Assembly: GCA_023382055.1 (NCBI GenBank)
Contig: JAMCQN010000177.1
Span: forward strand, 1-64,000
DNA from: Chloroflexota bacterium
Lineage (GTDB): Bacteria > Chloroflexota > Anaerolineae > J036 > Brachytrichaceae
Direction: 5' to 3'
Length of the DNA stretch: 64,000 nucleotides
Shown here: positions 1 to 64,000 of the stretch, in pieces
Numbering within the stretch: the first letter of the stretch is position 1
Layout of the letters: each line of letters begins with the position of its first letter
The notes under the pieces: generated by a model
What the model saw: the letters and a program-made list of their open reading frames with translations, nothing else
Database searches by the model: none
What the model was told of the DNA's origin: nothing
Program-made: the position numbers and the translations under genes

Positions 1-1496
1 CGCTCAACATGTACGCCTCGATCTTCACGACGCCGCCCGGTTGCATCGATGTACCACCAGTCATCCTCAAAAGCCCTGCGGCCATTGCCCGCCCATCCGG
101 ATAAATCGACCTGACCTTTCCCGCTGACGGGTTCTTTCGAGCCATCTCGCGAGGGATCGACATACCGGCTGAACCAGTCAATCAGCATCCCGCGCAACTC
201 CTGCTTCCGCGCGGCATAACCAGGATCATTGACCAGGTTATCCGCTTCGCCAGGGTCAGTAGCCAGGTGATAGAGTTCGTGCGGGCCGTATGGATAACGG
301 TGCACGTACTTCCATTCGCGGGTGCGAATCATGCGCACCGGTCCATACTCGTCGCACACGATTACGTGATCGCGTTGCTGGAATGTCTCGTTGCGCAACA
401 GCGCGGCGAAGCTGCGACCAGGCAGAGCGCGGGCTTCACTGTTCTGAATGCCCGTGTAGTCCAGGAGGGTTGGCATGATGTCGCAGTGGCTGAGCAGGTG
501 ATCGTCGAGGACGCCTGCCGGGATATGGCCGGGGCGCGATATTAACATCGGCACTTTCACAGACGAGTCGTACATGTTGAGCGGGAAGGTGCCGTTGCCT
601 TTACCCCAGATGCCGTGATGACCCATGTTCATCCCATTGTCGCTGCTGAATAGGACCAGCGTGTTGTCGCGCAATCCGAGCGCCTCCAGCCGATCGAGAA
701 TCTGGCCGACGCCGCGATCCAAACCGCTGATGGCGGCGTAGTATCCCGTCAATAGTTCGATGCGCCGTTCGCCCGCGCCGCGTGGAGCGCTGTTGATCTG
801 CCATGGATGAGGCGGGCCATCGGGGCAAGTCTCGAAGCGACACCCTTCGTATAAGGCAGTCAAATCGGGCGGATGTTGCCCGCGCTCCCACGGCGAGTGG
901 GGCGCCGTATAGTGAACGCTGAGATAAAACGGGGTCGTATTACCGGCCTGATCATGCAGGAACTTGAGACCGCCTTCGGTGATGACATCGGTGAGATAAC
1001 GCGGGTCTGTCTCCAGCCGGCCATCGCGGATGATCTGCGCGCCGTGGTAGTCGCCGCCGCCCCAGGGAAAAACGCGCCAATAGGAAAAGCCTTTCTGCGG
1101 ATGTATGCTGTCGCCGAGATGCCATTTCCCGCTCAGGCCACAGATATAACCGCGTTCGGCCAGCATATCGGTGTACCCTCGCATGCCGTGTAGATACGCG
1201 ATGGCGGATCGATCATCGGGCTGTCCATCTCCTTCCACGCCCACCATGTTGCCGCGCCTCAGCCAGTCGTGTATGCCGTGCTGCGATGGAATGCGCCCTG
1301 TCAGTATGGAGGCGCGCGCCGGGGAACACACCGGCGAGGCGCAGAAGAATTGTTCGAAACGCATGCCGCTGGCGGCAATGCGGTTGAGGTTGGGCGTGCG
1401 GATTTCCTGGTTGCCCGCGCAGCCCATTGCCCATGCGCCCTGGTCATCCGTCAAGATGAACACGATATTCGGTTGCGAGGGATCTCTACTCGCCAT
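1..1496 (-). CDS. Sulfatase (arylsulfatase family), C-terminus cut by window edge
   Basis: The minus frame is open from an ATG at 1496 to the left edge, giving about 498 residues without a stop. It hydrolyses sulfate esters, probably on polysaccharides. The N-terminus has the sulfatase opening NIVFILTDDQG (residues 10-20), with Asp17 and Asp18 as metal ligands. The sulfatase signature VCSPARASILTG follows (about 56-67); Cys57 would be converted to formylglycine by a maturase not seen here. Further family motifs are SGKWHLG and SSDNGMNMGHHGIWGKG. No signal peptide is evident, so it may act in the cytoplasm. It lies downstream of the alpha-L-fucosidase on the same strand with a gap of about 135 bases, which suggests joint attack on sulfated fucose-containing glycans. 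The exact substrate cannot be read from sequence. Confidence 0.93.
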   Translation of the reverse strand, partial: MASRDPSQPNIVFILTDDQGAWAMGCAGNQEIRTPNLNRIAASGMRFEQFFCASPVCSPARASILTGRIPSQHGIHDWLRRGNMVGVEGDGQPDDRSAIAYLHGMRGYTDMLAERGYICGLSGKWHLGDSIHPQKGFSYWRVFPWGGGDYHGAQIIRDGRLETDPRYLTDVITEGGLKFLHDQAGNTTPFYLSVHYTAPHSPWERGQHPPDLTALYEGCRFETCPDGPPHPWQINSAPRGAGERRIELLTGYYAAISGLDRGVGQILDRLEALGLRDNTLVLFSSDNGMNMGHHGIWGKGNGTFPLNMYDSSVKVPMLISRPGHIPAGVLDDHLLSHCDIMPTLLDYTGIQNSEARALPGRSFAALLRNETFQQRDHVIVCDEYGPVRMIRTREWKYVHRYPYGPHELYHLATDPGEADNLVNDPGYAARKQELRGMLIDWFSRYVDPSRDGSKEPVSGKGQVDLSGWAGNGRRAFEDDWWYIDATGRRREDRGVHVE

Positions 1497-1630
1497 GCTT
1501 TACTCCACAATGCATCGGAATTGCAGCGGCATCAGCCTGTTGAAATGGCGACGCATTTAGTGACGTGTGATGACTTATTATCGTCGCGCAATGATGGCGA
1601 GTTGTTCAAGTGTATTACTGAACCGAGCGC

Positions 1631-3418
1631 CTATTGTGATGCGGTCAAGCGCAATGCAGCGAGAGCTAAACCGACGCCGTTGTTCGGGCGAATCGCGAGT
1701 GCAATCAGCTTTACGGTTTGCAGGCCGGCGCTTGCGAAATAGAGATCGCCGCAGTGGGTGACCGCTTGAGCATAGCAGCGCGTTTCGGGGCGTGTGATCA
1801 TTTCGTCGGCGCTGATGCGCGCCTGTATCGCCGTGTCATCGGTTTCTATCCGCACCGCATGTCCCCCTTGCCATGGGGCGCTATGGCGCTGCGCCGATGT
1901 GATGATATCTACGCTGTAGTATCCCGCCTCAGGCAGGTGTATGTCCCACTCGATTGCATCCACCGGATCCAGCCAGTTGGTCAGGATGCCGGCTCTGTCC
2001 ACTTCCGGCGCCGCAGCAGAGAGCGCCTGCACGCGCCCGCAATCTGCCGGGAGCACGATAACCCCTTGCTGTAAGGTAAGTGTCTGATCGACCTCTGCGT
2101 CACCCTCCAGTTCGAGTGTGACCACGGGCATCAGTTCAGCAGGCGCTTCTCGCGGCAAATCGAGTGTTAATGCTGTTTTATGGACATCGGGATCGATGGC
2201 TTGGGTAAAACCAATCTCACGGCGCGGTGTGGGGTCGGCTGATGCGGTTTTCGTGCAAGCCCGCACAACCCGCGTGCGCAGTCCGTGCAATGTGAAAGCG
2301 CTTGCGGGCCAGTTTCGGAACAGCAGGTTCAACCGGGCCGTTTGCCCATCAACGCCGAGGTGTTGGGTGACAGCGCCCCAGTCGAAATCATAGGGGTAGG
2401 GGCTCTGGCGCGCGTTGTGGATAGCGTCGCCGTTCACCGACATCCACGCGCCGATTTCGCGCAGGATACTTACCGATGCGGCGGGGAACGCGCCGTCGGG
2501 TTGCGGGCCGATATTCAGCAGATAATTCACATTCTTGCCGGCCAACCCGGCCAGTACGCCCAGCGTGTCCGCAGCGGATTTCCAGTTGTTGTCGAAATAC
2601 TTATAGCCCCACGTGTCATTCAGTGTCGCGGGTGTCTCCCATGCACCCTCCACTTGCCCGGAGGGTACCTGGTTATCGCCCATACTGCCGTAGTCGCCCA
2701 GGCCATTGCCGATGCGGGTGTTGATAAGGCAGTTCGGCTGCAACTCGCGCACCAGGTCGTGCAATTCCTGGGATTGCTGCGCGTTGATAGTGACGGGGCA
2801 ATCAAACCAGATCAGGCCGACCGTGCCATACTGTGTCAGCAATTCGCGCACCTGCGGTTTCACTTTGGCTTCAAAGTACCGGGCGTAGTTCTTCGCGGCG
2901 TAATCGGGGAAATCCCAGTCGTTGCCCCAGCTCATGCCGAAGTTGCGCGGGTATTGCGGACCGGGATCGCCGCCGTCTGCTTCATGCCAGTCCAGATCCT
3001 GCGAATAGTACAAACCGAGTTTCAACCCGCCGCGCGCACAGGCGTCCGCCAGTTCCATGAGCGGGTCGCGCCCGAATGGCGTGGCATCCACGATGTTGAA
3101 ACGGCTGCATGCCGAGTGGTACATCGCGAATCCTTCGTGATGTTTGGCCGTGAAAACGATGTAACGCATGCCGGCCTGCCTGGCCAGCTGCACCCAGGCA
3201 TCGGCGTCAAACTGCTGCGGATTGAACCGTTCTGCCAGTTTTGCATATTCAGCGCCGGGGATGCGGTATCGGCTCATGATCCACTCGCCGATGTAATCCA
3301 TGCGTTGTCCCTGCCACTCGCCAGCCAGGACGCTGTATAACCCCCAGTGCACGAATAACCCGAAGCGGGCATCCATAAACCACTGCAGGCGTTTTTCTTC
3401 GGTCATGATGGTCTCCAT
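1631..3418 (-). CDS. Alpha-L-fucosidase, GH29
   Basis: A retaining GH29 alpha-L-fucosidase that removes terminal alpha-L-fucose. The catalytic barrel fills roughly the first 350 residues, with family motifs FGLFVHWGLYS, TAKHHEGFAMYHS and GLIWFDCP. Asp in WFD (about residue 206) is the expected nucleophile. The C-terminal 250 residues look like beta-rich accessory domains. There is no signal peptide, so it probably acts on imported oligosaccharides. Start choice: an in-frame TTG lies at 3439, ATG at 3418 and ATG at 3406. The last has GGAG six bases upstream and may be the true start. The sulfatase follows and a peptidase E-like gene precedes on the same strand, consistent with one transcription unit. 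Confidence 0.93.
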   Translation of the reverse strand: METIMTEEKRLQWFMDARFGLFVHWGLYSVLAGEWQGQRMDYIGEWIMSRYRIPGAEYAKLAERFNPQQFDADAWVQLARQAGMRYIVFTAKHHEGFAMYHSACSRFNIVDATPFGRDPLMELADACARGGLKLGLYYSQDLDWHEADGGDPGPQYPRNFGMSWGNDWDFPDYAAKNYARYFEAKVKPQVRELLTQYGTVGLIWFDCPVTINAQQSQELHDLVRELQPNCLINTRIGNGLGDYGSMGDNQVPSGQVEGAWETPATLNDTWGYKYFDNNWKSAADTLGVLAGLAGKNVNYLLNIGPQPDGAFPAASVSILREIGAWMSVNGDAIHNARQSPYPYDFDWGAVTQHLGVDGQTARLNLLFRNWPASAFTLHGLRTRVVRACTKTASADPTPRREIGFTQAIDPDVHKTALTLDLPREAPAELMPVVTLELEGDAEVDQTLTLQQGVIVLPADCGRVQALSAAAPEVDRAGILTNWLDPVDAIEWDIHLPEAGYYSVDIITSAQRHSAPWQGGHAVRIETDDTAIQARISADEMITRPETRCYAQAVTHCGDLYFASAGLQTVKLIALAIRPNNGVGLALAALRLTASQ

Positions 3419-3475
3419 GGTTTCACCGTGTTCTCTCAATGTTAATTATTGCGCAACTGCCGCGCGCGCCTGCGG

Positions 3476-4171
3476 CTAACCCAGGTAGCGCGCGGGCAAC
3501 TGTGTTTCGACGACCTCGCCGCCAGCCAGTTGCAGGCGGTACGCTTTGGCCGCCGGTCGCGAACTGACCACATGAGCGAGCGATTCGTCAACGAAGTGCA
3601 GGGCGGCGCCGTCTTCGACGCCGTACCCGGGCGCTATTTTCGCTTCACGAATCAGACGATGATAGGCGGGACGCCGGCCTGGTTCGCCGTCGTAGTGGGG
3701 GCTGCAACTACCCGATAGAAACCCAAGGCACTCCAACACAGTGAGATGACCGGGGATCGAGTCGGTAATGCACTGTTCAAACCAGCAGTTTGCCCCCGCG
3801 CTGATGCCGCATAACAGAATACCGTTCTGCCATGCTTGACGCAGGATACGCGGCATGTCCCATTCGCGCCACAGCGCCAGCATACTTTTTGTGTTGCCGC
3901 CGCCGACGTAAATCGCGTCTTTGGCCATGATGAAGCTTTCCAGGTCGTTCGTGGAAGGATTGACCAACATCAGGTGGGATGGCTGGCAATCGAGCGTTGT
4001 GAACGCTGCATTGAACTTGACGACGTAGTCCAGTGAATCGCCGCTTGCCGTCGGCAGGAAACATACGCGCGGATGCGGTTTGCCCGTCTGTGCCAGGATG
4101 TATCGATCAAGCAGCAGGTTGTCGGGTTCCATTGAGAAACCGCCGCCGCCGAGCGCGATGATCTGTTGCAT
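3476..4171 (-). CDS. Peptidase E-like (S51) protein
   Basis: About 231 residues, the usual size for the S51 family (peptidase E, an aspartyl dipeptidase; cyanophycinase is related). The N-terminus MQQIIALGGGGFSMEPDN matches family members. YVGGGNTKSML and the nucleophile elbow GISAGANCWF, with the catalytic Ser, are clear. The reading frame extends upstream to ATGs at 4198 and 4216, but 4216 lies inside an intrinsic terminator stem that ends the preceding gene. I therefore prefer the ATG at 4171, which also fits the family N-terminus. No good ribosome binding site is visible for any start. The product is probably cytoplasmic. Its place ahead of the fucosidase may be incidental. Confidence 0.87.
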   Translation of the reverse strand: MQQIIALGGGGFSMEPDNLLLDRYILAQTGKPHPRVCFLPTASGDSLDYVVKFNAAFTTLDCQPSHLMLVNPSTNDLESFIMAKDAIYVGGGNTKSMLALWREWDMPRILRQAWQNGILLCGISAGANCWFEQCITDSIPGHLTVLECLGFLSGSCSPHYDGEPGRRPAYHRLIREAKIAPGYGVEDGAALHFVDESLAHVVSSRPAAKAYRLQLAGGEVVETQLPARYLG

Positions 4172-4207
4172 GGTTGGGATTGTAGTCTTTTGCGGCATGA
4201 CATGCGG

Positions 4208-4243
4208 AAAAAGCATACGACGGCAGTCAGGCTGCCGTCGTAT
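4208..4243 (-). terminator. Intrinsic terminator of the DegP-like gene
   Basis: A perfect 12-bp inverted repeat (arms 4215-4226 and 4232-4243, 5-nt loop) is followed on the minus strand by five T (4212-4208). It lies 31 bases past the stop codon of the DegP-like gene and overlaps the first in-frame ATG of the peptidase E-like gene. Confidence 0.85.
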
Positions 4244-4274
4244 ACCAAGGGGGAGAAGGAATGCTGATCTCGGA

Positions 4275-5519
4275 CTACTGCGCGGGCAGTTCGGCCAGCG
4301 TTACCGTCAGTGTCAGCGTGCGTGTGCCGCGCACGACCTTCAGTTCGATCTTGTCGTCGGGCTTATGCGTGCTGAGCACGCGCGCCAGGCTCGATTCATC
4401 GACCAGGTTTTTACCGTCGGCTGCCGTAATGATGTCCTGCTGCTGCAGTCCGGCTTTGGATGCCGGGGAGTTGCTGACGACGCTCATCACCACGATACCG
4501 CTCTTCTGTGTCGTGCCCAGGCGGGACGCGATCATGGCGTTCAACGGCAGGTAGCGGATGCCCAGATACGTGTGGGTCACATGACCCGTAGCAACAAGCT
4601 GATCGGCAATCGGCCGCGCCGCCGCCAGCGAGATCGCGAAGCCGATGCCCTGCGACGGTACGCCGGGCTCAGCCTGGCCTGCCACGAGGGTGTTGATGCC
4701 GATCACCTGACCAGACAGGTTCACCAACGGCCCACCCGAGTTGCCGGGGTTAATCGGGGCGCTGGTCTGGATGGCGTCGAACAGGAAGGGGGCGTTACCG
4801 TTTTGATCGGCGGGTTCCTGCACGGTGCGGCCTACGGCGCTGACGACGCCCGCTGTCACTGTTGGACCGCCGGGGAGCGCCAGGGCGTTGCCGATTGCGA
4901 CGACCCAGTCGCCGACCTGAAGCTGGTTAGAGTCGCCCAACTGCGCCACTGGCAGATTGGCGCCGCTGATCTGCAATACAGCCAGGTCGGTCTGCGGATC
5001 GGCGCCGACGACTTTGGCCGGGAATGACCGCCCATCGGGCAGGGATACCAGCAGCTTATCTGCGCCCGCGATGACGTGGTTGTTGGTCAGGATGTGTCCC
5101 TGCGCATCATAAATCACGCCGGAGCCGACGCCTGCGGGAACGCTGGTGCTCTGGTTAAACTGGTCGATTTGCACCTGTTGATTGGTGATCTGGACGACGG
5201 CAGGCTTGACCCGTGCCGCCACGTCGCGCACCGCCGTCGCAAAATTGCTGCTGGTAATAGGCGCCGACGATGTCGTCGGGCTGGTCTGCTGCGCGGCGTC
5301 AATGGTATGTGAAACTACTGGCGCGAGTGAGCTGGTCGTCTGATTCGCCGCCTGTAACGCCGTCTTGGTAACGGCATTACTCGCCGCCGCCGCCGTATTG
5401 ATCGCCGTGCTTGATTGCACCGCGCTTAAGCCATTGAACTGGCAACCCGCTATCAGCAATACCATTGATGTTGCCGCGAGAAGCTGTACGCCAACGCGGC
5501 CTGTGTGTTTCAAGTTCAT
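4275..5519 (-). CDS. DegP/HtrA-type serine protease, lipoprotein with PDZ domain
   Basis: 414 residues. An S1C trypsin-like protease for envelope protein quality control. The signal peptide ends in lipobox LIAGC (Cys26), so it is predicted to be lipid-anchored outside the membrane. An Ala/Ser/Thr-rich linker of about 65 residues precedes the protease domain. Catalytic triad: His148 (TNNHVI), Asp178 (QTDLAVLQI) and Ser261 (GNSGGP). A single C-terminal PDZ domain (about 310-410) contains YLGIRYLPL and SPASKAGLQQQDII. The start at 5519 is set by GGAGG followed by TAATC and ATG; the longer frame from 5543 lacks such a site. An intrinsic terminator follows at once, so the gene is probably monocistronic. 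Confidence 0.95.
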   Translation of the reverse strand: MNLKHTGRVGVQLLAATSMVLLIAGCQFNGLSAVQSSTAINTAAAASNAVTKTALQAANQTTSSLAPVVSHTIDAAQQTSPTTSSAPITSSNFATAVRDVAARVKPAVVQITNQQVQIDQFNQSTSVPAGVGSGVIYDAQGHILTNNHVIAGADKLLVSLPDGRSFPAKVVGADPQTDLAVLQISGANLPVAQLGDSNQLQVGDWVVAIGNALALPGGPTVTAGVVSAVGRTVQEPADQNGNAPFLFDAIQTSAPINPGNSGGPLVNLSGQVIGINTLVAGQAEPGVPSQGIGFAISLAAARPIADQLVATGHVTHTYLGIRYLPLNAMIASRLGTTQKSGIVVMSVVSNSPASKAGLQQQDIITAADGKNLVDESSLARVLSTHKPDDKIELKVVRGTRTLTLTVTLAELPAQ

Positions 5520-5679
5520 GATTACCTCCACTCGACTTTGCATTTACTCATATCGATTCGTAGGTTCCGTAACGATCGAAATTTCCTTAATGAATGTAGG
5601 CGCAGCTTCTTAGGTAAAGATGAGCAGGCGATTGATGGCGCGTATAAAGTGTGTTACGGATTCTTAACATACGCTTGTT

Positions 5680-5708
5680 TTGCCTGTTGCCGGAGCGGGT
5701 AATAGAAT
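5680..5708 (+). promoter_or_regulatory. Sigma70-like promoter for the aldo/keto reductase operon
   Basis: TTGCCT (5680-5685), a 17-base spacer and TAGAAT (5703-5708). The predicted start near 5715 leaves a leader of about 75 bases before the ATG at 5790. The rest of the 5520-5789 gap also holds the unassigned promoter of the divergent protease gene. Confidence 0.5.
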
Positions 5709-5789
5709 CAATACTGGATATCCGGACCATAGGCCATCACACGGTATGCAGATGGCTCCAACCTTAAATATCCCGTGAGGAAAATGGGT

Positions 5790-6773
5790 ATGAAAACACG
5801 ACTGCTTGGCAAGACCGGGTTACAGGTGAGTGAACTCGCCCTGGGCGGATTATTTGTCTCATCATATGGAGGCGATTATGACCAGGCCCGCGCAGCGATC
5901 CACCGCGCGCTGGAGTTGGGGGTGAACTACATCGACACCGCGCCCGGTTACGGCAACAGCGAGGAGGTGCTGGGCAAGGCGCTGGACGGTGTAAAAACGC
6001 CTTTTATCATGTCCACCAAGCTGGGCGGGCGTCCGCAGCCGTTTAAGCCGCAGGACCGCGACAGCCTGATGTTTTCGGTCGAAGAAAGCCTGCGCATCCT
6101 CAAACGCGACCATATCGACATTCTGATGATTCACGAGCCCGATCGGCCGGGCCAGTACAACTGGTGGTCGGACCCGGTCAATTTCGATGGCCCGGTCATG
6201 GGTGTACTGGCTGACTTGAAGCGCCAGGGCATCGTTCGTTATATTGGTCTGGGCGGCACTACGGCTTATGAACTGCCGCATATCATCAACACCGGCCGCT
6301 TTGACGTCGTCCTGACGGCATTCAATTACAGCCTGTTGTGGCGAGAGGCCGAGCGCGAAGTGCTGCCGGCAGCCATCAGGCAGGGCATGGGCATCGTCAT
6401 CGGATCGCCGCTGCAACAGGGAGCGTTAGCGCGCCGCTATGATGAGGAAGTGCGCCACGGCGCGCGCTGGCTGAGTTCGCCGCGCCGCGCTCAATATATC
6501 GCGCTGTACGACTTCCTCGATGAAGTCGGCATCCCCCTTGCGGAGCTTGGCCTGCGTTTTGTCCTGTCTAACCCGCATATCTCATGCACGTTGATGGGCG
6601 CGCGCTCGCGCGAGGAAGTGGAGCAGAATGTCGCCGCCGCCGAGAAAGGCCCTCTGCCTGCGGATGTACTGGCGCGTCTGGATCAGATTGCCGCCATGGC
6701 GCCATTCCGGCCATTCGAGGAGCCGTTCGGTCTGCCCTTCAACCGCGAATACTGGGGCCCGGCGATAGCGTGA
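5790..6773 (+). CDS. Aldo/keto reductase
   Basis: 327 residues. An NAD(P)H-dependent oxidoreductase of the AKR TIM-barrel superfamily, probably oxidising or reducing a sugar or sugar lactone. The catalytic tetrad is complete: Asp49 and Tyr54 in YIDTAPGYGNSE, Lys77 in MSTKLGG and His115 in MIHEPD. Overall it resembles the AKR branch that holds L-fucose/D-threo-aldose dehydrogenases, which would fit the nearby fucosidase; this assignment is inference. GTGAGG lies 9 bases before the ATG at 5790. The longer frame from GTG 5775 starts inside that site. It is the first gene of a tight plus-strand run with the zinc dehydrogenase and the D-aminopeptidase. Confidence 0.92.
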   Translation: MKTRLLGKTGLQVSELALGGLFVSSYGGDYDQARAAIHRALELGVNYIDTAPGYGNSEEVLGKALDGVKTPFIMSTKLGGRPQPFKPQDRDSLMFSVEESLRILKRDHIDILMIHEPDRPGQYNWWSDPVNFDGPVMGVLADLKRQGIVRYIGLGGTTAYELPHIINTGRFDVVLTAFNYSLLWREAEREVLPAAIRQGMGIVIGSPLQQGALARRYDEEVRHGARWLSSPRRAQYIALYDFLDEVGIPLAELGLRFVLSNPHISCTLMGARSREEVEQNVAAAEKGPLPADVLARLDQIAAMAPFRPFEEPFGLPFNREYWGPAIA

Positions 6774-6808
6774 TGAGCCCGGATACGATCCATACACATG
6801 GGTAACCT

Positions 6809-7831
6809 ATGAAAGCTGCAATAGTTGAAAAGCCGGGAGTCCTCGTCGTCAGGGACATTCCCGCACCCGAATATGGCGATTATGATGCGTTATGCGAGAT
6901 GTTGTATGGCGCGACCTGCACCGGCACCGATCAACATTTGATCGCCGGGCGCTTCCCGTGGCCGGTGCGTTACCCCACGATCATCGGGCATGAGAGCATC
7001 GGTAGAGTGGTGCAGGTGGGCAAACGCGTGCGCAACTACAAGATCGGCGACCTGGTGACACGCGTAGGCGCCCCAGCCGGCGGTGAACTCGATGTCAACT
7101 GGGGCGGGTACGCTCAGTTCGGTGTAGCTCGCGACCATTGGGCGATGCGCGCTGACGGCTTGCCCGCCAGTGCGTGGAACGCGTACCGCATCAATCAGGT
7201 ATTGCCGCCCGATTTCGACCCGGCAGCGGCCACCATGATCATTACCTGGCGCGAAACGCTGAGCTATCTGAGGCGCATGGGAGTGAATGGGGGATCGAGT
7301 GTGCTGGTGAGTGGAACCGGCGGCAATGGGCTCTCGTTTGCGGCGCATGCGCATAACCGTGGCGCGCACACGGTGGTGGCCGTGGGCAGCGCTATGCGGG
7401 AGGAGATATCGCGCGCCGTGGGCGCCGATCAATTCTACGATTACCGCAATCCGGACCTGGTGGAACGCATCGCGGCGGCGCATCCGGACGGCTTTGACTT
7501 CATCATCGACGCGGTCGGAAAGGTAGGCGAACTCGATGGTCTGCTGCCGCTCGTGCGCCACGGTGGAACGGTCGGCATATATGGGATAGACGACTGGGGC
7601 AAGTGCGCATTGAATCCCACTCGCGCGCGCGGCACGTTCACTTTCTACAACGGCGGATACGATGAGGAAGAGACCCATGCCGAGATTGTCGCGATGATCC
7701 AGGGTGGTGCGCTCAAGGCCGGCAACTGGCTGGACCTGGAGCATCCATTTAACCTGACCGATATTAACCTTGCCTTTGATGCGCTGCGCGAACGAAAGAT
7801 GATCAAGGCAGTGATTAAATTGTCCAATTGA
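6809..7831 (+). CDS. Zinc-dependent alcohol/polyol dehydrogenase (MDR family)
   Basis: 340 residues. Medium-chain dehydrogenase: a GroES-like catalytic domain (1-150) followed by a Rossmann NAD(P) domain with VSGTGGNG (about 167-174). Catalytic zinc ligands are visible as Cys37 (ATCTGTD), His61 and Glu62 (IIGHESIG), as in sorbitol and threonine dehydrogenases. The four-cysteine structural-zinc lobe is absent. It starts 35 bases after the aldo/keto reductase and its stop runs directly into the next gene, so the three are probably co-transcribed and act in one sugar or polyol oxidation route. The substrate cannot be specified from sequence. Confidence 0.92.
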   Translation: MKAAIVEKPGVLVVRDIPAPEYGDYDALCEMLYGATCTGTDQHLIAGRFPWPVRYPTIIGHESIGRVVQVGKRVRNYKIGDLVTRVGAPAGGELDVNWGGYAQFGVARDHWAMRADGLPASAWNAYRINQVLPPDFDPAAATMIITWRETLSYLRRMGVNGGSSVLVSGTGGNGLSFAAHAHNRGAHTVVAVGSAMREEISRAVGADQFYDYRNPDLVERIAAAHPDGFDFIIDAVGKVGELDGLLPLVRHGGTVGIYGIDDWGKCALNPTRARGTFTFYNGGYDEEETHAEIVAMIQGGALKAGNWLDLEHPFNLTDINLAFDALRERKMIKAVIKLSN

Positions 7832-7836
7832 AAACC

Positions 7837-8688
7837 ATGCGAATCTATCTGATGACTGATCTCGAAGGCGTCGCCGGGGTGCTCAATTTCCAGGACTGGT
7901 GCCTGCCGGAATCGCGTTATTACGACCTGGCCAAGGAGTTGCTGACATCAGAGGTCAACGCAGCGGTAGAAGGTTTCTTTGCCGCAGGCGCAAAGGAGAT
8001 ACTGGTCGTGGATGGGCACGGCGCGGGAGGCATCAATCCTAAGTTGCTGCACAAACGCGTCGAGCTGATGCGCGGCCTGGGCATGGGCTGGCCGTTCCTG
8101 TTGAACGAAGGGTATGACGCCGTTGCCTGGGTGGGTCAACATGCCAAGGCTGGCACGGAATACGCGCACCTGGCGCATACGCAGTCGCTGCGCTATCTGG
8201 ACCTGTCGGTCAACGACGTATCCATCGGCGAGTTCGGCCAGTTGGCGCTGTGCGCCGGCGAGTTGGACGCGCCTACGATCTTTTTCTCGGGCGACAGCGC
8301 GGGCTGCCTGGAGGCCCAGCGACTGACGCCGGGCATCGAAACCGTCAGCGTGAAACGCGGCACGCAATCGGCCGGCGGCGACGATCTTGACGCCGATCAA
8401 TATATGCTTCACAACAGCGGCGCCATCCACCGCCATCCGGAACGCGCGCGCGAGTTGATCCGCGAGGGTGCGGAACGCGCATTGCAGGCCTTCGGCTCGC
8501 GCAAGCCGCATGTTTCACCGCTGCTCATCCCCCCATACCGGCGCGTAGCGATCTTTCGCGGCGATGCCACTCATCCGAGGACGATCTCGGTTGAGACTCA
8601 CCCGGACAGTTTGATTGATCTTATGAATATGCCTTTTCACCCGGCGCCGTTGCCGTCCGACACGCCGGATGGTGGATCGAGCGCGTAA
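7837..8688 (+). CDS. M55 family D-aminopeptidase (DppA-like)
   Basis: About 283 residues. It matches the M55 zinc D-aminopeptidases related to Bacillus DppA, which release N-terminal D-amino acids from short peptides. The zinc ligands recognisable by position are Asp8 and Glu10 (MTDLEG), His61 (VDGHG), His102 (VGQHAKAG) and Glu132 (SIGEFG), closely matching the known spacing in DppA. The protein is cytoplasmic, and the family forms decamers. A TTG at 7828 overlaps the upstream stop as TTGA and could be the real, coupled start; ATG 7837 is the conservative choice. Here it sits among sugar dehydrogenases rather than peptide transporters. Confidence 0.9.
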   Translation: MRIYLMTDLEGVAGVLNFQDWCLPESRYYDLAKELLTSEVNAAVEGFFAAGAKEILVVDGHGAGGINPKLLHKRVELMRGLGMGWPFLLNEGYDAVAWVGQHAKAGTEYAHLAHTQSLRYLDLSVNDVSIGEFGQLALCAGELDAPTIFFSGDSAGCLEAQRLTPGIETVSVKRGTQSAGGDDLDADQYMLHNSGAIHRHPERARELIREGAERALQAFGSRKPHVSPLLIPPYRRVAIFRGDATHPRTISVETHPDSLIDLMNMPFHPAPLPSDTPDGGSSA

Positions 8689-8736
8689 TTGGCAATACGG
8701 CCTGTCGCAACTGCGGCATGGCCGAGGAGTAAAACG

Positions 8737-9174
8737 ATGTTGTGGGTTACCCGTTCGCACGTGCATGTCGATCGCGTGGCCTGTCCCTGGCTTATCAGCC
8801 GGTTCATCGACAATAATGCCGAGTTTCTGTTCGTCCCGAAAAACCAGGCTGCCAAAGTGACCGCCGAGAGCGGCGCCATCCCATTCGATGCGCCCGGCGT
8901 GGAGTTGGGACATGTCGATAATCGCTGCTCTTTCGAGTCGTTGATACTGAAGTATGAGTTGACGGATCCAGCGCTGGGTCGCCTGGCGAAAATCATCCAT
9001 GCTGCCGACATCGCCGCGGATATCGACACAGACCCCATTGCGCGCGGTCTGGAGGCGATTGCGCAAGGCTTCAGCCTGCGTTATCCTGACGACGAAGAGA
9101 ACCTGTCGCACCAGTTTGAGGTCTATGATGCCCTCTACGCCTGGTGCCGTCTGCAGGTTGCCAAAGAAAAATAA
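8737..9174 (+). CDS. ChrB C-terminal domain-like protein
   Basis: 145 residues. The sequence opens WVTRSHVHVDRVACPWLISR and continues FIDNNAEFLFVP, the pattern of the C-terminal domain of chromate-resistance regulator ChrB. In ChrB this domain follows a separate N-terminal region; here it stands alone. No chrA transporter is nearby, so a role in chromate resistance is not supported. Conserved His/Asp/Cys residues hint at metal binding, but the activity is unknown. The start at 8737 is set by CGAGGAG about seven bases upstream; the frame extends to 8689 without a comparable site. Expression with the flanking D-aminopeptidase and URO-D genes is likely. Confidence 0.82.
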   Translation: MLWVTRSHVHVDRVACPWLISRFIDNNAEFLFVPKNQAAKVTAESGAIPFDAPGVELGHVDNRCSFESLILKYELTDPALGRLAKIIHAADIAADIDTDPIARGLEAIAQGFSLRYPDDEENLSHQFEVYDALYAWCRLQVAKEK

Positions 9175-9196
9175 TCTCATTCCACGGAGGAGCACA

Positions 9197-10471
9197 ATGA
9201 ACTCAAGAGAACGCGTCCGTCTCAGTCTCAGCCATCAGGAAGCAGATCGCGTGCCGATCGACCTGGGCGGCAGCGCGGTGACCGGCATGCACGTCAATAC
9301 GGTTTACGCGTTGCGCCAGGCGTTGAAGCTTGATGCGCCGGGGACGCCGGTTAAAGTTGTTGAGCCCTACCAGATGCTGGGTGATATCCAACCGGACCTG
9401 ATGGAGATACTCGGTATCGATGTGGTGGGTCTGGGGAAACCGCAGAACCTGTTCGGCTATAGGAATGAAAACTGGAAGCCCTGGACGACGCCGCAGGGAA
9501 TCCCGGTTCTGGCGCCGGGGGCGTTTAACACCGACCCCGAACCGAATGGCGACGTACTGATGTACCCGGAAGGCGACAAGACCGTGCCGGCGAGCGGTCG
9601 CATGCCGCGGGACGGTTTCTACTTCGACACCATCGTCCGCCAGGAACCGATTGATGACGAGCGGTTGAATGTCGAAGACAATCTGGAGGAGTTCACGCCG
9701 ATCAGCGCCGAGGACCTCAGCTATCTGGAACAGGAGGCGCAGCGGCTCTACACGCAGACCGATAAAGCGATCCTGGGCAACTTCGGCGGCACGGCCTTCG
9801 GCGACATCGCGCTGGTGCCGGCGCCCTTTATGAAGCGCCCCAAGGGGATTCGCGACATCGCGGAATGGTATATGAGCACGGTCAGCCGCCGCGACTACGT
9901 CTACGAGTTATTCGAACGCCAGTGCGAAATCGGAATCGCCAATCTCGAAAGGATATTCCAGGTGGTCGGCAACAAGGTCAGCGCGGTGTTCGTCACCGGC
10001 ACCGACTTCGGCACGCAGAACGGCCCCTTCATCTCTCCCAAAGCCTACCGCGGTTTATATATGCCTTTCCACAAGCGCGTTAACGATTGGATTCATACTC
10101 ACACACAATGGAAGTCGTTCATTCATTCGTGTGGGTCGGTGCGTGCGCTGATCCCGGACTTCATCGCAGCCGGTTTCGATATTCTGAACCCGGTGCAGAC
10201 GTCGGCGGCGCAAATGATGCCCGCCGACCTGAAACGCGAGTTCGGCGCCGCGATCACCTTCTGGGGCGGCGGCGTCGACACACAGCGGACGCTGCCGTTT
10301 GGCAAACCGGACGAAGTACGGCGTGAAGTGCGCGAGCGCATCAGGATTTTTGGCGCCGGAGGAGGTTTCATCTTCAACCCGATTCACAATGTTCAGGCGC
10401 AGACGCCGGTTGAGAACGTACTGGCTATGTTCGAGGCCGTGCGTGAGTTTGGCGGCTATCCGCTGCGGTAG
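9197..10471 (+). CDS. Uroporphyrinogen decarboxylase-like (URO-D superfamily) protein
   Basis: 424 residues. It belongs to the URO-D superfamily TIM barrels, which include HemE and the corrinoid/coenzyme M methyltransferases (MtaA/CmuA type). It opens MNSRERVRLSLSHQEADRVPI, typical of the non-HemE branch common near carbohydrate genes in Chloroflexota. A conserved HSCGS motif could supply two zinc ligands, as in the methyltransferases. It is unlikely to be the haem enzyme, since the N-terminal arginine signature of HemE is missing and no haem genes are near. A strong GGAGGAG seven bases before ATG 9197 decides the start; an overlapping frame begins at 8999. Substrate unknown. Confidence 0.85.
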   Translation: MNSRERVRLSLSHQEADRVPIDLGGSAVTGMHVNTVYALRQALKLDAPGTPVKVVEPYQMLGDIQPDLMEILGIDVVGLGKPQNLFGYRNENWKPWTTPQGIPVLAPGAFNTDPEPNGDVLMYPEGDKTVPASGRMPRDGFYFDTIVRQEPIDDERLNVEDNLEEFTPISAEDLSYLEQEAQRLYTQTDKAILGNFGGTAFGDIALVPAPFMKRPKGIRDIAEWYMSTVSRRDYVYELFERQCEIGIANLERIFQVVGNKVSAVFVTGTDFGTQNGPFISPKAYRGLYMPFHKRVNDWIHTHTQWKSFIHSCGSVRALIPDFIAAGFDILNPVQTSAAQMMPADLKREFGAAITFWGGGVDTQRTLPFGKPDEVRREVRERIRIFGAGGGFIFNPIHNVQAQTPVENVLAMFEAVREFGGYPLR

Positions 10472-10488
10472 CAGGATCCGATAGAGCG

Positions 10489-10866
10489 ATGGATATCTGG
10501 TATCACGGGTCGCCCTTAGAGCTGTCAATGCTGCTTCCAGGCAGCACGATCACACGCGAGCGGCATGTGGCCGAGGTGTTCTCGCACAAACCGTCAATCG
10601 TTTCGCTGGATGATGACGGGAGTATCAGGCACAACGGGCGGCTGGCGGGTTTCCTGTACGCGGTGGATGAGGCCGTAAGCCAGGATGATATCGAGCCGCA
10701 CCCGCGCACGACGATGCCGGCTGGCTGGGAGTGGTTGACGCGCCGCCCCCTGCGACTGAAGATGCTCGGTCCGGTGGATTTTGTATCGGCAGAACTGCTC
10801 GACGATGCGGCAGTTGCCTTGCTGCGCGAGAAGGCGGGTCGAGGTCGTGCAGGTGAGCGGGAGTAG
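10489..10866 (+). CDS. Small hypothetical protein with N-terminal YHGSP motif
   Basis: 125 residues, no confident family. It begins MDIWYHGSPLEL and continues with RERHVAEVFSHKPSIVSL, a pattern seen at the NAD-binding entrance of some small ADP-ribosyltransferase-fold proteins (YHGT/YHGS followed by a segment in which A..F marks the second strand). That resemblance is weak and function is not claimed. The C-terminal third is rich in Arg and Glu. It follows the URO-D gene by 17 bases and is followed two bases later by the acetyltransferase, so it is probably translated from the same mRNA. No clear ribosome binding site is visible. Confidence 0.6.
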   Translation: MDIWYHGSPLELSMLLPGSTITRERHVAEVFSHKPSIVSLDDDGSIRHNGRLAGFLYAVDEAVSQDDIEPHPRTTMPAGWEWLTRRPLRLKMLGPVDFVSAELLDDAAVALLREKAGRGRAGERE

Positions 10867-10868
10867 AG

Positions 10869-11312
10869 ATGGTTATCCGTCCATTTAGACCTCTGGATCA
10901 ACCAGCAGCACGCCTGTTGATCCTGGAAGGACTCGGTGAGCACTTTGGCTACGTCAATGAAACGCTTAACCCCGACCTGGATGATATCGAGCGCCACTAT
11001 CTACAGCCCGGTCATATCTTTCTGGTTGCGGAAGACGATTCCGGCTTGATCGGTTCAGGCGCGCTCATGGTGCTGGAACAGGCTGTGGGACGGATAGTGC
11101 GCGTCTCGGTGAGCCTGCAGCACCGCCGGCGCGGCGTCGGCAGCGCGATTGTGCAGCAATTGCTTTGGATCGCTCGCCAGCGCAGCTTGAGGTGTGTGCA
11201 GGTTGAGACGAATAACGACTGGCATGACGCCATCAGGTTGTATCGCAGTCATGGCTTCGTGGAATACGACCGTGACGATGTCAGTGTGTATATGGAGCTC
11301 GAATTACCATAA
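10869..11312 (+). CDS. GNAT family N-acetyltransferase
   Basis: 147 residues, a complete single GNAT domain that transfers the acetyl group of acetyl-CoA to an amine. The acetyl-CoA pyrophosphate loop is visible as HRRRGVGSAIVQQ, preceded by the beta strand VRVSVSL. It is followed by the beta5/alpha4 region VQVETNNDWHDAIRLYRSHGFVEY, whose Tyr is the usual general acid. The substrate cannot be told. GGGAG lies just upstream of the ATG, inside the end of the previous gene. It forms a pair with the YHGSP-motif protein. Confidence 0.88.
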   Translation: MVIRPFRPLDQPAARLLILEGLGEHFGYVNETLNPDLDDIERHYLQPGHIFLVAEDDSGLIGSGALMVLEQAVGRIVRVSVSLQHRRRGVGSAIVQQLLWIARQRSLRCVQVETNNDWHDAIRLYRSHGFVEYDRDDVSVYMELELP

Positions 11313-11339
11313 ACCCGACAACAGGCGGAGGAGGGTAGT

Positions 11340-11921
11340 ATGGGCAAGTCGTTGGCGCTAATCGTATCAGTGGCATTGATCACGGCTGGCTGCGCCAGCG
11401 GTGCGTCCACCGCGACCACCGCGCCGGCAGCCACCGTGACGGATGCAGGAGCACAAACCATGACACTTCAAGTGACAAGCACAGCATTTGCAGGCGGTAA
11501 AATGATCCCGGCAAAATATACCTGTGATGGGCAGGGGATTTCAGTTCCGTTGAGCTGGAGCGACCCTCTGCCGAATACGCGCAGCTTTGCGTTGATCGTC
11601 GATGACCCCGATGCGCCGGGCCGCACATTCGTCCACTGGGTGCTCTATAACCTGCCGGTCAACGCACGCAGATTGTCTGAAGGGATATCAACGGCGGCAA
11701 CACTAACAGATGGCAGCCGCAACGGGAAAAACAGTGCTGGACAATCGGGCTATATAGGCCCGTGCCCGCCCAGTGGTACGCATCGCTATTACTTCAAGCT
11801 GTATGCGCTCGATACGATGCTTCAACTGGCTCCCGGCGCGACGAAGGATCAATTGCTGGCGGCGATGAAAGACCATATCGTGGCGCAGGGCGAGTTGATG
11901 GGAACATATAGTAGATCTTAG
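11340..11921 (+). CDS. YbhB/YbcL-type PEBP lipoprotein
   Basis: 193 residues. Member of the phosphatidylethanolamine-binding/Raf-kinase-inhibitor-like family whose bacterial forms have no firmly assigned activity. The N-terminus is a lipoprotein signal peptide with the lipobox ITAGC (Cys18) and a Thr/Ala-rich linker, so it should be anchored outside the membrane. The ligand-pocket motifs are clear: DDPDAPGRTFVHWVLYNLP and GPCPPSGTHRYYFKLYALD. A GGAGGAGGG purine run precedes the ATG. It lies between an acetyltransferase and an aldo/keto reductase on the same strand. Confidence 0.92.
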   Translation: MGKSLALIVSVALITAGCASGASTATTAPAATVTDAGAQTMTLQVTSTAFAGGKMIPAKYTCDGQGISVPLSWSDPLPNTRSFALIVDDPDAPGRTFVHWVLYNLPVNARRLSEGISTAATLTDGSRNGKNSAGQSGYIGPCPPSGTHRYYFKLYALDTMLQLAPGATKDQLLAAMKDHIVAQGELMGTYSRS

Positions 11922-11940
11922 ATGAGGACGGAAAGGAATA

Positions 11941-12903
11941 ATGCAGTCAAGAAAACTCGGCTGGACGGATCTACACTTCACGACGATGGGACTTGGCGCG
12001 TGGGCCATGGGCGGCGCTGGCTGGCGTTTCAGTTGGGGCCCGCAGGATGACGCCGATTCCATCGCGACGATCAAACGCGCCATCGACCTCGGCATTAACT
12101 GGGTCGATACCGCGGCGATCTATGGGCTTGGTCACTCTGAAGAGGTAATCGGTCAGGCCTTAAAAGGCATGAGCCACAAACCCATTGTCGCGACCAAGTG
12201 CAGCAGGCGCTGGGACGAGACCGGCACGCCGTATGGAAACCTGAAGCGCGACAGCCTGCGCGCCGAGTGCGAGGCCAGCTTGAAGCGGTTGGGTGTGGAG
12301 ACCATCGATCTCTACCAGATCCACTGGCCGAATCCGGATGCGGATGTCGAGGAAGGTTGGGGCGCGCTGGCAGAACTGGTGAAAGAAGGCAAACTGCGTT
12401 ACATCGGCGTGTGCAACTTCAGCGTCGACCAACTCAAGCGCATCCGGCCCATCCACCCGGTCGCCTCGCTGCAACCGCCTTACAGCATGCTGGTGCGCGG
12501 CGTAGAGGAAGGGTTGCTGCAGTACTGTGCCGACAACCAGATCGGCGTGGTTGCCTACAGCCCGATGCAGAAAGGCCTGTTGACCGGCAAAGTGACGCGC
12601 GAGTGGGTAGGGAGCCTGGCTGCAGACGACCATCGCCATCGCGACGCCATGTTTCAGGAGCCGCAGTTATCCGCAAATCTGAAGCTCGTTGAAGGTCTGA
12701 AAACGATCGCCGCGCGTAACGGCAAGACGGCAGCGCAAATCGCCATCGCCTGGGTATTGCGCCGGCCGGAAGTCACTGCCGCAATCGTCGGGGCGCGGCG
12801 TCCCTCACAAATTGAGGAGACGGCCCCGGCAGGCGACTGGGCGCTATCACAGGACGATATCCGCGCTATCGACGCTTTGCTGGCCGAACGCGCGAAACAG
12901 TAG
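11941..12903 (+). CDS. Aldo/keto reductase
   Basis: 320 residues. AKR-superfamily NAD(P)H oxidoreductase with a TIM barrel. Catalytic residues are visible: Asp and Tyr in WVDTAAIYGLGHSEE, Lys in IVATKCSR and His in YQIHWPNPD. The C-terminal cofactor loop reads TAAIVGARRPSQIEE. This type resembles YghZ/general stress-type AKRs and is distinct from the AKR at 5.8 kb. AGGACGGAAAGG precedes the ATG. It sits 19 bases after the PEBP lipoprotein gene and 52 bases before the second URO-D gene; coupling with URO-D proteins suggests a sugar or one-carbon route, which is inference. Confidence 0.92.
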   Translation: MQSRKLGWTDLHFTTMGLGAWAMGGAGWRFSWGPQDDADSIATIKRAIDLGINWVDTAAIYGLGHSEEVIGQALKGMSHKPIVATKCSRRWDETGTPYGNLKRDSLRAECEASLKRLGVETIDLYQIHWPNPDADVEEGWGALAELVKEGKLRYIGVCNFSVDQLKRIRPIHPVASLQPPYSMLVRGVEEGLLQYCADNQIGVVAYSPMQKGLLTGKVTREWVGSLAADDHRHRDAMFQEPQLSANLKLVEGLKTIAARNGKTAAQIAIAWVLRRPEVTAAIVGARRPSQIEETAPAGDWALSQDDIRAIDALLAERAKQ

Positions 12904-12955
12904 CGCCTATGCCTGAGCAGGCTGTGCTCTTGGTAACGCAGAAAGGCAAAAATCA

Positions 12956-14071
12956 ATGAACTCACGCGAACGACTGCTGACCGCACTGGCCTGCCAGGTT
13001 CCCGACCGGGTGCCGATTTCGACCTATGAACTGGTGGGATACGATAGCCGGTCGGTAGAGAATAATGACGCCTCGTACGATGTATTGATGCAGGCGATAC
13101 GCGAGAAAACCGATTGCCTCGCCATGTGGAATCCCGCCTCGAATGAGCGCTTCCTTGGGTCGGCATTTCCAGTGGAGCTGGAAGCCACGTCACGGCGCGA
13201 GGGTGACCGTTTAATCACACATACGGTGATGCACACGGCGATGGGCGACTTAAGCCAGACGCTCACGCGCATCGACGATCTGAACACCATCTGGCAAACC
13301 GAACACTGGTGTAAGAGCAGCGCCGACGTGGATATTGCGCTGGCGCTGCCTTACGTCCCGGTCGAATATGATCCCGCCGATTTCCACCGCATCAGCCGCG
13401 AGGTGGGCGAACACGGTATTATCATGGCATCGCTGGGCGATCCTCTGCTGATGGCGGCGGAACTGATGGAGTTCGGCGAGTTCACCATATGGGCGGCGAC
13501 GGAGACCGAGCATTTCGCCCGCGCCATCCGCCAGTTGCACGAGCGCTGCATGGAAAACCTGCGCCGCATGCTGGCCGTGAATGTGGTCGAGTTGTATCGC
13601 ATCTGCGGCCCGGAGTATGCGACGCCGCCCTATCTTCCGCCCGCGCTGTTCGAGCGATTCGTCGTCCCATACGTCGCGGAGATGGTCGACCTGATCCACG
13701 GTGCGGGCGCGCGCGCCCGCCTGCACTGTCACGGCAAAATCCGGCATGTGCTGGATATGATCCTCGCTACCGGCGCTGACAGCATTGACCCATGCGAACC
13801 GCCGCCGGACGGCGACATTACCCTGGCCGAGGTGAAACAGCGCGCCGCGGGCCGGATGTGTGTCTTCGGCGACCTGGAGCTGAAGCTGTTGGAGCACGGC
13901 AGCGCCGAAGAGGTGACGGCGTTCGTGAAATCCTGCATGGATGCAGCCAAAGCAGGCGGCGGCTACGTCATCATGCCGACTGCCGCGCCGATCAATTCCC
14001 CGCTGGCGAAAAAAACCGAACAAAACTACATCCGGTTCATCGATGCAGCGCTTGAGTATGGGCGGTATTGA
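12956..14071 (+). CDS. Uroporphyrinogen decarboxylase-like (URO-D superfamily) protein
   Basis: 371 residues, a second URO-D superfamily barrel, paralogous in fold but not close to the one at 9.2 kb. It opens MNSRERLLTALACQVPDRVPI. The probable metal-binding motif is RLHCHGKIRHVL, followed by GADSIDPCEPPPDGDITL, the arrangement of methylcobamide:CoM-type members. HemE function is unlikely for the same reasons as the first copy. No corrinoid protein is encoded next to it, so a methyltransferase role is unproven. Last gene of the plus-strand run; the 99 bases after it hold no recognisable terminator. Confidence 0.83.
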   Translation: MNSRERLLTALACQVPDRVPISTYELVGYDSRSVENNDASYDVLMQAIREKTDCLAMWNPASNERFLGSAFPVELEATSRREGDRLITHTVMHTAMGDLSQTLTRIDDLNTIWQTEHWCKSSADVDIALALPYVPVEYDPADFHRISREVGEHGIIMASLGDPLLMAAELMEFGEFTIWAATETEHFARAIRQLHERCMENLRRMLAVNVVELYRICGPEYATPPYLPPALFERFVVPYVAEMVDLIHGAGARARLHCHGKIRHVLDMILATGADSIDPCEPPPDGDITLAEVKQRAAGRMCVFGDLELKLLEHGSAEEVTAFVKSCMDAAKAGGGYVIMPTAAPINSPLAKKTEQNYIRFIDAALEYGRY

Positions 14072-14170
14072 CCATATACCTCAGGCTCTATCACTTCTAT
14101 TGCGTCGTTGCGCCGGCGCCCGATCGCCATCAGGGCGAGATCGAGCACGACGATATCAGGGGCATTGGCG

Positions 14171-16459
14171 TTACTGTCTCATCACCACCGTAAGCAGTAC
14201 CTGGCGCCACAGGGCGAAATCCTCGTTGAGGTTACTGCTGAGAACACCGAGGTAACGCGTTTGTGATGGATGGAAGTCGGCAGACGCTGTCAATGTATAA
14301 GACTGGCTGCCGGACAGCGTCAGGCTGTAGGTTCCGCCGGCGTCGGTTGTGGTCGTCGTGACCGGTGGATCGAACGGGCTGCCGGAGACCTGGACACTGG
14401 CCGTAAGCGGCTGACCGCTGACGATGTCGCTGACAGTGCCCGACACGATGTATGTAGCTGCCGCGACTAGACCGATATTTTGTGTCGTCGTGCTCGATAA
14501 CGTGACACTGACGCCGGATATCGCAGCAGGCTGGTAACCGTATAACGACGCGGTGACTGTGTAGGTATTGCTGGGTAATTGCCAGGCATACAGACCATTC
14601 GCATCCGAGTACGCGCTGAGCGGCGCGCCGGTCGGCGCTGTGGCGATGACGAGTGCGCCGGATATGGGGGCGGTTGTACTCACATCGGTGATCACGCCGG
14701 TTAAAGCGCCCATGCCGCAAGTGGGGAACCTGAATGCGCCGACGCGCGTGTGCCAGTACGAGCTGCTCGTGAAACTGTAGTATTGGTTGACGTACCAGAA
14801 CGTGCAGTCGTCGCTTGGATCGATGGTCATGGCGCTGTAATCCCCCCAGCGCGAATATGTTGAGTTGGTCTGCACGCCGGCGCCGTTGATGATAGACTGT
14901 TCGCCCTGACTCAACGCGCCAAGCGGATCGGTCGCCAGCCGGCCGGAGTAGCGGATCGATGGGGTGATGCTGGCGCTGGAAGCGCTGTAGCCGATGGCGA
15001 TATTGCCGGATTGATCCATGGCGATGCTGCCCATCCAGCGGTTCGTCGTATCGGGTGCGTATGTGCCTTGTTGATAGATGCCGGGCGAACCGCCCGGATC
15101 GCGCACCTCATACCAGCGCACACCGGCCAGACCGCCGCCGGCGTCAACGGTGTGGTTCGCCAGCAGCGACTCGTGGTTCCCGAAATTACGATACACCAAC
15201 CGGTGCATGATGCGGTCGCCGACCGCATCCAGCGCCGGAGCGCCGCCCGGTTGCGGGATGCAGTTCGGTGATCCGGATGTGACGCACGGCAGGTAATTGA
15301 ACGACGCGACGGGGATCACCGCATTCGGCTGCCCAGATAAACCGAAGGTGGAACTGGCCGGCGTTGTCCAGTTGACGTTGAAGTACCACAAGCGCATGGC
15401 GCTGAACGGCCAGCTCCCGCTTGCCGGGTCGACCTCGGCAAAATATGCCGGCGAGTTGACAGGTGGCAATCTTGCGCCATCCATGTTGGCAGGCAATATA
15501 TTCCCGAAACGCAGACTAACGGCGCCCAGATCGATGTAGACATAGGTCGGAGTGAGGACACCCGTCAGCATCTGCGCGCGGTCCAACGCCCAGACCGCGG
15601 CGCCGGCATACGTGCCGGTGTAGGTGCCACTGCTGAACTGGTTCATCGTCATGTAATAGCCATCCGGCCAGACGGCCAGCTTGGGGTAATCCGGAAACTT
15701 GCCGTTGGGGTAGTTCGGCACCGCGGGCATCTGAAACGTGTAAGCGTAATAGCTGCCCGCCGGATCCGGCGATGTGGAAATCGCTACACACTCATAATAG
15801 GGGCCAGTGGCGTTTGACACGGAGAACTGGCTGACCAGCCAGCGGTCTGCGAGTTGATCGTACAGCACGATGGGGTCCCCGTCATTCGTCTGCGCGCAAG
15901 GTCCGCCAACCGATGACCACAGGCTGTTGATGGCAAGCGGACCGTAGAGCAGCGAGCCGTTTGTTTTGCTGTATACAGCCAACTGCATGTTGACCATCTC
16001 TACGTAGTGATGCGGGCCGACCGCCCCGTTGGAATCAGACGGCACGTAGCCATAAGGGTTGCTGATGCCGTCGAATGTCAAGAGCGGCGCAGGCATGGCG
16101 CTGACTGCCGGGCCTTTCATCGCCAGTGGGTCGGCGCTGGCTGCGGCTTGCGGCTGCAGGATGCCGCTTGCCGGCGCGGCACGAATCCTGCGGGCCGGCC
16201 ATACCTGTGTGCTCACGGCTGCCCGGTTGAGCGGCAGATCGCGTAGTGCGGGGGAAATCTCCCCGTATACGGCATGACCGACGATCAGGTTGGAACTCGC
16301 CAGCGGTCCGTCCGGCGCGGGCGGCTGCCGGGGGCCGTGAGCATCGGCTGAAGTAATTGCCGTTGTGGCCGCCCGGGTTGCTAACGTTTCTGTGGTGTTT
16401 TGTCCGATGAGTGTCAACACGAACAGCGCCAGAATGGCGGCGGTTAGCTTGGTGTTCAT
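14171..16459 (-). CDS. Large exported protein with C-terminal carboxypeptidase-regulatory-like domains
   Basis: About 762 residues. An N-terminal signal peptide (MNTKLTAAILALFVLTLIG) directs export. The central 400 residues look like a beta-rich, possibly propeller-like surface domain with aromatic and Asp-rich segments (GYVPSDSNGAVGPHHYVEM, GDPIVLYDQLADRWLVSQF); I know similar proteins only as uncharacterised. The C-terminus carries two tandem carboxypeptidase-regulatory-like (beta-sandwich) repeats beginning GVITDVSTTAPISGALV and SGTVSDIVSGQPLTASV. No catalytic motif is evident. Its role may be in adhesion or at the cell surface. The start could also be 16468. It has its own strand context downstream of the ferredoxin terminator. 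Confidence 0.8.
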   Translation of the reverse strand: MNTKLTAAILALFVLTLIGQNTTETLATRAATTAITSADAHGPRQPPAPDGPLASSNLIVGHAVYGEISPALRDLPLNRAAVSTQVWPARRIRAAPASGILQPQAAASADPLAMKGPAVSAMPAPLLTFDGISNPYGYVPSDSNGAVGPHHYVEMVNMQLAVYSKTNGSLLYGPLAINSLWSSVGGPCAQTNDGDPIVLYDQLADRWLVSQFSVSNATGPYYECVAISTSPDPAGSYYAYTFQMPAVPNYPNGKFPDYPKLAVWPDGYYMTMNQFSSGTYTGTYAGAAVWALDRAQMLTGVLTPTYVYIDLGAVSLRFGNILPANMDGARLPPVNSPAYFAEVDPASGSWPFSAMRLWYFNVNWTTPASSTFGLSGQPNAVIPVASFNYLPCVTSGSPNCIPQPGGAPALDAVGDRIMHRLVYRNFGNHESLLANHTVDAGGGLAGVRWYEVRDPGGSPGIYQQGTYAPDTTNRWMGSIAMDQSGNIAIGYSASSASITPSIRYSGRLATDPLGALSQGEQSIINGAGVQTNSTYSRWGDYSAMTIDPSDDCTFWYVNQYYSFTSSSYWHTRVGAFRFPTCGMGALTGVITDVSTTAPISGALVIATAPTGAPLSAYSDANGLYAWQLPSNTYTVTASLYGYQPAAISGVSVTLSSTTTQNIGLVAAATYIVSGTVSDIVSGQPLTASVQVSGSPFDPPVTTTTTDAGGTYSLTLSGSQSYTLTASADFHPSQTRYLGVLSSNLNEDFALWRQVLLTVVMRQ

Positions 16460-16466
16460 ATAATAC

Positions 16467-16493
16467 AAACAGCCAAACGTTAACGTCTGGCTG
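16467..16493 (-). terminator. Probable terminator of the ferredoxin gene
   Basis: Arms CAGCCA (16470-16475) and TGGCTG (16488-16493) enclose the palindrome ACGTTAACGT. On the minus strand a short T stretch follows (TTTG). It lies 27 bases past the ferredoxin stop. The weak T tract lowers confidence. Confidence 0.5.
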
Positions 16494-16519
16494 CCTGACT
16501 ACTTCGTATCGTTAGTCAA

Positions 16520-16870
16520 TTACATGTTGCGCGCAGCGTATCCCGGGCCTTCCGTGTAGAACTTTGCGTTGGGTTCTGTAGCGGTGGTCAAGTCCAGCAC
16601 CTCGCCGCCCTTGGAGGCGTAGCGCGCTCCGCCGAATGGAACAACTTCCTGGCCGGGTTTGGTGGTGTATTCGCTGGGGACTTCACCTTCGGGGAAGATA
16701 GCCTCGTAGGGGCATTCGGGAACGCAGGCGCCGCAGTCGATGCAAGTGGCGGGATCGATGAAGAACCACGGCCATTGATCCTCAGGCTTGCCTTCGACAA
16801 TACATTCGACAGGGCATACATCAACGCACGCGCCATCGCGAAGGCAAAGTTGAGTAATTACGTGAGTCAT
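16520..16870 (-). CDS. Seven- or eight-iron type ferredoxin
   Basis: 116 residues. A small soluble electron carrier with two iron-sulfur sites. The first motif has Cys at 9, 15, 19 and 23 (CLRDGACVDVCPVECI). The second is the classical CxxCxxCxxxCP at 43, 46, 49 and 53 (CIDCGACVPECP). Spacing of the first motif and the C-terminal extension of about 60 residues resemble Azotobacter-type 7Fe ferredoxins. Redox partners are unknown. It is a single gene flanked by a putative terminator. AGGAGCT precedes the ATG with good spacing. Confidence 0.93.
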   Translation of the reverse strand: MTHVITQLCLRDGACVDVCPVECIVEGKPEDQWPWFFIDPATCIDCGACVPECPYEAIFPEGEVPSEYTTKPGQEVVPFGGARYASKGGEVLDLTTATEPNAKFYTEGPGYAARNM

Positions 16871-17076
16871 CTGTTAAGCTCCTTAGTTTCTGTATAGTGA
16901 TTAGCGACTCCAACAATGAAGTTCACTACCGGTAATTTTACTGATTTATACACTAACACCCTATGATTGTCTAGCAAATGCGGAAGAGTGCGTGGTACAG
17001 AAGCAGGAGATTGCGCGCCGCGAATGGGTTGCGGGGTGTACTGGAACGACCGGCGGCGCAGGTGGGAACACACCGC

Positions 17077-17113
17077 AAAAAACAGCCAGGCGAATATCCA
17101 TCACCTGGCCGTT
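17077..17113 (-). terminator. Intrinsic terminator of the superoxide dismutase gene
   Basis: A 10-bp stem (arms 17081-17090 and 17104-17113, one G-T pair, 13-nt loop) is followed on the minus strand by six T (17082-17077). It lies 27 bases after the superoxide dismutase stop. Confidence 0.85.
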
Positions 17114-17139
17114 TATGCAGACGGCTGGCTGTTAGCTGA

Positions 17140-17751
17140 TTACCGGCTGGCTGCTGCAAACTGCTTGACGACATCCGCCCAGTTGATCACATTCCAGATG
17201 GCCTTCAAGTAGTCCGCACGGCGGTTCTGGTAGTTCAGATAATAAGCATGTTCCCACACATCCACACCGAGCAATGGCTTCAGGCCGTCGCTTAGCGGAT
17301 TGTCCTGGTTGGCGGTCGAGGTAATGGCCAGTTTGCCCGAGCCATCCACGACCAGCCATGCCCAGCCGCTGCCGAAGCGACCCAGGCCGGCTTTGTTGAA
17401 CTGCTCCTGGAAGTTTGCCAAAGAGCCAAACGTTGAGTTCAGCGCATCCAGCAACGCGCCGGAAGGCTGGCTGCCGCCGGGGACCAGTTGCAGCCAGAAG
17501 CGGCTGTGGTTCAGGTGGCCGCCGCCATTATTGCGCACAGCCGTGCGAATGGCTTCAGGCACTGTGCTCAGGTTCTTGATCAGATCCTCGATGCTTTTGC
17601 TCTGCAGATCGGGGTGATTTGCCAGAGCGGTGTTCAGGTTGGCAACGTAAGTGCCGTGGTGTTTATCGTGATGGATTTCCATCGTGCGGGCATCGATATA
17701 CGGTTCGAGCGCGCCAAATGCATACGGTAAGGGAGCCATTTCAAACGCCAT
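17140..17751 (-). CDS. Iron/manganese superoxide dismutase
   Basis: 203 residues, the usual family length. Converts superoxide to oxygen and hydrogen peroxide. The metal ligands are recognisable: His27 in [13 protein letters not shown], His in HLNHSRFW, and Asp and His in [21 protein letters not shown] and the DVWEHAYY segment do not by themselves separate the iron from the manganese form. No signal peptide, so cytoplasmic. The start at 17751 is favoured because AAGGAG lies nine bases upstream; ATG 17757 is only three bases from that site. A TATAAT box stands upstream and an intrinsic terminator downstream, so it is transcribed alone. Confidence 0.96.
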
Positions 17752-17792
17752 TTCCATTTTCTCCTTGTAAACAGTAAATTCCAAACTACGCT

Positions 17793-17798
17793 ATTATA
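17793..17798 (-). promoter_or_regulatory. -10 box of the superoxide dismutase promoter
   Basis: A perfect TATAAT on the minus strand, about 40 bases before the start codon. No good -35 box is present at 16-18 bases, so an activator or alternative spacing may be used. Confidence 0.45.
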
Positions 17799-17872
17799 CG
17801 AAATCTTTCTTAGAGGCGACTGAAATAGTTCATTGACAATATCAGGTTCAGGTTTACTTTCACGTCTACATC

Positions 17873-18796
17873 ATGCATCAGGCCGCAGCACCAATCGCAC
17901 GTCCGCACATCCCCCCCGCGCTGGGGATCAGTATCGGCATCGTGGCGATCTCGACGGCGTCCATATTCGTCCGGTTCGCTCAGGCCGACGGCGCCCCTTC
18001 GCTGACTATCGCGGCCTTGCGATTGTCGTTTGCAGCGCTGGCGCTGCTCCCTCTGGCGCTGACGCGCTGCCGCGCTGAACTGGTTGCGCTCTCAGCGCGT
18101 GAATTGGGCGTCGGATTGATCGGCGGCGCTTTTCTCGGAGCGCATTTTGCGATGTGGATCTCCTCGCTGCAATACACCAGCGTTGCGAGTTCCGTCATCC
18201 TGGTAACACTCTCTCCGTTGTTTGTCGCTGTAGGTTCCGCCGTATTCCTGCGCGAAAGACTCAACCGGCGTACCGTGATCGGAATGATCGTTGCGATTCT
18301 CGGCGGCATCGTTATCGCCGGCGGCGATATCAACCAGATATCGGTCAGTGCTCCGGACCCCTTGCTGGGCAACCTGTTGGCGTTGGGAGGGGCGATCTGT
18401 ATCGCGCCGCATTTTCTGATCGGCCGTCGCCTGCGCCGCAAAATGTCGTTACTGGCGTATATCAGCCTGGTCTATGGCGCAGCGGCGCTGGTGTTGTTGC
18501 TTGCGGTGGCCGCGACTGGGACTCCATTGACCGGCTTTAACCCTCAGAGCTACCTGTGGGTCGCGCTGTTGGCGCTGCTGCCCCAACTGGTCGGTCACAC
18601 GTCGTTCAACTGGTCGCTGGGCTATCTCCCTGCAACCTACGCGACTATCCCTGTACTGGGTGAGCCGATTGGTTCGGTCATCCTGGCATTTATCTTTTTG
18701 GGCGAAGGGGTAACGCCTTTGACGCTGATCGGCGGGGTATTTACACTGGGCGGCATCGCGATGATGATGGTCAGTCGCACGTCTGGCGACAAGTAG
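17873..18796 (+). CDS. EamA/DMT-superfamily transporter
   Basis: 307 residues with about ten hydrophobic segments arranged as two homologous EamA halves (roughly 15-155 and 165-300). The first half contains FVRFAQADGAPSLTIAALRL and the ending LSPLFVAVGSAVFLRERLN; the second half ends with the matching GSVILAFIFLGEGVTPLTLIG. These are the hallmarks of drug/metabolite transporters, usually exporters of amino acids or other small molecules. Substrate unknown. The gene is divergent from superoxide dismutase and followed 18 bases later by the glycosyltransferase, so the two are probably co-transcribed. Confidence 0.92.
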   Translation: MHQAAAPIARPHIPPALGISIGIVAISTASIFVRFAQADGAPSLTIAALRLSFAALALLPLALTRCRAELVALSARELGVGLIGGAFLGAHFAMWISSLQYTSVASSVILVTLSPLFVAVGSAVFLRERLNRRTVIGMIVAILGGIVIAGGDINQISVSAPDPLLGNLLALGGAICIAPHFLIGRRLRRKMSLLAYISLVYGAAALVLLLAVAATGTPLTGFNPQSYLWVALLALLPQLVGHTSFNWSLGYLPATYATIPVLGEPIGSVILAFIFLGEGVTPLTLIGGVFTLGGIAMMMVSRTSGDK

Positions 18797-18813
18797 GCCG
18801 GGCGGTTTCTGGC

Positions 18814-20805
18814 ATGCTTATCCAAGTGAACCGTTCTACGCGCATCGTTGCCGGCCTGGCGCTCGTCACGCTGGCGGCCTTTATCCTGAGAATGATCGGG
18901 CTGGCTGATGTCCCGCCGCGATGGGATGAAGGCTGGACCATCGCACACGCCTCTTTGAGCCTTGGCGATATCTTTACGATCACATCCGCGGATGTGCATC
19001 CCCCGCTGTTCTACATGCTGCTCGGCGCATGGCAGCAACTCATCGGCGTAAATCTGTTTGCAGACCGTTACCTGGCGGTTCTGATGAGCCTTCCGGTGGC
19101 GCCGCTGGTATACGCCGTCGCTGTGGCCTGGAATCCCGATCGATCGGCCCGTCCTGCACGGCTCGCGTTTATCGCAGCCATCTGCATGGCCTGGCTGCCG
19201 CTCGCCGTGTATTACAGCGCCGTCGTGCGTATGTATGCGCTGGCGCCGACCTTCGTTTTACTGGCCACCTGGGCGGGGCTGCGACTGATATCCGTACAAC
19301 GCCGCCATAACACGACAGGGCTTTCGACGGTATTTGTCGTAGGCGCATCGGGCGCCATGTTGACGCTTTATCATGCCGCCTGGGCTTTGATCGCATTGGG
19401 GCTATACGGATTTATCCTTGCACTGCGGCGGCGCCGGTTGCGGGCATTGAGCCTGGCAGCAGGGCTGTCGGCCATCCTGTATCTGCCCTGGGCGCTCTAT
19501 GCCATCCCGCAACTGTTGGGGCGCGCCGCGGCAGAAAGCGGCAATATCGCACAGGGTCTGCCTGTCAGCTTGTTTCTGAAGCTGGGCGTGGAAGGATTGT
19601 CGATGGCGCAGGCTACATCGGGTCTGGGCGTGCCTGTGATCGCAGGTGTTCTGATTATCGGGCTGGCATCGGCGTTTATTGGCGTTGTGCGCAAGACGAA
19701 TGACTCGACAGCGCCAGTACACGCGGTCTCTGGATGGACTGAGTGTGTGGCGGCGCTCGCAGCGCAACTCGCGCCGTTAACTTTGCCTGTGCTGATGATC
19801 GTCCTGACGCTGTTCGGTGTTGCTGTCGCGGCGCGCAACTGGGCGTTCAGCGCCCGTATGGTCGTATGCGCGACGCCTGCGCTGGCGCTGCTGTTAGCCT
19901 GGTCGCTGGATCGCATGATCCGCCAGAGCCGCATTCTGGCGGCCGGAGCCGCGCTGGTGCTGGCGGCAGTCTACTTCAGCACAAGCGCAAGCTTCGTCTA
20001 TCAGAAAACACTGGAAGTATTCGACCCGTATAACCCGCACACCTACTTTCAGCACATTGCGCCGAAAGCCAAACCTGATGATTTAGTTATTTTTAACGTA
20101 CTCAGCCCGGCCGGTTTCTACGCACTCGACCGCAGGAGCAATGACCCTACATGGTCTTACGCGCTCACGTGGGATCCTGTCATCGAGCCGCGCATGCGCT
20201 GGGAGCAGCGCATCCAGCAGGCAGCCGCGCTGCACGCCCGGCTCTGGGTTGTGTTATATCGCGGGCTGGCGGGCAAGAATGGCGACTTGCGCGGATGGCT
20301 GGATACAAACCTGTTCCCGGCTGCAGCAGAGTGGGGGGAGGAAGGGGTGTTCTATGGTCTATATGGAACCGTGCATGAACCATTGGTCTCAGCGCAAGTC
20401 AGCCACGTTCACTGGCGTGCCCCGGACGGATTCGATCTCGAACTTCGCACCGCGCAAACCGCTGCGACAGTGCGCACGGGCGAGATTATTCCTGTAGCGC
20501 TGACATGGCGCGCCGATTCACCGTTGAAGCAGAGTTATAAAGTATTTGTGCATGCCTTCGATGACAGCGGCGACTTAGTCGCTCAACATGACGCACAGCC
20601 GCTGAACGACCTGCGTCCCATGCCTTCACTGCCGGTGGGCGCGGATGTAGTTGACCATCACGGACTTGCGCCGCCGGCGGCGTTCACCGGGCGGCTGCGC
20701 ATCGTCGTCGGCGTTTATGATCCAGCAACAAACCAGCGTATCCTGACCGCGGATGGCAGGGACTCAGTCGACCTGGGCGCCGTCGCCGTCACTGCCGCGC
20801 CGTGA
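18814..20805 (+). CDS. GT39/ArnT-like membrane glycosyltransferase
   Basis: 663 residues. GT-C fold enzyme that transfers sugars from polyprenyl-phosphate donors on the outer face of the membrane. The first external loop has the acidic catalytic motif PPRWDEGWT (near residue 38), followed by ADVHPPLFYMLLGAW, a pattern typical of the family. About ten to twelve membrane segments span residues 10-400. The remaining 260 residues form a soluble C-terminal region, likely beta-rich. The acceptor (protein, lipid or polysaccharide) is unknown. The gene converges on rex with a gap of 20 bases, which holds half of a dispersed palindrome. Confidence 0.87.
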   Translation: MLIQVNRSTRIVAGLALVTLAAFILRMIGLADVPPRWDEGWTIAHASLSLGDIFTITSADVHPPLFYMLLGAWQQLIGVNLFADRYLAVLMSLPVAPLVYAVAVAWNPDRSARPARLAFIAAICMAWLPLAVYYSAVVRMYALAPTFVLLATWAGLRLISVQRRHNTTGLSTVFVVGASGAMLTLYHAAWALIALGLYGFILALRRRRLRALSLAAGLSAILYLPWALYAIPQLLGRAAAESGNIAQGLPVSLFLKLGVEGLSMAQATSGLGVPVIAGVLIIGLASAFIGVVRKTNDSTAPVHAVSGWTECVAALAAQLAPLTLPVLMIVLTLFGVAVAARNWAFSARMVVCATPALALLLAWSLDRMIRQSRILAAGAALVLAAVYFSTSASFVYQKTLEVFDPYNPHTYFQHIAPKAKPDDLVIFNVLSPAGFYALDRRSNDPTWSYALTWDPVIEPRMRWEQRIQQAAALHARLWVVLYRGLAGKNGDLRGWLDTNLFPAAAEWGEEGVFYGLYGTVHEPLVSAQVSHVHWRAPDGFDLELRTAQTAATVRTGEIIPVALTWRADSPLKQSYKVFVHAFDDSGDLVAQHDAQPLNDLRPMPSLPVGADVVDHHGLAPPAAFTGRLRIVVGVYDPATNQRILTADGRDSVDLGAVAVTAAP

Positions 20806-20806
20806 A

Positions 20807-20829
20807 AGAAGTCAGACATCGACTTTTAT
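20807..20829. repeat. Half-copy of the GAAGTCAGACATC palindrome family
   Basis: The 13-mer GAAGTCAGACATC (20808-20820) is identical to the right arm of the palindrome at 30426-30456. Here it pairs imperfectly with GACTTTT just downstream (about 7 bp). It lies in the gap between the glycosyltransferase and rex stop codons and may end transcription. Confidence 0.55.
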
Positions 20830-21452
20830 TCGAGGTAGTAAGTCATCTTTTGCAGATGGAGTACTGGGTCTATGTATTCCACATGCACGTAGTCGGGGAC
20901 GCTCAAGTTGATCGGCGCGTAGTTCAGGATGCCGCGGATGCCGCTGTCAACCAGCAGATCGGCGACCTGCTGGGCATATTGCGCTGGAACAGCGATCATG
21001 GCATGCTGGACATGGTTCTCGGAAACATACGAGGCGATCTCGCTATTGTCCTGCACGATGAAGCTGCCGACTTTTGCCCCAACTTTGTTGGGGTCGTTGT
21101 CGAAAAAGGCGACCACGCGAAAACCCCGCTGTGCGAAGCCGGAGTAACTGGCGACGGCGCTGCCGATATTGCCCGAACCCACGACAATCAGTTGCCACTC
21201 GCGGTCCAGGTGCAGGATCTGGCGCAGCTCCTCATACAGGCTGGCAACCGAATAACCGGTGCCTTGCTTGCCGAACTCGCCAAAGTGTGACAAATCCTTG
21301 CGAATCTGCGCAGAGCTGATGCCCAGCCATTCGGCAAGTTCATGCGAGGACGTGTAGAGTTTTCCACCTTCATGCATGGTGGAGAGTGCGCGTAAATAAA
21401 TCGGTAGACGTCCAACCACGATATCTGGAACGTCGTTTTGTGTATTGCGCAT
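20826..21452 (-). CDS. rex: Redox-sensing transcriptional repressor Rex
   Basis: 208 residues, full family length. Rex represses fermentation and respiration genes when the NADH/NAD+ ratio is low and leaves DNA when it binds NADH. The winged-helix domain covers about 10-80 (LPIYLRALSTM, TSSHELAEWLGISSAQIRKDLSHFGEFGKQGTGY, with the conserved recognition helix). The Rossmann domain starts with VGSGNIGSA (91-99), and the C-terminal domain-swap helix is present. A TGTAAT box seven bases before the ATG suggests a leaderless or nearly leaderless mRNA. No convincing Rex operator was found in the window, so its local targets are unclear. Confidence 0.97.
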   Translation of the reverse strand: MRNTQNDVPDIVVGRLPIYLRALSTMHEGGKLYTSSHELAEWLGISSAQIRKDLSHFGEFGKQGTGYSVASLYEELRQILHLDREWQLIVVGSGNIGSAVASYSGFAQRGFRVVAFFDNDPNKVGAKVGSFIVQDNSEIASYVSENHVQHAMIAVPAQYAQQVADLLVDSGIRGILNYAPINLSVPDYVHVEYIDPVLHLQKMTYYLE

Positions 21453-21644
21453 GCTCGCTATTACATTTCAAACCATAAAAGGCGCACACCAGGCTAAACG
21501 GCTCACATCAGAAGCCCGGTCTATGCCACTGATGATTTCCTGCCACTTTTCACATGGTAGCACAAGCCCGGCGCTGCTGCAAACATCTGAGCCGCAAAGC
21601 TATAATCGGGCACACGCAGGCATCCAGATAGCAGGTAATAGACC

Positions 21645-23291
21645 ATGAAAACAAGCCGCCGCTCCACAGCCTTTGTCCGCCCCTCTGTAGTCTTCTCTCC
21701 CAACCTGGTTGATGGCATTAACATGATGGCGAATGCGGTCAAGCCGACGTTAGGGCCGTTGCCACGGACAGTGGGCATTGAGCGCATTGATCGGGCGCGC
21801 ATGCCCGAATTGTTGGACGATGCCGGGATTATCGCGCGCCGGATCATCCAGATTGAAGATCCAACGGCCAATGTTGGCGCGATGATGCTGCGCCACGGCA
21901 TGTGGCGCATGCACGAAAGGCTGGGCGATGGCGCTGCCACGATGGCCATTCTGACGCAGGCTATCGTGCAGCATGCTCTAAAAGGCGTTGCGGCAGGAAT
22001 GCATCCCATGCAGTTGCGGCGCGGCATAGAGAAGGGCGCGAATGCGGCAGTCGAGGCATTGCGAGAGGGTGCGCGCCCATTGCCGCCTGGCAAAGCAGGT
22101 CGCGAGATGCTTACATCGCTGGCGTATTCACTTTCTGCTGACAAGGAACTCATGGATGCCATCGTGGCCATAGTGTTCAACATAGGCGGCGACGGCGCTG
22201 TGGAATTGGTGGTAAACGAGCGCCGCACGGTTGATTACGAATTCGTCGAAGGCGCGGTGGGGAACTCCGGGTGGATTTCGGCGGTTTATGCCACAGACAA
22301 GGCGAAGACTACTGCAAGGCTGGAGGATGCGGCGGTCATCATACTCGCGGGCGCAATTGAGACCGCTCAGCAGGCTATTCAAGGGATTGAAAAACTGGCT
22401 GCGCTGCAGATACGGCGTGTCGCTTTGATCGTGAACGGGGTCAGCGAAGAAGCGCAACACGTCTTTACTCATGTGCACCTGCGGGGCGAGATGCGGTTTA
22501 TCCTGATCAAGTCGCCGCATATAGACGCAGAACAGTTGATTGCGCTGCACGATATCAGCGCCTTAACCAGCGCGCGCGTGCTTTTCGACGTCGGCGAATT
22601 CATGACCCTTAAGCCCGCAGACGTAGGGTTTGCGCGGCGTATCTGGTCGACCTCAATCAAATCCGGCATCATCGGTGGCAGGCGTGAAGGCAATACATTG
22701 CGCGGCAGAATTCAACTGGTGCGTGATGCAATTGCCGGGTTTAACGACAAGAAGGAGTGGGACCAGTTGGACAAATTGCGTTGGCGGCTGGCGCAACTCA
22801 CCGGTGGAATCGCGGTTTTGCAGGTGGGCGCTTTGACAAGTTCACTGGCCGATACACGTAAGGAACACGCGCAACGGCTGATCCATGTGCTTCAGTCGGC
22901 GGTCGGCAGTGGGGTTGTGGCCGGAGGCGGCGCCGCTTTGCTCGGGTGTGCGTTGGCTGTTGAGCAAGCGGCCAGGCGATGCGTGCAGGGTGATGAGCAA
23001 TATGGCGCCCGCTGCATAGCACAGGCATTGAGCGCCCCTTTGGCGGTGCTGGCGTATAACGCCGGTTATGAGCCTGCGCCGACGCTTTCCAGGGTCAAGC
23101 GCGCTAAAGCCGGGCATGGCTTCGATGTGCGCTCTGGTCAGGTAGTTGATATGTGGGACGCGGGTATTGTCGACTCGCTGCCCGTGGTCGAGAGAGCGAT
23201 TCAGACGGCTGCCAGTGTGGGAGCGATGACAATCACCACCACAGCCGTGGTGCATCAGCGCAAGAGTTACCCCGGACCTGTTGTGCCGTAG
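21645..23291 (+). CDS. Divergent GroEL-like chaperonin paralogue
   Basis: 548 residues, GroEL length, and alignable end to end: NMMANAVKPTLGP, RLGDGAATMAILTQAI, KGVAAGMHPMQLRRGIEKG, GVVAGGGAALLG and ASVGAMTITTTAVV match equatorial and intermediate landmarks. It departs where ATP is bound and cleaved: GDGTTT is GDGAAT (94-99), TLGPKGR is TLGPLPR, and the position of E. coli GroEL Asp398 is Arg411 by my alignment. Asp59 may keep the Asp52 role. The Gly/Met-rich tail is missing. No groES is adjacent. It is therefore probably a specialised chaperonin paralogue rather than the housekeeping GroEL. It is divergent from rex across a 192-base gap. Confidence 0.88.
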   Translation: MKTSRRSTAFVRPSVVFSPNLVDGINMMANAVKPTLGPLPRTVGIERIDRARMPELLDDAGIIARRIIQIEDPTANVGAMMLRHGMWRMHERLGDGAATMAILTQAIVQHALKGVAAGMHPMQLRRGIEKGANAAVEALREGARPLPPGKAGREMLTSLAYSLSADKELMDAIVAIVFNIGGDGAVELVVNERRTVDYEFVEGAVGNSGWISAVYATDKAKTTARLEDAAVIILAGAIETAQQAIQGIEKLAALQIRRVALIVNGVSEEAQHVFTHVHLRGEMRFILIKSPHIDAEQLIALHDISALTSARVLFDVGEFMTLKPADVGFARRIWSTSIKSGIIGGRREGNTLRGRIQLVRDAIAGFNDKKEWDQLDKLRWRLAQLTGGIAVLQVGALTSSLADTRKEHAQRLIHVLQSAVGSGVVAGGGAALLGCALAVEQAARRCVQGDEQYGARCIAQALSAPLAVLAYNAGYEPAPTLSRVKRAKAGHGFDVRSGQVVDMWDAGIVDSLPVVERAIQTAASVGAMTITTTAVVHQRKSYPGPVVP

Positions 23292-23324
23292 GCCGTTTTT
23301 TGGCCGATATTTGGCCGCGGACTG

Positions 23325-23353
23325 TTGCAGCCTGATTGATCGTTCGTTATGAT
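23325..23353 (+). promoter_or_regulatory. Sigma70-like promoter of the sugar ABC operon
   Basis: TTGCAG (23325-23330), a 17-base spacer and TATGAT (23348-23353). The predicted start is near 23360, leaving a leader of about 74 bases with GGAGGAG before the ATG at 23434. Confidence 0.6.
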
Positions 23354-23359
23354 AATAAT

Positions 23360-23375
23360 AGGTTGACCACAACCT
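23360..23375. promoter_or_regulatory. Candidate operator of the sugar ABC operon
   Basis: A perfect 6-4-6 palindrome, AGGTTG-ACCA-CAACCT, lies exactly over the predicted transcription start. This position suits a repressor such as a LacI-family sugar regulator, but no regulator gene is adjacent. Confidence 0.4.
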
Positions 23376-23433
23376 CTCGTTTTCGTCTTATGTTGCCCGC
23401 CATGTCTTACCATAATCGCAGGAGGAGTGCCAA

Positions 23434-24873
23434 ATGATACATAAATCCTTTAACCGACGCAAGTTCCTAAAAGCAGCCTTTTTAGGGACCGCTGCGACAG
23501 CTTTGGCTGCGTGTGCTCCACAGACAGTGACAGTCGAAGTGACTCGTCAAGTTGAAAAGCAGGTTGAGGTAACCAAGGAAGTCGTCAAAGAAGTCGAAAA
23601 GAATGTGGAAGTCACTAAGGAAGTGATTAAAGAAGTCGCCGTTACGGCCGTCCCGGTGGAACTGAAAGGCGAACTGACTGTCTGGGGCCATGCCGATCAC
23701 CCCCTCGATAATGCCGGCCAGGCCTTTATGGCCAAAAATCCTGGCGTTAAATTTACCTTCGTCGGTGAAGATGGATGGGACAAGAAGGTAGAAGCAGCGC
23801 TTGCGGCTGGCAGTGGTTTGCCTGATATGGTGTGGTACGAGGCCGATGCGACACAGGTAGCAGCACGCCGTGGCATCCTGTTAGACGTAACGGAAATGGT
23901 CAAAAAGCACGAGAGTGAACTAGTACCATCCAAGCTTGCCGAAGCCCGTTACCAGGGTAAGTACTACGGTATGCCTGGCGATATCACACCTAATAACTAC
24001 TGGTATCGTACAGACATCACTGAAAAAGCAGGCGCCAAAGATATCAATCCCGATATTAAGTACGACGAGTTCCTGCAATTATCGAAGGATGTTAAGGCCA
24101 AGACCGGCGCCAGTATGTACGTTATGAACTCCAACTTCACTGGCCAGGGAATTCTGCCATTCCTGGTTCCGCACTACTCACTGGGCGGTAATGTCTCTGA
24201 TGAAAGCGGAGAGAATATCGTCATCGACAATGAGATCGGTCAGCAGGCAATGAATTATGCCAAACAGGCCTGGGATTTGAAAGCCGGTCTGGATGCAGAC
24301 TGGTTCTCACCGCCTTACTGGGGCGCCATAAAGGAAGGTAAACTGGGTGGTACCTGGTCTCCGCCCTGGATGCGCGGTTTCTTCGAGACTGAAGTCACCT
24401 CGCCTGAGAGAGGCCAGGGAAAGTGGCGGAACATGCTGGTGCCGGCCTACCCGGGCGGTAAAGCGCGCTGCAATGTATGGGGAGGCGCAACGCTGTGTGG
24501 ATTTAAGACAGTCAAGGATCCAGCGTTGGTGATGGCCTACATGGAATATACTTTCGCCTCGATCGAAGGCGCAACAGTCACTGGCAACTGGGGCATCATA
24601 CCCCCATATCTCCCGTGGCTGAAAGGTTATTTTAAGCTGACCAAGGCATCGCTTTTCGAGCCGACCTGGGACTGGACCGGGCAGATTGTGAAAGCGCTGG
24701 ATCAGATGCGCACAGACTTTTACCGATTGCCCGCCTATGGCGTCATGATGGGCAGTCTGGATAAGTTCGGACTGCCGATGCTCAAGGGCGAGAAACCCAT
24801 CAAGGATGGCATGCAGGAGTGGGGTGACTACATCCGCGCAGAGAACAAGAAGCTGCTCGAAGCGATCAAGTAA
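23434..24873 (+). CDS. ABC transporter sugar-binding lipoprotein
   Basis: 479 residues. Extracytoplasmic solute-binding protein of the carbohydrate (MalE/UgpB-like) family. The N-terminus has a twin-arginine-like RRKFLK (8-13) and a lipobox LAAC (Cys27), so it may be exported folded and lipid-anchored. Residues 31-70 form a Val/Glu/Lys repeat linker (VEVTKEVVKEV and variants) that is a hallmark of Chloroflexota binding proteins. The binding domain follows (LTVWGHADHPLDNAGQAF, GLPDMVWYEAD). It is the first gene of an importer operon with two permeases and faces a mannonate-dehydratase-like gene, which suggests uronate or related sugars; this is inference. Confidence 0.95.
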   Translation: MIHKSFNRRKFLKAAFLGTAATALAACAPQTVTVEVTRQVEKQVEVTKEVVKEVEKNVEVTKEVIKEVAVTAVPVELKGELTVWGHADHPLDNAGQAFMAKNPGVKFTFVGEDGWDKKVEAALAAGSGLPDMVWYEADATQVAARRGILLDVTEMVKKHESELVPSKLAEARYQGKYYGMPGDITPNNYWYRTDITEKAGAKDINPDIKYDEFLQLSKDVKAKTGASMYVMNSNFTGQGILPFLVPHYSLGGNVSDESGENIVIDNEIGQQAMNYAKQAWDLKAGLDADWFSPPYWGAIKEGKLGGTWSPPWMRGFFETEVTSPERGQGKWRNMLVPAYPGGKARCNVWGGATLCGFKTVKDPALVMAYMEYTFASIEGATVTGNWGIIPPYLPWLKGYFKLTKASLFEPTWDWTGQIVKALDQMRTDFYRLPAYGVMMGSLDKFGLPMLKGEKPIKDGMQEWGDYIRAENKKLLEAIK

Positions 24874-24916
24874 CGCCTGCTCACTAACAGGGACACGGTA
24901 TTAGTCTTTTTGGTTC

Positions 24917-24972
24917 AACCGCCAAGGCGCTAGGTATTCGTCGAACACTGACGCTCTTGGCGGTTTGTTTTT
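24917..24972 (+). terminator. Intra-operon terminator/attenuator
   Basis: Ten-bp perfect arms AACCGCCAAG (24917-24926) and CTTGGCGGTT (24956-24965), extendable by GCG pairing inside, are followed by TTGTTTTT. It lies between the binding-protein gene and the first permease. It probably lets only part of the transcripts continue, keeping binding protein in excess. Confidence 0.75.
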
Positions 24973-24986
24973 GGCGAGTGATCCAA

Positions 24987-25952
24987 ATGGCGAAAAGCGT
25001 CCAGGCATCTTCATCATTAAAAAACCCGATCATAAGGCCTAAGCGTAATTTGCGTCGTCTATTAGCTGAAATGTGGCGGCATCGGGTCGATTACCTTTTC
25101 ATTTCACCATTTTTTATACTGTTCCTCATTTTCGGCCTCTATCCATTGCTGTTTGGCATCCAGTTGAGCTTCTCACGCTGGCAGCCAGGTAAAGATATGG
25201 TCTTTATTGGCCTGGACAATTACAAGACTTTACTCTTAACCGACCCGGAACTAAAGCAGGCGCTGCTCAACACCATCGTCATGCTGCTCTGGATTCTGCC
25301 GACAGGACTGGGGGGCGCGCTTGTGCTCGCCGTCATGCTGAATGCACGCAAACTGGTGGGGCGCAGCTTTTTTCGCACACTTTTCTTCCTGCCATTTGTC
25401 ACCTCGCAGGTCATTGTCTCATTCGTGTTCCAGTCATTGTTGGATAAGGATTATGGTTGGGTGAACCTGCTTATGGGCCTCGTGGGTATCCCACCAATTC
25501 CATGGTTGACGCAGACGTTCTGGGCTCAGATATCAATTACCCTCCTGTTGCACTGGATGGGCATGGGCACCAACATACTGATCTTTTTAGGTGCACTGCA
25601 AGCCATCGACCGGGAGTTATATGAGGCGGCGGAGATTGATGGCGCCACTGCTACACAGCAGTTCTTCAATGTAACCTTTCCGATGATCCGTCCGGTGATG
25701 CTCTTTATGATTATCACAGCCACGATTGGCTTGATGAACCTGTACGCCCCGGTGGTTTTGTTGACTAATGGCGGTCCCGGCGGCACGACGTTGACGCTGT
25801 TCATGCGCATGATTCAACTTATGACCAGTATCCGTTATGGTGAGGGCGCTGGGTTTGGATTCATCATCGGCGGCATTATTCTGCTAATCACACTAGTGCA
25901 GATGAAGTTCCTGAGCAGTTGGTGGACGGTCGAAGGCAAGTTAAAGCAGTAA
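24987..25952 (+). CDS. Sugar ABC transporter permease (MalF/UgpA-like)
   Basis: 321 residues with six predicted membrane helices. The cytoplasmic EAA loop that contacts the ATPase is clear: EAAEIDGATATQQFFNVTFP, beginning near residue 213. The N-terminus is a basic cytoplasmic stretch. I take ATG 24987; the frame starts upstream at 24957 inside the attenuator stem, which makes that start unlikely. It partners the second permease 69 bases downstream and the binding protein upstream. No ATPase gene is present in the operon. Confidence 0.93.
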   Translation: MAKSVQASSSLKNPIIRPKRNLRRLLAEMWRHRVDYLFISPFFILFLIFGLYPLLFGIQLSFSRWQPGKDMVFIGLDNYKTLLLTDPELKQALLNTIVMLLWILPTGLGGALVLAVMLNARKLVGRSFFRTLFFLPFVTSQVIVSFVFQSLLDKDYGWVNLLMGLVGIPPIPWLTQTFWAQISITLLLHWMGMGTNILIFLGALQAIDRELYEAAEIDGATATQQFFNVTFPMIRPVMLFMIITATIGLMNLYAPVVLLTNGGPGGTTLTLFMRMIQLMTSIRYGEGAGFGFIIGGIILLITLVQMKFLSSWWTVEGKLKQ

Positions 25953-26021
25953 TAATGGTTTAGAGCATCTGCATGTCTAAACAGGATGCTACGGATAGCG
26001 CTAAAACCGAAAGAGGTAAGT

Positions 26022-26951
26022 ATGGCGACGACGATATCGGTTCAGCCAAAGACAAAACAGCTAGTGACTCGAAAGAGCTGGAATATACGTCGAAGGCTTG
26101 GGTATATTCTTCTGTACATATTCCTGATACTCCTCTCTGTCGGCTTCTTCTTCCCTTTCTACCAGATGGCCATTGGGTCTCTGATGCCCAAAGAAGAGTT
26201 ATTTAAACTCTACCCACAATTATGGCCACCGGGCGGGCCAACGCTGCGGGCGTATCTACTGCTATTGCACATTGAGCCGCCGACAAATATGGCTTACCTG
26301 GCCAATTTCCATATTTTACGTTACGTCGGAAACTCTTTGCTCATGGCCACTGTAGCAGTTCTTATACAGGTGTTCTTCAACACCATGGCTGGCTACGTAT
26401 TTGCCAAGCGCAGCTTCCCGTTCAAAAATCAACTATTCAGCATGATCCTGGTGACATTGCTATTGCCCACTGCAATCAACTTTGTGCCATTTTTTATTTT
26501 GATTGGCCGACTAGGCTGGATGAATACTTATTTACCGTTCTGGATTCCTGGCGCCGCCACGGCATTCGGTATTTTCCTGATGCGGCAGTTCATAGTAGCA
26601 ACCATCCCGGATGAGATCATCGACTCGGCTACCATCGACGGGGCATCGCAGTTTCAGATTCTCACGCGCCTGGTCATGCCTATCATGACCGGTGGGATGG
26701 TGGTATTGGCGATTCTTAGCTTCGTTGGCGTTTACAATGAATTCGTGATGTCGTCACTCATTCTGACAAATCCCGACACCCGTACGGTACAGGTAGCATT
26801 GGCGAACTTTTTGAAATCCAACATCCGTGCGCCGAACTATGATTTGTTGTTTGCTGGAAGTGTGATGGCCACGATTCCCCTGTTAGTCGTATTCTTCGTC
26901 TTCCAGCGCCAGATCATGGAAGGTGTAATGTCAGGCGCGATAAAAGGCTGA
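26022..26951 (+). CDS. Sugar ABC transporter permease (MalG/UgpE-like)
   Basis: 309 residues, six membrane helices. The EAA-type loop reads DSATIDGASQFQILTRLVMP; the usual Glu-Ala-Ala is Ser-Ala-Thr here, which is common in MalG-type partners. The start at 26022 has GAGGT five bases upstream; the frame continues to 25986 without a good site. It is the last gene of the importer operon and is closed by a bidirectional terminator. The ATPase must come from elsewhere in the genome, as in MsmX/MalK-type shared ATPases; this is inference. Confidence 0.93.
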   Translation: MATTISVQPKTKQLVTRKSWNIRRRLGYILLYIFLILLSVGFFFPFYQMAIGSLMPKEELFKLYPQLWPPGGPTLRAYLLLLHIEPPTNMAYLANFHILRYVGNSLLMATVAVLIQVFFNTMAGYVFAKRSFPFKNQLFSMILVTLLLPTAINFVPFFILIGRLGWMNTYLPFWIPGAATAFGIFLMRQFIVATIPDEIIDSATIDGASQFQILTRLVMPIMTGGMVVLAILSFVGVYNEFVMSSLILTNPDTRTVQVALANFLKSNIRAPNYDLLFAGSVMATIPLLVVFFVFQRQIMEGVMSGAIKG

Positions 26952-26997
26952 CCGACTGATACTGACGAATAGGAAAGCAAGCGAATAGGTTGACAAG

Positions 26998-27032
26998 AAA
27001 AAGGACGGGTGATAAAGCACCTGTCCTTTTTT
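26998..27032. terminator. Bidirectional intrinsic terminator
   Basis: A 14-bp stem (26998-27011 with 27018-27031, one G-T pair) and a 6-nt loop, with a T run on each strand. It serves both the permease gene and the convergent mannonate-dehydratase-like gene. Confidence 0.9.
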
Positions 27033-27062
27033 ATGTGTCTCACGTAATCGTGTATTCGTTTT

Positions 27063-28052
27063 CTATTCGTTGACTGTGTTCACCGCATGCAGCATTGCCG
27101 AGATATAACCCGTGGCGAAGGCGCGCCCGCGATGTCCCCACGGCGAGTCGTTGACCATGTGCGGCACATGGTCGTCGATCAGCAGGCCGTGAAAACCGAC
27201 TCGCTTCAGTGTGCGCATCACGGTGAAGATGTTCATATTCCCTTCGCCGATGAAACACTCGGTGAAGTTCTCGGCGCTGCCGCGCACGTCGCGCAAATGC
27301 ACGTAGAAAATGCGCCCGCGCGTCCCGAAGTACTCGATGGCCTCCAGTACTCCGGCCCCGGCGCGCATTTCCGACCAGCAGCCGTGACAGAAATCCAGGC
27401 CGTGCATCTTGCTGGGGTGCGTGTCCATGGCGCGCTTGAACCCCTCGAAACCGTGGAAGAGACGAGCGATGCCGCCCAGCGCAGGCACGGGTGGGTCGTC
27501 CGGATGCAGTGCCATGCGCACGTTATACTCATCACATACCGGCAACATGCGCTCAAGATACCAGTCGTAGTTAGCCCACATCTCTGCTTCGTTATAGATG
27601 CGACTGTGGGTCAAAGGCGCATCTTTCACCAGCTCCATCTCAAACGCATTGGAGATGGCGCCGCCGCGCACGGGGCGCTCCCACGAGGTGCGCCACACGC
27701 TGTTGGGCATCCAGTGGTAACCCAGAATGGGAATCCCGGCCCGTCCCATATTGCGGACTGTCTCCTGCATGTTCTCCAGTTGTTGCTCGCGGCCTTCTGC
27801 GCCCAGCATGATCTTGTCATAGAAACGCGTGGGCACATTCTCCAGCGCGAAAAGGCGCAAGCCGTTGTCCTCGGCCCGGGTGCGCAGGCGCAACAGGTCT
27901 TTGAACTCCCAGCGTTCCTCGCCGGGCAGCTTGGCGGTATTCAACAGCACGTCTTCAGCGCCGCACTGCTTGGCAAACGCGATCTGTTCATCGGTCAATT
28001 CACTAAACTGGCCGACGCCGACGCGCATCGGCAAAGCGTCTAAGTTAAGCAT
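27063..28052 (-). CDS. Mannonate dehydratase-like enzyme (UxuA family)
   Basis: 329 residues. TIM-barrel enzyme of the UxuA type, which dehydrates D-mannonate to 2-keto-3-deoxygluconate. Family motifs visible are MALHPDDPPVP, GLDFCHGCWSEM, FYVHLRDVRG, FTECFIGEGNMNIF and LIDDHVPHM, which together supply the metal-binding His, Cys and Asp residues. The protein is on the short side for the family. The start at 28052 follows AGGAGG by five bases; the frame runs on to 28157 without such a site and would overlap the divergent kinase gene region. It is adjacent to the sugar importer, so uptake and breakdown of uronate-derived sugars may be linked. Confidence 0.88.
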   Translation of the reverse strand: MLNLDALPMRVGVGQFSELTDEQIAFAKQCGAEDVLLNTAKLPGEERWEFKDLLRLRTRAEDNGLRLFALENVPTRFYDKIMLGAEGREQQLENMQETVRNMGRAGIPILGYHWMPNSVWRTSWERPVRGGAISNAFEMELVKDAPLTHSRIYNEAEMWANYDWYLERMLPVCDEYNVRMALHPDDPPVPALGGIARLFHGFEGFKRAMDTHPSKMHGLDFCHGCWSEMRAGAGVLEAIEYFGTRGRIFYVHLRDVRGSAENFTECFIGEGNMNIFTVMRTLKRVGFHGLLIDDHVPHMVNDSPWGHRGRAFATGYISAMLHAVNTVNE

Positions 28053-28187
28053 ACATACCTCCTGGAACGATAGCAGCCTTAAGAGCAAATATCCAAAATG
28101 CCTTCGAGTTAGTTTATACGATACACGAGTCTGCGCCAAGTGGGTGGGATAATCCAATCGCGCTACGTTTTACGCATGAGGTGTTGT

Positions 28188-30410
28188 ATGACCGTTCCGC
28201 AAACGACAGAGCGTGAGTCAATTCAGGCGTTTGAACATATGCTCGATGTTGAAGTGGCTGACTTTCAGCAACGCTACCAGCGTTACCTGCTTGTTCTGCT
28301 CACGGTGCTTGCCTGGGTTGCTGCGCTTCGATATACGATAACCTCGAACTGGCCTGAGATCAGCAAGCCCAACCTGCCGCCATTGGTAAGTTTGTTATTG
28401 GCGCTGGCTCTGGGATACTTATTACGCCGTAGGACGGTTCTGAGCATCACGCTTAGCCTGATTGGCCTGGTTGTTACAGTCACACTTGAAGTTCTGGGCC
28501 ATCCCGGTTCTCCAGCTATTTTGCTGTATGCTCCTTTCATCATGTTAGCCAGTGCTGTTGCATCCACGGCTACACTGGTTTTTGGTGGGTTAGCGTGTGG
28601 TGTGATAGTGATGCTACTCACCTGGGGCATGTCCAATTCGCCTGAGCTGTTTATAGCGCCGGGCCTGCTGCTTTTTAGCGCAATGGTTTGCGCCTGGATT
28701 GCCTCGCGCCCAATATTCGACAGCCTGTCGATGGCATTGAACAGCGCCCAGGATTCCATACGGGCGCGCGATGAACTGCGCGAGCAGCGCCGCCAGTTGG
28801 CTCAGTCGGTGAAAGCCCTGGATGAGGCGCTTTATCGCCTCGGACGGCTGAATACGTCGCTGATCATCGCGCGCCAGCAGGCCGAAGAGGCCCGGCAGTT
28901 GAAAGTCCGCTTTGCCAATATGATCAGCCACGAGATTCGCACACCGCTGAATATCATCATCAGTTTCAGCGAAGTGATTGCCAATGCGCCTGAGAGTTAC
29001 GGCATGGCGGAATGGCCGCCAAGCCTGCGCGATGACGTCAAAGAGATCTACAGTTCCGGAAAGCACCTGCTGGGTTTGATCAATGATGTGCTCGATCTGG
29101 CGCAGATCGAGGCGAACCGGGTTGTCCTGAAGCGTGAGAAAGCCTCTGTACTCGACGTGGTTGACCAGGCGGTCGCACTGGCAGGCAAGTGGTTTGATCA
29201 TGCAGGTCTTTACCTGCGCACCGAGGTCGTCGGAGAAATCCCCGAAGTCATCCTGGACCGCATTCGCATCCGCCAGGTCATCCTGAATCTCTTGAGCAAT
29301 GCCAGGCACTATACCGCTGCAGGCGGCGTTACGGTGCGAATTGAGCGGTTGAACGATGAGATCGTCGTGAGCGTGCGTGACACTGGTGTCGGCATCAGCG
29401 CAGCGAGCCTGCAGCATTTGTTCGACGAATTTCAGCAGTCAGGCGAGTCCGTGGATAAAAGCTCGGGCTCCGGTCTGGGGCTGTCGATCAGCCGCATGTT
29501 CATCGATCTGCACGGCGGGCGGATGTGGGCGGAAAGCGCCGGTATCCCCGGCTCCGGCACAACCCTATCGTTCAGCCTGCCGCTGCCGTCCACCAACATA
29601 GCGACGGAACTGCCGCCGACCCAGCGCGATGTGGAGTTCTGGCAATCCCGGTACGACCAGGCGCGCAGCGAGCGGCTTATCCTGGTGGCCTGCGATGACC
29701 CGACGTTGTCGCAGATGACCAGCAGGCTGCTGAATAATCAGGGCAAAGTGGTGACCAGTTCACATCGCGAACTGCAGCAGACTTTGGTGGAACGCGAGCC
29801 GGACGTGGTGCTGTCATTCACCGATAACGCGGGATCGGGGCCAGCGCTGGACATACCTATAGAACCGATTACGACGGATGTGCCGATCATCACCTGCCGG
29901 CTGGAGCGCAATGCCGAGGCGGAACGTGAGAACGCTCCCAATATGCTGGATGCCAACTCGTGGTTGCTCAAGCCGGTCACCCGTGATGACCTTGTCACCG
30001 CGATCCTGGCGGTGGCGCCTCGAGCGCGGGTCGTACTGTCAGTTGAAGACGACCTCACCATGGCGCATTTCTACGAACTGAGCATGGCCAGCGATAAACG
30101 GTTCGCGACCATGCCGACCGTGATCAACGTCACGCGTGTCGCCGATGTCATCCCGGCCCTTGAGGAGCATGTTCCCGATGTCGTCCTGCTTGACCTGAAC
30201 CTGGCTGACGGCTCCGGCTGGGACGTGCTGGCCAACTTGCGCGCGCGCTGGTCGCGGGAGCAATTGCCGGTCATCATCGTGACGGCGATGGATCGCTATG
30301 GCTTGCCGGTGTTGCGCGCGCACGAAATATCGGTTCGCAGAGCGCAGGGATTCAGCCAGCGCCAGACGGTCATGTGCCTGCAGAATACGCTGGATGCGAT
30401 GTTGAGCTAA
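28188..30410 (+). CDS. Hybrid sensor histidine kinase with two receiver-like domains
   Basis: 740 residues. About five to six membrane helices (residues 30-175) form the sensor part, followed by a coiled coil (185-245). The kinase core has the H box NMISHEIRTPLN (His248), the N box ILNLLSNARHYT, and the G boxes DTGVGIS and GSGLGLS. Two receiver-like domains follow. The first (about 500-605) lacks the phospho-acceptor Asp: the segment reads PDVVLSFTDN instead of the usual LLD. The second (about 615-735) is intact with VEDD, VVLLDLNL and VTAMD. The start follows GAGGTG. The signal is unknown. The gene ends just before a palindromic repeat and converges on an unusual regulator, its likely partner. 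Confidence 0.93.
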   Translation: MTVPQTTERESIQAFEHMLDVEVADFQQRYQRYLLVLLTVLAWVAALRYTITSNWPEISKPNLPPLVSLLLALALGYLLRRRTVLSITLSLIGLVVTVTLEVLGHPGSPAILLYAPFIMLASAVASTATLVFGGLACGVIVMLLTWGMSNSPELFIAPGLLLFSAMVCAWIASRPIFDSLSMALNSAQDSIRARDELREQRRQLAQSVKALDEALYRLGRLNTSLIIARQQAEEARQLKVRFANMISHEIRTPLNIIISFSEVIANAPESYGMAEWPPSLRDDVKEIYSSGKHLLGLINDVLDLAQIEANRVVLKREKASVLDVVDQAVALAGKWFDHAGLYLRTEVVGEIPEVILDRIRIRQVILNLLSNARHYTAAGGVTVRIERLNDEIVVSVRDTGVGISAASLQHLFDEFQQSGESVDKSSGSGLGLSISRMFIDLHGGRMWAESAGIPGSGTTLSFSLPLPSTNIATELPPTQRDVEFWQSRYDQARSERLILVACDDPTLSQMTSRLLNNQGKVVTSSHRELQQTLVEREPDVVLSFTDNAGSGPALDIPIEPITTDVPIITCRLERNAEAERENAPNMLDANSWLLKPVTRDDLVTAILAVAPRARVVLSVEDDLTMAHFYELSMASDKRFATMPTVINVTRVADVIPALEEHVPDVVLLDLNLADGSGWDVLANLRARWSREQLPVIIVTAMDRYGLPVLRAHEISVRRAQGFSQRQTVMCLQNTLDAMLS

Positions 30411-30419
30411 GCGCCTGTC

Positions 30420-31688
30420 CTATGTGATGTCTGACTTCTCCCGGAAGTCAGACATCTGAGCGTCTATCGGGATATGTTTCTCGATGCACTCAAGCAGCTC
30501 CGACCGCCCGATCGGTTTCTGAAAAAATAAATCCGCGCCCAGCGACAGAGCAAGTTCCCGTTCATCCCAGATCGAGCACACAGCCAGGTTGATGTGATAA
30601 GTATCGGGGTTGGCTTTCAGCTCCTGCAATACCTCCCAGCCATCGCGCTTTGGCATTAACACGTCGAGCAGGATCAGTATGGGCTGGGTTTCGCGCGCCA
30701 CCTTGAGTACGTTATCGGTCGAGTTGCAACTGACCACTTTGATCGGTTTGAGCGCCAGGAAGCGTTGAATAATGCGCGACATGGCCGGATCGTCGTCGAT
30801 GACCAGTACAGTCGGGCGGTAGTGTGTCGCCAGTGTGGCAATGATGCGCGCCGCCCGCGCCGGTCCGTCAGGGTGATTTGACTGGATGGGTGCAGCATCG
30901 AGTTCCAGCGCGCCATCAGCCAGGGCGAACAGTTGCGCAGCCTCGGCGAATGCGGTGTCAGCGGGTTCCAGGCCTTGCACGCCGTCTACGATGAGCGTCA
31001 TCGTGTCCTGGTGAATGGTCGCGTGCAACTTCAATACATGCCCTGGTGAATGCGCAATAGCCGTGCGCAGGAGCTTGATCAGAGCCAGGCGCAGTGCGAC
31101 GCGATCGGCTGCGACGGGCGGCAGGTCGGTAGCGATATTCGCAATCACCTGTGTGTGCGTTGCGCTGATGATCACTGAAAGCGTTTGCGCGGCGTCGACA
31201 ACCAGGTCGAGTAGATTGATGGGACTTACGCTGCGGTCGAAGTCCGCCAGCGCACCCAGACGGTCGGACGCCTCTCTGCGCGCTGTGTCGATAATCGCCG
31301 CTTGCGCTTCCTGTGGCGCTTGATTCCACAGAATTAAAGCCAGTTCCTCCACGGCGCGATGGCTGTCGCGACGAAACTGCCGGCTGCTGCTGTTAAACTC
31401 GCTCTCCAGTTGCTGTATGGGAATGCCGTCGAGGTAGCGCCGCTTCAGTATCAGGTAGGTGCGGTGGCGCGGCAGGTTAGCGTCCAGTGGTTGGGCAGGT
31501 TTCAGACGCTCGATGGCGCGCACCAATAACAGGTGTAACTGCTGACCCGGTGAAGCCTGTTCCAGCGGATCGCACACTTGCCGCAACCAGGGCGCCAGTA
31601 TGCGGGCCGGCCCTTTGTCTAATACGCTGATCTCGAATAAATGATAAAGCGCGAATCGAATATGCTGCGTAAACTCGGCCGCTGTCAT
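30420..31688 (-). CDS. Regulator with HTH-like, kinase-like and C-terminal receiver regions
   Basis: 422 residues with an unusual order. The N-terminal half has a helical region in which YLDGIPIQQLESEFNSSSR (about 85-103) resembles a sigma-region-4-type helix-turn-helix. Residues about 159-285 resemble a worn HATPase fold (LRLALIKLLRTAIAHSPG) without intact ATP boxes. A complete receiver closes the protein (about 292-410): VLVIDDDPAM, ILLDVLMPKRDG with phospho-acceptor Asp342, and a final Lys in FFQKPIG. Its last 12 residues (MSDFREKSDIT) are encoded by a palindromic repeat. ATG 31688 is chosen because longer frames run into the divergent gene; ATG 31712 is an alternative. It probably works with the convergent kinase. 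Confidence 0.8.
   Translation of the reverse strand: MTAAEFTQHIRFALYHLFEISVLDKGPARILAPWLRQVCDPLEQASPGQQLHLLLVRAIERLKPAQPLDANLPRHRTYLILKRRYLDGIPIQQLESEFNSSSRQFRRDSHRAVEELALILWNQAPQEAQAAIIDTARREASDRLGALADFDRSVSPINLLDLVVDAAQTLSVIISATHTQVIANIATDLPPVAADRVALRLALIKLLRTAIAHSPGHVLKLHATIHQDTMTLIVDGVQGLEPADTAFAEAAQLFALADGALELDAAPIQSNHPDGPARAARIIATLATHYRPTVLVIDDDPAMSRIIQRFLALKPIKVVSCNSTDNVLKVARETQPILILLDVLMPKRDGWEVLQELKANPDTYHINLAVCSIWDERELALSLGADLFFQKPIGRSELLECIEKHIPIDAQMSDFREKSDIT
30426..30456. repeat. Palindromic repeat, GTCTGACTTC family
   Basis: A perfect 13-bp inverted repeat (arms 30426-30438 and 30444-30456, loop TCCCG) lies 15 bases after the kinase stop and inside the 3' end of the convergent regulator gene. 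Its right arm is identical over 13 bases to the half-copy at 20808. It is related to the palindrome at 58126. Confidence 0.85.
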
Positions 31689-31734
31689 CACACTTACTAT
31701 AACCGATCTCATGCCTATAATCACGTACTGAGAG

Positions 31735-32682
31735 ATGCGATACAACAAACTTGGATGGTCTAACCTGCTCGTTTCCGAGATTGCGCTGGGTTGCGCCCAG
31801 TTCAGTAGCCAGTTTACCAAGACCCAGAAAACCGAGGCGGACATGATTGCCATCATGCAACGGGCGCTTGATCTTGGTATCAACCTGTGGGATACGGCCC
31901 CCAGTTATGGCAATGGCGCGTCCGAGACCGCAGTCGGGCATGCGTTAAAGGGGCGGCGCGATAAAGTCATCCTGGCGACGAAGGTGCGCTCACGCGCCAC
32001 CATGCCGGAAATGGTGGCTGAATCTTGTGAGGAAAGCCTGCGACGGCTGGGAACCGATTACATCGACATATTGCAGATTCACTGGCCGTCGCAAGATGAG
32101 CCGAACGACTTGACCGTTGCCGGCCTCGCGAAGCTGGTCAAAGCCGGCAAGGTGCGCTACGCGTCGCTGTCCAATTTCAACAAAGATCAGACTGACCTGG
32201 CGGCCTGTGTGTACCCGGTGGCGTCAAACCAATTGCCTTACGCGCTGGTGTGGCGGTATGAGGAACCCTTGATTCGATACTGCGGTGAGCGGCGTATCGG
32301 GGTGCTGGCATACAGCCCGCTCGGCGAAGGGATTTTGACCGGGCGTTATGACGAGACCTCGCGGTTTCCCGCCGGCGACGTGCGCAACCACTGTGTCTTC
32401 TTCCTGCCCCATGTCATGCCGCTTGCCTTGAAGGTGACGGCTGTGGTCAAACAAGTAGCCGCGAAACATGGCGTGACGCCCGCGCAGGTTGCCATCAACT
32501 GGACGGCGCGCCAGCCGTATATCAGCAGCGTCATCGTCGGAAGTTCATCCTTACAGCAGGTGGAACAGAACGCTGCTGCGGTGGGGTGGGACATGGACCA
32601 GGACGACTATGCAAGTCTGTCAAAAGCCGGCGAGTCGTACATGGCATCGGCGCCGCGCTTTCGCACGATGTGGGACCGTTGA
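31735..32682 (+). CDS. Aldo/keto reductase
   Basis: 315 residues, the third AKR of the window. The catalytic residues are in place: Asp and Tyr in LWDTAPSYGNGASE, Lys in ILATKVRSR, and His in LQIHWPSQDE. The cofactor end reads ISSVIVGSSSLQQVEQN. A TATAAT at 31716-31721 and GAGAG precede the ATG, so it has its own promoter between it and the divergent regulator. Substrate unknown. Its stop codon overlaps the -35 box of the pheT promoter. Confidence 0.92.
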   Translation: MRYNKLGWSNLLVSEIALGCAQFSSQFTKTQKTEADMIAIMQRALDLGINLWDTAPSYGNGASETAVGHALKGRRDKVILATKVRSRATMPEMVAESCEESLRRLGTDYIDILQIHWPSQDEPNDLTVAGLAKLVKAGKVRYASLSNFNKDQTDLAACVYPVASNQLPYALVWRYEEPLIRYCGERRIGVLAYSPLGEGILTGRYDETSRFPAGDVRNHCVFFLPHVMPLALKVTAVVKQVAAKHGVTPAQVAINWTARQPYISSVIVGSSSLQQVEQNAAAVGWDMDQDDYASLSKAGESYMASAPRFRTMWDR

Positions 32683-32707
32683 ACTGGATACTACTATCCG
32701 TTATACT
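32679..32707 (+). promoter_or_regulatory. pheT promoter, nearly leaderless
   Basis: TTGAAC (32679-32684), a 17-base spacer and TATACT (32702-32707). Only eight bases separate the -10 box from the pheT ATG at 32716, so the mRNA should begin at or within about two bases of the start codon. Confidence 0.65.
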
Positions 32708-32715
32708 CAAATCTT

Positions 32716-35205
32716 ATGCGCGTTCCTTTATCCTGGTTAAAAGAGTACGTTGATATCACGCTTCCCGTCGCTGAACTTGTCGATCAACTGACAATGGCCG
32801 GCCTGGAGGTGGAGCACGTCGAATACATCGGACTGCCTGGAGCTGAGCTACCGTGGGATCCGGCTAGGATCTTCGTCGGTCTATTGCTGAAAGTAGAACG
32901 ACACCCCAATGCAGATAAGTTGCTTCTCGCTACGGTTGAGTATGGCGCATCTGAACCCATTACCGTGGTGACCGGCGCGCCGAACATACGGCCCGGCGAC
33001 AGCGGGCAGAAAGTCGTGCTGGCGCTGAAAGGTGCGCGCCTTTACGACGGCCATAAAGAGGGACGCGTCATCATGACGCTCAAGGAAGCCACTTTGCGCG
33101 GCATCAAGAATGACTCGATGGTTTGCAGCGAGAAGGAGCTTGGCATCAGTGATGAACACGAGGGAATCCTCATCCTCCCCGCTGATGCTCCCGTGGGCAA
33201 ACCGCTGGCGGATTACTTGGGTGATGTGGTGCTGGATATCGCCATCCTGCCAAGCACGATTCGGGCTGCGTCAATCATCGGCGTGGCGCGTGAAGTTGCC
33301 GCTTTGACAGGGCAGACCCTGCGATATCCTCCAGTCGATTATTCCGTGTGCGATACGCGCGTGGCTGATCAGGTTGAGCTGGAAATCCGCGACCCTAAAC
33401 TCAATCCGCGCTTCACCATTGGCATTGTCAACGGCGTCGCCATCAAACCATCGCCGCACTGGATGCAGCGCCGCCTGACGATGGCCGGTATGAGGCCGAT
33501 CAGCAACATCGTCGACATATCCAACTATGTGATGCTCGAGACCGGCCAGCCCACGCATGCCTTTGACTACGATGCGATCAGCAAGCCGGCGCGCATTATC
33601 ACCCGGCTGGCTGAGCCCGGCGAAAAACTGATGACGCTGGACGGCGAGAAGCGCGAATTGCTGCCGACCGATATCGTGGTGGCCGACTCGCAACGGGCGC
33701 TGAGTATAGCTGGCGTGATGGGCGGAGCTGACAGCGAAGTGACCAGCTTGACTGCGAATATCCTGTTTGAAGTGGCGGCATGGAACTGGGTCAGCATCCG
33801 GCGCACGGCGCGCCATCACAACCTGAAAAGCGAAGCGTCGTACCGGTTTGCGCGCAATATCCACCCCGAATTGACCATGTTCGCCCAACGGCGCGGGTTG
33901 GCGTTGCTGCAGCAGTATGCGGATGGCGCAGTTTCCAGCGGCATCCTTGACGCTTACCCACAGCCTCTGACGGCGGTTGTATCGGAACTCGACCCCGCGG
34001 CGGTTACCCGATTGCTGGGTGTGGAGATCGGTGTGGATGAGATGGCGCGCATTTTGCGAAGCCTGGAATTCACCGTACGAGAACTATCGACCCCCGCAGG
34101 CGTCAAGTTGCAGGTCACCGCGCCGTTGCATCGCACCGATATCGAGGGTCCGCACGACTTGATCGAGGAGATCGCGCGAATATATGGCTATAACCGCATC
34201 CCTGCAACGCTGATGGCCGACGAGATACCGCCAGCCGTAGGGAGTCCGGCTGCCGAGTTTGATGATCGACTGCGCGATATCCTGGCCGAGTTAGGCTTGC
34301 AGGAAATCGTCAGTTACCGATTTACGACGCAGGAAAGCGAAGCGCGCATTCTCCCGCCGGGCATACCGCAGGACGATCGAAGGTATATCACCCTGCAAAA
34401 CCCGATCAACCCGGAGCGCGTCGTCATGCGGCATACGCTGGTGGCAGGCGCGCTGGAGAATCTGGCGGCCAATCTGCGCCATCGTGATCGGGTTGCCATC
34501 TTCGAGCTGGGCAGCGTGTATCTGCCATCCGAAGACGGTGTGCTTCCCGATGAGGTCAGTCGCCTTGTGATTGCCGTCAGCGGCTCCCGCACGATATCGT
34601 CCTGGCAGCTACCCGGCGTTGCCAGCATGGATTTCTATGACCTCAAGGGAGTGATCGAAGCATTGCTCGCCGGGCTGCATCTCAATGGTGCACGGTACGA
34701 ACTGGTCGAACAGCCCATTTTCTATCCCGGACGGGTAGCCGACGTGTTGCTTGAGGGGCGCGGTCTGGGAGCACGGCGGCTGGGCGTCTTCGGCGAGTTG
34801 CATCCGCGTGTGCGCGAAGCCTGGAATTTTCCGACGGATGCGCCGGTGCTCATTGCGGACCTTGATGTTGACGCATTGCGTTCTGCCGTCAAAGACACGC
34901 CTGTTGTGTCCGACGTCCCCCGTTTCCCGGCTGTCAATGAGGACCTGGCGGTAATCGTGAGCGAGGATGTGCGGGCTGAACAGGTTCATCAGGTGATCCT
35001 GCGCGCCGGCGGCCAACTGTTGCGCGTCGCGCGTCTGTTTGACATCTACCGTGGTGAACAGGTGGGCGCCGGCAAAAAGAGTATGGCGTATGCGCTGGCA
35101 TACCAGGCCGACGATAGAACTCTGAATGTGAGTGAAGTGGAAAAACAGCGCGCGAAGATAATCCGTGCGCTGGAAACCCAGGTGGGTGGCGCGATTCGAA
35201 GGTAA
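32716..35205 (+). CDS. pheT: Phenylalanine-tRNA ligase beta subunit
   Basis: 829 residues, full length. Forms the alpha2-beta2 enzyme that charges tRNA-Phe. Domains in order: the N-terminal MRVPLSWLKEYVDI, the tRNA-binding OB domain (about 45-160, VERHPNADKL), B3/B4 editing region (about 210-390, MTLDGEKRELLPTDIVV), B5, the catalytic-like core and the C-terminal ferredoxin-fold anticodon-binding domain (about 735-829, FPAVNEDLAVIVSEDV). No pheS is adjacent, although most bacteria encode the two subunits together. A leaderless-type promoter lies immediately upstream. The next gene starts five bases after the stop. Confidence 0.97.
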   Translation: MRVPLSWLKEYVDITLPVAELVDQLTMAGLEVEHVEYIGLPGAELPWDPARIFVGLLLKVERHPNADKLLLATVEYGASEPITVVTGAPNIRPGDSGQKVVLALKGARLYDGHKEGRVIMTLKEATLRGIKNDSMVCSEKELGISDEHEGILILPADAPVGKPLADYLGDVVLDIAILPSTIRAASIIGVAREVAALTGQTLRYPPVDYSVCDTRVADQVELEIRDPKLNPRFTIGIVNGVAIKPSPHWMQRRLTMAGMRPISNIVDISNYVMLETGQPTHAFDYDAISKPARIITRLAEPGEKLMTLDGEKRELLPTDIVVADSQRALSIAGVMGGADSEVTSLTANILFEVAAWNWVSIRRTARHHNLKSEASYRFARNIHPELTMFAQRRGLALLQQYADGAVSSGILDAYPQPLTAVVSELDPAAVTRLLGVEIGVDEMARILRSLEFTVRELSTPAGVKLQVTAPLHRTDIEGPHDLIEEIARIYGYNRIPATLMADEIPPAVGSPAAEFDDRLRDILAELGLQEIVSYRFTTQESEARILPPGIPQDDRRYITLQNPINPERVVMRHTLVAGALENLAANLRHRDRVAIFELGSVYLPSEDGVLPDEVSRLVIAVSGSRTISSWQLPGVASMDFYDLKGVIEALLAGLHLNGARYELVEQPIFYPGRVADVLLEGRGLGARRLGVFGELHPRVREAWNFPTDAPVLIADLDVDALRSAVKDTPVVSDVPRFPAVNEDLAVIVSEDVRAEQVHQVILRAGGQLLRVARLFDIYRGEQVGAGKKSMAYALAYQADDRTLNVSEVEKQRAKIIRALETQVGGAIRR

Positions 35206-35209
35206 CATC

Positions 35210-37333
35210 ATGAGCAGAAATGGTTGGATAGCCCTTGTGGCGGGCCTGGTTGTGGCCTGTTTGTGTCTCAGTCTGTGCAGCGGCGCCTTTATTATCGGTA
35301 CCGTGATCTTGCGCAACCAGCCTGCCAGACCAGCGGTGGCTGTGACTGCGCTGATACCTCGTCCAACTGCAGCGCCGACCACAACCCCGCGGCCGGTTCA
35401 GAGGGCGCCGTTGCCAACCGCACAATCCTCGACGCAGTCATCGACACGGGAGACTACGGCGACTATGACGACAACGCTCGCGCTGGATCCTGTCTTGACC
35501 GAGACGCTGCCGCCTGAGAATCTCTCCGATCTGGCAATCCGGTTCAAGGGTGTGTCGCCACAGCAGGCCGTGGTCACCTGCACGCAGCAATCGAAGGGCT
35601 ACGACGTGGGCGCCACGCGCCAGTTCATCCTGAGCAACCAGGATGCCAATAGCGAGTTCACGATCACGGCGGTTTTGAAGTACAAGACGCAATACGCTTA
35701 TATGTGGGTTGAAACGGCGCCCGACAAGCTGTCCATCAATTCTACAAATCTACGCCGTGCCGCCGATCAATTCACGAATAAAATCCTGCCTACTGACCGC
35801 GCATTCTTCGGTGATGAAGGCATAGGCGTTGATTGCGACCCGCACCTCTACATTTTGCATGCCAGCGGAGTAGGCAGCACGGTCGGCGGTTACTTCTCAT
35901 CCCCGGACAGTTACACACGGGCAGTGCGTCCAGACTCGAACGAGGCGAAAATGTTCGTCGTGAATGCGGAGCCGGGATACAACGGCTCCGACCCCGGCAG
36001 CGCCAGCTATATGAGCACACTGGCGCATGAATATCAACACATGATCAGCTTCCACCAGGTGCACGCGTCCGCGTTATGGCTGGAGGAAGGCGCCGCGCAA
36101 TTGGCTGAGCGTCTGAACGGATACGCCGATGAAGTTGGTACCGTCTATTCATTCGCCAGCGCGCCAGATACACAACTGAATACATGGTCCGAAGGCAGCG
36201 CCGGGGAAAACAGCGCGCATTATGGCGGCGGCTATCTGTTCTGGTCTTACCTGTACGATCGTTTTGGCCCCGATGTCACTCGAAAACTCGCGCACACCCA
36301 TGAACGCAGCATCCCGGCGTTCATGGCGACGCTGGCTTCCGCCGGAATTACCAGTCCCGATACTGGAAACCCCTATGTCTTCCAGGACCTGTTTGCCGAC
36401 TGGGTGATCGCCAATTACATGGGCACGCAGAAGATGAACAAGTCGGACCAGAGCAACCGATATAACTATACAGAGACCAGCGTACCGCCCATGTCGACCT
36501 ATGCCAACCTGACGAGCGCAGATTATCCCTATGACACGACGGATCAGGTAAACCAATATGGGACGCACTATATCGAATTGAAGGGTGATTCCCCGGTGAC
36601 ACTGCAATTCACCGGCTCAACGTCGGTTCCATTATTGCCGATGGATGACACCACGAACCAGTTCTGGTGGTCGAATCGCGCCGACGCCAGCGATACTCGT
36701 ATGACGCGGGAGGTTGACCTGACGAAGGTCGGCAGCGCCACCTTGAAATTCCGCGCCTGGTACCGTATCGAGACAGACTACGATTACGGCTACGTCAGTG
36801 CATCCACAGACAATGGCGCGACATGGAAGATACTGGATACCACGACGTGCACGTCCACAAATCCAAATGGCTCGAACCTTGGATGTGGTTATACTGGCTC
36901 ATCCGGAGACGGCGGATCGCCCCAGTGGGTTGATGAAAGCGCGGATCTGAGCCCATACGCCGGCAAGAAAATCCTGCTGCGTTTCGAGGTCGTCACCGAT
37001 GCTGGAGTCAACCGCGAAGGTCTGGCGATCGATGATATCCAGATACCGGAGATTGGCTTCAAAGACGGCGCAAGCAGCGACACGGGTTGGAAGAGCGAAG
37101 GATTTGTGCGCACGGACAACATACTGCCGCAATTCTGGAGCATCCAGATGATCGTGACGAAGAAAGATGGCACGACTACCCTGGTGCGCATCCCCCTGAC
37201 AGACAACGCCGGCACAGCAAAGCTTGATTTCGGCGCTGCAGGAGCCGGCGCGATCAACAAGGCTATTCTGGCCATATCAGCGACCACACTGGTTGTCACC
37301 GAGCCCGGCAGCTTCGAGCTCTCGGTGAAGTGA
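35210..37333 (+). CDS. Secreted or anchored M6-like zinc metalloprotease
   Basis: 707 residues. A hydrophobic N-terminal segment (residues 5-32) acts as signal or anchor and is followed by a Pro/Thr/Ala-rich linker of about 55 residues. The zinc site HEYQH (His273, Glu274, His277) is followed by WLEEGAAQLAE, whose Glu is the likely third ligand, as in the M6 immune-inhibitor-A group. C-terminal to it are beta-sandwich regions resembling immune-inhibitor-A or MAM-like modules (WWSNRADASDTRMTREVDL, GYVSASTDNGATW). It probably digests extracellular protein. GAAGGT precedes the ATG and overlaps the pheT stop, suggesting translational coupling, an odd pairing in function. Confidence 0.87.
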   Translation: MSRNGWIALVAGLVVACLCLSLCSGAFIIGTVILRNQPARPAVAVTALIPRPTAAPTTTPRPVQRAPLPTAQSSTQSSTRETTATMTTTLALDPVLTETLPPENLSDLAIRFKGVSPQQAVVTCTQQSKGYDVGATRQFILSNQDANSEFTITAVLKYKTQYAYMWVETAPDKLSINSTNLRRAADQFTNKILPTDRAFFGDEGIGVDCDPHLYILHASGVGSTVGGYFSSPDSYTRAVRPDSNEAKMFVVNAEPGYNGSDPGSASYMSTLAHEYQHMISFHQVHASALWLEEGAAQLAERLNGYADEVGTVYSFASAPDTQLNTWSEGSAGENSAHYGGGYLFWSYLYDRFGPDVTRKLAHTHERSIPAFMATLASAGITSPDTGNPYVFQDLFADWVIANYMGTQKMNKSDQSNRYNYTETSVPPMSTYANLTSADYPYDTTDQVNQYGTHYIELKGDSPVTLQFTGSTSVPLLPMDDTTNQFWWSNRADASDTRMTREVDLTKVGSATLKFRAWYRIETDYDYGYVSASTDNGATWKILDTTTCTSTNPNGSNLGCGYTGSSGDGGSPQWVDESADLSPYAGKKILLRFEVVTDAGVNREGLAIDDIQIPEIGFKDGASSDTGWKSEGFVRTDNILPQFWSIQMIVTKKDGTTTLVRIPLTDNAGTAKLDFGAAGAGAINKAILAISATTLVVTEPGSFELSVK

Positions 37334-37452
37334 TGGTTTAGCGCGACCACAATTTACCGCGTGATGCGGCCGGGGTTGTGCCGGCGCGCCGGGCCATGCA
37401 CGGCTGACGATGGTACTATGATGAATTCGGGCAATATAAAGAGGTAAACACA

Positions 37453-38541
37453 ATGGATAACTTCGGAATTCTCGGTGTCATCGGTTGGGCGCTGATCTTC
37501 GGATTGGTCGCTTATATACTTTATGTCGGTTCGCAGCGCGCGCAGGGGCGCGCCGTCAAATACTCCGTGACGTTGATTGCGCTGCTGGTGGTTGGCGGTC
37601 TCGGTCTTAATATTGTCGGCAATGGTCTGGTGTTTATCCAGCCGCAGGAGCGCGGTGTCGTGATCAGCGCCCTCAGTCCGGTTGGGTATCGCGGGCCGTC
37701 TCTGAGTCCCGGGCTGCATTTCATCGTGCCGTTTGCCGAGAGCGTCAAGCGCTACAGCATCGCGCAGCAAGCCTATACCATGTCGAAGACCCCGACCGAA
37801 GGTCAGGTCCAAGGCGACGACTCCGTTACGGCGCGAACCTCCGACGGCCAGTTGATCTACATCGACGCGACGGTGCAGTACCAGGTTGATCCAGATCGTG
37901 TCATCGATCTCTATGTCAAGTGGCAGGATCGCTTCACCAATGACTTCGTGCGCCCGCAATCTCGCGCTATCGTTTACAACCAGGCCGCCTCCTATAAAGT
38001 GGAGGAGGTTTACAGTACCAAACGCGACGAGTTGAAGCAGCGAATTACGGACGAATTGGCCTCCGTTTTTCAGCATGACGGCCTGAAACTCACCTCTTTT
38101 CTGTTGCGCAATGTCACGTTCAGCGATGAGTATGCTCAGTCGATCGAGCAGAAGCAGATTGCGCAGCAGAACGCCGAGAAGGCCAAGTTCCTGGTGCAAT
38201 CGGAACAGCAGGAAGCTGAACGCGTGCGCGTGCAGGCTAAGGGCCAAGCCGACGCGACGATCTCGAGGGCGCAGGGCGACGCAGAGTCGCAGGTCATCCG
38301 CGCTAAAGCGGAAGCTCAGGCGCTGGGTCTGATCTCTTCGGCGCTGAAGGATAACCCGGACCTGCTGACCTACCAGTACATCACTAAACTGTCACCTAAC
38401 GTGCAGACCATTCTGCTGCCCAGCAATCAGCCCTTCCTGCTGGACCCCAAAACATTTCTCAACAACCAGCCGGTGGTAACGATTACCCCGACAATTACGG
38501 CGCCTCCGGTCATTTCCCCGACTGTGCCAATTACCCGGTAA
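37453..38541 (+). CDS. SPFH/band 7 (prohibitin-like) membrane protein
   Basis: 362 residues. Two N-terminal hydrophobic segments (about 5-27 and 38-58) precede an SPFH domain (about 60-235) with QPQERGVVISALSP, GLHFIVPFAESV, and QVDPDRVIDLYVKW. A long Ala/Glu/Gln-rich coiled coil follows (about 235-300, AEKAKFLVQSEQQEAERV). The C-terminus is Pro/Thr-rich. Family members scaffold membrane microdomains or control membrane proteases. GAGGT lies nine bases before the ATG. A bidirectional terminator ends the gene. Confidence 0.93.
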   Translation: MDNFGILGVIGWALIFGLVAYILYVGSQRAQGRAVKYSVTLIALLVVGGLGLNIVGNGLVFIQPQERGVVISALSPVGYRGPSLSPGLHFIVPFAESVKRYSIAQQAYTMSKTPTEGQVQGDDSVTARTSDGQLIYIDATVQYQVDPDRVIDLYVKWQDRFTNDFVRPQSRAIVYNQAASYKVEEVYSTKRDELKQRITDELASVFQHDGLKLTSFLLRNVTFSDEYAQSIEQKQIAQQNAEKAKFLVQSEQQEAERVRVQAKGQADATISRAQGDAESQVIRAKAEAQALGLISSALKDNPDLLTYQYITKLSPNVQTILLPSNQPFLLDPKTFLNNQPVVTITPTITAPPVISPTVPITR

Positions 38542-38551
38542 CAGGCAACGG

Positions 38552-38588
38552 AAAAGAGCTGACCCTGTCACATTGGATCAGCTCTTTT
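38552..38588. terminator. Bidirectional intrinsic terminator
   Basis: Perfect 11-bp arms AAAAGAGCTGA (38552-38562) and TCAGCTCTTTT (38578-38588). A/T ends allow termination of both the SPFH gene and the convergent small YtxH-like gene. Confidence 0.8.
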
Positions 38589-38615
38589 ATTTTCATTGAG
38601 CGTGTCAGCCTGGGT

Positions 38616-38852
38616 CTACTCGCTCGAACCCTCTTCTTCCGATACGTCGCCGCGCATCTGAGACAGTTGCGACTCCAGTTCGGCTCGGCGCGCCGCAGAT
38701 GCACGCCGGCCTTCCTCCAGAATAATCTTGACTTCACGGCGGATGTCCGCCCGGATCGATTCACCCGACTTAGGTGTGCTGACCAGAATTGCTGCGGCGC
38801 CGACGATTGCGCCGAAGATCGCCCCACACATGAAGCTGAATATCTTATTCAT
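38616..38852 (-). CDS. YtxH-like small membrane protein
   Basis: 78 residues. One N-terminal membrane segment with Gly/Ala spacing (MCGAIFGAIVGAAAILV), then STPKSGESIRADI, which is the signature of the YtxH family, and a charged helical C-terminus (EEGRRASAARRAELESQL). Family members are stress-related but poorly understood. The start at 38852 follows GGAGG by eight bases; a longer frame to 38915 lacks a site. It converges on the SPFH gene. The 170 bases from here to the next gene show nothing else recognisable. Confidence 0.85.
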   Translation of the reverse strand: MNKIFSFMCGAIFGAIVGAAAILVSTPKSGESIRADIRREVKIILEEGRRASAARRAELESQLSQMRGDVSEEEGSSE

Positions 38853-39025
38853 CGCGTTCACCTCCGGATGCCGCCGATATGACTCGGCAGCAGCCCTGTC
38901 TTTACATTTACACAAAATGAATTATAAACTTGAGAGTGAGCTTTGCAGTCCGTATGGTCCTGTGCTGATGGATCGTATGGAAATCGCCTCGATCACGTGA
39001 ATTCTCAGGAGTGTAAACAATCAAG

Positions 39026-40138
39026 ATGAGTATGCATCGTTTGCAGAAGCTTCAGGAGTTGCAGCGCAATGCCGGCATAGACTGCGTCGCAATCGTGCCT
39101 GGAGCGAATATGCTCTACTTCACGGGTGTCCATTATCATCTGAGTGAGCGGCCCATTATCGCTATCTTCCCTGCATCGGCTGGCGTTCAACCCGCACTGA
39201 TTGTGCCTGCATTTGAAGCGGGCAAAGCCCTGAATGGCCCGTTCCGGATTGACTGGCGCGTCTACAGCTATATGGACGGACAGGATCCTCAAACCGCAGC
39301 GGACCAGGCCGTAACCGACCTCGGCCTTGATGGGCGCGCCATCGGCGTTGAGCCGACTGCGATGCGCATCCTCGAATCATCGTTAATCAGCCACAGGGCA
39401 GCGCAGGCCAGGATGACCTCTGCGGTGGATATCCTCAAGCAAATGCGCATGACCAAAGATGACGACGAACTGGCGCGTATGCGCCGCGCCGCAAAAGTGC
39501 CGGAACGTGTTCTGGCCGAAGCGATCAAACGGCTGAAGCCCGGCATGACCGAGCGCGAAGCGGCCGGTGTGTTCATGAGCGTCTCGTTCGAGCAAAATCC
39601 CCAGGAGCCTGCATCGCCTCCGCTGGTGCAGACCGGCCTCAGCGCGGCATTTCCGCATGCGTTTGCGGGCGGGCGCGCCATACAACCCGGTGATCTCATG
39701 GTTGTCGACTTCGGCGCTGTCGTGGAAGATTACGGGTCGGATATTACACGCACCATCGCCGTCGGCGGTGAACCCTCTGATGAGATGAAGCGCGTTTATG
39801 AAGTTGTGAGACAGGCGAACGCGGCTGGCCGCGCAGCGGTGCGGCCGGGGATCCTGGCCGAGGATGTGGACAGGGCGGCGCGCGAGGTGATCGAGCAGGC
39901 CGGTTACGGACGGTATTTCACCCATCGCACCGGTCACGGCCTGGGCCTGGAGGGACACGAAGCGCCCTATATGGTAAAGGGCGATAAGACTGTGCTGCAG
40001 CCTGGCATGACATTCACCGTCGAACCCGGTATCTACATCGAGGGGAAAGGCGGCGTGCGTATCGAGGATGACATGGTGGTCACCGACGACGGCGGCGAGA
40101 GCCTGACGACTTTTTCCCGTGATCTGATCGTCGCGTGA
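39026..40138 (+). CDS. M24 family aminopeptidase (Xaa-Pro peptidase-like)
   Basis: 370 residues. A creatinase-like N-terminal domain (1-125) precedes the pita-bread catalytic domain. The dinuclear metal ligands are visible in order: Asp in VVDFGAVVEDYGSD (two Asp), His in HRTGHGLGLEGHE, Glu in FTVEPGIYIEG, and Glu in VRIEDDMVV. These are all five family residues, so activity against Xaa-Pro peptides is plausible. A GGAG lies 13 bases before the ATG; a second ATG is two codons later. It is followed by an ATP-grasp-like gene in a GTGA stop-start overlap, so the two are coupled. Confidence 0.93.
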   Translation: MSMHRLQKLQELQRNAGIDCVAIVPGANMLYFTGVHYHLSERPIIAIFPASAGVQPALIVPAFEAGKALNGPFRIDWRVYSYMDGQDPQTAADQAVTDLGLDGRAIGVEPTAMRILESSLISHRAAQARMTSAVDILKQMRMTKDDDELARMRRAAKVPERVLAEAIKRLKPGMTEREAAGVFMSVSFEQNPQEPASPPLVQTGLSAAFPHAFAGGRAIQPGDLMVVDFGAVVEDYGSDITRTIAVGGEPSDEMKRVYEVVRQANAAGRAAVRPGILAEDVDRAAREVIEQAGYGRYFTHRTGHGLGLEGHEAPYMVKGDKTVLQPGMTFTVEPGIYIEGKGGVRIEDDMVVTDDGGESLTTFSRDLIVA

Positions 40139-41037
40139 AGACGGATTTACTGATCATCTGGTCGTGGGAACATGATGCTGATTTCCTCAGTATCCTGCAG
40201 GCAGCTTGTGTGGCGCGCGGCCTGTCTGTTCGCATGGTCGGCCCGCAAGGCCTGCCCACGCTTACAGATGATCTCTATTCCGGGCGCATCGACGCCTATA
40301 TCGCCATCGATCGCGCCTGGGACTGGGGCGGGGAATACGCGCGCCATTGCGATACGGTGAAGCAGCGCGGGTTTATTCTTCTTAACGACTACGACCTGGT
40401 GCGGCGCGCCTGGCACAAGCCGACGATGCATTATGAGTTGATTGCTCATGGCCTCTCGGCGCCTTATATGATCGTGCTGCCTGCCTACGATGCCACGCCG
40501 GAGATACCACGGGTTGATCTGTCGCCTGTCGGCGGCTGTTTTTCCGTCAAGGGCGCGCACAGCGGCGGCAGCGGCGTGCTGCCGCCGGCGCATACTTGGG
40601 AAGATGCGGCAGCCAGGCGCCGCGAGTGGCCTTCAGACGAAACAATAGTGCAGACCTGGGTTGAGCCACGGCTGATGGGCAGGCGCAGGGCATGGTTTCG
40701 CATCTTTTACGCTTGCGGCAGCACTTTCCTATGCTGGGCCGATGACCTGACTCACGACCAGAATCCCGTCACCCCGGAAGAGGAAAGCCAGTACCGCCTG
40801 CATGTGCTGCGCGGCATCACGCAGCAAATTGCGGGCCTGTGCCGCTTGAATGTGTTCTCCACTGAGATCGCGCTGGACCAGCACAACGTATGGCAGGTGG
40901 TTGACTATGTCAACGAGCCCTGCGACTATCGCTTGAAATCCAAGGTTGCTAATGGAGTGCCGGACAAGGTCGTCGTCGCCATTGCGGATAGAATTGCCGG
41001 CTGGGTACAGCGTCAGGCGCCTGGAAGGTCACTTTGA
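40135..41037 (+). CDS. ATP-grasp-like protein
   Basis: 300 residues with GTG start overlapping the upstream stop. The order of motifs fits an ATP-grasp ligase: an N-terminal Rossmann-like domain with VRMVGPQGLPTL, a preATP region with DYDLVRRAWHKPTMHYELIAHG, a Gly/Ser-rich loop SVKGAHSGGSGVL where ATP phosphates bind, and a metal-binding end STEIALDQHNVWQVVDYVNEP. No family with known substrate was recognised; RimK- and glutathione-synthase-type enzymes are the closest in layout. It would join an acid and an amine using ATP. Coupling with a dipeptidase-type M24 enzyme is notable. Confidence 0.7.
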   Translation: MKTDLLIIWSWEHDADFLSILQAACVARGLSVRMVGPQGLPTLTDDLYSGRIDAYIAIDRAWDWGGEYARHCDTVKQRGFILLNDYDLVRRAWHKPTMHYELIAHGLSAPYMIVLPAYDATPEIPRVDLSPVGGCFSVKGAHSGGSGVLPPAHTWEDAAARRREWPSDETIVQTWVEPRLMGRRRAWFRIFYACGSTFLCWADDLTHDQNPVTPEEESQYRLHVLRGITQQIAGLCRLNVFSTEIALDQHNVWQVVDYVNEPCDYRLKSKVANGVPDKVVVAIADRIAGWVQRQAPGRSL

Positions 41038-41062
41038 CATGACACTCACCGTCAGCTAGAAT
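41034..41062 (+). promoter_or_regulatory. Sigma70 promoter of the S1-domain gene
   Basis: TTGACA (41034-41039), which is a perfect -35 box, a 17-base spacer and TAGAAT (41057-41062). It overlaps the stop codon of the ATP-grasp-like gene. The start near 41069 leaves a 42-base leader containing GAGGAG. Confidence 0.75.
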
Positions 41063-41110
41063 AAACTGTCTACGTGATCTGTCAAGAAGTATGTCTAGAG
41101 GAGTTTCCCC

Positions 41111-42097
41111 GTGAGTAACGAAGTAACTACTGCACCGCAGGAGGAAGGCGGCATCCAGGAAAATGCCGCCGCTGCCCCTGTAACTGCACTGGAGGACCTG
41201 CGCCCGCGCATGGCCTTCAAAGGCAAGGTGAGCCGCATCGATCTCGGCGGCGCCTTTGTCAATATCGGACTCGAGGTCGAAGGTTTTATCCATATCTCGC
41301 GTATCGTCAGCGCGGTACAGAATCCGGTCACGCGAGTCGCTGAGGTATTAAGCATCGGCGATGACGTCGATGTCTATATCGCGGCGGTTAACCCGACCAT
41401 GAAGCGCATCGATCTGACGATGGCGCGGCCGGCTACGTACGACTGGGCCGATCTGCGCGTCGGGATGAAAATCCGGAGCGCCCGCGTGGTCGCGCTGGAA
41501 AGCTTCGGCGCCTTCGTCGACATCGATGGCCCCAAACACGGCTTAGTTCCGTTTAACCTGATGCCAAAGGGCCAGCGCCCCAAGGTGGGCGATGATCTGG
41601 AGGCCGTGTGGGTGATCGAGGTCAGCGAAGACAAACGCCGTATCGGCCTGACCATGATCGAACCGCCTGCGCTGCCGTGGGAGAGCATCCATCGCGGCGA
41701 CGTGGTGAAGGGCGTTGTGACCCGTGTGGAGCGCAAAGGGGCGTTCATCGACATCGGCGCCGAGCGCGAAGGTCTGATACGCTCCTCGGCATTTGGCTCC
41801 GGCTTTGTCAACGTCAGCGATTTCGTGACGGTGGGCGAGCAGGTGTCGGCGCGCGTCGTGAAGGTTGATGCTCCGAAGAAGCAGATCGATCTGGCTATGG
41901 AAGGTATCGATCCGGATGACTTCACGCTGTCCTCAGGTCCTGAAGAGGAACTCAGCCCTATGGCCGCAGCGCTGCAGAAGGCGACTCGCGGTCGCCGCAG
42001 CGGTTGGAGCGAAACCAGCGGCAGGGGCGGTAAGAAAGGCCGCGAACAGGATGATATCCTGGCGCGCACCATGCAGCAATTGCAGCGTAACAAATAA
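41111..42097 (+). CDS. Protein with three S1 RNA-binding domains (RpsA-like)
   Basis: 328 residues, GTG start with GAGGAG seven bases upstream. Three S1 OB-fold repeats are visible at about 31-107, 108-183 and 184-265, with AFVNIGLEVEGFIHIS, AFVDIDGPKHGLVPF, and AFIDIGAEREGLIRSS. The C-terminus is basic and Gly/Arg-rich. It may be ribosomal protein S1 in the reduced form seen in Gram-positive-like phyla, or an S1-type regulator; the number of repeats does not decide. A consensus promoter lies upstream and a terminator downstream, so it is a separate unit before lysS. Confidence 0.87.
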   Translation: MSNEVTTAPQEEGGIQENAAAAPVTALEDLRPRMAFKGKVSRIDLGGAFVNIGLEVEGFIHISRIVSAVQNPVTRVAEVLSIGDDVDVYIAAVNPTMKRIDLTMARPATYDWADLRVGMKIRSARVVALESFGAFVDIDGPKHGLVPFNLMPKGQRPKVGDDLEAVWVIEVSEDKRRIGLTMIEPPALPWESIHRGDVVKGVVTRVERKGAFIDIGAEREGLIRSSAFGSGFVNVSDFVTVGEQVSARVVKVDAPKKQIDLAMEGIDPDDFTLSSGPEEELSPMAAALQKATRGRRSGWSETSGRGGKKGREQDDILARTMQQLQRNK

Positions 42098-42179
42098 ACC
42101 CTAACCTGCGAGCCGCGCCGTCCAGCGCAGGCCGGAGATTATTTCGAACTTCGTTCCACGGATCGCGGAGCGTCGGAGG

Positions 42180-42212
42180 GGCGGAATCTTTTAAGATTTC
42201 GCCTCGCTTTTT
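42180..42212 (+). terminator. Intrinsic terminator of the S1-domain gene
   Basis: Arms GGCGGAATCTT (42180-42190) and AAGATTTCGCC (42193-42203) with one G-T pair are followed by TCGCTTTTT. It lies about 85 bases after the stop and just before the lysS promoter. Confidence 0.7.
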
Positions 42213-42236
42213 ATCTCGATAACGCCGCCCATTGGG

Positions 42237-42242
42237 TACAAT
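42237..42242 (+). promoter_or_regulatory. -10 box of a leaderless lysS promoter
   Basis: TACAAT lies eight bases before the lysS ATG. No ribosome binding site fits in that space and the -35 region is poor. The same spacing precedes pheT. Confidence 0.5.
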
Positions 42243-42250
42243 TCACCCTT

Positions 42251-43816
42251 ATGGACTACACCGAAGTTGAACGCGACCGTTTGTCAAAACTGCAGAAACT
42301 GAAAGATGCCGGGATCGACCCTTACCCGCCTCGACAGCAATACATCGATGTGCGCCGCATGGCGGTTGATGCCACCAGGGTTGTGCTGAACTGGCGTGAT
42401 GCTCTGCCTGCTCAGAACGACGATGAGCGCCAGAAGACGTTGCACCAGGGCGACCCCACTCGGATTGCCATTATGGGGCGCGTTGTGGCCAGGCGCATCA
42501 TGGGCAAGGCCAGCTTCGCGCAGGTTGAGGATGGCAGCGGGCGCATCCAGCTCTATGCGCGCATCGGTGAGGACTCCATCGACGCTGAATCGTTTGAGCG
42601 CTTCAAAGACCTCGACCTGGGCGACTTCATCGAGGCATACGGGAGCATGTTCATCACCCGTACCGGTGAGCCGACCCTGCGGATGACCACCTGGAATTTA
42701 TTGAGCAAGTCAATCAGCCCATTGCCGCTTGCCAAAGAGGAAAAACAGCCGGATGGCACAGTCAAGCGCTACAGCGCATTCACCGATCCTGAGTTGCGCT
42801 ATCGGCAGAGATACGCCGACCTGGCGGTAAATCCCGAGGTGCGCGAGACATTCCGTACGCGCGCCAGGATCATCAAGTACCTGCGCGAATTTCTGGATGA
42901 GCACTGTTTTCTTGAGGTTGAGACGCCGGTGCTGCAGCCGCTCTATGGCGGCGCAGCAGCGCGGCCGTTTATAACCCATCACAACCAACTCGACCAGGAT
43001 CTGTACCTGCGGATTTCGTTCGAGCTTTATCTCAAACGCCTGCTGGTTGGCGGCATCGAGCGCGTGTATGAGATCGGGCGCGACTTCCGCAACGAAGGCG
43101 TGAGTTTCAAGCACAACCCGGAGTTTACGCAGTTGGAGTTTTATATGGCTTATGCCGACTTCAACACCATCATGCGTTTGACCGAACAGATGGTGCAGTA
43201 TGTGGCTAAGCGCGTCCTGCCGGGCAGCATCGCCCGTTTCCGCGGCCACACGATTGACCTGTCGCAGCCGTGGGAACGATTCACGCTGCGCGAAGCGGTC
43301 ATGAAATACACCGGCCTCGATTACACCCTGTACCCGGATGCTGAATCGCTCGAACAGGCGATCAAAGATCATGGCCTTACGCTGGGCTCCGTCAAGACGC
43401 GCGGTAAGCTGATCGACGGCCTGGTTGGCGATTACGTGGAAAAGAATCTGGTGAATCCGACGTTTCTCTATGACTACCCGCGCGACGTATCGCCACTGGC
43501 GAAGAGCAAGCACGACGACCCGACGACGGTTGAGCGTTTTGAGGGTTTTATCGGCGGGATTGAGTTGTGCAACGCTTTCAGCGAGTTGAATGATCCACTC
43601 GATCAGGAGCAGCGTTTTCTTGAGGAAACCATCGGCGCGAAAATGGGCGACGATGAGGCGAATCCGCTCGACGAAGATTATCTGCGCGCCATGCGCTACG
43701 GTATGCCCCCCAACGGCGGGTTTGGCATGGGTATCGATCGCCTGACCATGGTGTTCACCAATAGCGATTCAATCCGCGACGTCATACTCTTCCCTCATCT
43801 GAGAAAAGACGAGTAG
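42251..43816 (+). CDS. lysS: Lysine-tRNA ligase, class II
   Basis: 521 residues. Charges tRNA-Lys. The anticodon-binding OB domain (about 70-175, VVARRIMGKASFAQVEDGSG) is followed by the class II core. Motif 2 is in RDFRNEGVSFKHNPEFTQLEFY and motif 3 in GFGMGIDRLTMVF. The specificity helix region KYLREFLDEHCFLEVETPVLQ is present. There is no unusual insertion or truncation. The gene is probably translated from a leaderless mRNA, given the -10 box eight bases before the ATG. The following 354 bases are non-coding and full of inverted repeats. Confidence 0.98.
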   Translation: MDYTEVERDRLSKLQKLKDAGIDPYPPRQQYIDVRRMAVDATRVVLNWRDALPAQNDDERQKTLHQGDPTRIAIMGRVVARRIMGKASFAQVEDGSGRIQLYARIGEDSIDAESFERFKDLDLGDFIEAYGSMFITRTGEPTLRMTTWNLLSKSISPLPLAKEEKQPDGTVKRYSAFTDPELRYRQRYADLAVNPEVRETFRTRARIIKYLREFLDEHCFLEVETPVLQPLYGGAAARPFITHHNQLDQDLYLRISFELYLKRLLVGGIERVYEIGRDFRNEGVSFKHNPEFTQLEFYMAYADFNTIMRLTEQMVQYVAKRVLPGSIARFRGHTIDLSQPWERFTLREAVMKYTGLDYTLYPDAESLEQAIKDHGLTLGSVKTRGKLIDGLVGDYVEKNLVNPTFLYDYPRDVSPLAKSKHDDPTTVERFEGFIGGIELCNAFSELNDPLDQEQRFLEETIGAKMGDDEANPLDEDYLRAMRYGMPPNGGFGMGIDRLTMVFTNSDSIRDVILFPHLRKDE

Positions 43817-44170
43817 GAGAAAAATCGCCCGGTGGCTGACAGCAGTAGTTGGAACACGTAGCATGCCCTTGCGGAGGGTGCGACCAGGCATTGTGGCTTA
43901 CTGTCCGACCTTCCGCAAGGTTCAGGGCGCGCTTGACGACTCACTGGCTCATCCGAAAATTCTTTACGCATGCTCAAAGCCCCGTCTCGGATTCTGTTGG
44001 CGATATTGGTTTCGAGAACCCAGACTCCCGGAATCTCCGAGATTCCGGGAGTCTATGCGCGACCAACAGAATCCGTCTCGGGGCGCTTTTGCCGAGATTA
44101 CGCCCCGTGGACGGGGCTACGAACGCATACAAAAACCATCGGATGAATGACCGACGCCCTGCTGTGCTTT
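43817..44170. repeat. Gene-free stretch with nested inverted repeats
   Basis: The gap between the lysS stop and the convergent rny stop holds four inverted repeats. The first has 13-bp arms at 43867-43879 and 43908-43920 with one wobble. The second is an outer pair of 21-base arms at 43980-44000 and 44063-44083 with four central mismatches. Inside it is a perfect 16-bp palindrome with a 1-base centre at 44022-44054. The fourth is GCCCCGT/ACGGGGC at 44102-44117. TCATCCGA near 43948 has an inverted match near 44142. There is no open frame with family features and no tRNA. It could be a miniature mobile element, a structured RNA or a strong bidirectional terminator. Confidence 0.75.
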
Positions 44171-45709
44171 TTACTTGGCGTATTCGACAGCGCGCGTCTC
44201 GCGCACCACGGTCACTTTGATCTGCCCCGGATACTCCATCGATTCCTCGATGCGCTTGGCGATATCGCGGCTGAGCTGTATACAGGCCAGGTCATCCATC
44301 TGTTCCGGCTTGACGATGATGCGAACTTCGCGGCCGGCCTGCACGGCAAAGGACTCTGCAACACCGGGGAATGTGCGGGCGGTGTCTTCCAACTGCCTTA
44401 TCCGTTTCACGTAGGACTCCAACGTCTCGCGACGAGCGCCGGGGCGCGACCCGCTGATTGCGTCGGATATTTCCACAATCACGGCCTCGATGGTCTCCTG
44501 CGGTACGTCGTGATGGTGCGACTCCACACAATGGATGACCTTCGGATTGATATTCTGGCGTTTCAGCAGTTCGACGCCCAGTTGCACGTGCGTGCCTTCG
44601 TTCTCTCGGTCAAGCGCCTTGCCAATATCGTGCAGGAATCCGGCCGCCTTGCAGATTTTCACATCCGCCTTCAACTCAGAGGCCAGCAGACCGGCGATGC
44701 GAGCGGATTCGACGGCGTGGAACAGTTGGTTCTGGCCGTAGCTGGTGCGGTACTTCAATCGCCCCATCGTCTTGATGATCTCGGTGGGCAGGTTGGGAAC
44801 GCCCGCTTCCACGGTAGCGCGCTCTCCTTCATCCCACATGATTCGCTCGACTTCGCGTTTGGCGTCCTCCAGCGTCTTCTCGATACGCTGTGGATGGATG
44901 CGCCCATCGCGGACAAGCACCTCCAGGCCGCGACGTGCAATCTCGCGCCGCACCGGATCGAAACATGAAATGGTGACTGTGTCGGGGGTGTCGTCCACGA
45001 TCACATCCACCCCGGCTGCCTGCTCAAACGCCTGGATGTTGCGTCCATTCCGCCCGATGATGCGTCCTTTCACGTCTTCGTTGGGCAGCTCAACGGATGA
45101 GACTGTCTTTTCCGCCACCGTGTCGGTCGCGACGCGCTGGATGGTCTCCAGCACAATCGAGCGCGCGCGTTGTTCGGCTGTCTCGCGCGTCAGCGCCTCG
45201 GTCTCGCGAATGACGCGCGCCATATCGTTGCGGGTTTCCTCGCGCACGGCGTTTAGCAACTCGTTGCGGGCTTCCTCGCGTGTCATGGCGGCAATTCGTT
45301 CCAGCGCAGTCAAGCGTTCCTTCTGCAGTTTTTCGATGTCGGTTGCCAGTTTATCGAGTTGTGCCTGGCGCTGGTTGGCGCGTTTTTCGCGCTGCTCAAG
45401 TTTCTCGCGTTGAGATTCGATCTCCGTCCGGCGACGTAGCTGGCGTTCCTCTTCGCGCTGTACTTCCAGGCGTCTCTCCTTGATTTCCCGGTCGGCGGTC
45501 TCACGCAGCTTCAGGACCTCGTCTTTGTTCTGCACAAGCAGTTCCCGCGCTTTTGCCTGAGCTTCAGTCAAGGTTCTCTCGGCTTCAGCGCGCAGCACGG
45601 CGCCTTCATCCTTCGACTGCTTGCGGCCGACGCGGTAAGCGATTATCCCGGCAATAGCCGCAACGATAACTCCTACAACTGCGACAACTAACGTTCCATA
45701 AGTTTGCAT
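44171..45709 (-). CDS. rny: Ribonuclease Y
   Basis: 512 residues, normal length. Membrane-anchored endoribonuclease that starts mRNA decay. An N-terminal membrane helix (about 5-25) precedes a long charged coiled coil (30-190). The KH domain follows (about 200-265, VKGRIIGRNGRNIQAFE), and then the HD domain (about 325-420) with the metal-binding pair in LHDIGKA and the SHHHDVP segment. The C-terminal RNase Y extension is complete. It is convergent with lysS across the repeat-rich gap and follows recX on the same strand 53 bases downstream. Confidence 0.97.
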   Translation of the reverse strand: MQTYGTLVVAVVGVIVAAIAGIIAYRVGRKQSKDEGAVLRAEAERTLTEAQAKARELLVQNKDEVLKLRETADREIKERRLEVQREEERQLRRRTEIESQREKLEQREKRANQRQAQLDKLATDIEKLQKERLTALERIAAMTREEARNELLNAVREETRNDMARVIRETEALTRETAEQRARSIVLETIQRVATDTVAEKTVSSVELPNEDVKGRIIGRNGRNIQAFEQAAGVDVIVDDTPDTVTISCFDPVRREIARRGLEVLVRDGRIHPQRIEKTLEDAKREVERIMWDEGERATVEAGVPNLPTEIIKTMGRLKYRTSYGQNQLFHAVESARIAGLLASELKADVKICKAAGFLHDIGKALDRENEGTHVQLGVELLKRQNINPKVIHCVESHHHDVPQETIEAVIVEISDAISGSRPGARRETLESYVKRIRQLEDTARTFPGVAESFAVQAGREVRIIVKPEQMDDLACIQLSRDIAKRIEESMEYPGQIKVTVVRETRAVEYAK

Positions 45710-45762
45710 AGGTAATGCTGTTCCCTTAAAATCATCAAAGACCTTAATGAACGGTCAGCGGG

Positions 45763-46434
45763 CTAACCCAGCCCAACCTCCGTGTCTGTATCCTCATCGC
45801 CGGCGCTGCCTGCCTGCTTCTCTCTTTCCAATCTGGTAATAACTTCCTGAATAACGTCGTAACCATAACCATTGCGTGCCAGGTATTCACCCAGCTTGCG
45901 TTTGCGATCGCCGACTTCCGTCAATTTCTCTATCCTGGGCCAGCGCTTCAATGCCAACTGATACGCGCTTGCCTCATCGTCAACGCCGGCAAGCGACGCG
46001 TCGATGCTGGACTCGCTGACACCCTTCTGCCTCAGCTCCCATGCGATCATGCGTTTGCTGCGGGGGGTGGCGCCGAGTCTGCTTTCGACCCATGCCTTGC
46101 TGAACGTTTCGTCATCGAGCAGACCCGCCGCGCGCAAGCTGGTTACAACCTCATCGATGGTTTCTACATCAACTCCTGCGCGTTTCAACCGATGTTGCAC
46201 TTCCGATACGCTGCGCGGGCGGTACGAAATCAAACCCAGCGCCCGCTGTCTGGCTTTCTCCAGCGTATCGGCTGCCTGCAACTCAGTGATTTCCGCGTCG
46301 GTCAGGTGCTGGCCGACCCTCAGCCATAAGGCGTGAATCAGCGCCAACCCGAACGCATACTCGCCGTCCAGGTAAACATTGATCCGGTCTTTCGACCTCG
46401 CCTGGGCTTTTAAGGCCGTTATCGTTCCTGCCAT
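45763..46434 (-). CDS. recX: Regulatory protein RecX
   Basis: 223 residues. RecX binds RecA filaments and limits recombination. The three-helix tandem repeats are visible: ALGLISYRPRSVSEVQHRL, GLLDDETFSKAWVESRL and RSKRMIAWELRQKGV, followed by KRKLGEYLARNGYGYDVIQEV. recA is not adjacent, although the two are often neighbours. The ATG at 46434 is preceded by only three bases and a T7 tract that ends a strong hairpin, and there is no ribosome binding site. Expression must therefore start inside or just after that terminator, or depend on read-through of it. Confidence 0.93.
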   Translation of the reverse strand: MAGTITALKAQARSKDRINVYLDGEYAFGLALIHALWLRVGQHLTDAEITELQAADTLEKARQRALGLISYRPRSVSEVQHRLKRAGVDVETIDEVVTSLRAAGLLDDETFSKAWVESRLGATPRSKRMIAWELRQKGVSESSIDASLAGVDDEASAYQLALKRWPRIEKLTEVGDRKRKLGEYLARNGYGYDVIQEVITRLEREKQAGSAGDEDTDTEVGLG

Positions 46435-46437
46435 ACG

Positions 46438-46494
46438 AAAAAAACACGGCTGTAACACGACTCGCTGCGACTAAAAGCGAATCATTACAGCCGT
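46438..46494 (-). terminator. Strong intrinsic terminator abutting the recX start codon
   Basis: Perfect 10-bp arms (46446-46455 and 46485-46494) extend inward by a second stem of about 9 bp with two wobbles. On the minus strand the hairpin is followed by seven T (46444-46438), then CGT and the recX ATG. It probably ends the transcript of the upstream rRNA/tRNA modification operon. Confidence 0.88.
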
Positions 46495-46887
46495 CTCAGA
46501 TATCAGAATATGAAATGGTATCGCCGACTAGATCAGGCGACTCCTGTTCACCAGATCACGCCGCGGACAGTTGAATATGGGAAAAGACCCCACATTCAAT
46601 ACACCGGAACTACCGGTCGAGTGCTTCACAATCATTTGCCAACAACATTATGGTGATGAACGACACACAATACACCTGTTAGCGGCATATCTGCACGTTG
46701 CACTGCCAGCTTCTGTATGACTTTGAAGCGTTTTAGTTGCTCGTCCCCAAAGCCAACACCTGTCATTTCATCTATTCTTAACATCAGGCACTTAGCCTGA
46801 CGGTAAATCCTCAACGCGCTGTAACAAACCGTCTTTAGGTAGACAACGCACTTATTAAAATACGTTAACAATTATAAACAGATTTTC
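46495..46887. other. Gene-poor AT-rich gap with small hairpins and a doubtful ORF
   Basis: Between the methyltransferase stop and the recX terminator there are 393 bases that are visibly richer in A and T than the surroundings. Small inverted repeats occur at 46571-46599 (TTGAAT.TGGG arms) and 46603-46617. A 79-codon minus frame at 46632-46871 contains EQLKRFKVIQKLAVQRADM, faintly like the N-terminal segment of some transposases (LKVIQ...R.T), but it lacks the helix-turn-helix that should follow. It may be a decayed insertion sequence remnant, or chance. No tRNA or known RNA signature was found. Confidence 0.4.
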
Positions 46888-47697
46888 TCAGGCTGACCGC
46901 GTATCGATGAGAAATACCAGTTCAGTGGGAAACTCGAACTGACTTATTGTCCAGTCTTTGTTTTTCGAATGTTGGATGAACTGCTTTTCATAATGTGCAA
47001 GCATCCCCCTGGAGTGTCCGCATAGGCTTTGCAAAGGATAGGTTACGACCAGATAGTTTGCTTTGATCGTCTCAAGGAGATGATGACCTGCCGTTTTGTC
47101 GACCTGTTCGAGACAGGGGATTGTCTTGAGGATAAACGCCAGATCCACGGGCTGTTCAAAAGGATTCGCATCCAGCACGCTTGTGGCTGACGTCACCCCA
47201 TCGTAACCCAGCAAGGCGATCGATGATCGGATGAAGGCGATCATATCTTCGTAGATATCAATTGCGTAGTAGATTGTGCCACGTTGAAGTCCCATCCAGG
47301 GTATGGCTAACGGATTGAAGCCACAGGCAACGTCCAGTATGGAGGCAACCGGTGGAATCGCGCTGAAGATGGTGTCGTAGAAGCGATCAAGGTCGCCCAG
47401 GCGTTCGCGGGTAGAGGAATGGAAGGACATAATGCGCCGGCATGTGTCGCGGATATCGTCACGACTGCCTTCCGTTGCCTGCCGTATCTCATCCAGCCAC
47501 ATGTCGTACGACGGATTGCCATCCAGGTATGCGCCACCCACCTGGTGCAATTTGTTCCTGGTGGCCTTGACGGCTTCTTTGTAACTGTTGCGTTTGGCTA
47601 GTTCCCGCGCGCCCAGGCTGCGGATAAAATCACTGGCAACATAGCGATATTTGCGGGTTGCTTTTATATCAGTGACAAGATCATCGAGTTCCGCCAT
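46888..47697 (-). CDS. 16S rRNA (guanine-1405-N7) methyltransferase-like protein, aminoglycoside-resistance family
   Basis: 269 residues, the size of the ArmA/Rmt/FmrO family, which methylates N7 of G1405 in helix 44 and gives high resistance to 4,6-disubstituted deoxystreptamine aminoglycosides. Resemblance runs the whole length: IKATRKYRYVASDFIRSL (11-28), ATRNKLHQVGGAYL (45-58), FHSSTRERLGDLDRFYDTIF (92-111), the SAM loop ILDVACGFNPLAI (120-132), KTIPCLEQ (191-198), GHSRGMLAHYEKQF (227-240) and FPTELVFLI (256-264). Base composition is lower in GC by eye than the flanks, a possible sign of transfer. It lies three bases after a tgt-like gene and appears to be in one operon with rsmI. Resistance itself is inferred, not shown. 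Confidence 0.87.
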   Translation of the reverse strand: MAELDDLVTDIKATRKYRYVASDFIRSLGARELAKRNSYKEAVKATRNKLHQVGGAYLDGNPSYDMWLDEIRQATEGSRDDIRDTCRRIMSFHSSTRERLGDLDRFYDTIFSAIPPVASILDVACGFNPLAIPWMGLQRGTIYYAIDIYEDMIAFIRSSIALLGYDGVTSATSVLDANPFEQPVDLAFILKTIPCLEQVDKTAGHHLLETIKANYLVVTYPLQSLCGHSRGMLAHYEKQFIQHSKNKDWTISQFEFPTELVFLIDTRSA

Positions 47698-47700
47698 GAT

Positions 47701-48792
47701 TTATGTCGTCGCATTCAGTTTAGCCATTAGCATGGCCATAAAGCGCAGGTTATGTATCGTAGCGAGTCGGAAAAACGCGCTGTCGTTGATTTTGTAAAGA
47801 TGGTGCAGGTAGCCCAACGAATAACGCGTACAGCACAGACAGTCGCACCATGGACTGATCGGGCGATTGTCTTTGATGTGTTTGTCATCACTGATATAAA
47901 CATAAGCGAACCAATCATCGCTCAATTCACGCCGTAGAGCTGGATCGCTGTTGAACGTGTACAGGCGCGCGTGGCGGGCATCGCGGGTTGGCATCGCACT
48001 GTCGAACAGGCGATAACCAATCTGCGTGCAGGCGACGATGCTGGGCGGGTGCCCGATGCCCAGTGCATGCATAGGGTATTCGGATGGGATGATCTCGCGG
48101 GTATAGCCGACGATATCGGTCAGCAGGTTCCCCTGGTTGTCGATCGGCCAGCCGCCGTATCCGTAGCCGTCGAAGCCGATTTCGAGTAATGCATCTGCGC
48201 AGCGTATACGTTCCTCCCGGATGCTGCCGCCCTGCACCACGCCGAACAGCAGCGGGCGCTGCCCATCGGCGTATTCTTTTTGCTCGATCAGCCGTGTATA
48301 AGCCTCTTTACAACGGCGCGCCCATGCAATCGTGCGCGTCACGGACTCTTTCTGTGTGTCGATTGGGTCTTCGGCATTGGTGCAATCATCCAGGCAGATG
48401 ACGATGTCAGAGCCGTAGCTGACTTGCAGTTGTATCGTTTTCTCCGGTGTGAGTTGCAGTTTCCTGTCCGACCCTTCCGGACGGAAGATAATGCCCTGAT
48501 TGTTCAGGCTGCCGTTTTTTGGATTCTGCCGGATGAGCGAGTAGGCTTGGAATCCGCCGGAGTCGGTGACAATCGGGTGCGGCCAGCCCGACATGCGGTG
48601 CAATCCGCCCAACGCCTGCACGGTGGAGGACCCCGGGCGCTGCATCAGATGAAACGTATTCATCACCAGTGCCTGCGTGCCGCAGCGCTCCAGGTCGGCG
48701 CTATCCAGCGAGCGCACGACACCCAGTGTGGCATCCGGCAGGAATGCGGGGATATCCAGGTCGCCATGTGGAAGATGCAGTTGGCTACTCAT
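47701..48792 (-). CDS. Divergent tRNA-guanine transglycosylase-like protein
   Basis: 363 residues. Family enzymes exchange guanine-34 of GUN-anticodon tRNAs for a 7-deazaguanine. Catalytic Asp77 (TDSGGFQ) and nucleophile Asp264 ([15 protein letters not shown]) are present, as is the zinc site: Cys316, 318, 321 (CDCLCC) and His347 (IHNL). The base-recognition segment after GVVQGG differs: the usual GGLxVGE is GGWPIDN (213-219). Substrate preference may thus differ from preQ1; it could also be a paralogue beside a normal tgt. The ATG at 48792 overlaps the rsmI end by 8 bases, so translation is probably coupled. A longer frame to 48861 overlaps rsmI further and is unlikely. Confidence 0.88.
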
Positions 48793-49513
48793 TTTCCACC
48801 GAGGTATCGTCACTCTCTGGTCGGGCGGCGGCCTTGCGACGCTCCGCAGGCGAGCCGGCAATCACGATCGTGTATTCGCCTTTCAATTCCATGCCTTTCA
48901 CACTCTCAAGCAGTTCAGATAATGTCCCGCGCCGTACCTGTTCAAACATCTTGGTCAAGTCGTTTGCCAGCGCCGCGCGCCGGTCGCCATACACGGCCAG
49001 CGCATCGACCAGGAATTCCTCCAGGCGGAAGGGGCTTTCATAGAAAATCAGGGTGTGAGGAGAGTCCCTGTCGATGTCGAAGAAGCGCCGCCGGGCAACC
49101 GACTTGCGCGGCGCGAAACCGCGAAAGGTGAATGCGTGCAGCGGCAAGCCGGATAGAACCAGCGCCATGATGAGCGCGCTGGCGCCGGGGATCATTGTCA
49201 CCGGGATGCCATTTTCAATGGCATGCCGCACCAGCGTAAAGCCGGGGTCGGACACGCCAGGTGTGCCGGCGTTCGTCACCAGGGCGACCGTCTGGCCCTG
49301 CTGCAACAATGACAACAGTTTACGTCCAGCCGACTGCTCATTGTGCTCGTGAAACGAAACCTGGGGCTTCTGGATATCGAAGTGCTTCAGGAGCAGGCCG
49401 GTTTTGCGGGTGTCCTCGCTGGCGATGATATCCACGCTGCGCAGCGTGTCGAGCGCGCGCAACGTAATATCCCCGAGATTGCCGATGGGCGTAGCGATCA
49501 GGTAGAGCGTCAT
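48785..49513 (-). CDS. rsmI: 16S rRNA 2'-O-ribose C1402 methyltransferase RsmI
   Basis: 242 residues. Methylates the ribose of C1402 in helix 44 of 16S rRNA. Tetrapyrrole-methylase-fold motifs are clear: [18 protein letters not shown] at the N-terminus, [28 protein letters not shown], and FYESPFRL. The C-terminus is hydrophilic and ends overlapping the tgt-like start. First gene of the minus-strand modification operon, divergent from mfd. Confidence 0.96.
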
Positions 49514-49564
49514 GATTGGTCGTTGGCCGGACTCTCCATTCTCCTCGATTGGGTTGATCTGATT

Positions 49565-49570
49565 TACAAT
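49565..49570 (+). promoter_or_regulatory. -10 box of a leaderless mfd promoter
   Basis: TACAAT lies nine bases before the mfd ATG. The -35 region is poor. Spacing matches the pheT and lysS cases. Confidence 0.45.
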
Positions 49571-49579
49571 CTTCTGGCT

Positions 49580-52500
49580 ATGTCGTTGTACGGACTCATT
49601 GCTCCCATTCTACGCAACCCTGACTTTCAGAGCCTCGCGGAAACTGTGCAAGCGCGCGCGATCGATGCATCGCGCGGGGTGGGCCTTTTGCGCGCCGCGC
49701 GGCCCTTGCTGGTCGCTGCGCTGAAGCATGAACTGCAGCGCCCTATCGTATACCTGGTTTCGTCGGTGGAAGGCGCGCGCACAACCTTCGACGCGCTGCG
49801 CTCGCTGGCGCTGACTGGAAGCGATGCCGCGACTGCGCCAGCGGATATCCTGCGTTCAGTCGAGCCAAACACTGCATTCTATGACACGGTGGCGCCGGTG
49901 ATCGATGTCACCGTGCAGCGCAGTGTCGTTCTCGCGGCGCTCTACCAATGCACTTTGAAGGCTGCCGCTGCAGAAACGAGTCCGGTCATTGTGACCAGCC
50001 CGCGCGCGTTGATGCATCCCACATTGCCTCCGGCGATATACAGGGCTGCAATCCGCACTTTGCGGCGCGACCAGCCTATTGCGCTGGAGACGACGCTGGC
50101 GCAATGGGTCGCGGCTGGTTACGAAAATGAGAGTGTCGTCGAGCGCATCGGCGCATTCAGCAGGCGCGGCGGCATCATCGATGTCTGGTCGCCGGCGCAT
50201 GCATTGCCGGCGCGCATCGAGTTGTTCGGAAACCAGATCGAGTCGATCCGTCTGTTCGACCCCGGCACGCAGCGCAGCGGAGAGATGATCGACCGCCTGT
50301 TGATTACACCTCTTGAAAGCATGGTCGTCGACACACAGCCGGCGCGACAGGCTACTCTTTTGGATTATCTGGGTGACGAGGGATTGCTCGTCATCGACGA
50401 TGAGGAGGAATTGCGAGACGCGTGGACGTTGCTTGAGGCGAAGGCCGAGCGCGAGCGAGAGACAGTGCGGGTCGTTGAGACCGATACTGAAGAAGACCGT
50501 ACCGAAACCCCCAACACCAGACCCGTGGCTAATGTGCATGACCAGGGCGTGCCTTTCATTACATGGGACGGCTATCGCATGTCGCGAGGCAGGCTGCCCC
50601 GTGTACTTGTGCTGGGCCAGCCGCTGGAATCCCGCGTGTTGACGCGGCATGCCCTGGCGGAACATTTCACTGCTGCGCCGCACTTTGCAGGGCAATTGAA
50701 TCCCGTCATGGAATACCTGCACAGCAGCGTGGCGGTACCCGCCGAAAAAGACTCACAAGACGCGCCAGCGAATGTCGTAGTCATATCTCGGCAAGCCGGA
50801 CGTCTGGCTGAGCTATGGTCGGAGCGCAACTCGGTCATTGCGCCGCAGAGCGGGTTCGATGAAGCGCCTGCAGACGGCCTGTCGTTCGTTACCGGCGCGC
50901 TCCCTGAGGGCTTTATCTTTACGGAGCAGGTCGCCTCCTCACAGGGCAGCACGGCGGCATTCGGTCGGCAAGCCCCGCCCAGCCTGATTCTCATCACCGA
51001 TGCCGAGATATTCGGTTACGTGCGGCCTGAATCGTGGCAGTTTGGCCGCGCGCGCAAAGCTGCGCCCGAACGCGCTTTTGCCGACTGGCAAACCGGCGAT
51101 GTCGTCGTGCATGAGGACTATGGTATCGGGATATTCCGCGGTCTGGTGCGGTTGACCGTCAATACAGGAACCCTGATGGAGCCGGCAGAAGGCGAACGGG
51201 AATACCTTCTGCTCGAATATAGCGATGCCGACCGGCTGTATGTCCCGCTTCACCAGCTCGATCGCGTGTCGCGTTACGTCGGCAGCGATGAGTCGCGTCC
51301 CACGCTCAGCAAACTGGGCGCCACCGAATGGGTGCAGGTTAAGCAAAAAGCGCGCGGCGCGGCGGCGCAGGTCGCGCGCGACATGCTGCAACTGTACGCC
51401 GCCCGCGAAATGGCGCAGGGCGTTGCGCTCAGCAAAGATACACCCTGGCAGGCCGAACTGGAGGCCAGTTTCCCCTATATGGAAACCGATGACCAACTGC
51501 GCGCCATCCAGGATGTAAAACGCGATCTTGAACATACCAAGCCAATGGACCGGCTCGTATGCGGCGATGTTGGATTCGGCAAGACGGAGGTGGCGTTGCG
51601 CGCGGCGTTCAAGGCCGTACAGGATGATTTCCAGGTGGCCGTGCTGGCGCCGACTACCGTATTGGCGCAGCAGCATTGGATGACCTTCACGCGCCGTATG
51701 GCGTCGTACCCGATCAAGGTCGAGATGCTGTCGCGTTTCCGCACCAGCGCCGAAAAACACAAGGTCGTCGATGGCATCCGCGAGGGCGCGGTGGATATCG
51801 TGATCGGCACGCACGCGCTACTCTCGAACAATGTCCAGTTCGCCAACCTGGGATTGTTGATCATCGACGAGGAACAGCGCTTCGGCGCCGCGGCCAAAGA
51901 GAAACTGAAGAAGATGCGCGCCAGCGTGCACGTCATGACGCTGACAGCCACGCCGATACCCCGCACGCTGTACTTCGGACTGACTGGCATCCGCGACGTC
52001 AGCCGCATCGAAACCCCGCCTGCTGAACGGTTGCCGATCATCAGCTATGTGGGACCCTTCGATGACACGATTGTGAAGCAGTCCATACAACGCGAACTGG
52101 ACCGTGAAGGCCAGGTGTTCTTCGTCCACAACCGCATCAACAGCATCCATCTGCTGGAAACCAAACTTCGCCGCCTGGCGCCGGAGGCCAGCATCGCGGT
52201 CGCGCATGGTCAGATGGAAGAACGCGCGCTGGCGCGCATCATGAATGAGTTCGCCGACGGCAGAACCGACATCCTGCTGTCCACGAACATCGTTGAAAGC
52301 GGGCTGGATATCTCCAATGCCAATACCATCATCATCGACCGCGCCGACCATTTCGGTCTGGCCGACTTATACCAGTTGCGCGGCAGGGTGGGGCGCTCGA
52401 CGACGCAAGCCTATGCCTATTTCCTGTATGACCGCCGCACCCATATGACAGTTGAGGCGCGCGAGCGCCTGGAGACGCTGCGCGAGGCGGCTGGAATCGG

Positions 52501-53125
52501 CGCAGGCTACATGATCGCCATGCGCGACCTGGAACTGCGCGGCGCGGGCGATATCCTTGGGCCGCGCCAGAGCGGCCAGGTTGCCAGCATCGGTCTCGAC
52601 CTGTATACGCGCCTGCTCGCGCGCGAGGTATCTACCCTGCGCGCCCTGCGCGATGGCACCGCTTTACCGGCGCCTGAGCCGACGCCGGTGACTATCGATC
52701 TGCCGCTGACCATCGGGCTGCCGCAGAACTATATCGGCGATCAGCCATTGCGCTTGCAGATGTACCGGCGGGTTGCCAGCCTCGACACCGAAGAGAAGAT
52801 ACGGCTTTTTGAGGAGGAGCTGGCTGATCGCTTTGGCAAATTGCCTCAGGCCGTGTTGAACCTGACATACCAGGCGCGCCTGAAGCTGTTCGCGACGGCC
52901 CTGGGCGCGCAGTCCATCACCACCGAGGGCAACCGTTTTGTGATTCGCGCCGAGTCTATCGAGAAACTCGACCGCAACGCCGTGGCGCGTCTGCTGGGTG
53001 AAGATGCCAACATCGGACGGCGCCAGGTGTCATTTCTGCGCAGCGGTCCGCCTGAGGTATGGAAGGCGCGCCTGATGCAACTCATCGAACAACTGGCGGA
53101 GATGGCAACGGTCGCAGGTGTGTAA
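49580..53125 (+). CDS. mfd: Transcription-repair coupling factor Mfd
   Basis: 1181 residues. Removes stalled RNA polymerase and recruits UvrA. The N-terminal UvrB-like region (about 1-330) is followed by the RNA-polymerase-interacting domain (about 500-570, [21 protein letters not shown]). The RecG-type translocase has Walker [15 protein letters not shown] and [11 protein letters not shown]. The C-terminal TRCF domain (about 1030-1150) begins near [12 protein letters not shown]. The frame extends upstream to 49343 through rsmI antisense; ATG 49580 is chosen because it matches family N-termini (SLAETVQ, VYLVSS) and sits after a TACAAT box. Confidence 0.97.
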
Positions 53126-53234
53126 TGAACAGATTGTATGGGATTCCTACGTATAATCACGAGCATATAAGAAACGTTATTACCGAGAGGCGCCGGTGGA
53201 ACACCCGCCGGTTGCGAACCTGGAGAAAGATTGA

Positions 53235-53480
53235 ATGGCAAATATAAGTACGGAACTGTTGGATATTTTGCGCTGTCCGCATTGCGTCTCCGGCGCCACG
53301 CGCCAGCCCGGCGCTGACCCCGGCCGGCTGACACTGATCAAGGATTACTGGCTGGTTCAACTCGAGTGCGGGCGCAAGTACCCGATCAAGGATGGCATAC
53401 CGATTATGTTGATCGAGGAAGGTGAAAAGTGGCTTAACACCAAAATCGATGACCTGCCGGTACCGCCTCCACAGAACTGA
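53235..53480 (+). CDS. Trm112/UPF0434-like zinc-ribbon protein
   Basis: 81 residues. Begins STELLDILRCPHC with a CxxC knuckle, and later LVQLECGRKYPIKDGIPIMLIEEG, the family signature. The family includes Trm112, a partner that stabilises methyltransferases, and bacterial YcaR-type proteins with unknown role. Only three Cys are present, so zinc binding may be incomplete. GGAGAAAG precedes the ATG. A TATAAT at 53152-53157 is a possible promoter in the 109-base gap after mfd, without a matching -35 box. Confidence 0.87.
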   Translation: MANISTELLDILRCPHCVSGATRQPGADPGRLTLIKDYWLVQLECGRKYPIKDGIPIMLIEEGEKWLNTKIDDLPVPPPQN

Positions 53481-53506
53481 CATCATTCACCGGAGCCGGC
53501 GCCACG

Positions 53507-54484
53507 ATGCGACTGCTTAAAGGATCAGTGTTAGTCCTGGCAATCGCTGGTGTCATTGCGCTGGTACTGGCTTCCCGCGCGATCGCTCGTCCTCTTACGG
53601 CGATTTCGGCAATCAGCCCCGCGATGAACTTCGCCTACGTGCGTGTTGCGGGAGCAGTGATCGATTACCCCTCGCTCTCCCTGGCTGACGGCTACATGTC
53701 ATTTGAGGTGCAGGATGCCAGTGGACTGATACGGGTAACGGCGTATCGCGCAGTACTCGATAAGCTGGTCGCTATAGGGCGCATTCCAATGCCCGGCAGC
53801 CGTGTAACGGTTGAAGGCACACTGCGCGTGCGTGAAGACGAACCATCCCTGACCCTGAACGCGGCAGAGGCGTTGGCGCTGGATGCCGCACCGGTGCAGG
53901 TCATCGCATTATCGGCGCTGGGCGCCATGCGGCCTGGCGACAGGGCTGCCACCATTGCACAGGTGCGACGCGTGCGCGATGCCGGCAGCGGCTTACGGAT
54001 CATCAGCCTGCGCGCGGGCAGCGCAGAAGCTGACCTGCTCATCCCGCTGAACCTGCGGAATATCTTCGGTGAATCGCCAGCGGTTTCAGTCGGAGACTGG
54101 ATCAGCGTCACCGGCGCTGTCGCTGAATATCGCGGCAAACGCGAACTGCTTGCCAACAGCGCGCAGGAAATCGTCGCAGCGCCGCCGATGGAATACGACC
54201 TGCGGCCGCTCGCGGCGATAAATAAGAATATGACCGGGCAATGGGTGGCGGTGCGCGGCATTGTGAATAAGCTCCGCCCCATGAAGACTGGCATATTGCT
54301 CGACCTCAAAGACAACGCAGGCGGTGCGATTACCGTGGCGATGTTCGACGCCTGGTTCAACGTGCCATTTTCACGTACGCTCCGCGTCGGTGATGGGATT
54401 GTCGCCCAGGGCACTCTGGTTGATTACTATGGTCAACTGGAACTGCAACCGGAACAGAGCGTCGACCTAATCCAGTACCAGTAA
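53507..54484 (+). CDS. Membrane-anchored protein with tandem OB-fold-like domains
   Basis: 325 residues. One N-terminal hydrophobic helix (5-25) is followed by three repeats of about 95 residues that look like OB folds of the nucleic-acid-binding tRNA_anti type: YVRVAGAVIDYP/FEVQDASGLIRVTAY, ATIAQVRRVRDAGSG/LRIISL and WVAVRGIVNKLRP/LLDLKDNAGGAITVAMF. The repeat boundaries carry the expected VTVEGTL, ISVTGAV and IVAQGTL strands. Because it is exported, the ligand might be extracellular DNA or an oligosaccharide; function unknown. Its last 18 bases overlap the convergent FecR-like gene. Confidence 0.72.
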   Translation: MRLLKGSVLVLAIAGVIALVLASRAIARPLTAISAISPAMNFAYVRVAGAVIDYPSLSLADGYMSFEVQDASGLIRVTAYRAVLDKLVAIGRIPMPGSRVTVEGTLRVREDEPSLTLNAAEALALDAAPVQVIALSALGAMRPGDRAATIAQVRRVRDAGSGLRIISLRAGSAEADLLIPLNLRNIFGESPAVSVGDWISVTGAVAEYRGKRELLANSAQEIVAAPPMEYDLRPLAAINKNMTGQWVAVRGIVNKLRPMKTGILLDLKDNAGGAITVAMFDAWFNVPFSRTLRVGDGIVAQGTLVDYYGQLELQPEQSVDLIQYQ

Positions 54485-55747
54485 CTCCACGGAGTTGACG
54501 CGCGTTTGCACCCCGTGTCCTTCTGCGTAAATCTGGATGTAGTTCAGATACTCTATACCCGGGATCGTTTCGACCAGGTTGGGAGACTCATAGGGTTCGT
54601 CCCGGCCCAGGCGCGTGGCGATGTGTTTGGTGCGCGGCTCGGCTGACTGCACAATAAAGTCAGGCAGGTCAGGCATGGATGGCGTGCCATCGGCGTAAAA
54701 GCCCTGAGTCCAGTCGGCAGTCGCGCCGTCCTTCGTGTGGTAGTTGATCTTCACCATCAGTGGGCATTCGCTTCCCTGTCCGCCGCATACCTTGAGTTCC
54801 TGGTACAGGATGGCGAAATTCAGACGCAATTGCAGCGATGAACGCCCGCTGATATTTTCGTTGATCATCTGCTTAACGCCGGTTCGTCCCCAGTTGAGGC
54901 CGACGCCGGGTCGCGACAGCATCAGCGCCGTATTCGCGCCAGAACCGATTATCTGGACGGTGCCCGTCACATCGCCCGGAACCGATACATCGGTGATGGG
55001 TTCCCAGTCCTTGTCGAGCGGCGACTGGAAGCGACCGTTGCGCACCAGATCGCGCGGCGGCGCATACAAACCTGGCACAATCCCCTCGCCTTTATGGACG
55101 ATCGTGCGCTGGTTGGCCTCAATATTGAAAGTCTCCGGTTTTGCCGCGGAGGTGATCTGCGCCGAACCGGTGCGTACATACAGGCTCGTCTCCTCCGGCG
55201 TGACCTCGAATGAGTATGATCCATCGTCAAGCACGGCCGACATATGCTCGCTGCGCACCGTCAGGTTCAGATCATGATCCGTCAGGTTGCTGGTCTGGAT
55301 CTGCACCCGCCCGCTCAGCAGTTTGATCGTCACCTCACTCGGTGTATTGGCGATATGAAAGCGGGGGATGCGTGCGCGCGTGACCTGTATGCGCGATCCC
55401 GAGTACAACTGCATGGACACCAGCGTCCCGGTGATTGTGTCATTCTGCCCGATAGTCAGGTATGCCTGCGAGGGTATATCCCCGTCGACAATGATCGTGC
55501 TGCCTTCATCGAGCGCGCGCCCATCCTGGCCGACCACCCGCGCATCCGCTTCAGTCGCGGGGGGCGTAAAGACGTTTGTGCGCCCGGCCTGAAGCTTTAC
55601 GAAAATCAAGGCGGTATAGGTCGTATTGTTTACAAACGACATAGCCGCGGTCGGCACACCGACTGCCAGTGCGCAACACGACAGTAATGAAGCCAGCAGG
55701 ACCGTCCAGGCTAAACGCTGCGGCGCCTTGATCACCAGGTACTCCAT
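54467..55747 (-). CDS. FecR-domain-like membrane-anchored protein
   Basis: 426 residues. A single N-terminal membrane helix (about 12-35) is followed by a beta-rich FecR-like region (about 105-210, IKLLSGRVQIQTSNL, EETSLYVRTGSAQIT, NIEANQRTIVHKGEG). A jelly-roll-like C-terminal domain follows (about 230-426). FecR domains usually serve iron or cell-surface signalling with sigma factors; no sigma factor is nearby and a full FecR pairing is not supported. The start overlaps the end of accC by 16 bases, indicating coupled translation. It converges on the OB-fold gene. Confidence 0.75.
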   Translation of the reverse strand: MEYLVIKAPQRLAWTVLLASLLSCCALAVGVPTAAMSFVNNTTYTALIFVKLQAGRTNVFTPPATEADARVVGQDGRALDEGSTIIVDGDIPSQAYLTIGQNDTITGTLVSMQLYSGSRIQVTRARIPRFHIANTPSEVTIKLLSGRVQIQTSNLTDHDLNLTVRSEHMSAVLDDGSYSFEVTPEETSLYVRTGSAQITSAAKPETFNIEANQRTIVHKGEGIVPGLYAPPRDLVRNGRFQSPLDKDWEPITDVSVPGDVTGTVQIIGSGANTALMLSRPGVGLNWGRTGVKQMINENISGRSSLQLRLNFAILYQELKVCGGQGSECPLMVKINYHTKDGATADWTQGFYADGTPSMPDLPDFIVQSAEPRTKHIATRLGRDEPYESPNLVETIPGIEYLNYIQIYAEGHGVQTRVNSVELLVLD

Positions 55748-57216
55748 TTCCAGCGTAACATTGTGCGCCGTTCATTTCGCTCGATGTGGCTGGCCGTGTG
55801 CTGGCCGCGCTGGTGTGCAACCATCGTGGCCGCAATTGCCGCGATTTCCGGGAATGGCGGTTCCTGCTCCTCCAGCGCGAAGCGGTCTTCCACAAAGCGC
55901 GTGTCGAATGTTCCGGCCTGAAAACGCAGGCTGCCCACCAGCTTAACGTGAAACGGTATGTTGGTCTTGACGCCCATGATGCGGAATTCCGACAGCGCCC
56001 TGCGCATGCGCATGACGGCTTCGGCGCGCGTGTCGCCCCAGCAGATTACTTTGGCGATCATGGAATCATAGAACGGCGTCACCTCAAAGCCCTCGTACAC
56101 GCCGGTATCTACACGCACTCCCGGGCCGGTAGGGAAATTGATGCGGGTTATAACGCCGGTGCTTGGCATGAAGTTGGCGAATGGATCTTCGGCATTGATA
56201 CGGCACTCGATCGCCCAGCCGTTCTGCTCGACATCGCATTGCGCGTAACGCAGCTTGCGCCCGCGCGCGATGCGAATCTGCTCCTTGACGATATCAACGC
56301 CGGTAACGCGCTCGGTGATCGGATGCTCTACCTGCAGGCGGGTATTCATCTCCATGAAGTAGAAATTGTTTTGCCTGTCCAGTAGATACTCGATCGTGCC
56401 GGCGTTGGTATAGTTGATGGCCTTGGCTGCCCGCACCGCCATTTCCCCCATCCGGGCGCGCAACGATTGGTTCATCACCGGGGAAGGGGATTCCTCCACC
56501 AGTTTCTGACGGCGCCTCTGCAGGCTGCACTCACGTTCACCCAGGTGGATGATATTCCCGAACTCGTCGCCCAGGAGCTGGAACTCGATATGGCGCGCGC
56601 CCTCAACCAGCTTCTCCAGGTATACGGCGCCATCGCCAAAGGATGACTCGGCCTCGCGGCGCGCGCTTACCAGCAGAGCCGGCATCTCCTCAATGTGGCG
56701 CACCTCGCGTTGACCTTTACCGCCGCCGCCGGCGCTCGCCTTTATCAACAGCGGAAACCCGATGCTGGGCGATATGGCCAGCAATTCGTCGTCAGTGAGA
56801 TTCGCCTCGCCCTCTGTGCCGGGGATCACTTGCACTCCGGCCTTCTGCACCGTCGCGCGCGCGACGGCTTTATCGCCCATCTTTGCGATGGCGTGCGGGG
56901 ATGGCCCGATGAAGGTTATGCCTGCATCCGCGCAGGCCTGTGCGAAATCTTCACGCTCAGCCAGGAAACCATAGCCGGGGTGGATCGCATCAGCGCCCGA
57001 CTTTTTAGCCACTTCCAGAAGCCGGTCTATCCGCAAGTAGGACTCTCGCGCCGGCGCGGCGCCGATATGATAAGCCTCATCGGACAGGCGCACATGCAGC
57101 GCGTTACGATCCACATCTGAATACACCGCCACCGTGCCGATACCCAACTCATGACACGCTCTTACAATCCGCACAGCTATTTCACCGCGATTGGCAACAA
57201 GTATCTTTGTAAACAT
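55732..57216 (-). CDS. accC: Biotin carboxylase subunit of acetyl-CoA carboxylase
   Basis: 494 residues. Carboxylates biotin on its carrier for malonyl-CoA (or other acyl-CoA) formation. The N-terminal domain opens ILVANRGEIAVRIVRAC. The ATP-grasp domain has the glycine-rich SAGGGGKGQREV, with Gln in place of the usual Met, and HLGERECSLQRRRQKLVEESPSP. The catalytic region FMEMNTRLQVEHPITE and IECRINAEDP follow. About 40 extra residues at the C-terminus end in a basic stretch. No accB or carboxyltransferase gene is adjacent, so whether it belongs to acetyl- or propionyl-CoA carboxylase is open. Confidence 0.95.
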   Translation of the reverse strand: MFTKILVANRGEIAVRIVRACHELGIGTVAVYSDVDRNALHVRLSDEAYHIGAAPARESYLRIDRLLEVAKKSGADAIHPGYGFLAEREDFAQACADAGITFIGPSPHAIAKMGDKAVARATVQKAGVQVIPGTEGEANLTDDELLAISPSIGFPLLIKASAGGGGKGQREVRHIEEMPALLVSARREAESSFGDGAVYLEKLVEGARHIEFQLLGDEFGNIIHLGERECSLQRRRQKLVEESPSPVMNQSLRARMGEMAVRAAKAINYTNAGTIEYLLDRQNNFYFMEMNTRLQVEHPITERVTGVDIVKEQIRIARGRKLRYAQCDVEQNGWAIECRINAEDPFANFMPSTGVITRINFPTGPGVRVDTGVYEGFEVTPFYDSMIAKVICWGDTRAEAVMRMRRALSEFRIMGVKTNIPFHVKLVGSLRFQAGTFDTRFVEDRFALEEQEPPFPEIAAIAATMVAHQRGQHTASHIERNERRTMLRWKWSTW

Positions 57217-57332
57217 TCACTGATCTCCGCTTCCAGATCGGTTAGCGCCATATACGCCAGCTAGTACACCAAGTATGCCATCTTTTATACAGTAAGGTAG
57301 AATCGCCCAATTCGCCGGGTGAGTTGAGTTAC

Positions 57333-58175
57333 GTGACAGACCAGAAACAAACCGTTCAAGACCAGTTCGGCGCGAACGCCGAGAATTATGCGCGCAGCAC
57401 TTTGTTTGCCGGTGGTGAGAGCCTGGCTGACATGGTCAGGCTGGTGCAACCCGCGAGTGCCTGGAATGTCCTTGACGTGGCGACGGGCGGCGGACACTGC
57501 GCCTGCGCGTTTGCGCCGCTGGTGAAGCATGTCACGGCGACCGACATCACCGAGCGCATGCTGCAGGCGGCTGAACGGGTCGCCCGCGAACGGGAACTGC
57601 TGAATATCCGCTTCGAAAAAGCCGATGCAGAGGCGTTACCGTATTCAGACGACCGCTTTGACCTGGTTACCTGCAGGATTGCCGCCCATCATTTCAGCGA
57701 ACCCGGCCAGGCGGTGCGCGAGATGGCGCGGGTGTGCAAACCGGGCGGGCTGGTAGCCGTGATCGACGGGATTGCGCCCAACAACCGGACCGCGGCCGAT
57801 GAGGTCAACGCCTGGGAAACCTGGCGCGATCCGTCGCACGTCGCGCTGCTGACTGTGAATGGTTGGTCCAGCTTGTTCTGTGCTGCTGAACTGGGAGCGG
57901 TTCACCTCGCCAGGTATGCGATGGAACTCGATTTTGACGATCACATGCGTCGCGCCGGTTGCGATGCGCGGACGACCGCGAAAGTGCGCGATGGCCTGCT
58001 GAACGGCTCACCGGCTATGCGCGACTGGCTGAGACCGCGCGTAAATGGCGATAAAATAGCGCTGATCTGGCGACTTATACTGATCGTGGGGCGCAAGACA
58101 TTACACGGTCATAATTACGACACTCAGAAGTCTGACTTCTGCAAGAAGTCAGACTTCTCCACTGGGCTGGGATAG
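57333..58175 (+). CDS. Class I SAM-dependent methyltransferase with palindrome-encoded tail
   Basis: About 280 residues. A UbiE/methyltransferase-11-like fold: SAM loop LDVATGGGHCACAF, acidic end ATDITERML, motif ADAEALPYSDDRFDLVTCRIAAHHF, and VCKPGGLVAVID. Substrate unknown. GTG 57333 (protein start MTDQKQTV) is chosen; TTG 57324 is in frame. The last 16 residues, including KSDFCKKSDF, come from a 15-bp palindromic repeat at the 3' end. The body of the fold ends before it, so the tail probably arose by repeat insertion. Confidence 0.88.
   Translation: MTDQKQTVQDQFGANAENYARSTLFAGGESLADMVRLVQPASAWNVLDVATGGGHCACAFAPLVKHVTATDITERMLQAAERVARERELLNIRFEKADAEALPYSDDRFDLVTCRIAAHHFSEPGQAVREMARVCKPGGLVAVIDGIAPNNRTAADEVNAWETWRDPSHVALLTVNGWSSLFCAAELGAVHLARYAMELDFDDHMRRAGCDARTTAKVRDGLLNGSPAMRDWLRPRVNGDKIALIWRLILIVGRKTLHGHNYDTQKSDFCKKSDFSTGLG
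58126..58158. repeat. Palindromic repeat, GTCTGACTTC family
   Basis: A perfect 15-bp inverted repeat (arms 58126-58140 and 58144-58158, loop GCA). It contains AGTCTGACTTC and its complement, like the element at 30426, and forms the 3' end of the methyltransferase coding region. Confidence 0.88.
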
Positions 58176-58215
58176 GTTCTAAGCAAAGATTGACTGGATC
58201 GCAGGTGTTTGAATC

Positions 58216-59712
58216 ATGGCGTTAGAGACTCCGCGAATGAAGTACCACATCGCTACTTTCGGCTGCCAGATGAATGAAGCCGATTCGCAACGGCTGGCAA
58301 CTGAACTGGAGAAACTGGGTTTAGAGGCGACAGAGACGCGCGCCGAGGCGGATGTACTCGTACTCAATACATGTGTTGTGCGCCAGAACGCGGAGGATAA
58401 AGCGTACAGCTATATCCAGACGCTAAAGCCGATCAAGCGTCAGAAACCCGAAGCTGTTATCGGCGTGATGGGTTGTCTGGTGGGTGTGCGAGGCAATTCA
58501 CCTTTGCAGAAAGCCTTTCCTTATGTCGATGTGTTCATGGCGCCCAGCGATCCCAAGCCGATGATCGACCTGTTGTTGCAGCGCGATGGCAAGGTGCTGG
58601 CGCAGACGGAGACCCAGACCCGCTTTGCCCTGCAGGATGGCGATTATGAGGCGCGTGCGGAGTCCGCATATGGCTTGCCGGCCCACCTGCGCGGCGCCCA
58701 GGTGGCTGCCCACGTGCCCATTGTTTATGGCTGCTCACATGCGTGTACGTTCTGCATTATTCCATTCAGGCGCGGCGTGGAGCGCAGCCGGCCCGTCGGC
58801 GATATCGTTGCCGATGTGCGCGCCATGGTCCAGCAGGGCGTGCGCGAGGTGACGTTGCTTGGCCAGATCGTCGACAGGTACGGTTATGATCTGCTGGGTG
58901 ATGACTATGCGATCCGTGCGTACAATCCCGGCGCTGCTTCAGGCCGCCCCTCGCAGAACACCCCGCTGAAGACGCCTCTAGTCGAGTTGTTCCGTCTGTT
59001 AAGCGAGATCAAGGGCTTATACCGCATTCGTTTCCTGACCTCCCACCCGAATTGGATGACTGACGAGTTGCTGGACGCGATCCGCGAGTACCCCAAGGTG
59101 ATGCCTCATATCGAGGCGCCGGTGCAAGCTGGCGACGACGAGGTGCTTTTACAGATGCGTCGCGGCTACACGGCTGATGACTACCGCGCGCTTATCGGCC
59201 GTATCCGCGCCAAGTTGCCGCATGCCGGTATCGCCACCGATATCATCGTCGGATTCTGCGGCGAGACGGAGACGCAGTTCATGCATACGTATGATCTGCT
59301 GGAAGAGTTGAAACTGGATGTCATCCATATAGCGCAGTACTCTACACGACCGAATACCATTGCCAGCCGCAGTCTGGTGGACGATGTCCCCGCCGCAGAG
59401 AAAGAACGGCGCTTCCGCATGCTGGAGGATCAGCAGGAACGCATCTCTGCCCAGATCAACGCCCGGCTGATGGGACAGACGGTGCAGGTGCTGGTGGAAG
59501 ACCGCCATAAAGGCAAATGGCGCGGGCGCACGCCCAGTAACAAACTCGTCTTCTTTGACGATGCTGGACGCGACTGGCGCGGCCAGCTCGCCGATGTCAC
59601 CATCGACTGGACAGGTCCATGGAGCATGCAGGGTAAGCTGGCCGGCAAGGGCACCGTTGCGTCTGACGGCGCCGAAACCCTTGTGTCAGTTGCTGGCATA
59701 CCTATCCATTGA
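58216..59712 (+). CDS. miaB: tRNA-2-methylthio-N6-dimethylallyladenosine synthase
   Basis: 498 residues. Radical SAM methylthiotransferase that thiolates A37 of tRNAs. The N-terminal UPF0004 domain has cluster ligands in TFGCQMN, NTCVVR and MGCLVG. The radical SAM motif is CSHACTFCIIP. The C-terminal TRAM domain is present (QVLVEDRHKGKWRGRTPSNKL). The protein is longer than usual because of an insertion (about residues 225-255) after LLGQIVDRYGYD, with AYNPGAASGRPSQN. AGGTG precedes the ATG. The next gene overlaps its stop as TTGA. Confidence 0.94.
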   Translation: MALETPRMKYHIATFGCQMNEADSQRLATELEKLGLEATETRAEADVLVLNTCVVRQNAEDKAYSYIQTLKPIKRQKPEAVIGVMGCLVGVRGNSPLQKAFPYVDVFMAPSDPKPMIDLLLQRDGKVLAQTETQTRFALQDGDYEARAESAYGLPAHLRGAQVAAHVPIVYGCSHACTFCIIPFRRGVERSRPVGDIVADVRAMVQQGVREVTLLGQIVDRYGYDLLGDDYAIRAYNPGAASGRPSQNTPLKTPLVELFRLLSEIKGLYRIRFLTSHPNWMTDELLDAIREYPKVMPHIEAPVQAGDDEVLLQMRRGYTADDYRALIGRIRAKLPHAGIATDIIVGFCGETETQFMHTYDLLEELKLDVIHIAQYSTRPNTIASRSLVDDVPAAEKERRFRMLEDQQERISAQINARLMGQTVQVLVEDRHKGKWRGRTPSNKLVFFDDAGRDWRGQLADVTIDWTGPWSMQGKLAGKGTVASDGAETLVSVAGIPIH

Positions 59713-60503
59713 AACCTCAACAAACAGGTCAGGATCAGGTGCCTGCAATACCGTACCCACCAGCCGTGGGTGACTATGTCATCCGACCGTTTGAGTCCAT
59801 ACACGATCATGAACAGTGCCAGGAGCTTCAGGGTCGCATCTGGGGAGAGTCGTTTGCCGTGCCGGTGAATATGACCGTGGCTGTCGAGCGGCATGGCGGC
59901 GTCGCCATCGGCGCTTTCGACACGTCCAGCCAGGCCATGATCGGGTTTGTCTTGAGTTTCGTCGCACCTACGCCTTATCCGGAAGCGCGCCACGGTCTGA
60001 GTCAGCATTCTCATATGGCCGCCATCGATGAGCGCTGGCAGGGGCGCGGCATCGGCACGGCGCTCAAGCTGGCGCAGCGCGATGCAGCATTAGCGCAGGG
60101 AATCAACCTGATGACATGGACCTATGATCCGCTCGAAGCCCGCAATGCCGCACTGAACATCCGCAAGCTGGGATGCATCTGTCGCATTTACGAGCGCAAT
60201 GTCTATGGCGACATGGCCGATAACCTGAACGCGGGCCTGCCGACTGATCGATTTGAAGTGGAATGGTGGCTGGACGAACAGCGCCCGCGGCCTGCTGATG
60301 ATGGCCTCAGCACGGAGATTGCCATACCAGCCGACTTCCAGGCGATCAAACGGATCGACATGCAGCAGGCGCTTGAGTGGCGCTTGCGCACGCGCGAGCA
60401 GTTCGAGCGAGCATTCACAGATGGTTATGTTGTCACCGGCTTTGGGGTTGACAATAACAGTGCGCGGTATAGGCTCACAAGACTCTCAGCCAATCTCGTA
60501 TAA
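59709..60503 (+). CDS. GNAT-superfamily acetyltransferase (COG3375-like)
   Basis: About 264 residues. It fits the group of predicted GNAT proteins with YVIRPFESIHDHEQCQELQ at the start, the acetyl-CoA loop DERWQGRGIGTALKLAQRD, and WTYDPLEARNAALNIRKLGC. A second half of about 110 residues follows, including VEWWLDEQRPRP. The biochemical role is unknown. The start may be TTG 59709 (TTGA overlap with miaB) or GTG 59739, which has AGGTCAGG just upstream. Co-transcription with miaB is likely. Confidence 0.85.
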   Translation: MKPQQTGQDQVPAIPYPPAVGDYVIRPFESIHDHEQCQELQGRIWGESFAVPVNMTVAVERHGGVAIGAFDTSSQAMIGFVLSFVAPTPYPEARHGLSQHSHMAAIDERWQGRGIGTALKLAQRDAALAQGINLMTWTYDPLEARNAALNIRKLGCICRIYERNVYGDMADNLNAGLPTDRFEVEWWLDEQRPRPADDGLSTEIAIPADFQAIKRIDMQQALEWRLRTREQFERAFTDGYVVTGFGVDNNSARYRLTRLSANLV

Positions 60504-60504
60504 T
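60499..60504 (+). promoter_or_regulatory. Candidate -10 box upstream of rseP
   Basis: A perfect TATAAT nine bases before the ATG of a 37-codon ORF (60514-60627) and overlapping the end of the GNAT gene. No consensus -35 box is present at the right distance. Confidence 0.45.
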
Positions 60505-60513
60505 CTAGGTTGG

Positions 60514-60627
60514 ATGAGTTATAGATTTTCCAGTGGTTCCAAAGGCGTCAAGCGTGATGATGGAACTGCGATGGGTGATGCTGGAACCTGCCTTGCGGTT
60601 TCACTTTCGCCAACGGCAGGTGGATAA
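60514..60627 (+). CDS. Possible 37-residue leader peptide upstream of rseP
   Basis: A short frame beginning MSYRFSSGSKGVKRDDG, placed nine bases after TATAAT and ending five bases before the rseP ATG. The likely rseP ribosome binding site GGTGG lies inside its last codons, so translation could be coupled. No family or repeat-amino-acid signature of a classical attenuator peptide is visible. It may equally be untranslated leader. Confidence 0.3.
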   Translation: MSYRFSSGSKGVKRDDGTAMGDAGTCLAVSLSPTAGG

Positions 60628-60632
60628 CGTAA

Positions 60633-61763
60633 ATGGATGTACTCAATTCGATACTCACCGGTATACCGGTCTTCATCATCTTGCTCGGCCCGCTGATGTT
60701 TGTGCATGAGTTAGGGCACTTTCTGGCGGCAAAAAGGGCGGGCATCCGCGTGGAAGAGTTTGGCATGGGTTTTCCGCCGCGGGCGTTGACACTCTTCAAA
60801 CGCGGCGAAACGGTCTACTCGTTGAACTGGCTGCCGATCGGCGCATTTGTGCGCATGACCGGCGAGGAAGACCCCACCGACCCGCACAGTTTCGCGGCTC
60901 AACCGAAGCGCTGGCGTTTTATCACCCTGGTTGCAGGCCCCGGAATGAACTTTATCGCAGCGATCGTCATTCTATTTCTGGCTTATCTGCTTTTCGCCAC
61001 CCAGGTAACTGAAGGGCAGTATCGCATCGACAGCGTCAATCCGGGCAGTCCGGCGGCAAAGCTTGGCTTTATGCCCGGCGATATCGTTTTAGCTGCCAAT
61101 GGACAGGACATGACGCAGCACATCGACTCCAACAGTGCTCAGCAGGCCAGCGTTATCCCGCTGAAGCAGGCCTCGCAGGCTGCCATCGGCAAGCCCTTCA
61201 ACGTGGAGGTGATGCGCAAAGACGCCGCGGGCGTATCGCATGAGGTAGCGTTGGACGGATCTATCCCTGCCGATGCGAACCCGGAGACGCCGCTTGGTGT
61301 AAGTCTGTCGTTGATCGCCATCAAGGCAGAGCGCATTCCCTATACCTTTGATCAAGCCTTCGTAGCGGCATCAACCGATGCGGCGACGGTTATGGATTCG
61401 ATGGTGCGCGTACCGGTCGAACTGATCCGCGGCACCCTGTCGCTTTCACAGGCGCGTCCGACAGGTATCGTCGGTATCACCGGCATCGGGGTCGAGTTGA
61501 TCCGCGAAAATGACGTGCAGGGGCTATTCCCCTTCATTCGCTTTGCCGGTCTCCTGAGCCTGATTCTAGGCATCACCAACCTGCTGCCCATACCGGCGCT
61601 GGATGGCGGCAGAATTGTCTTCGTGCTGATCGAATGGGTGCGCGGACGACGCATTGATCCACTGCGCGAACAGTGGGTGCATGGGATTGGCATTATCATA
61701 TTGCTGGCGTTGTCAGCCGTCATTGCGGTCTTCGACATCATCAACCCGATCAGCCTGAGATGA
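60633..61763 (+). CDS. rseP: RIP metalloprotease RseP-like (site-2 protease, M50)
   Basis: 376 residues. Cleaves transmembrane segments of anti-sigma factors and signal-peptide remnants. The zinc site HELGH (His25, Glu26, His29) is in the first membrane helix, and the third ligand is in LLPIPALDGGRIVFV. A single PDZ domain lies between (about 125-215, GSPAAKLGFMPGDIVLAANGQ). Four membrane helices. The sequence is normal. The stop overlaps the next start as ATGA. No sigma or anti-sigma factor is in the window. Confidence 0.95.
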   Translation: MDVLNSILTGIPVFIILLGPLMFVHELGHFLAAKRAGIRVEEFGMGFPPRALTLFKRGETVYSLNWLPIGAFVRMTGEEDPTDPHSFAAQPKRWRFITLVAGPGMNFIAAIVILFLAYLLFATQVTEGQYRIDSVNPGSPAAKLGFMPGDIVLAANGQDMTQHIDSNSAQQASVIPLKQASQAAIGKPFNVEVMRKDAAGVSHEVALDGSIPADANPETPLGVSLSLIAIKAERIPYTFDQAFVAASTDAATVMDSMVRVPVELIRGTLSLSQARPTGIVGITGIGVELIRENDVQGLFPFIRFAGLLSLILGITNLLPIPALDGGRIVFVLIEWVRGRRIDPLREQWVHGIGIIILLALSAVIAVFDIINPISLR

Positions 61764-62764
61764 AAAAGCCTACTGTCACGTTTGAGACCGCATTGCGTTC
61801 GCTCGCAGCTACTGCGGCCCCTACGCCGCGACTATTGCGCGGCCTGACCAGTCTTGATGGCGACCAACTGGCCGAACTGCAGACAGCCTGGCCATTGTTG
61901 AACGCCAACCGGCGATCCATGATCGCCGATCAATTGCGCGAGATGGCTGAGAATGACATCGAGCTGGACTTCAACGCCATTTTTCACTTTACACTGAGCG
62001 ATGTGGAAGAAAGCGTCCGCCTGGCTTCGGTGGAAGGATTGTGGGAGGACGAGACGCCCGGCTTGATCGATCCCCTCGTCATTCTGCTGCGCAGCGATCC
62101 TTCACCAATCGTTCGCGCCGCTTGCGCCACGTCTCTGGGACGTTTCATGGTGTTGGCAGAGCTGGAAAAACTCACCCGCCAGCGCCGAGACCAGGTGTAC
62201 TCCGCTTTAATGGGCGCCATCATTACGAACCCGCCCGGCTCGTTGATTTACAATCGCGCCCTGGAATCGTTGTCGTATGTTTCGAACGAACAAATCGAGC
62301 AGCTCATTCGTGAGGCTTACGCCTCTTCGGATCAAGGCTTGCGCGTGGCGGCGGTAACGTCCATGGGCCGCAGCGGCGACCATGATTACACCGAGCTGGT
62401 ATTAAGGCAACTGAACAATGTGCTGCCGCCCATGCGAGTTGAGGCGGCGCGCGCCTGCGGCGAACTCGAAGTCAATGAAGCCGTGGTCGATCTCGGCAAG
62501 CTGCTGGATGACCCGGAACCTGACGTTATCTATGCTGCAATCGAAGCATTGGGCCAGATCGGTGGAGACGCAGCCAGAGACATATTGAATCGCGCCGTTC
62601 ATTCAGATGACGAGGAGATCGCCGAAGCCGCTGAAGAGGCGTTGGACGAACTGGATTTTCTACATGGCGACATCAAATTCGCAACGTCCTGGTTCGATGA
62701 TCTTGCTGCGCAGACCAACGTTGGTGATGATGCATTCGGCGACGGCCACCAGCACGGCGCATAG
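61760..62764 (+). CDS. HEAT-repeat protein
   Basis: 334 residues of mainly helical repeats of about 30 residues, with typical HEAT/PBS-lyase-type segments: VRLASVEGLWEDETPGLIDPL, IVRAACATSLGRFM, LRVAAVTSMGRSGD, MRVEAARACGELEVNEAVVDL and VIYAAIEALGQIGGDAARDIL. Such repeats bind other proteins; no enzymatic motif is present. The ATG overlaps the rseP stop as ATGA, so it is translated with rseP and may help it. A longer frame begins at 61673 inside rseP and is unlikely. Confidence 0.9.
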   Translation: MKKPTVTFETALRSLAATAAPTPRLLRGLTSLDGDQLAELQTAWPLLNANRRSMIADQLREMAENDIELDFNAIFHFTLSDVEESVRLASVEGLWEDETPGLIDPLVILLRSDPSPIVRAACATSLGRFMVLAELEKLTRQRRDQVYSALMGAIITNPPGSLIYNRALESLSYVSNEQIEQLIREAYASSDQGLRVAAVTSMGRSGDHDYTELVLRQLNNVLPPMRVEAARACGELEVNEAVVDLGKLLDDPEPDVIYAAIEALGQIGGDAARDILNRAVHSDDEEIAEAAEEALDELDFLHGDIKFATSWFDDLAAQTNVGDDAFGDGHQHGA

Positions 62765-62820
62765 TAATATGCCGGCGCTTGTCTTAATCGCATAACCGGT
62801 TTTTGCGCTGATGTCATAAG

Positions 62821-64000
62821 ATGCTGCGTTATCGACTGATCGCTGCACTCGCCGCGTTGGCGCTTGCCCTGTCCATCACAGGCATCTACGCAGCCCGTGA
62901 GAGCAAACAGGTGCAATTGCGCGGCACGCTGCCCGGCTTCCCCGCACCCGTCGCCAATGCGCAATCATTGTTGATCGGCGTGAACACCGATCTGCAACAG
63001 TATGACGATGCGACTTTGCGCGAACGGCTGGCCGATCTGGCATCGCGCGGCGTGCGCTATGTCCGCCAGGAATTCCGCTGGACGGACATGGAGCCGGCGC
63101 GCGGCCAGATGGATTGGACCGTCGGCGACCGTATCTTCAGCGCCACACAGGAATACCGCATCCAGGTTCTGCCGGTGCTGGTCACCACGCCGGTCTGGGC
63201 CAGAGCTGCCAGCGGTTCTGCTGAGGACCCACCCACTGAGACGATGCCGCCGCAAGCCGCCGGAGATTACGCCGAGTTTGCCCATCTCTTTGCGCGACGC
63301 TACGATGTCCCGATGGCGGACGGCAAATCGGCCATACTGGCCTATCAAATCTGGGACGAGCCTAACTTGTCGGCGAAATGGGGCAATGGTCTGATCAATC
63401 CGCGGGGATACCTGCATCTTCTACAGGCGGCGCGCGCAGCGATAAAGATGGTGAATCCGTCTGCCCGAATTGTGCTGGCAGGTCTGGCGCCGACCGTGGA
63501 GCAATCGGATGTCAACCTGTCGCCTGAGCTCTACCTGCGCAAGTTATACGAAGCCGGCGGGCGCGATGCCTTCGATATCGCCGCCACGAAACCCTACGGA
63601 TTCGACGCTCCTCCCGATGACAGGCGCGTTGATGCATCAGTCATGAACTTCTCCAGAGCAATCCTTCTGCGCGAGGAAATGGCTGCGCATGGGGACGCGA
63701 ATAAGCCGATCTGGTTCACCCAATGGGGTTGGAACGCGCAGTTGCCCGACTGGCAGGGGCAGCCGTCGTTATGGGGCAGTGTCAGCGAACAGCAACAAGC
63801 GGGCTACACGGCACAGGCCATCCAGCGTACAGCGAACGAATGGCCCTGGGCAAGCGCCATGTTCCTCAGCACGCTGCAGCCTGCCGTTGCGCCTACCGAC
63901 CCATTATGGGGTTTCTCGCTGCTCGATCAGACAGGGCGGCCGCGCCCGGTATACGACGCACTCATCCGGGCGTTGCCGGTCGCAGCCGGCGCGCCGCGAG
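62821..64000 (+). CDS. GH-A-clan glycoside hydrolase-like protein, C-terminus cut by window edge
   Basis: At least 393 residues, open to the right edge. A signal-like hydrophobic N-terminus (MLRYRLIAALAALALALSI) is followed by a TIM-barrel with RGVRYVRQEFRWTDMEPARG and the acid/base motif YQIWDEPNL, as in GH39 and cellulase-like families. The second catalytic position should be Glu in T-E-x-G-W, but the codon is CAA: FTQWGWN. The protein is thus possibly inactive or uses an altered mechanism. Similar Chloroflexota proteins are known to me only as uncharacterised cellulase-like proteins. Confidence 0.78.
   Translation, partial: MLRYRLIAALAALALALSITGIYAARESKQVQLRGTLPGFPAPVANAQSLLIGVNTDLQQYDDATLRERLADLASRGVRYVRQEFRWTDMEPARGQMDWTVGDRIFSATQEYRIQVLPVLVTTPVWARAASGSAEDPPTETMPPQAAGDYAEFAHLFARRYDVPMADGKSAILAYQIWDEPNLSAKWGNGLINPRGYLHLLQAARAAIKMVNPSARIVLAGLAPTVEQSDVNLSPELYLRKLYEAGGRDAFDIAATKPYGFDAPPDDRRVDASVMNFSRAILLREEMAAHGDANKPIWFTQWGWNAQLPDWQGQPSLWGSVSEQQQAGYTAQAIQRTANEWPWASAMFLSTLQPAVAPTDPLWGFSLLDQTGRPRPVYDALIRALPVAAGAPR

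Follow-up and report, generated by a model that had tools for sequence, protein, structure and literature searches.

The open reading frame at positions 21645..23291 of the window, a stretch of 64,000 nucleotides from a Chloroflexota bacterium, encodes a full-length member of the group I chaperonin superfamily that belongs to a divergent family of Chloroflexota paralogs. We infer that it is, in all likelihood, a non-cycling chaperonin dedicated to a client or partner. The best overall explanation, to which we give a probability of about one half, would be an ATP-binding, poorly hydrolyzing and GroES-independent dedicated ring of Chloroflexota, with a β-propeller protein as its main client or partner. 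Group I chaperonins are mostly thought of in terms of an ATP-hydrolysis timer and of GroES. In several lineages of this one phylum, the hydrolysis residue is replaced, mostly by Arg, in proteins that selection maintains beside a normal GroEL and that are tied to one small protein family; they provide a natural setting in which to ask what a chaperonin is capable of without turnover.

The Cpn60_TCP1 domain of Pfam covers residues 29-538 of the product (E 8.7e-47, 160 bits against a cut-off of 34.3), and the closest solved structure is the Thermus Cpn60 (E 3.9e-72, residues 21-539), which is also the top Foldseek match (4v4o, E 6e-38). The similarity to GroEL over the whole length, reported in the first-pass annotation, is therefore confirmed. 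The TIGR02348 GroEL equivalog model matches the protein from end to end at 286 bits, below its cut-off of 582, and the protein stays under every GroEL equivalog cut-off of the NCBIfam models. Compared with canonical GroEL/Cpn60, it has the same fold, length and domain order, can be aligned end to end and keeps D87, G32-P33 and D495 (numbering of E. coli GroEL, with Met as 1), but it differs by D398R, GDGAAT, TLGPLPR and a helix I that is polar at 259/264, and its gene presents neither a GGM tail, nor a groES partner, nor a CIRCE element. The chlamydial GroEL2/GroEL3 are likewise diverged paralogs retained alongside a normal GroEL (PMC1892554), although the window protein reaches only 92 and 60 bits with their models NF038369 and NF038370, against cut-offs of 600. 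Because the single-chain model of the window chaperonin is only moderate (pLDDT 76, pTM 0.62), the proposal that it would form a ring is based on homology.

Table 1. Position of the chaperonin gene, its altered motifs and its neighbors in the window
Feature	Coordinates	Strand	Remarks
rex (redox repressor), divergently oriented neighbor	20826..21452	-	Put_DNA-bind_N + CoA_binding
Divergent group I chaperonin (Cpn60/GroEL-like), 548 aa	21645..23291	+	ATG start; profile, structure, alignment and tree evidence
TLGPLPR, residues 35-41 (GroEL TLGPKGR, 30-36)	21747..21767	+	G32/P33 kept
GDGAAT, residues 94-99 (GroEL GDGTTT, 86-91)	21924..21941	+	Asp95 = D87 and Thr99 = T91 kept
Apical helix I: L259 to Q271, V263 to T275, V264 to H276	22455..22472	+	GroES/substrate contact helix made polar
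Arg411 codon CGG, equivalent of GroEL Asp398	22875..22877	+	Arg in 18/18 nearest-relative rows and 16/16 of the window clade
Sugar ABC solute-binding lipoprotein (SBP_bac_1)	23434..24873	+	Next gene downstream of the chaperonin, 142 nt gap
ABC transporter permease (BPD_transp_1)	24957..25952	+	Domain match
ABC transporter permease (BPD_transp_1)	25986..26951	+	Domain match
D-mannonate dehydratase (UxuA), carbohydrate/uronate catabolic context	27063..28157	-	Domain match

The substitutions that had been read by hand, GDGTTT to GDGAAT and TLGPKGR to TLGPLPR, were recovered in an alignment with E. coli GroEL and relatives, as was every other motif change listed there. The Asp398 equivalent is Arg411, exactly the residue named earlier, and a 100-sequence alignment, which could have restored the catalytic Asp, does not do so. 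The GGM tail is indeed absent, as had been noted, and a short tail ending in Pro (...KSYPGPVVP) replaces it. In addition, K51-D52-G53 of GroEL corresponds to D58-D59-A60, N479-A480-A481 to D494-V495-R496, and the inter-subunit salt-bridge positions R197/E386 to S/S, while D495 is kept as D510. When the nearest divergent relatives were aligned (18 sequences), Arg411, Asp95 (D87), Thr99 (T91), Gly37-Pro38 and Asp510 (D495) proved invariant, and all 16 members of the window clade have Arg at 398 and D87. Considering the whole divergent set, D398 is gone in 66/69 paralogs (L076 and L078 retain the Asp, and one row is gapped there), D87 is kept in 68/69, D52 is mostly kept, and nearly every member retains D87, G88, T91, G32-P33 and D495. 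The canonical copies have D398 in 32 of their 33 rows; the exception, in genome G056, reads Gly and is taken to be a sequencing error because of a nearby ambiguous base in this MAG. One divergent copy, L070 (G023:C1:2277412-2278968), has Asn at 87 (GNGGST) and Glu at 398, and a propeller of ~600 aa is located next door in its clade.

Between sister genomes, omega was mostly 0.10-0.25 (Nei-Gojobori). Given these values and the residues fixed clade-wide, the window chaperonin is under selection, and the divergent family as a whole is under purifying selection. The idea of a decaying paralog on its way to a pseudogene could draw on the long terminal branch of the window chaperonin (0.71) and on its several altered motif residues, but the 548-aa frame is intact, the same substitutions are shared by the clade and omega is low, so this reading was rejected and we give it almost no weight. 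Similarly, the earlier view of a degraded ATPase site, in which ATP binding would be lost with GDGTTT, does not agree with the conservation of the nucleotide-site residues listed above and with the omega values. The other part of that view, a non-cycling chaperonin, stands as an interpretation: it is consistent with the uniform Arg at 398 in the window clade, with the loss of D398 in most of the divergent set and with E. coli GroEL D398A, whose ATP binding is normal and whose ATPase falls to 3%, and which can still encapsulate and fold proteins (PMC3326522). As this mutant still encapsulates with GroES, the loss of D398 alone is no proof of a holdase. Judging from its residues, the window protein probably binds ATP, hydrolyzes it poorly and does without GroES; the ring would bind ATP, turn it over no faster than a few per cent of the normal rate and work without GroES, and its role would be that of a holdase or assembly chamber dedicated to a limited set of clients.

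In a 60-sequence tree, all the divergent copies form one clade apart from the canonical Chloroflexota GroEL (SH-aLRT 100, stem 0.73); long branches were flagged inside this clade, and its inner joins are less certain. The radiation of these chaperonins most likely derives from an old groEL duplication, maintained beside normal groESL. The divergent clade may be limited to Chloroflexota, since its matches (Candidatus Roseilinea, Thermoflexales, Anaerolineales, Caldilineaceae, Thermomicrobium and other Chloroflexi bins) are all assigned to this phylum by their titles apart from a few labeled just "bacterium"; the carrier scan used patterns derived from the nearest relatives, which more distant members would escape. 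From the 32 genomes of the same class outside the family, nine have a divergent copy, 19 have only classifiable canonical copies, and the remaining four have fragmentary or no chaperonin matches. A phage origin of the window chaperonin was rejected, as the best phage-collection chaperonins among the matches listed are ~31% identical or less. A plasmid search for a copy from a cultured Thermomicrobium retrieved only ordinary GroELs, at ~33% or less.

The normal groESL expected elsewhere in the genome was found on contig C194, where an ordinary groES-groEL pair, with D398, GDGTTT and the GGM tail, is preceded by a CIRCE-like element (0.01 expected). Control of the window chaperonin by HrcA/CIRCE was looked for and rejected, because the element is absent from the window and present at this canonical groES. 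A second, free-standing groES is located on contig C55 (~4376-4621, L090), close to glutaredoxin-like and thioredoxin-reductase-like frames and without an adjacent groEL. A second divergent chaperonin, of 540 aa with GDGTAT and Arg at 398, is encoded on contig C45 (33239-34840, minus strand; compare L052 5980-7602 and L144 13219-14841), in a sugar utilization locus with genes for a solute-binding protein, permeases, an SDR and enolase-superfamily-like proteins.

The relationship with GroES can be approached through the apical domain. Leu occupies positions 259 and 264 in the canonical Chloroflexota copies, where the 16 members of the window clade all have Lys/Arg/Gln and Gln/His, respectively, and the hydrophobic sites of helices H and I amount to 8.0 of 8 in canonical copies versus a mean of 5.0 in this clade. 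In GroEL, V264 contacts the GroES mobile loop (PMC3514286). A chaperonin that is dedicated to a client and still cycles, slowly, with the housekeeping GroES, other residues supplying the hydrolysis, would be compatible with the retention of D87 and (mostly) D52, with the two GroES genes of the genome, one of them free-standing, and with the persistence of GroES binding in E. coli D398A (PMC3326522). Nevertheless, the charged or polar residues at 259 and 264 throughout the window clade, one of them at the contact with the mobile loop (PMC3514286), and the lack of a groES beside the chaperonin at any divergent locus examined make this an unlikely, though serious, reading. Alternatively, the divergent subunit could mix into canonical GroEL rings and tune them rather than build its own ring, as the canonical GroEL is present in the same genome and chloroplast chaperonins combine alpha and beta subunits in hetero-oligomers (PMC5904260). 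We find this doubtful, since the window protein is only 32% identical to the canonical copy and has lost the R197/E386 salt-bridge pair, and since genome G041 encodes three divergent chaperonins, every one accompanied by a propeller of its own, which suggests separate machines.

One recurrent neighbor of the divergent chaperonins is a propeller gene. Neighbor clustering recovered, directly downstream and on the same strand in ~27 divergent loci, a gene encoding an Asp-box β-propeller (BNR, Sortilin-Vps10, YCF48-like) of ~280-340 or ~600 aa. The gap between the two genes is mostly -16 to 60 nt, the outliers (L038, L076, L115, and L116) being due to a broken copy, the choice of start codon or real spacing, and the pairing spans Anaerolineae and is also found in Thermomicrobium. 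Under longest-ORF calling, antisense ORFs masked genes in L043, L087, L088, and L133, which were recovered by an HMM search. The N-termini of the propellers look cytoplasmic by eye, with no obvious signal peptide. AlphaFold2 predicts for one of them seven repeated groups of blade-like strands (pLDDT 84, pTM 0.85), suggesting a seven-bladed propeller, and the solved folds nearest to this model are the GH74 and YCF48 propellers. These YCF48/HCF136 and GH74 proteins have the Asp-box repeats in common with the partner protein, but the latter is only ~15-20% identical to them, has no signal peptide apparent by eye and is tied to chaperonin genes.

Co-occurrence and tree comparisons point to a shared history of the two genes. 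An adjacent propeller is present in all nine class genomes with a divergent chaperonin, while none of the 19 without it has a propeller at the level of this family, their best matches being weaker and mostly inside long BNR proteins (Fisher p 1.4e-7; five of the nine carrier genomes fed the propeller search model, and the remaining four alone give p 1.1e-4). Over 22 linked pairs, distances among the chaperonins are correlated with those among the propellers (Mantel r 0.77, p 1e-4). The propellers from the genomes of the window clade make their own clade in the propeller tree, and in genome G007 they follow the type of their chaperonin rather than grouping by genome. Together, these comparisons indicate that the chaperonin and propeller families are inherited together. 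Some divergent sub-clades show no linked propeller (the K398 group; L066-L075; L120/L125/L126/L132). In Roseilinea-like loci (L098, 7727-8509; L099, L101, and L103), a gene for a type I phosphodiesterase/nucleotide pyrophosphatase follows the divergent chaperonin, and in several of them the same strand carries the propeller after another ~8 kb. The propeller near the chaperonin of L038 (G019, contig C1, 1118006-1118812) is broken by three in-frame stops, and an intact copy is present on C2.

In the loci that bear the pair, the propeller could thus be the principal client or partner of the chaperonin. The operon-borne GroEL of soluble di-iron monooxygenase clusters, such as the groEL of smoABCD, is likewise a groEL paralog in a metabolic cluster, with a presumed role in folding a single client (PMC11057499). 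Such GroEL-like proteins serving their monooxygenase would be a model for the propeller as a client, although the divergent chaperonins come from a different phylum and have different neighbors. As an analogy only, the eukaryotic CCT folds WD40 propellers and is thus a chaperonin serving β-propeller proteins (PMC9772883). CCT differs in being a group II chaperonin with an active ATPase. A bolder idea is that the seven-bladed propeller replaces GroES as a cap or adaptor in a new two-component chamber. Chaperonin and propeller would then be one machine: ATP, bound but not turned over, would close the chamber, the propeller would cap it or act as its adaptor, and the whole would serve carbohydrate-uptake systems of Chloroflexota. 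This would account for the tight gene pairing and co-inheritance, the loss of the GroES-contact hydrophobics and the seven predicted blades; nevertheless, a single propeller is far smaller than the GroES heptamer and is one chain, not seven, and some propellers have ~600 aa, so that both the cap and the joint machine appear quite improbable. Returning to the propeller as client or partner, the two-gene operon can be expressed in E. coli, making this a tractable question.

The window gene itself encodes a chaperonin without Asp398 but has no propeller directly downstream; the next gene encodes the ABC solute-binding protein. The one strong propeller of the family in this genome (C74, 10130-11029, minus strand, L143; Asp-box, 299 aa) has sugar ABC permease genes ~0.7 kb upstream of it. 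The propeller tree places it among copies whose genomes mostly carry C45-type chaperonins, apart from the partners of the window clade, so it was rejected as the partner of the window gene and is probably, from this placement, the partner of the C45 paralog. No propeller of the window's own clade was found in this draft genome, which is 83% complete, and its absence could reflect loss, relocation or a gap in the assembly. Under the preferred reading of a dedicated ring, the linked propeller of this genome would have been lost or moved, and the chaperonin now adjoins an ABC importer.

Sugar transporters are the other recurrent neighbors. The order SBP-permease-permease-chaperonin(-propeller) is found in L059, L065, L068, L071, L073, L075, and L089, the order permease-permease-SBP-chaperonin-propeller in L129 and L131, and the order chaperonin-SBP-permease-permease in the window. 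An ABC permease lies within ~6 kb in 13/33 lineages by hand count, versus ~9% expected (nominal p 4e-6), a rough figure, given that the lineages were delimited by eye and the flanks differ in length; the expectation is the share of bases of the window genome within 6 kb of such a permease and hence one genome's background rate. On this rough count, the divergent loci are disproportionately located beside carbohydrate ABC importers. Genes for GH10, GH2, and UxuA are also found near divergent loci, and in L071 (5602-6777), L121, and L123 the divergent chaperonin gene is followed or overlapped by a gene for a GH10 protein (an assignment tested in L071) whose N-terminus is Tat/lipoprotein-like. 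The pairing with the propeller and the proximity of sugar importers suggest a specialized chaperone system; in the open literature, to which our search was confined, neither the clade nor the pair was found described. These loci point to unexplained biology in the sugar uptake of an abundant and poorly cultured phylum.

In contrast to these recurrent neighbors, rex, which had been pointed out as the divergent neighbor of the chaperonin and is real, is peculiar to the window genome among the genomes examined. The proposal derived from it, that of a redox-linked scaffold chaperonin under Rex control, had this adjacency in its favor. Its prediction of the same gene next to rex in relatives was searched for at ~50 divergent loci, with flanks of mostly ~4-6 kb, and no rex was found; the spacer (21453-21644) contains no Rex-box-like site, and the neighbors that recur are the β-propeller and the sugar ABC genes. 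Redox-linked expression is thus unsupported, and we regard Rex control as very improbable. A ferredoxin-like gene and an Fe/Mn superoxide dismutase gene are located at 16520-17784 of the window, a few kb from rex, in a possible oxidative-stress neighborhood.

Follow-up and report, generated by a model that had tools for sequence, protein, structure and literature searches.

A divergent tRNA-guanine-transglycosylase paralogue paired with FmrO-family 16S rRNA methyltransferases in Chloroflexota and on clinical plasmids

The main finding of this work is a pair of genes. In a Chloroflexota chromosome, a gene for an FmrO-family 16S rRNA methyltransferase (rmt) stands directly behind a gene for a divergent tRNA-guanine-transglycosylase paralogue (tgt2, protein TGT2), and the two are tied together across the phylum and recur on clinical plasmids. 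The methyltransferase adds one more member to a family already known; its partner was overlooked in the preliminary description of this DNA. Rmt, as an m7G1405-type enzyme, and TGT2 probably belong together functionally, as an ancient pair at work on the translation apparatus, and the phylum-wide tie, together with the plasmid carriage, suggests an older function in common at the ribosome decoding site. The genes concerned lie within the window, by which we mean the whole analysed stretch of 64,000 nucleotides:

46888..47697, minus strand: rmt, FmrO/Arm-Rmt family 16S rRNA (guanine1405-N7)-type methyltransferase, 269 aa with an ATG start (PF07091, Sgm match, invariant residues)
47701..48792, minus strand: tgt2, divergent tRNA-guanine-transglycosylase paralogue, 363 aa (TGT fold, own clade, GGWP signature)
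48785..49513, minus strand: rsmI, 16S rRNA (cytidine1402-2'-O)-methyltransferase, 242 aa, first gene of the operon (TIGR00096 225 bits, cut-off 167.9)
45763..46458, minus strand: recX, conserved downstream neighbour with RecX domains, a synteny marker with no part in the mechanism

The genes rsmI, tgt2 and rmt are co-directional, with the spacing of translational coupling: the ATG of tgt2 overlaps the rsmI stop by 8 nt, and 3 nt separate the end of tgt2 from the start of rmt. Downstream of rmt are recX and then RNase Y, while mfd lies upstream and is divergent. In L122, L125, L126 and L133, too, recX follows rmt at a distance of 200-430 bp, and rsmI stands directly upstream of tgt2 in 24 of the 78 loci that extend far enough to show it. 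It had been proposed that rmt sits in a chromosomal operon with housekeeping rRNA/tRNA modification genes. The chromosomal location and the tight operon with rsmI hold, but the tgt gene is a divergent second TGT, the housekeeping Tgt being encoded on another contig. The 429-bp intergenic stretch from rmt to recX (46459-46887) is low in GC (44.5%) and has no assigned gene, and a second low-GC stretch (48-53%) is present at 23000-27000 of the window, with ORFs at about 23416-26948.

The identity of the methyltransferase is the firmest part of the reading. A full-length resemblance to ArmA/Rmt/FmrO proteins had been noticed by eye, and it is borne out: the open reading frame is exact, and the matches to PF07091 and to solved structures run from end to end. 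PF07091 (Pfam FmrO) scores 180.9 bits (E 3.9e-53) against a gathering cut-off of 27 bits, with residues 14-262 covering profile positions 2-254 of 255. Over the whole length of the protein, the best solved-structure match is Sgm (165 bits), followed by RmtB (108), the RmtF-type 6pi9 (84) and RmtC (72). The four segments first singled out, FHSSTRERL, ILDVACGFNPLAI, KTIPCLEQ and GHSRGMLAHYEKQF, are all found in Rmt. In a 20-row alignment of relatives and plasmid RmtB2, RmtD1, RmtE2 and RmtG, all 12 family-invariant columns, including the SAM loop, are kept (H51, H93, S95, E98, R99, D122, C125, P129, D147, K191, P221, E259). By profile, structure matches and alignment, the SAM and catalytic motifs of the full-length protein are intact. 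The general NCBIfam Rmt model, NF000466, gives 214.9 bits (E 1.2e-63), below its curated cut-off of 250, and the protein also falls under the cut-off of every NCBIfam Rmt subfamily model; pipelines using the NF000466 threshold would therefore leave it unnamed as Rmt. That cut-off serves the naming of known resistance alleles, and it lowers the case for a "named Rmt", not that for membership of the FmrO family. The genome's own 16S rRNA has the standard target, CGCCCGTCAC with G1405, and also AAGTCGTAACAAGG. Judged from family membership, m7G1405-type chemistry is very probable for this enzyme.

TGT2 is not the only Tgt of the cell, a possibility ruled out by the canonical copy on the other contig: PF01702 gives this copy 516 bits and the window copy 304. 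Phylogenetic analysis of 106 proteins places 82 rows in a TGT2 clade, which long branches and a support of 100 set apart from 24 canonical Tgt rows. The clade contains the window copy and also the plasmid TGT copies that accompany rmtB2, rmtD1, rmtE2 and rmtG. By Z. mobilis numbering, TGT2 keeps D102, S103, D156, Q203, G230, the nucleophile D280 and the zinc ligands C318/C320/C323/H349. Across 20 diverse members, V45D, G46A, K52R, F155L, L231W, A232P and other changes are without exception, and E235 is missing. The preQ1-pocket motif GGL[A/S]VGE has become GGWP[L/I] (GGWPIDN in the window copy), with GGWP in 20/20 rows and W215 and P216 also invariant in a 37-row alignment. In Z. mobilis TGT, we take residues 231-235 to contact the 7-substituent of preQ1 and V45 to line the ribose pocket. 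The changes at these sites therefore make it likely that both base choice and RNA placement have been altered. The whole clade also carries a 4-residue insertion in the SL-IRQNP loop and an RNA-facing insertion of about 15-20 residues after PTRDARHGRLY, and has lost the C-terminal helix. An identification with DpdA, the DNA 7-deazaguanine transglycosylase, is ruled out (NF041059 gives 19.9 bits, cut-off 200).

The association of the two genes was assessed by searching the same 400 Chloroflexota genomes with FmrO and with a TGT2 profile, a comparison confounded by phylogeny and MAG incompleteness. The FmrO family is present in 77 of the 400, and is thus native to the phylum and widespread there. 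TGT2 is present in 70, every one of them rmt-positive, and in 0/323 of the rmt-negative genomes by the profile search; the association has a Fisher p of about 1e-70, uncorrected for phylogeny. The profile separates well, positives scoring at least 338 bits and the next matches, which are canonical, at most 325 bits. Seven rmt-positive genomes lack a full TGT2 match. In two (G053, G301), the extracted locus shows part of a TGT2 next to rmt, and two (G107, G274) have rmt at a contig end. The TGT2 profile finds nothing in G176, G228 and G382, which are free of contig-edge problems, and Rmt may therefore work alone. Divergent Rmt homologues without TGT2 were seen in L048 (from G176) and in L195, a Patescibacteria MAG; no TGT of any kind was found in the L195 genome, so that Rmt can occur alone.

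Thirteen families contain both states, present and absent, and rmt and TGT2 come and go together. The two genes are on one contig with the nearest rmt copy about 320 kb from TGT2 in G372, on different contigs in six genomes (G144, G230, G198, G094, G041, G330), and 6-9 kb apart in G166, G323, G335 and G341. Since they are found together even when non-adjacent, linkage alone cannot explain the pattern, and hitch-hiking by linkage only is ruled out. Among 140 non-redundant loci, 93 have tgt2 at most 300 bp upstream of rmt and 10 have it at most 300 bp downstream; adjacency therefore outlasts inversion of the order. Pairwise identities of Rmt and TGT2 are correlated (r = 0.82; in a Mantel test, 0/999 permutations were as high), although shared species history alone would give some correlation. 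Beyond the phylum, the pair is present in two of three Eiseniibacteriota genomes and, unlinked, in one cyanobacteria-labelled MAG (1/146 sampled genomes of that phylum), which may be mis-binned.

Some Chloroflexota loci hold further relatives of these enzymes. In certain Anaerolineaceae (L043, L047, L050-L053), a divergent second RsmI heads the module (L043:5072-5896; TIGR00096 188 bits in L043), and a better-scoring rsmI stands apart, on the opposite strand, 4-6 kb off. A second Rmt-like gene, R2, occurs at L043:7794-8612 and in L047, L050-L053, L121, L124, L142, L161 and others, often near the first rmt, and directly downstream of it in many Anaerolineaceae and some other Chloroflexota. The 27 R2 rows form one clade in the Rmt tree (support 100) and differ in the stretch that follows the conserved Lys (FKEAHRMEKRQPG). 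The R2 sequences suggest a different target or a helper role.

The pair is also found on clinical plasmids. A protein search of plasmids with TGT2 returned copies at 46-51% identity on plasmids of Klebsiella, Enterobacter, Escherichia and Providencia, compared with roughly 35% for canonical Tgt. Six plasmid loci were read for gene order, with the following arrangements:

rmtB2 locus: tgt2, metallophosphoesterase, rmtB2
rmtG locus of pKP13f: rsmH, tgt2, rmtG, rsmI fragment
rmtG locus of pEc09 (L056, NZ_MH325468.1): rsmH (broken), tgt2 and rmtG, the region repeated in tandem
rmtD1 locus: rsmH fragment, tgt2, rmtD1
rmtE2 locus: truncated tgt2, rmtE2

No tgt2 was found beside rmt at the ArmA, RmtC, RmtF1 and RmtB1 plasmid loci. 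Resistance by m7G1405 therefore does not need tgt2, as the ArmA, RmtC, RmtF and RmtB1 loci do without an adjoining copy. The RmtB1 and RmtB2 loci have a downstream antiporter gene in common, which makes it probable that tgt2 was lost from the RmtB1 locus. Reports on rmtD are said to mention a tRNA ribosyltransferase. A "putative tRNA ribosyltransferase" upstream of rmtG has likewise been mentioned, uninterpreted (PMC3904158). This one-line remark was all that a search of the open-access literature returned on G1405 methyltransferases of Chloroflexota or on an association of rmt with TGT, which is weak evidence, as subscription papers are mostly outside its scope. No paper in the searchable literature was found to describe or explain, as a general rule, that Rmt and TGT2 are paired, how strict the pairing is, or that it has persisted on clinical plasmids.

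We propose that the native chromosomal module would modify the 30S decoding site. RsmI would 2'-O-methylate C1402, Rmt would methylate N7 of G1405, and TGT2 would put a 7-deazaguanine-type base in place of a guanine in the same part of the RNA, its target being most plausibly 16S helix 44 and not tRNA position 34. The common logic would be that Rmt and TGT2 both act on the guanine N7 face read by 2-deoxystreptamine drugs, Rmt by blocking N7 of G1405 with a methyl and TGT2 by replacing N7 with carbon at another guanine. The specific target nucleotide is speculative; in view of A-site structures, G1494 would be a candidate. The native benefit, as we infer it, would be drug tolerance or a tuning of decoding. 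The obligate tie of TGT2 to Rmt and the recurrent RsmI and RsmH point to one substrate region, helix 44. The modification m7G1405 removes the contact of G1405 N7 with 4,6-DOS drugs (PMC12933310). According to Lioy et al. 2014 (cited in PMC12406665), C1402 is closed to RsmI by ArmA, so that it makes sense for these enzymes to be coupled. Bacterial TGT tolerates non-tRNA RNA, and labelled preQ1 bands that are possibly 16S have been mentioned (PMC8136771), so that an rRNA substrate for TGT2 is reasonable, if somewhat short of an even chance. In its full form, our tentative reading is that TGT2 may be an rRNA-guanine transglycosylase that writes 7-deazaguanine into the 16S decoding site as the obligate partner of the m7G1405 enzyme; the clinical rmt genes would in that case be remnants of an A-site modification system that is older and comprised two to four enzymes.

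Canonical TGTs act on tRNA, and a changed tRNA specificity of TGT2 is about as likely as an rRNA substrate. TGT2 could well be a tRNA-acting TGT of changed tRNA or base specificity, whose link to Rmt would come from a tuning of tRNA and A site together for decoding, and not from an RNA substrate in common. The fold of the AlphaFold model (mean pLDDT 94.2) is that of Z. mobilis TGT, from which it deviates by about 1.7 A (about 1.6-1.9 A) on superposition, and the NCBIfam Tgt equivalog model is passed, though barely (309.8 bits, cut-off 306.75). Canonical Tgt is also present in 69/70 TGT2 genomes against 245/330 others (a hand count, confounded by phylogeny), an excess compatible with TGT2 needing a base from the queuine pathway. 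Against this stand the two insertions and the loss of the C-terminal helix, all of them clade-wide, and the recurrent operon partners, RsmI and RsmH, which are 16S and not tRNA enzymes.

A direct action of TGT2 on G1405 after Rmt, with m7G taken out and guanine or 7-deazaguanine put in, would render the mark reversible or convert it. Cationic m7G is a good leaving group, the absence of TGT2 without Rmt would be explained, and the pocket changes lie on the 7-substituent side (L231W, A232P). We nevertheless regard this as improbable, as we know of no TGT that takes m7G, tgt2 is truncated beside rmtE2, and the rmtG and rmtD1 loci, whose tgt2 is apparently intact, are known for high-level resistance, so that the methyl mark is not efficiently erased there.

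Also improbable is a recent arrival of rmt in this Chloroflexota lineage as an ordinary resistance gene of the self-protection or reservoir kind. Its GC is low, and in the closest pairs the Rmt similarity falls about 2 sd below the value expected from TGT2. On the other side, the sister lineages are identical for Rmt and TGT2, the synteny is shared, the family is spread over 77/400 genomes, no match was found in viral contigs (IMG/VR), and no aminoglycoside biosynthesis genes were noticed in the surroundings. The lower GC first judged by eye is confirmed: rmt has 51.5%, the third lowest value among 45 long ORFs of the window, whose median is 58.9%. The transfer it was taken to hint at does not follow: GC is low in L126 as well (53.2%) and not low in L122 (58.0%), and the hint is outweighed by both gene trees and by synteny. 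A tree of m7G1405 enzymes had been proposed as a check, and in it the window Rmt groups with the Chloroflexota L122 and L126, as TGT2 does in its own tree (supports 99 and 99), both relatives having rsmI upstream and recX downstream as in the window; rmt was therefore inherited within Chloroflexota. The plasmid Rmts form a separate branch outside the Chloroflexota clade, so that Chloroflexota are ruled out as direct, immediate donors of the clinical genes. The suggestion of a reservoir for resistance is not supported on this point, but the same tgt2-rmt module came along.

The Rmt-TGT2 pair bears on where the G1405 methyltransferases, which now defeat most aminoglycosides, came from and what their native role is. 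A strict and old pair on chromosomes and clinical plasmids suggests that m7G1405 arose within ribosome modification, and not only in drug defence, and tgt2 offers a marker for tracing rmt donors. Should TGT2 act on rRNA, a classical tRNA enzyme family would gain a new RNA substrate, and the aminoglycoside site could perhaps be altered by a second route. The pair is carried by several cultured Ktedonobacteria, among them Dictyobacter kobayashii, Ktedonosporobacter rubrisoli, Tengunoibacter tsumagoiensis and Thermosporothrix hazakensis, and the native role is therefore directly testable.

Compared with known systems, the window Rmt is like the Arm/Rmt/FmrO enzymes (Sgm, ArmA, RmtA-H) in its full-length alignment, invariant residues and PF07091 match, and differs in being chromosomal, native to Chloroflexota, nearly always accompanied by TGT2, and short of the NCBIfam equivalog threshold (214.9 against 250). 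TGT2 shares with bacterial Tgt (Z. mobilis, E. coli) the fold, the zinc site, D102/D280 and the base-binding D156/Q203/G230, but is only about 35% identical and is set apart by GGWP[L/I], V45D, two insertions, the missing C-terminal helix and a clade of its own. RsmI and RsmH (m4Cm1402) belong to the same helix 44 neighbourhood; RsmI is elsewhere normally a stand-alone housekeeping gene, whereas here it heads the operon, and the module of some Anaerolineaceae includes a divergent additional copy of rsmI. The plasmid units of rmtG (pKP13f), rmtD1, rmtE2 and rmtB2 resemble the window in having tgt2 directly before rmt, with the metallophosphoesterase between them in rmtB2, and in the rmtG unit RsmH and the RsmI fragment around rmtG are again C1402 enzymes. 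They differ in that their Rmts form their own branch, tgt2 is truncated by rmtE2, and rsmH is broken in pEc09.
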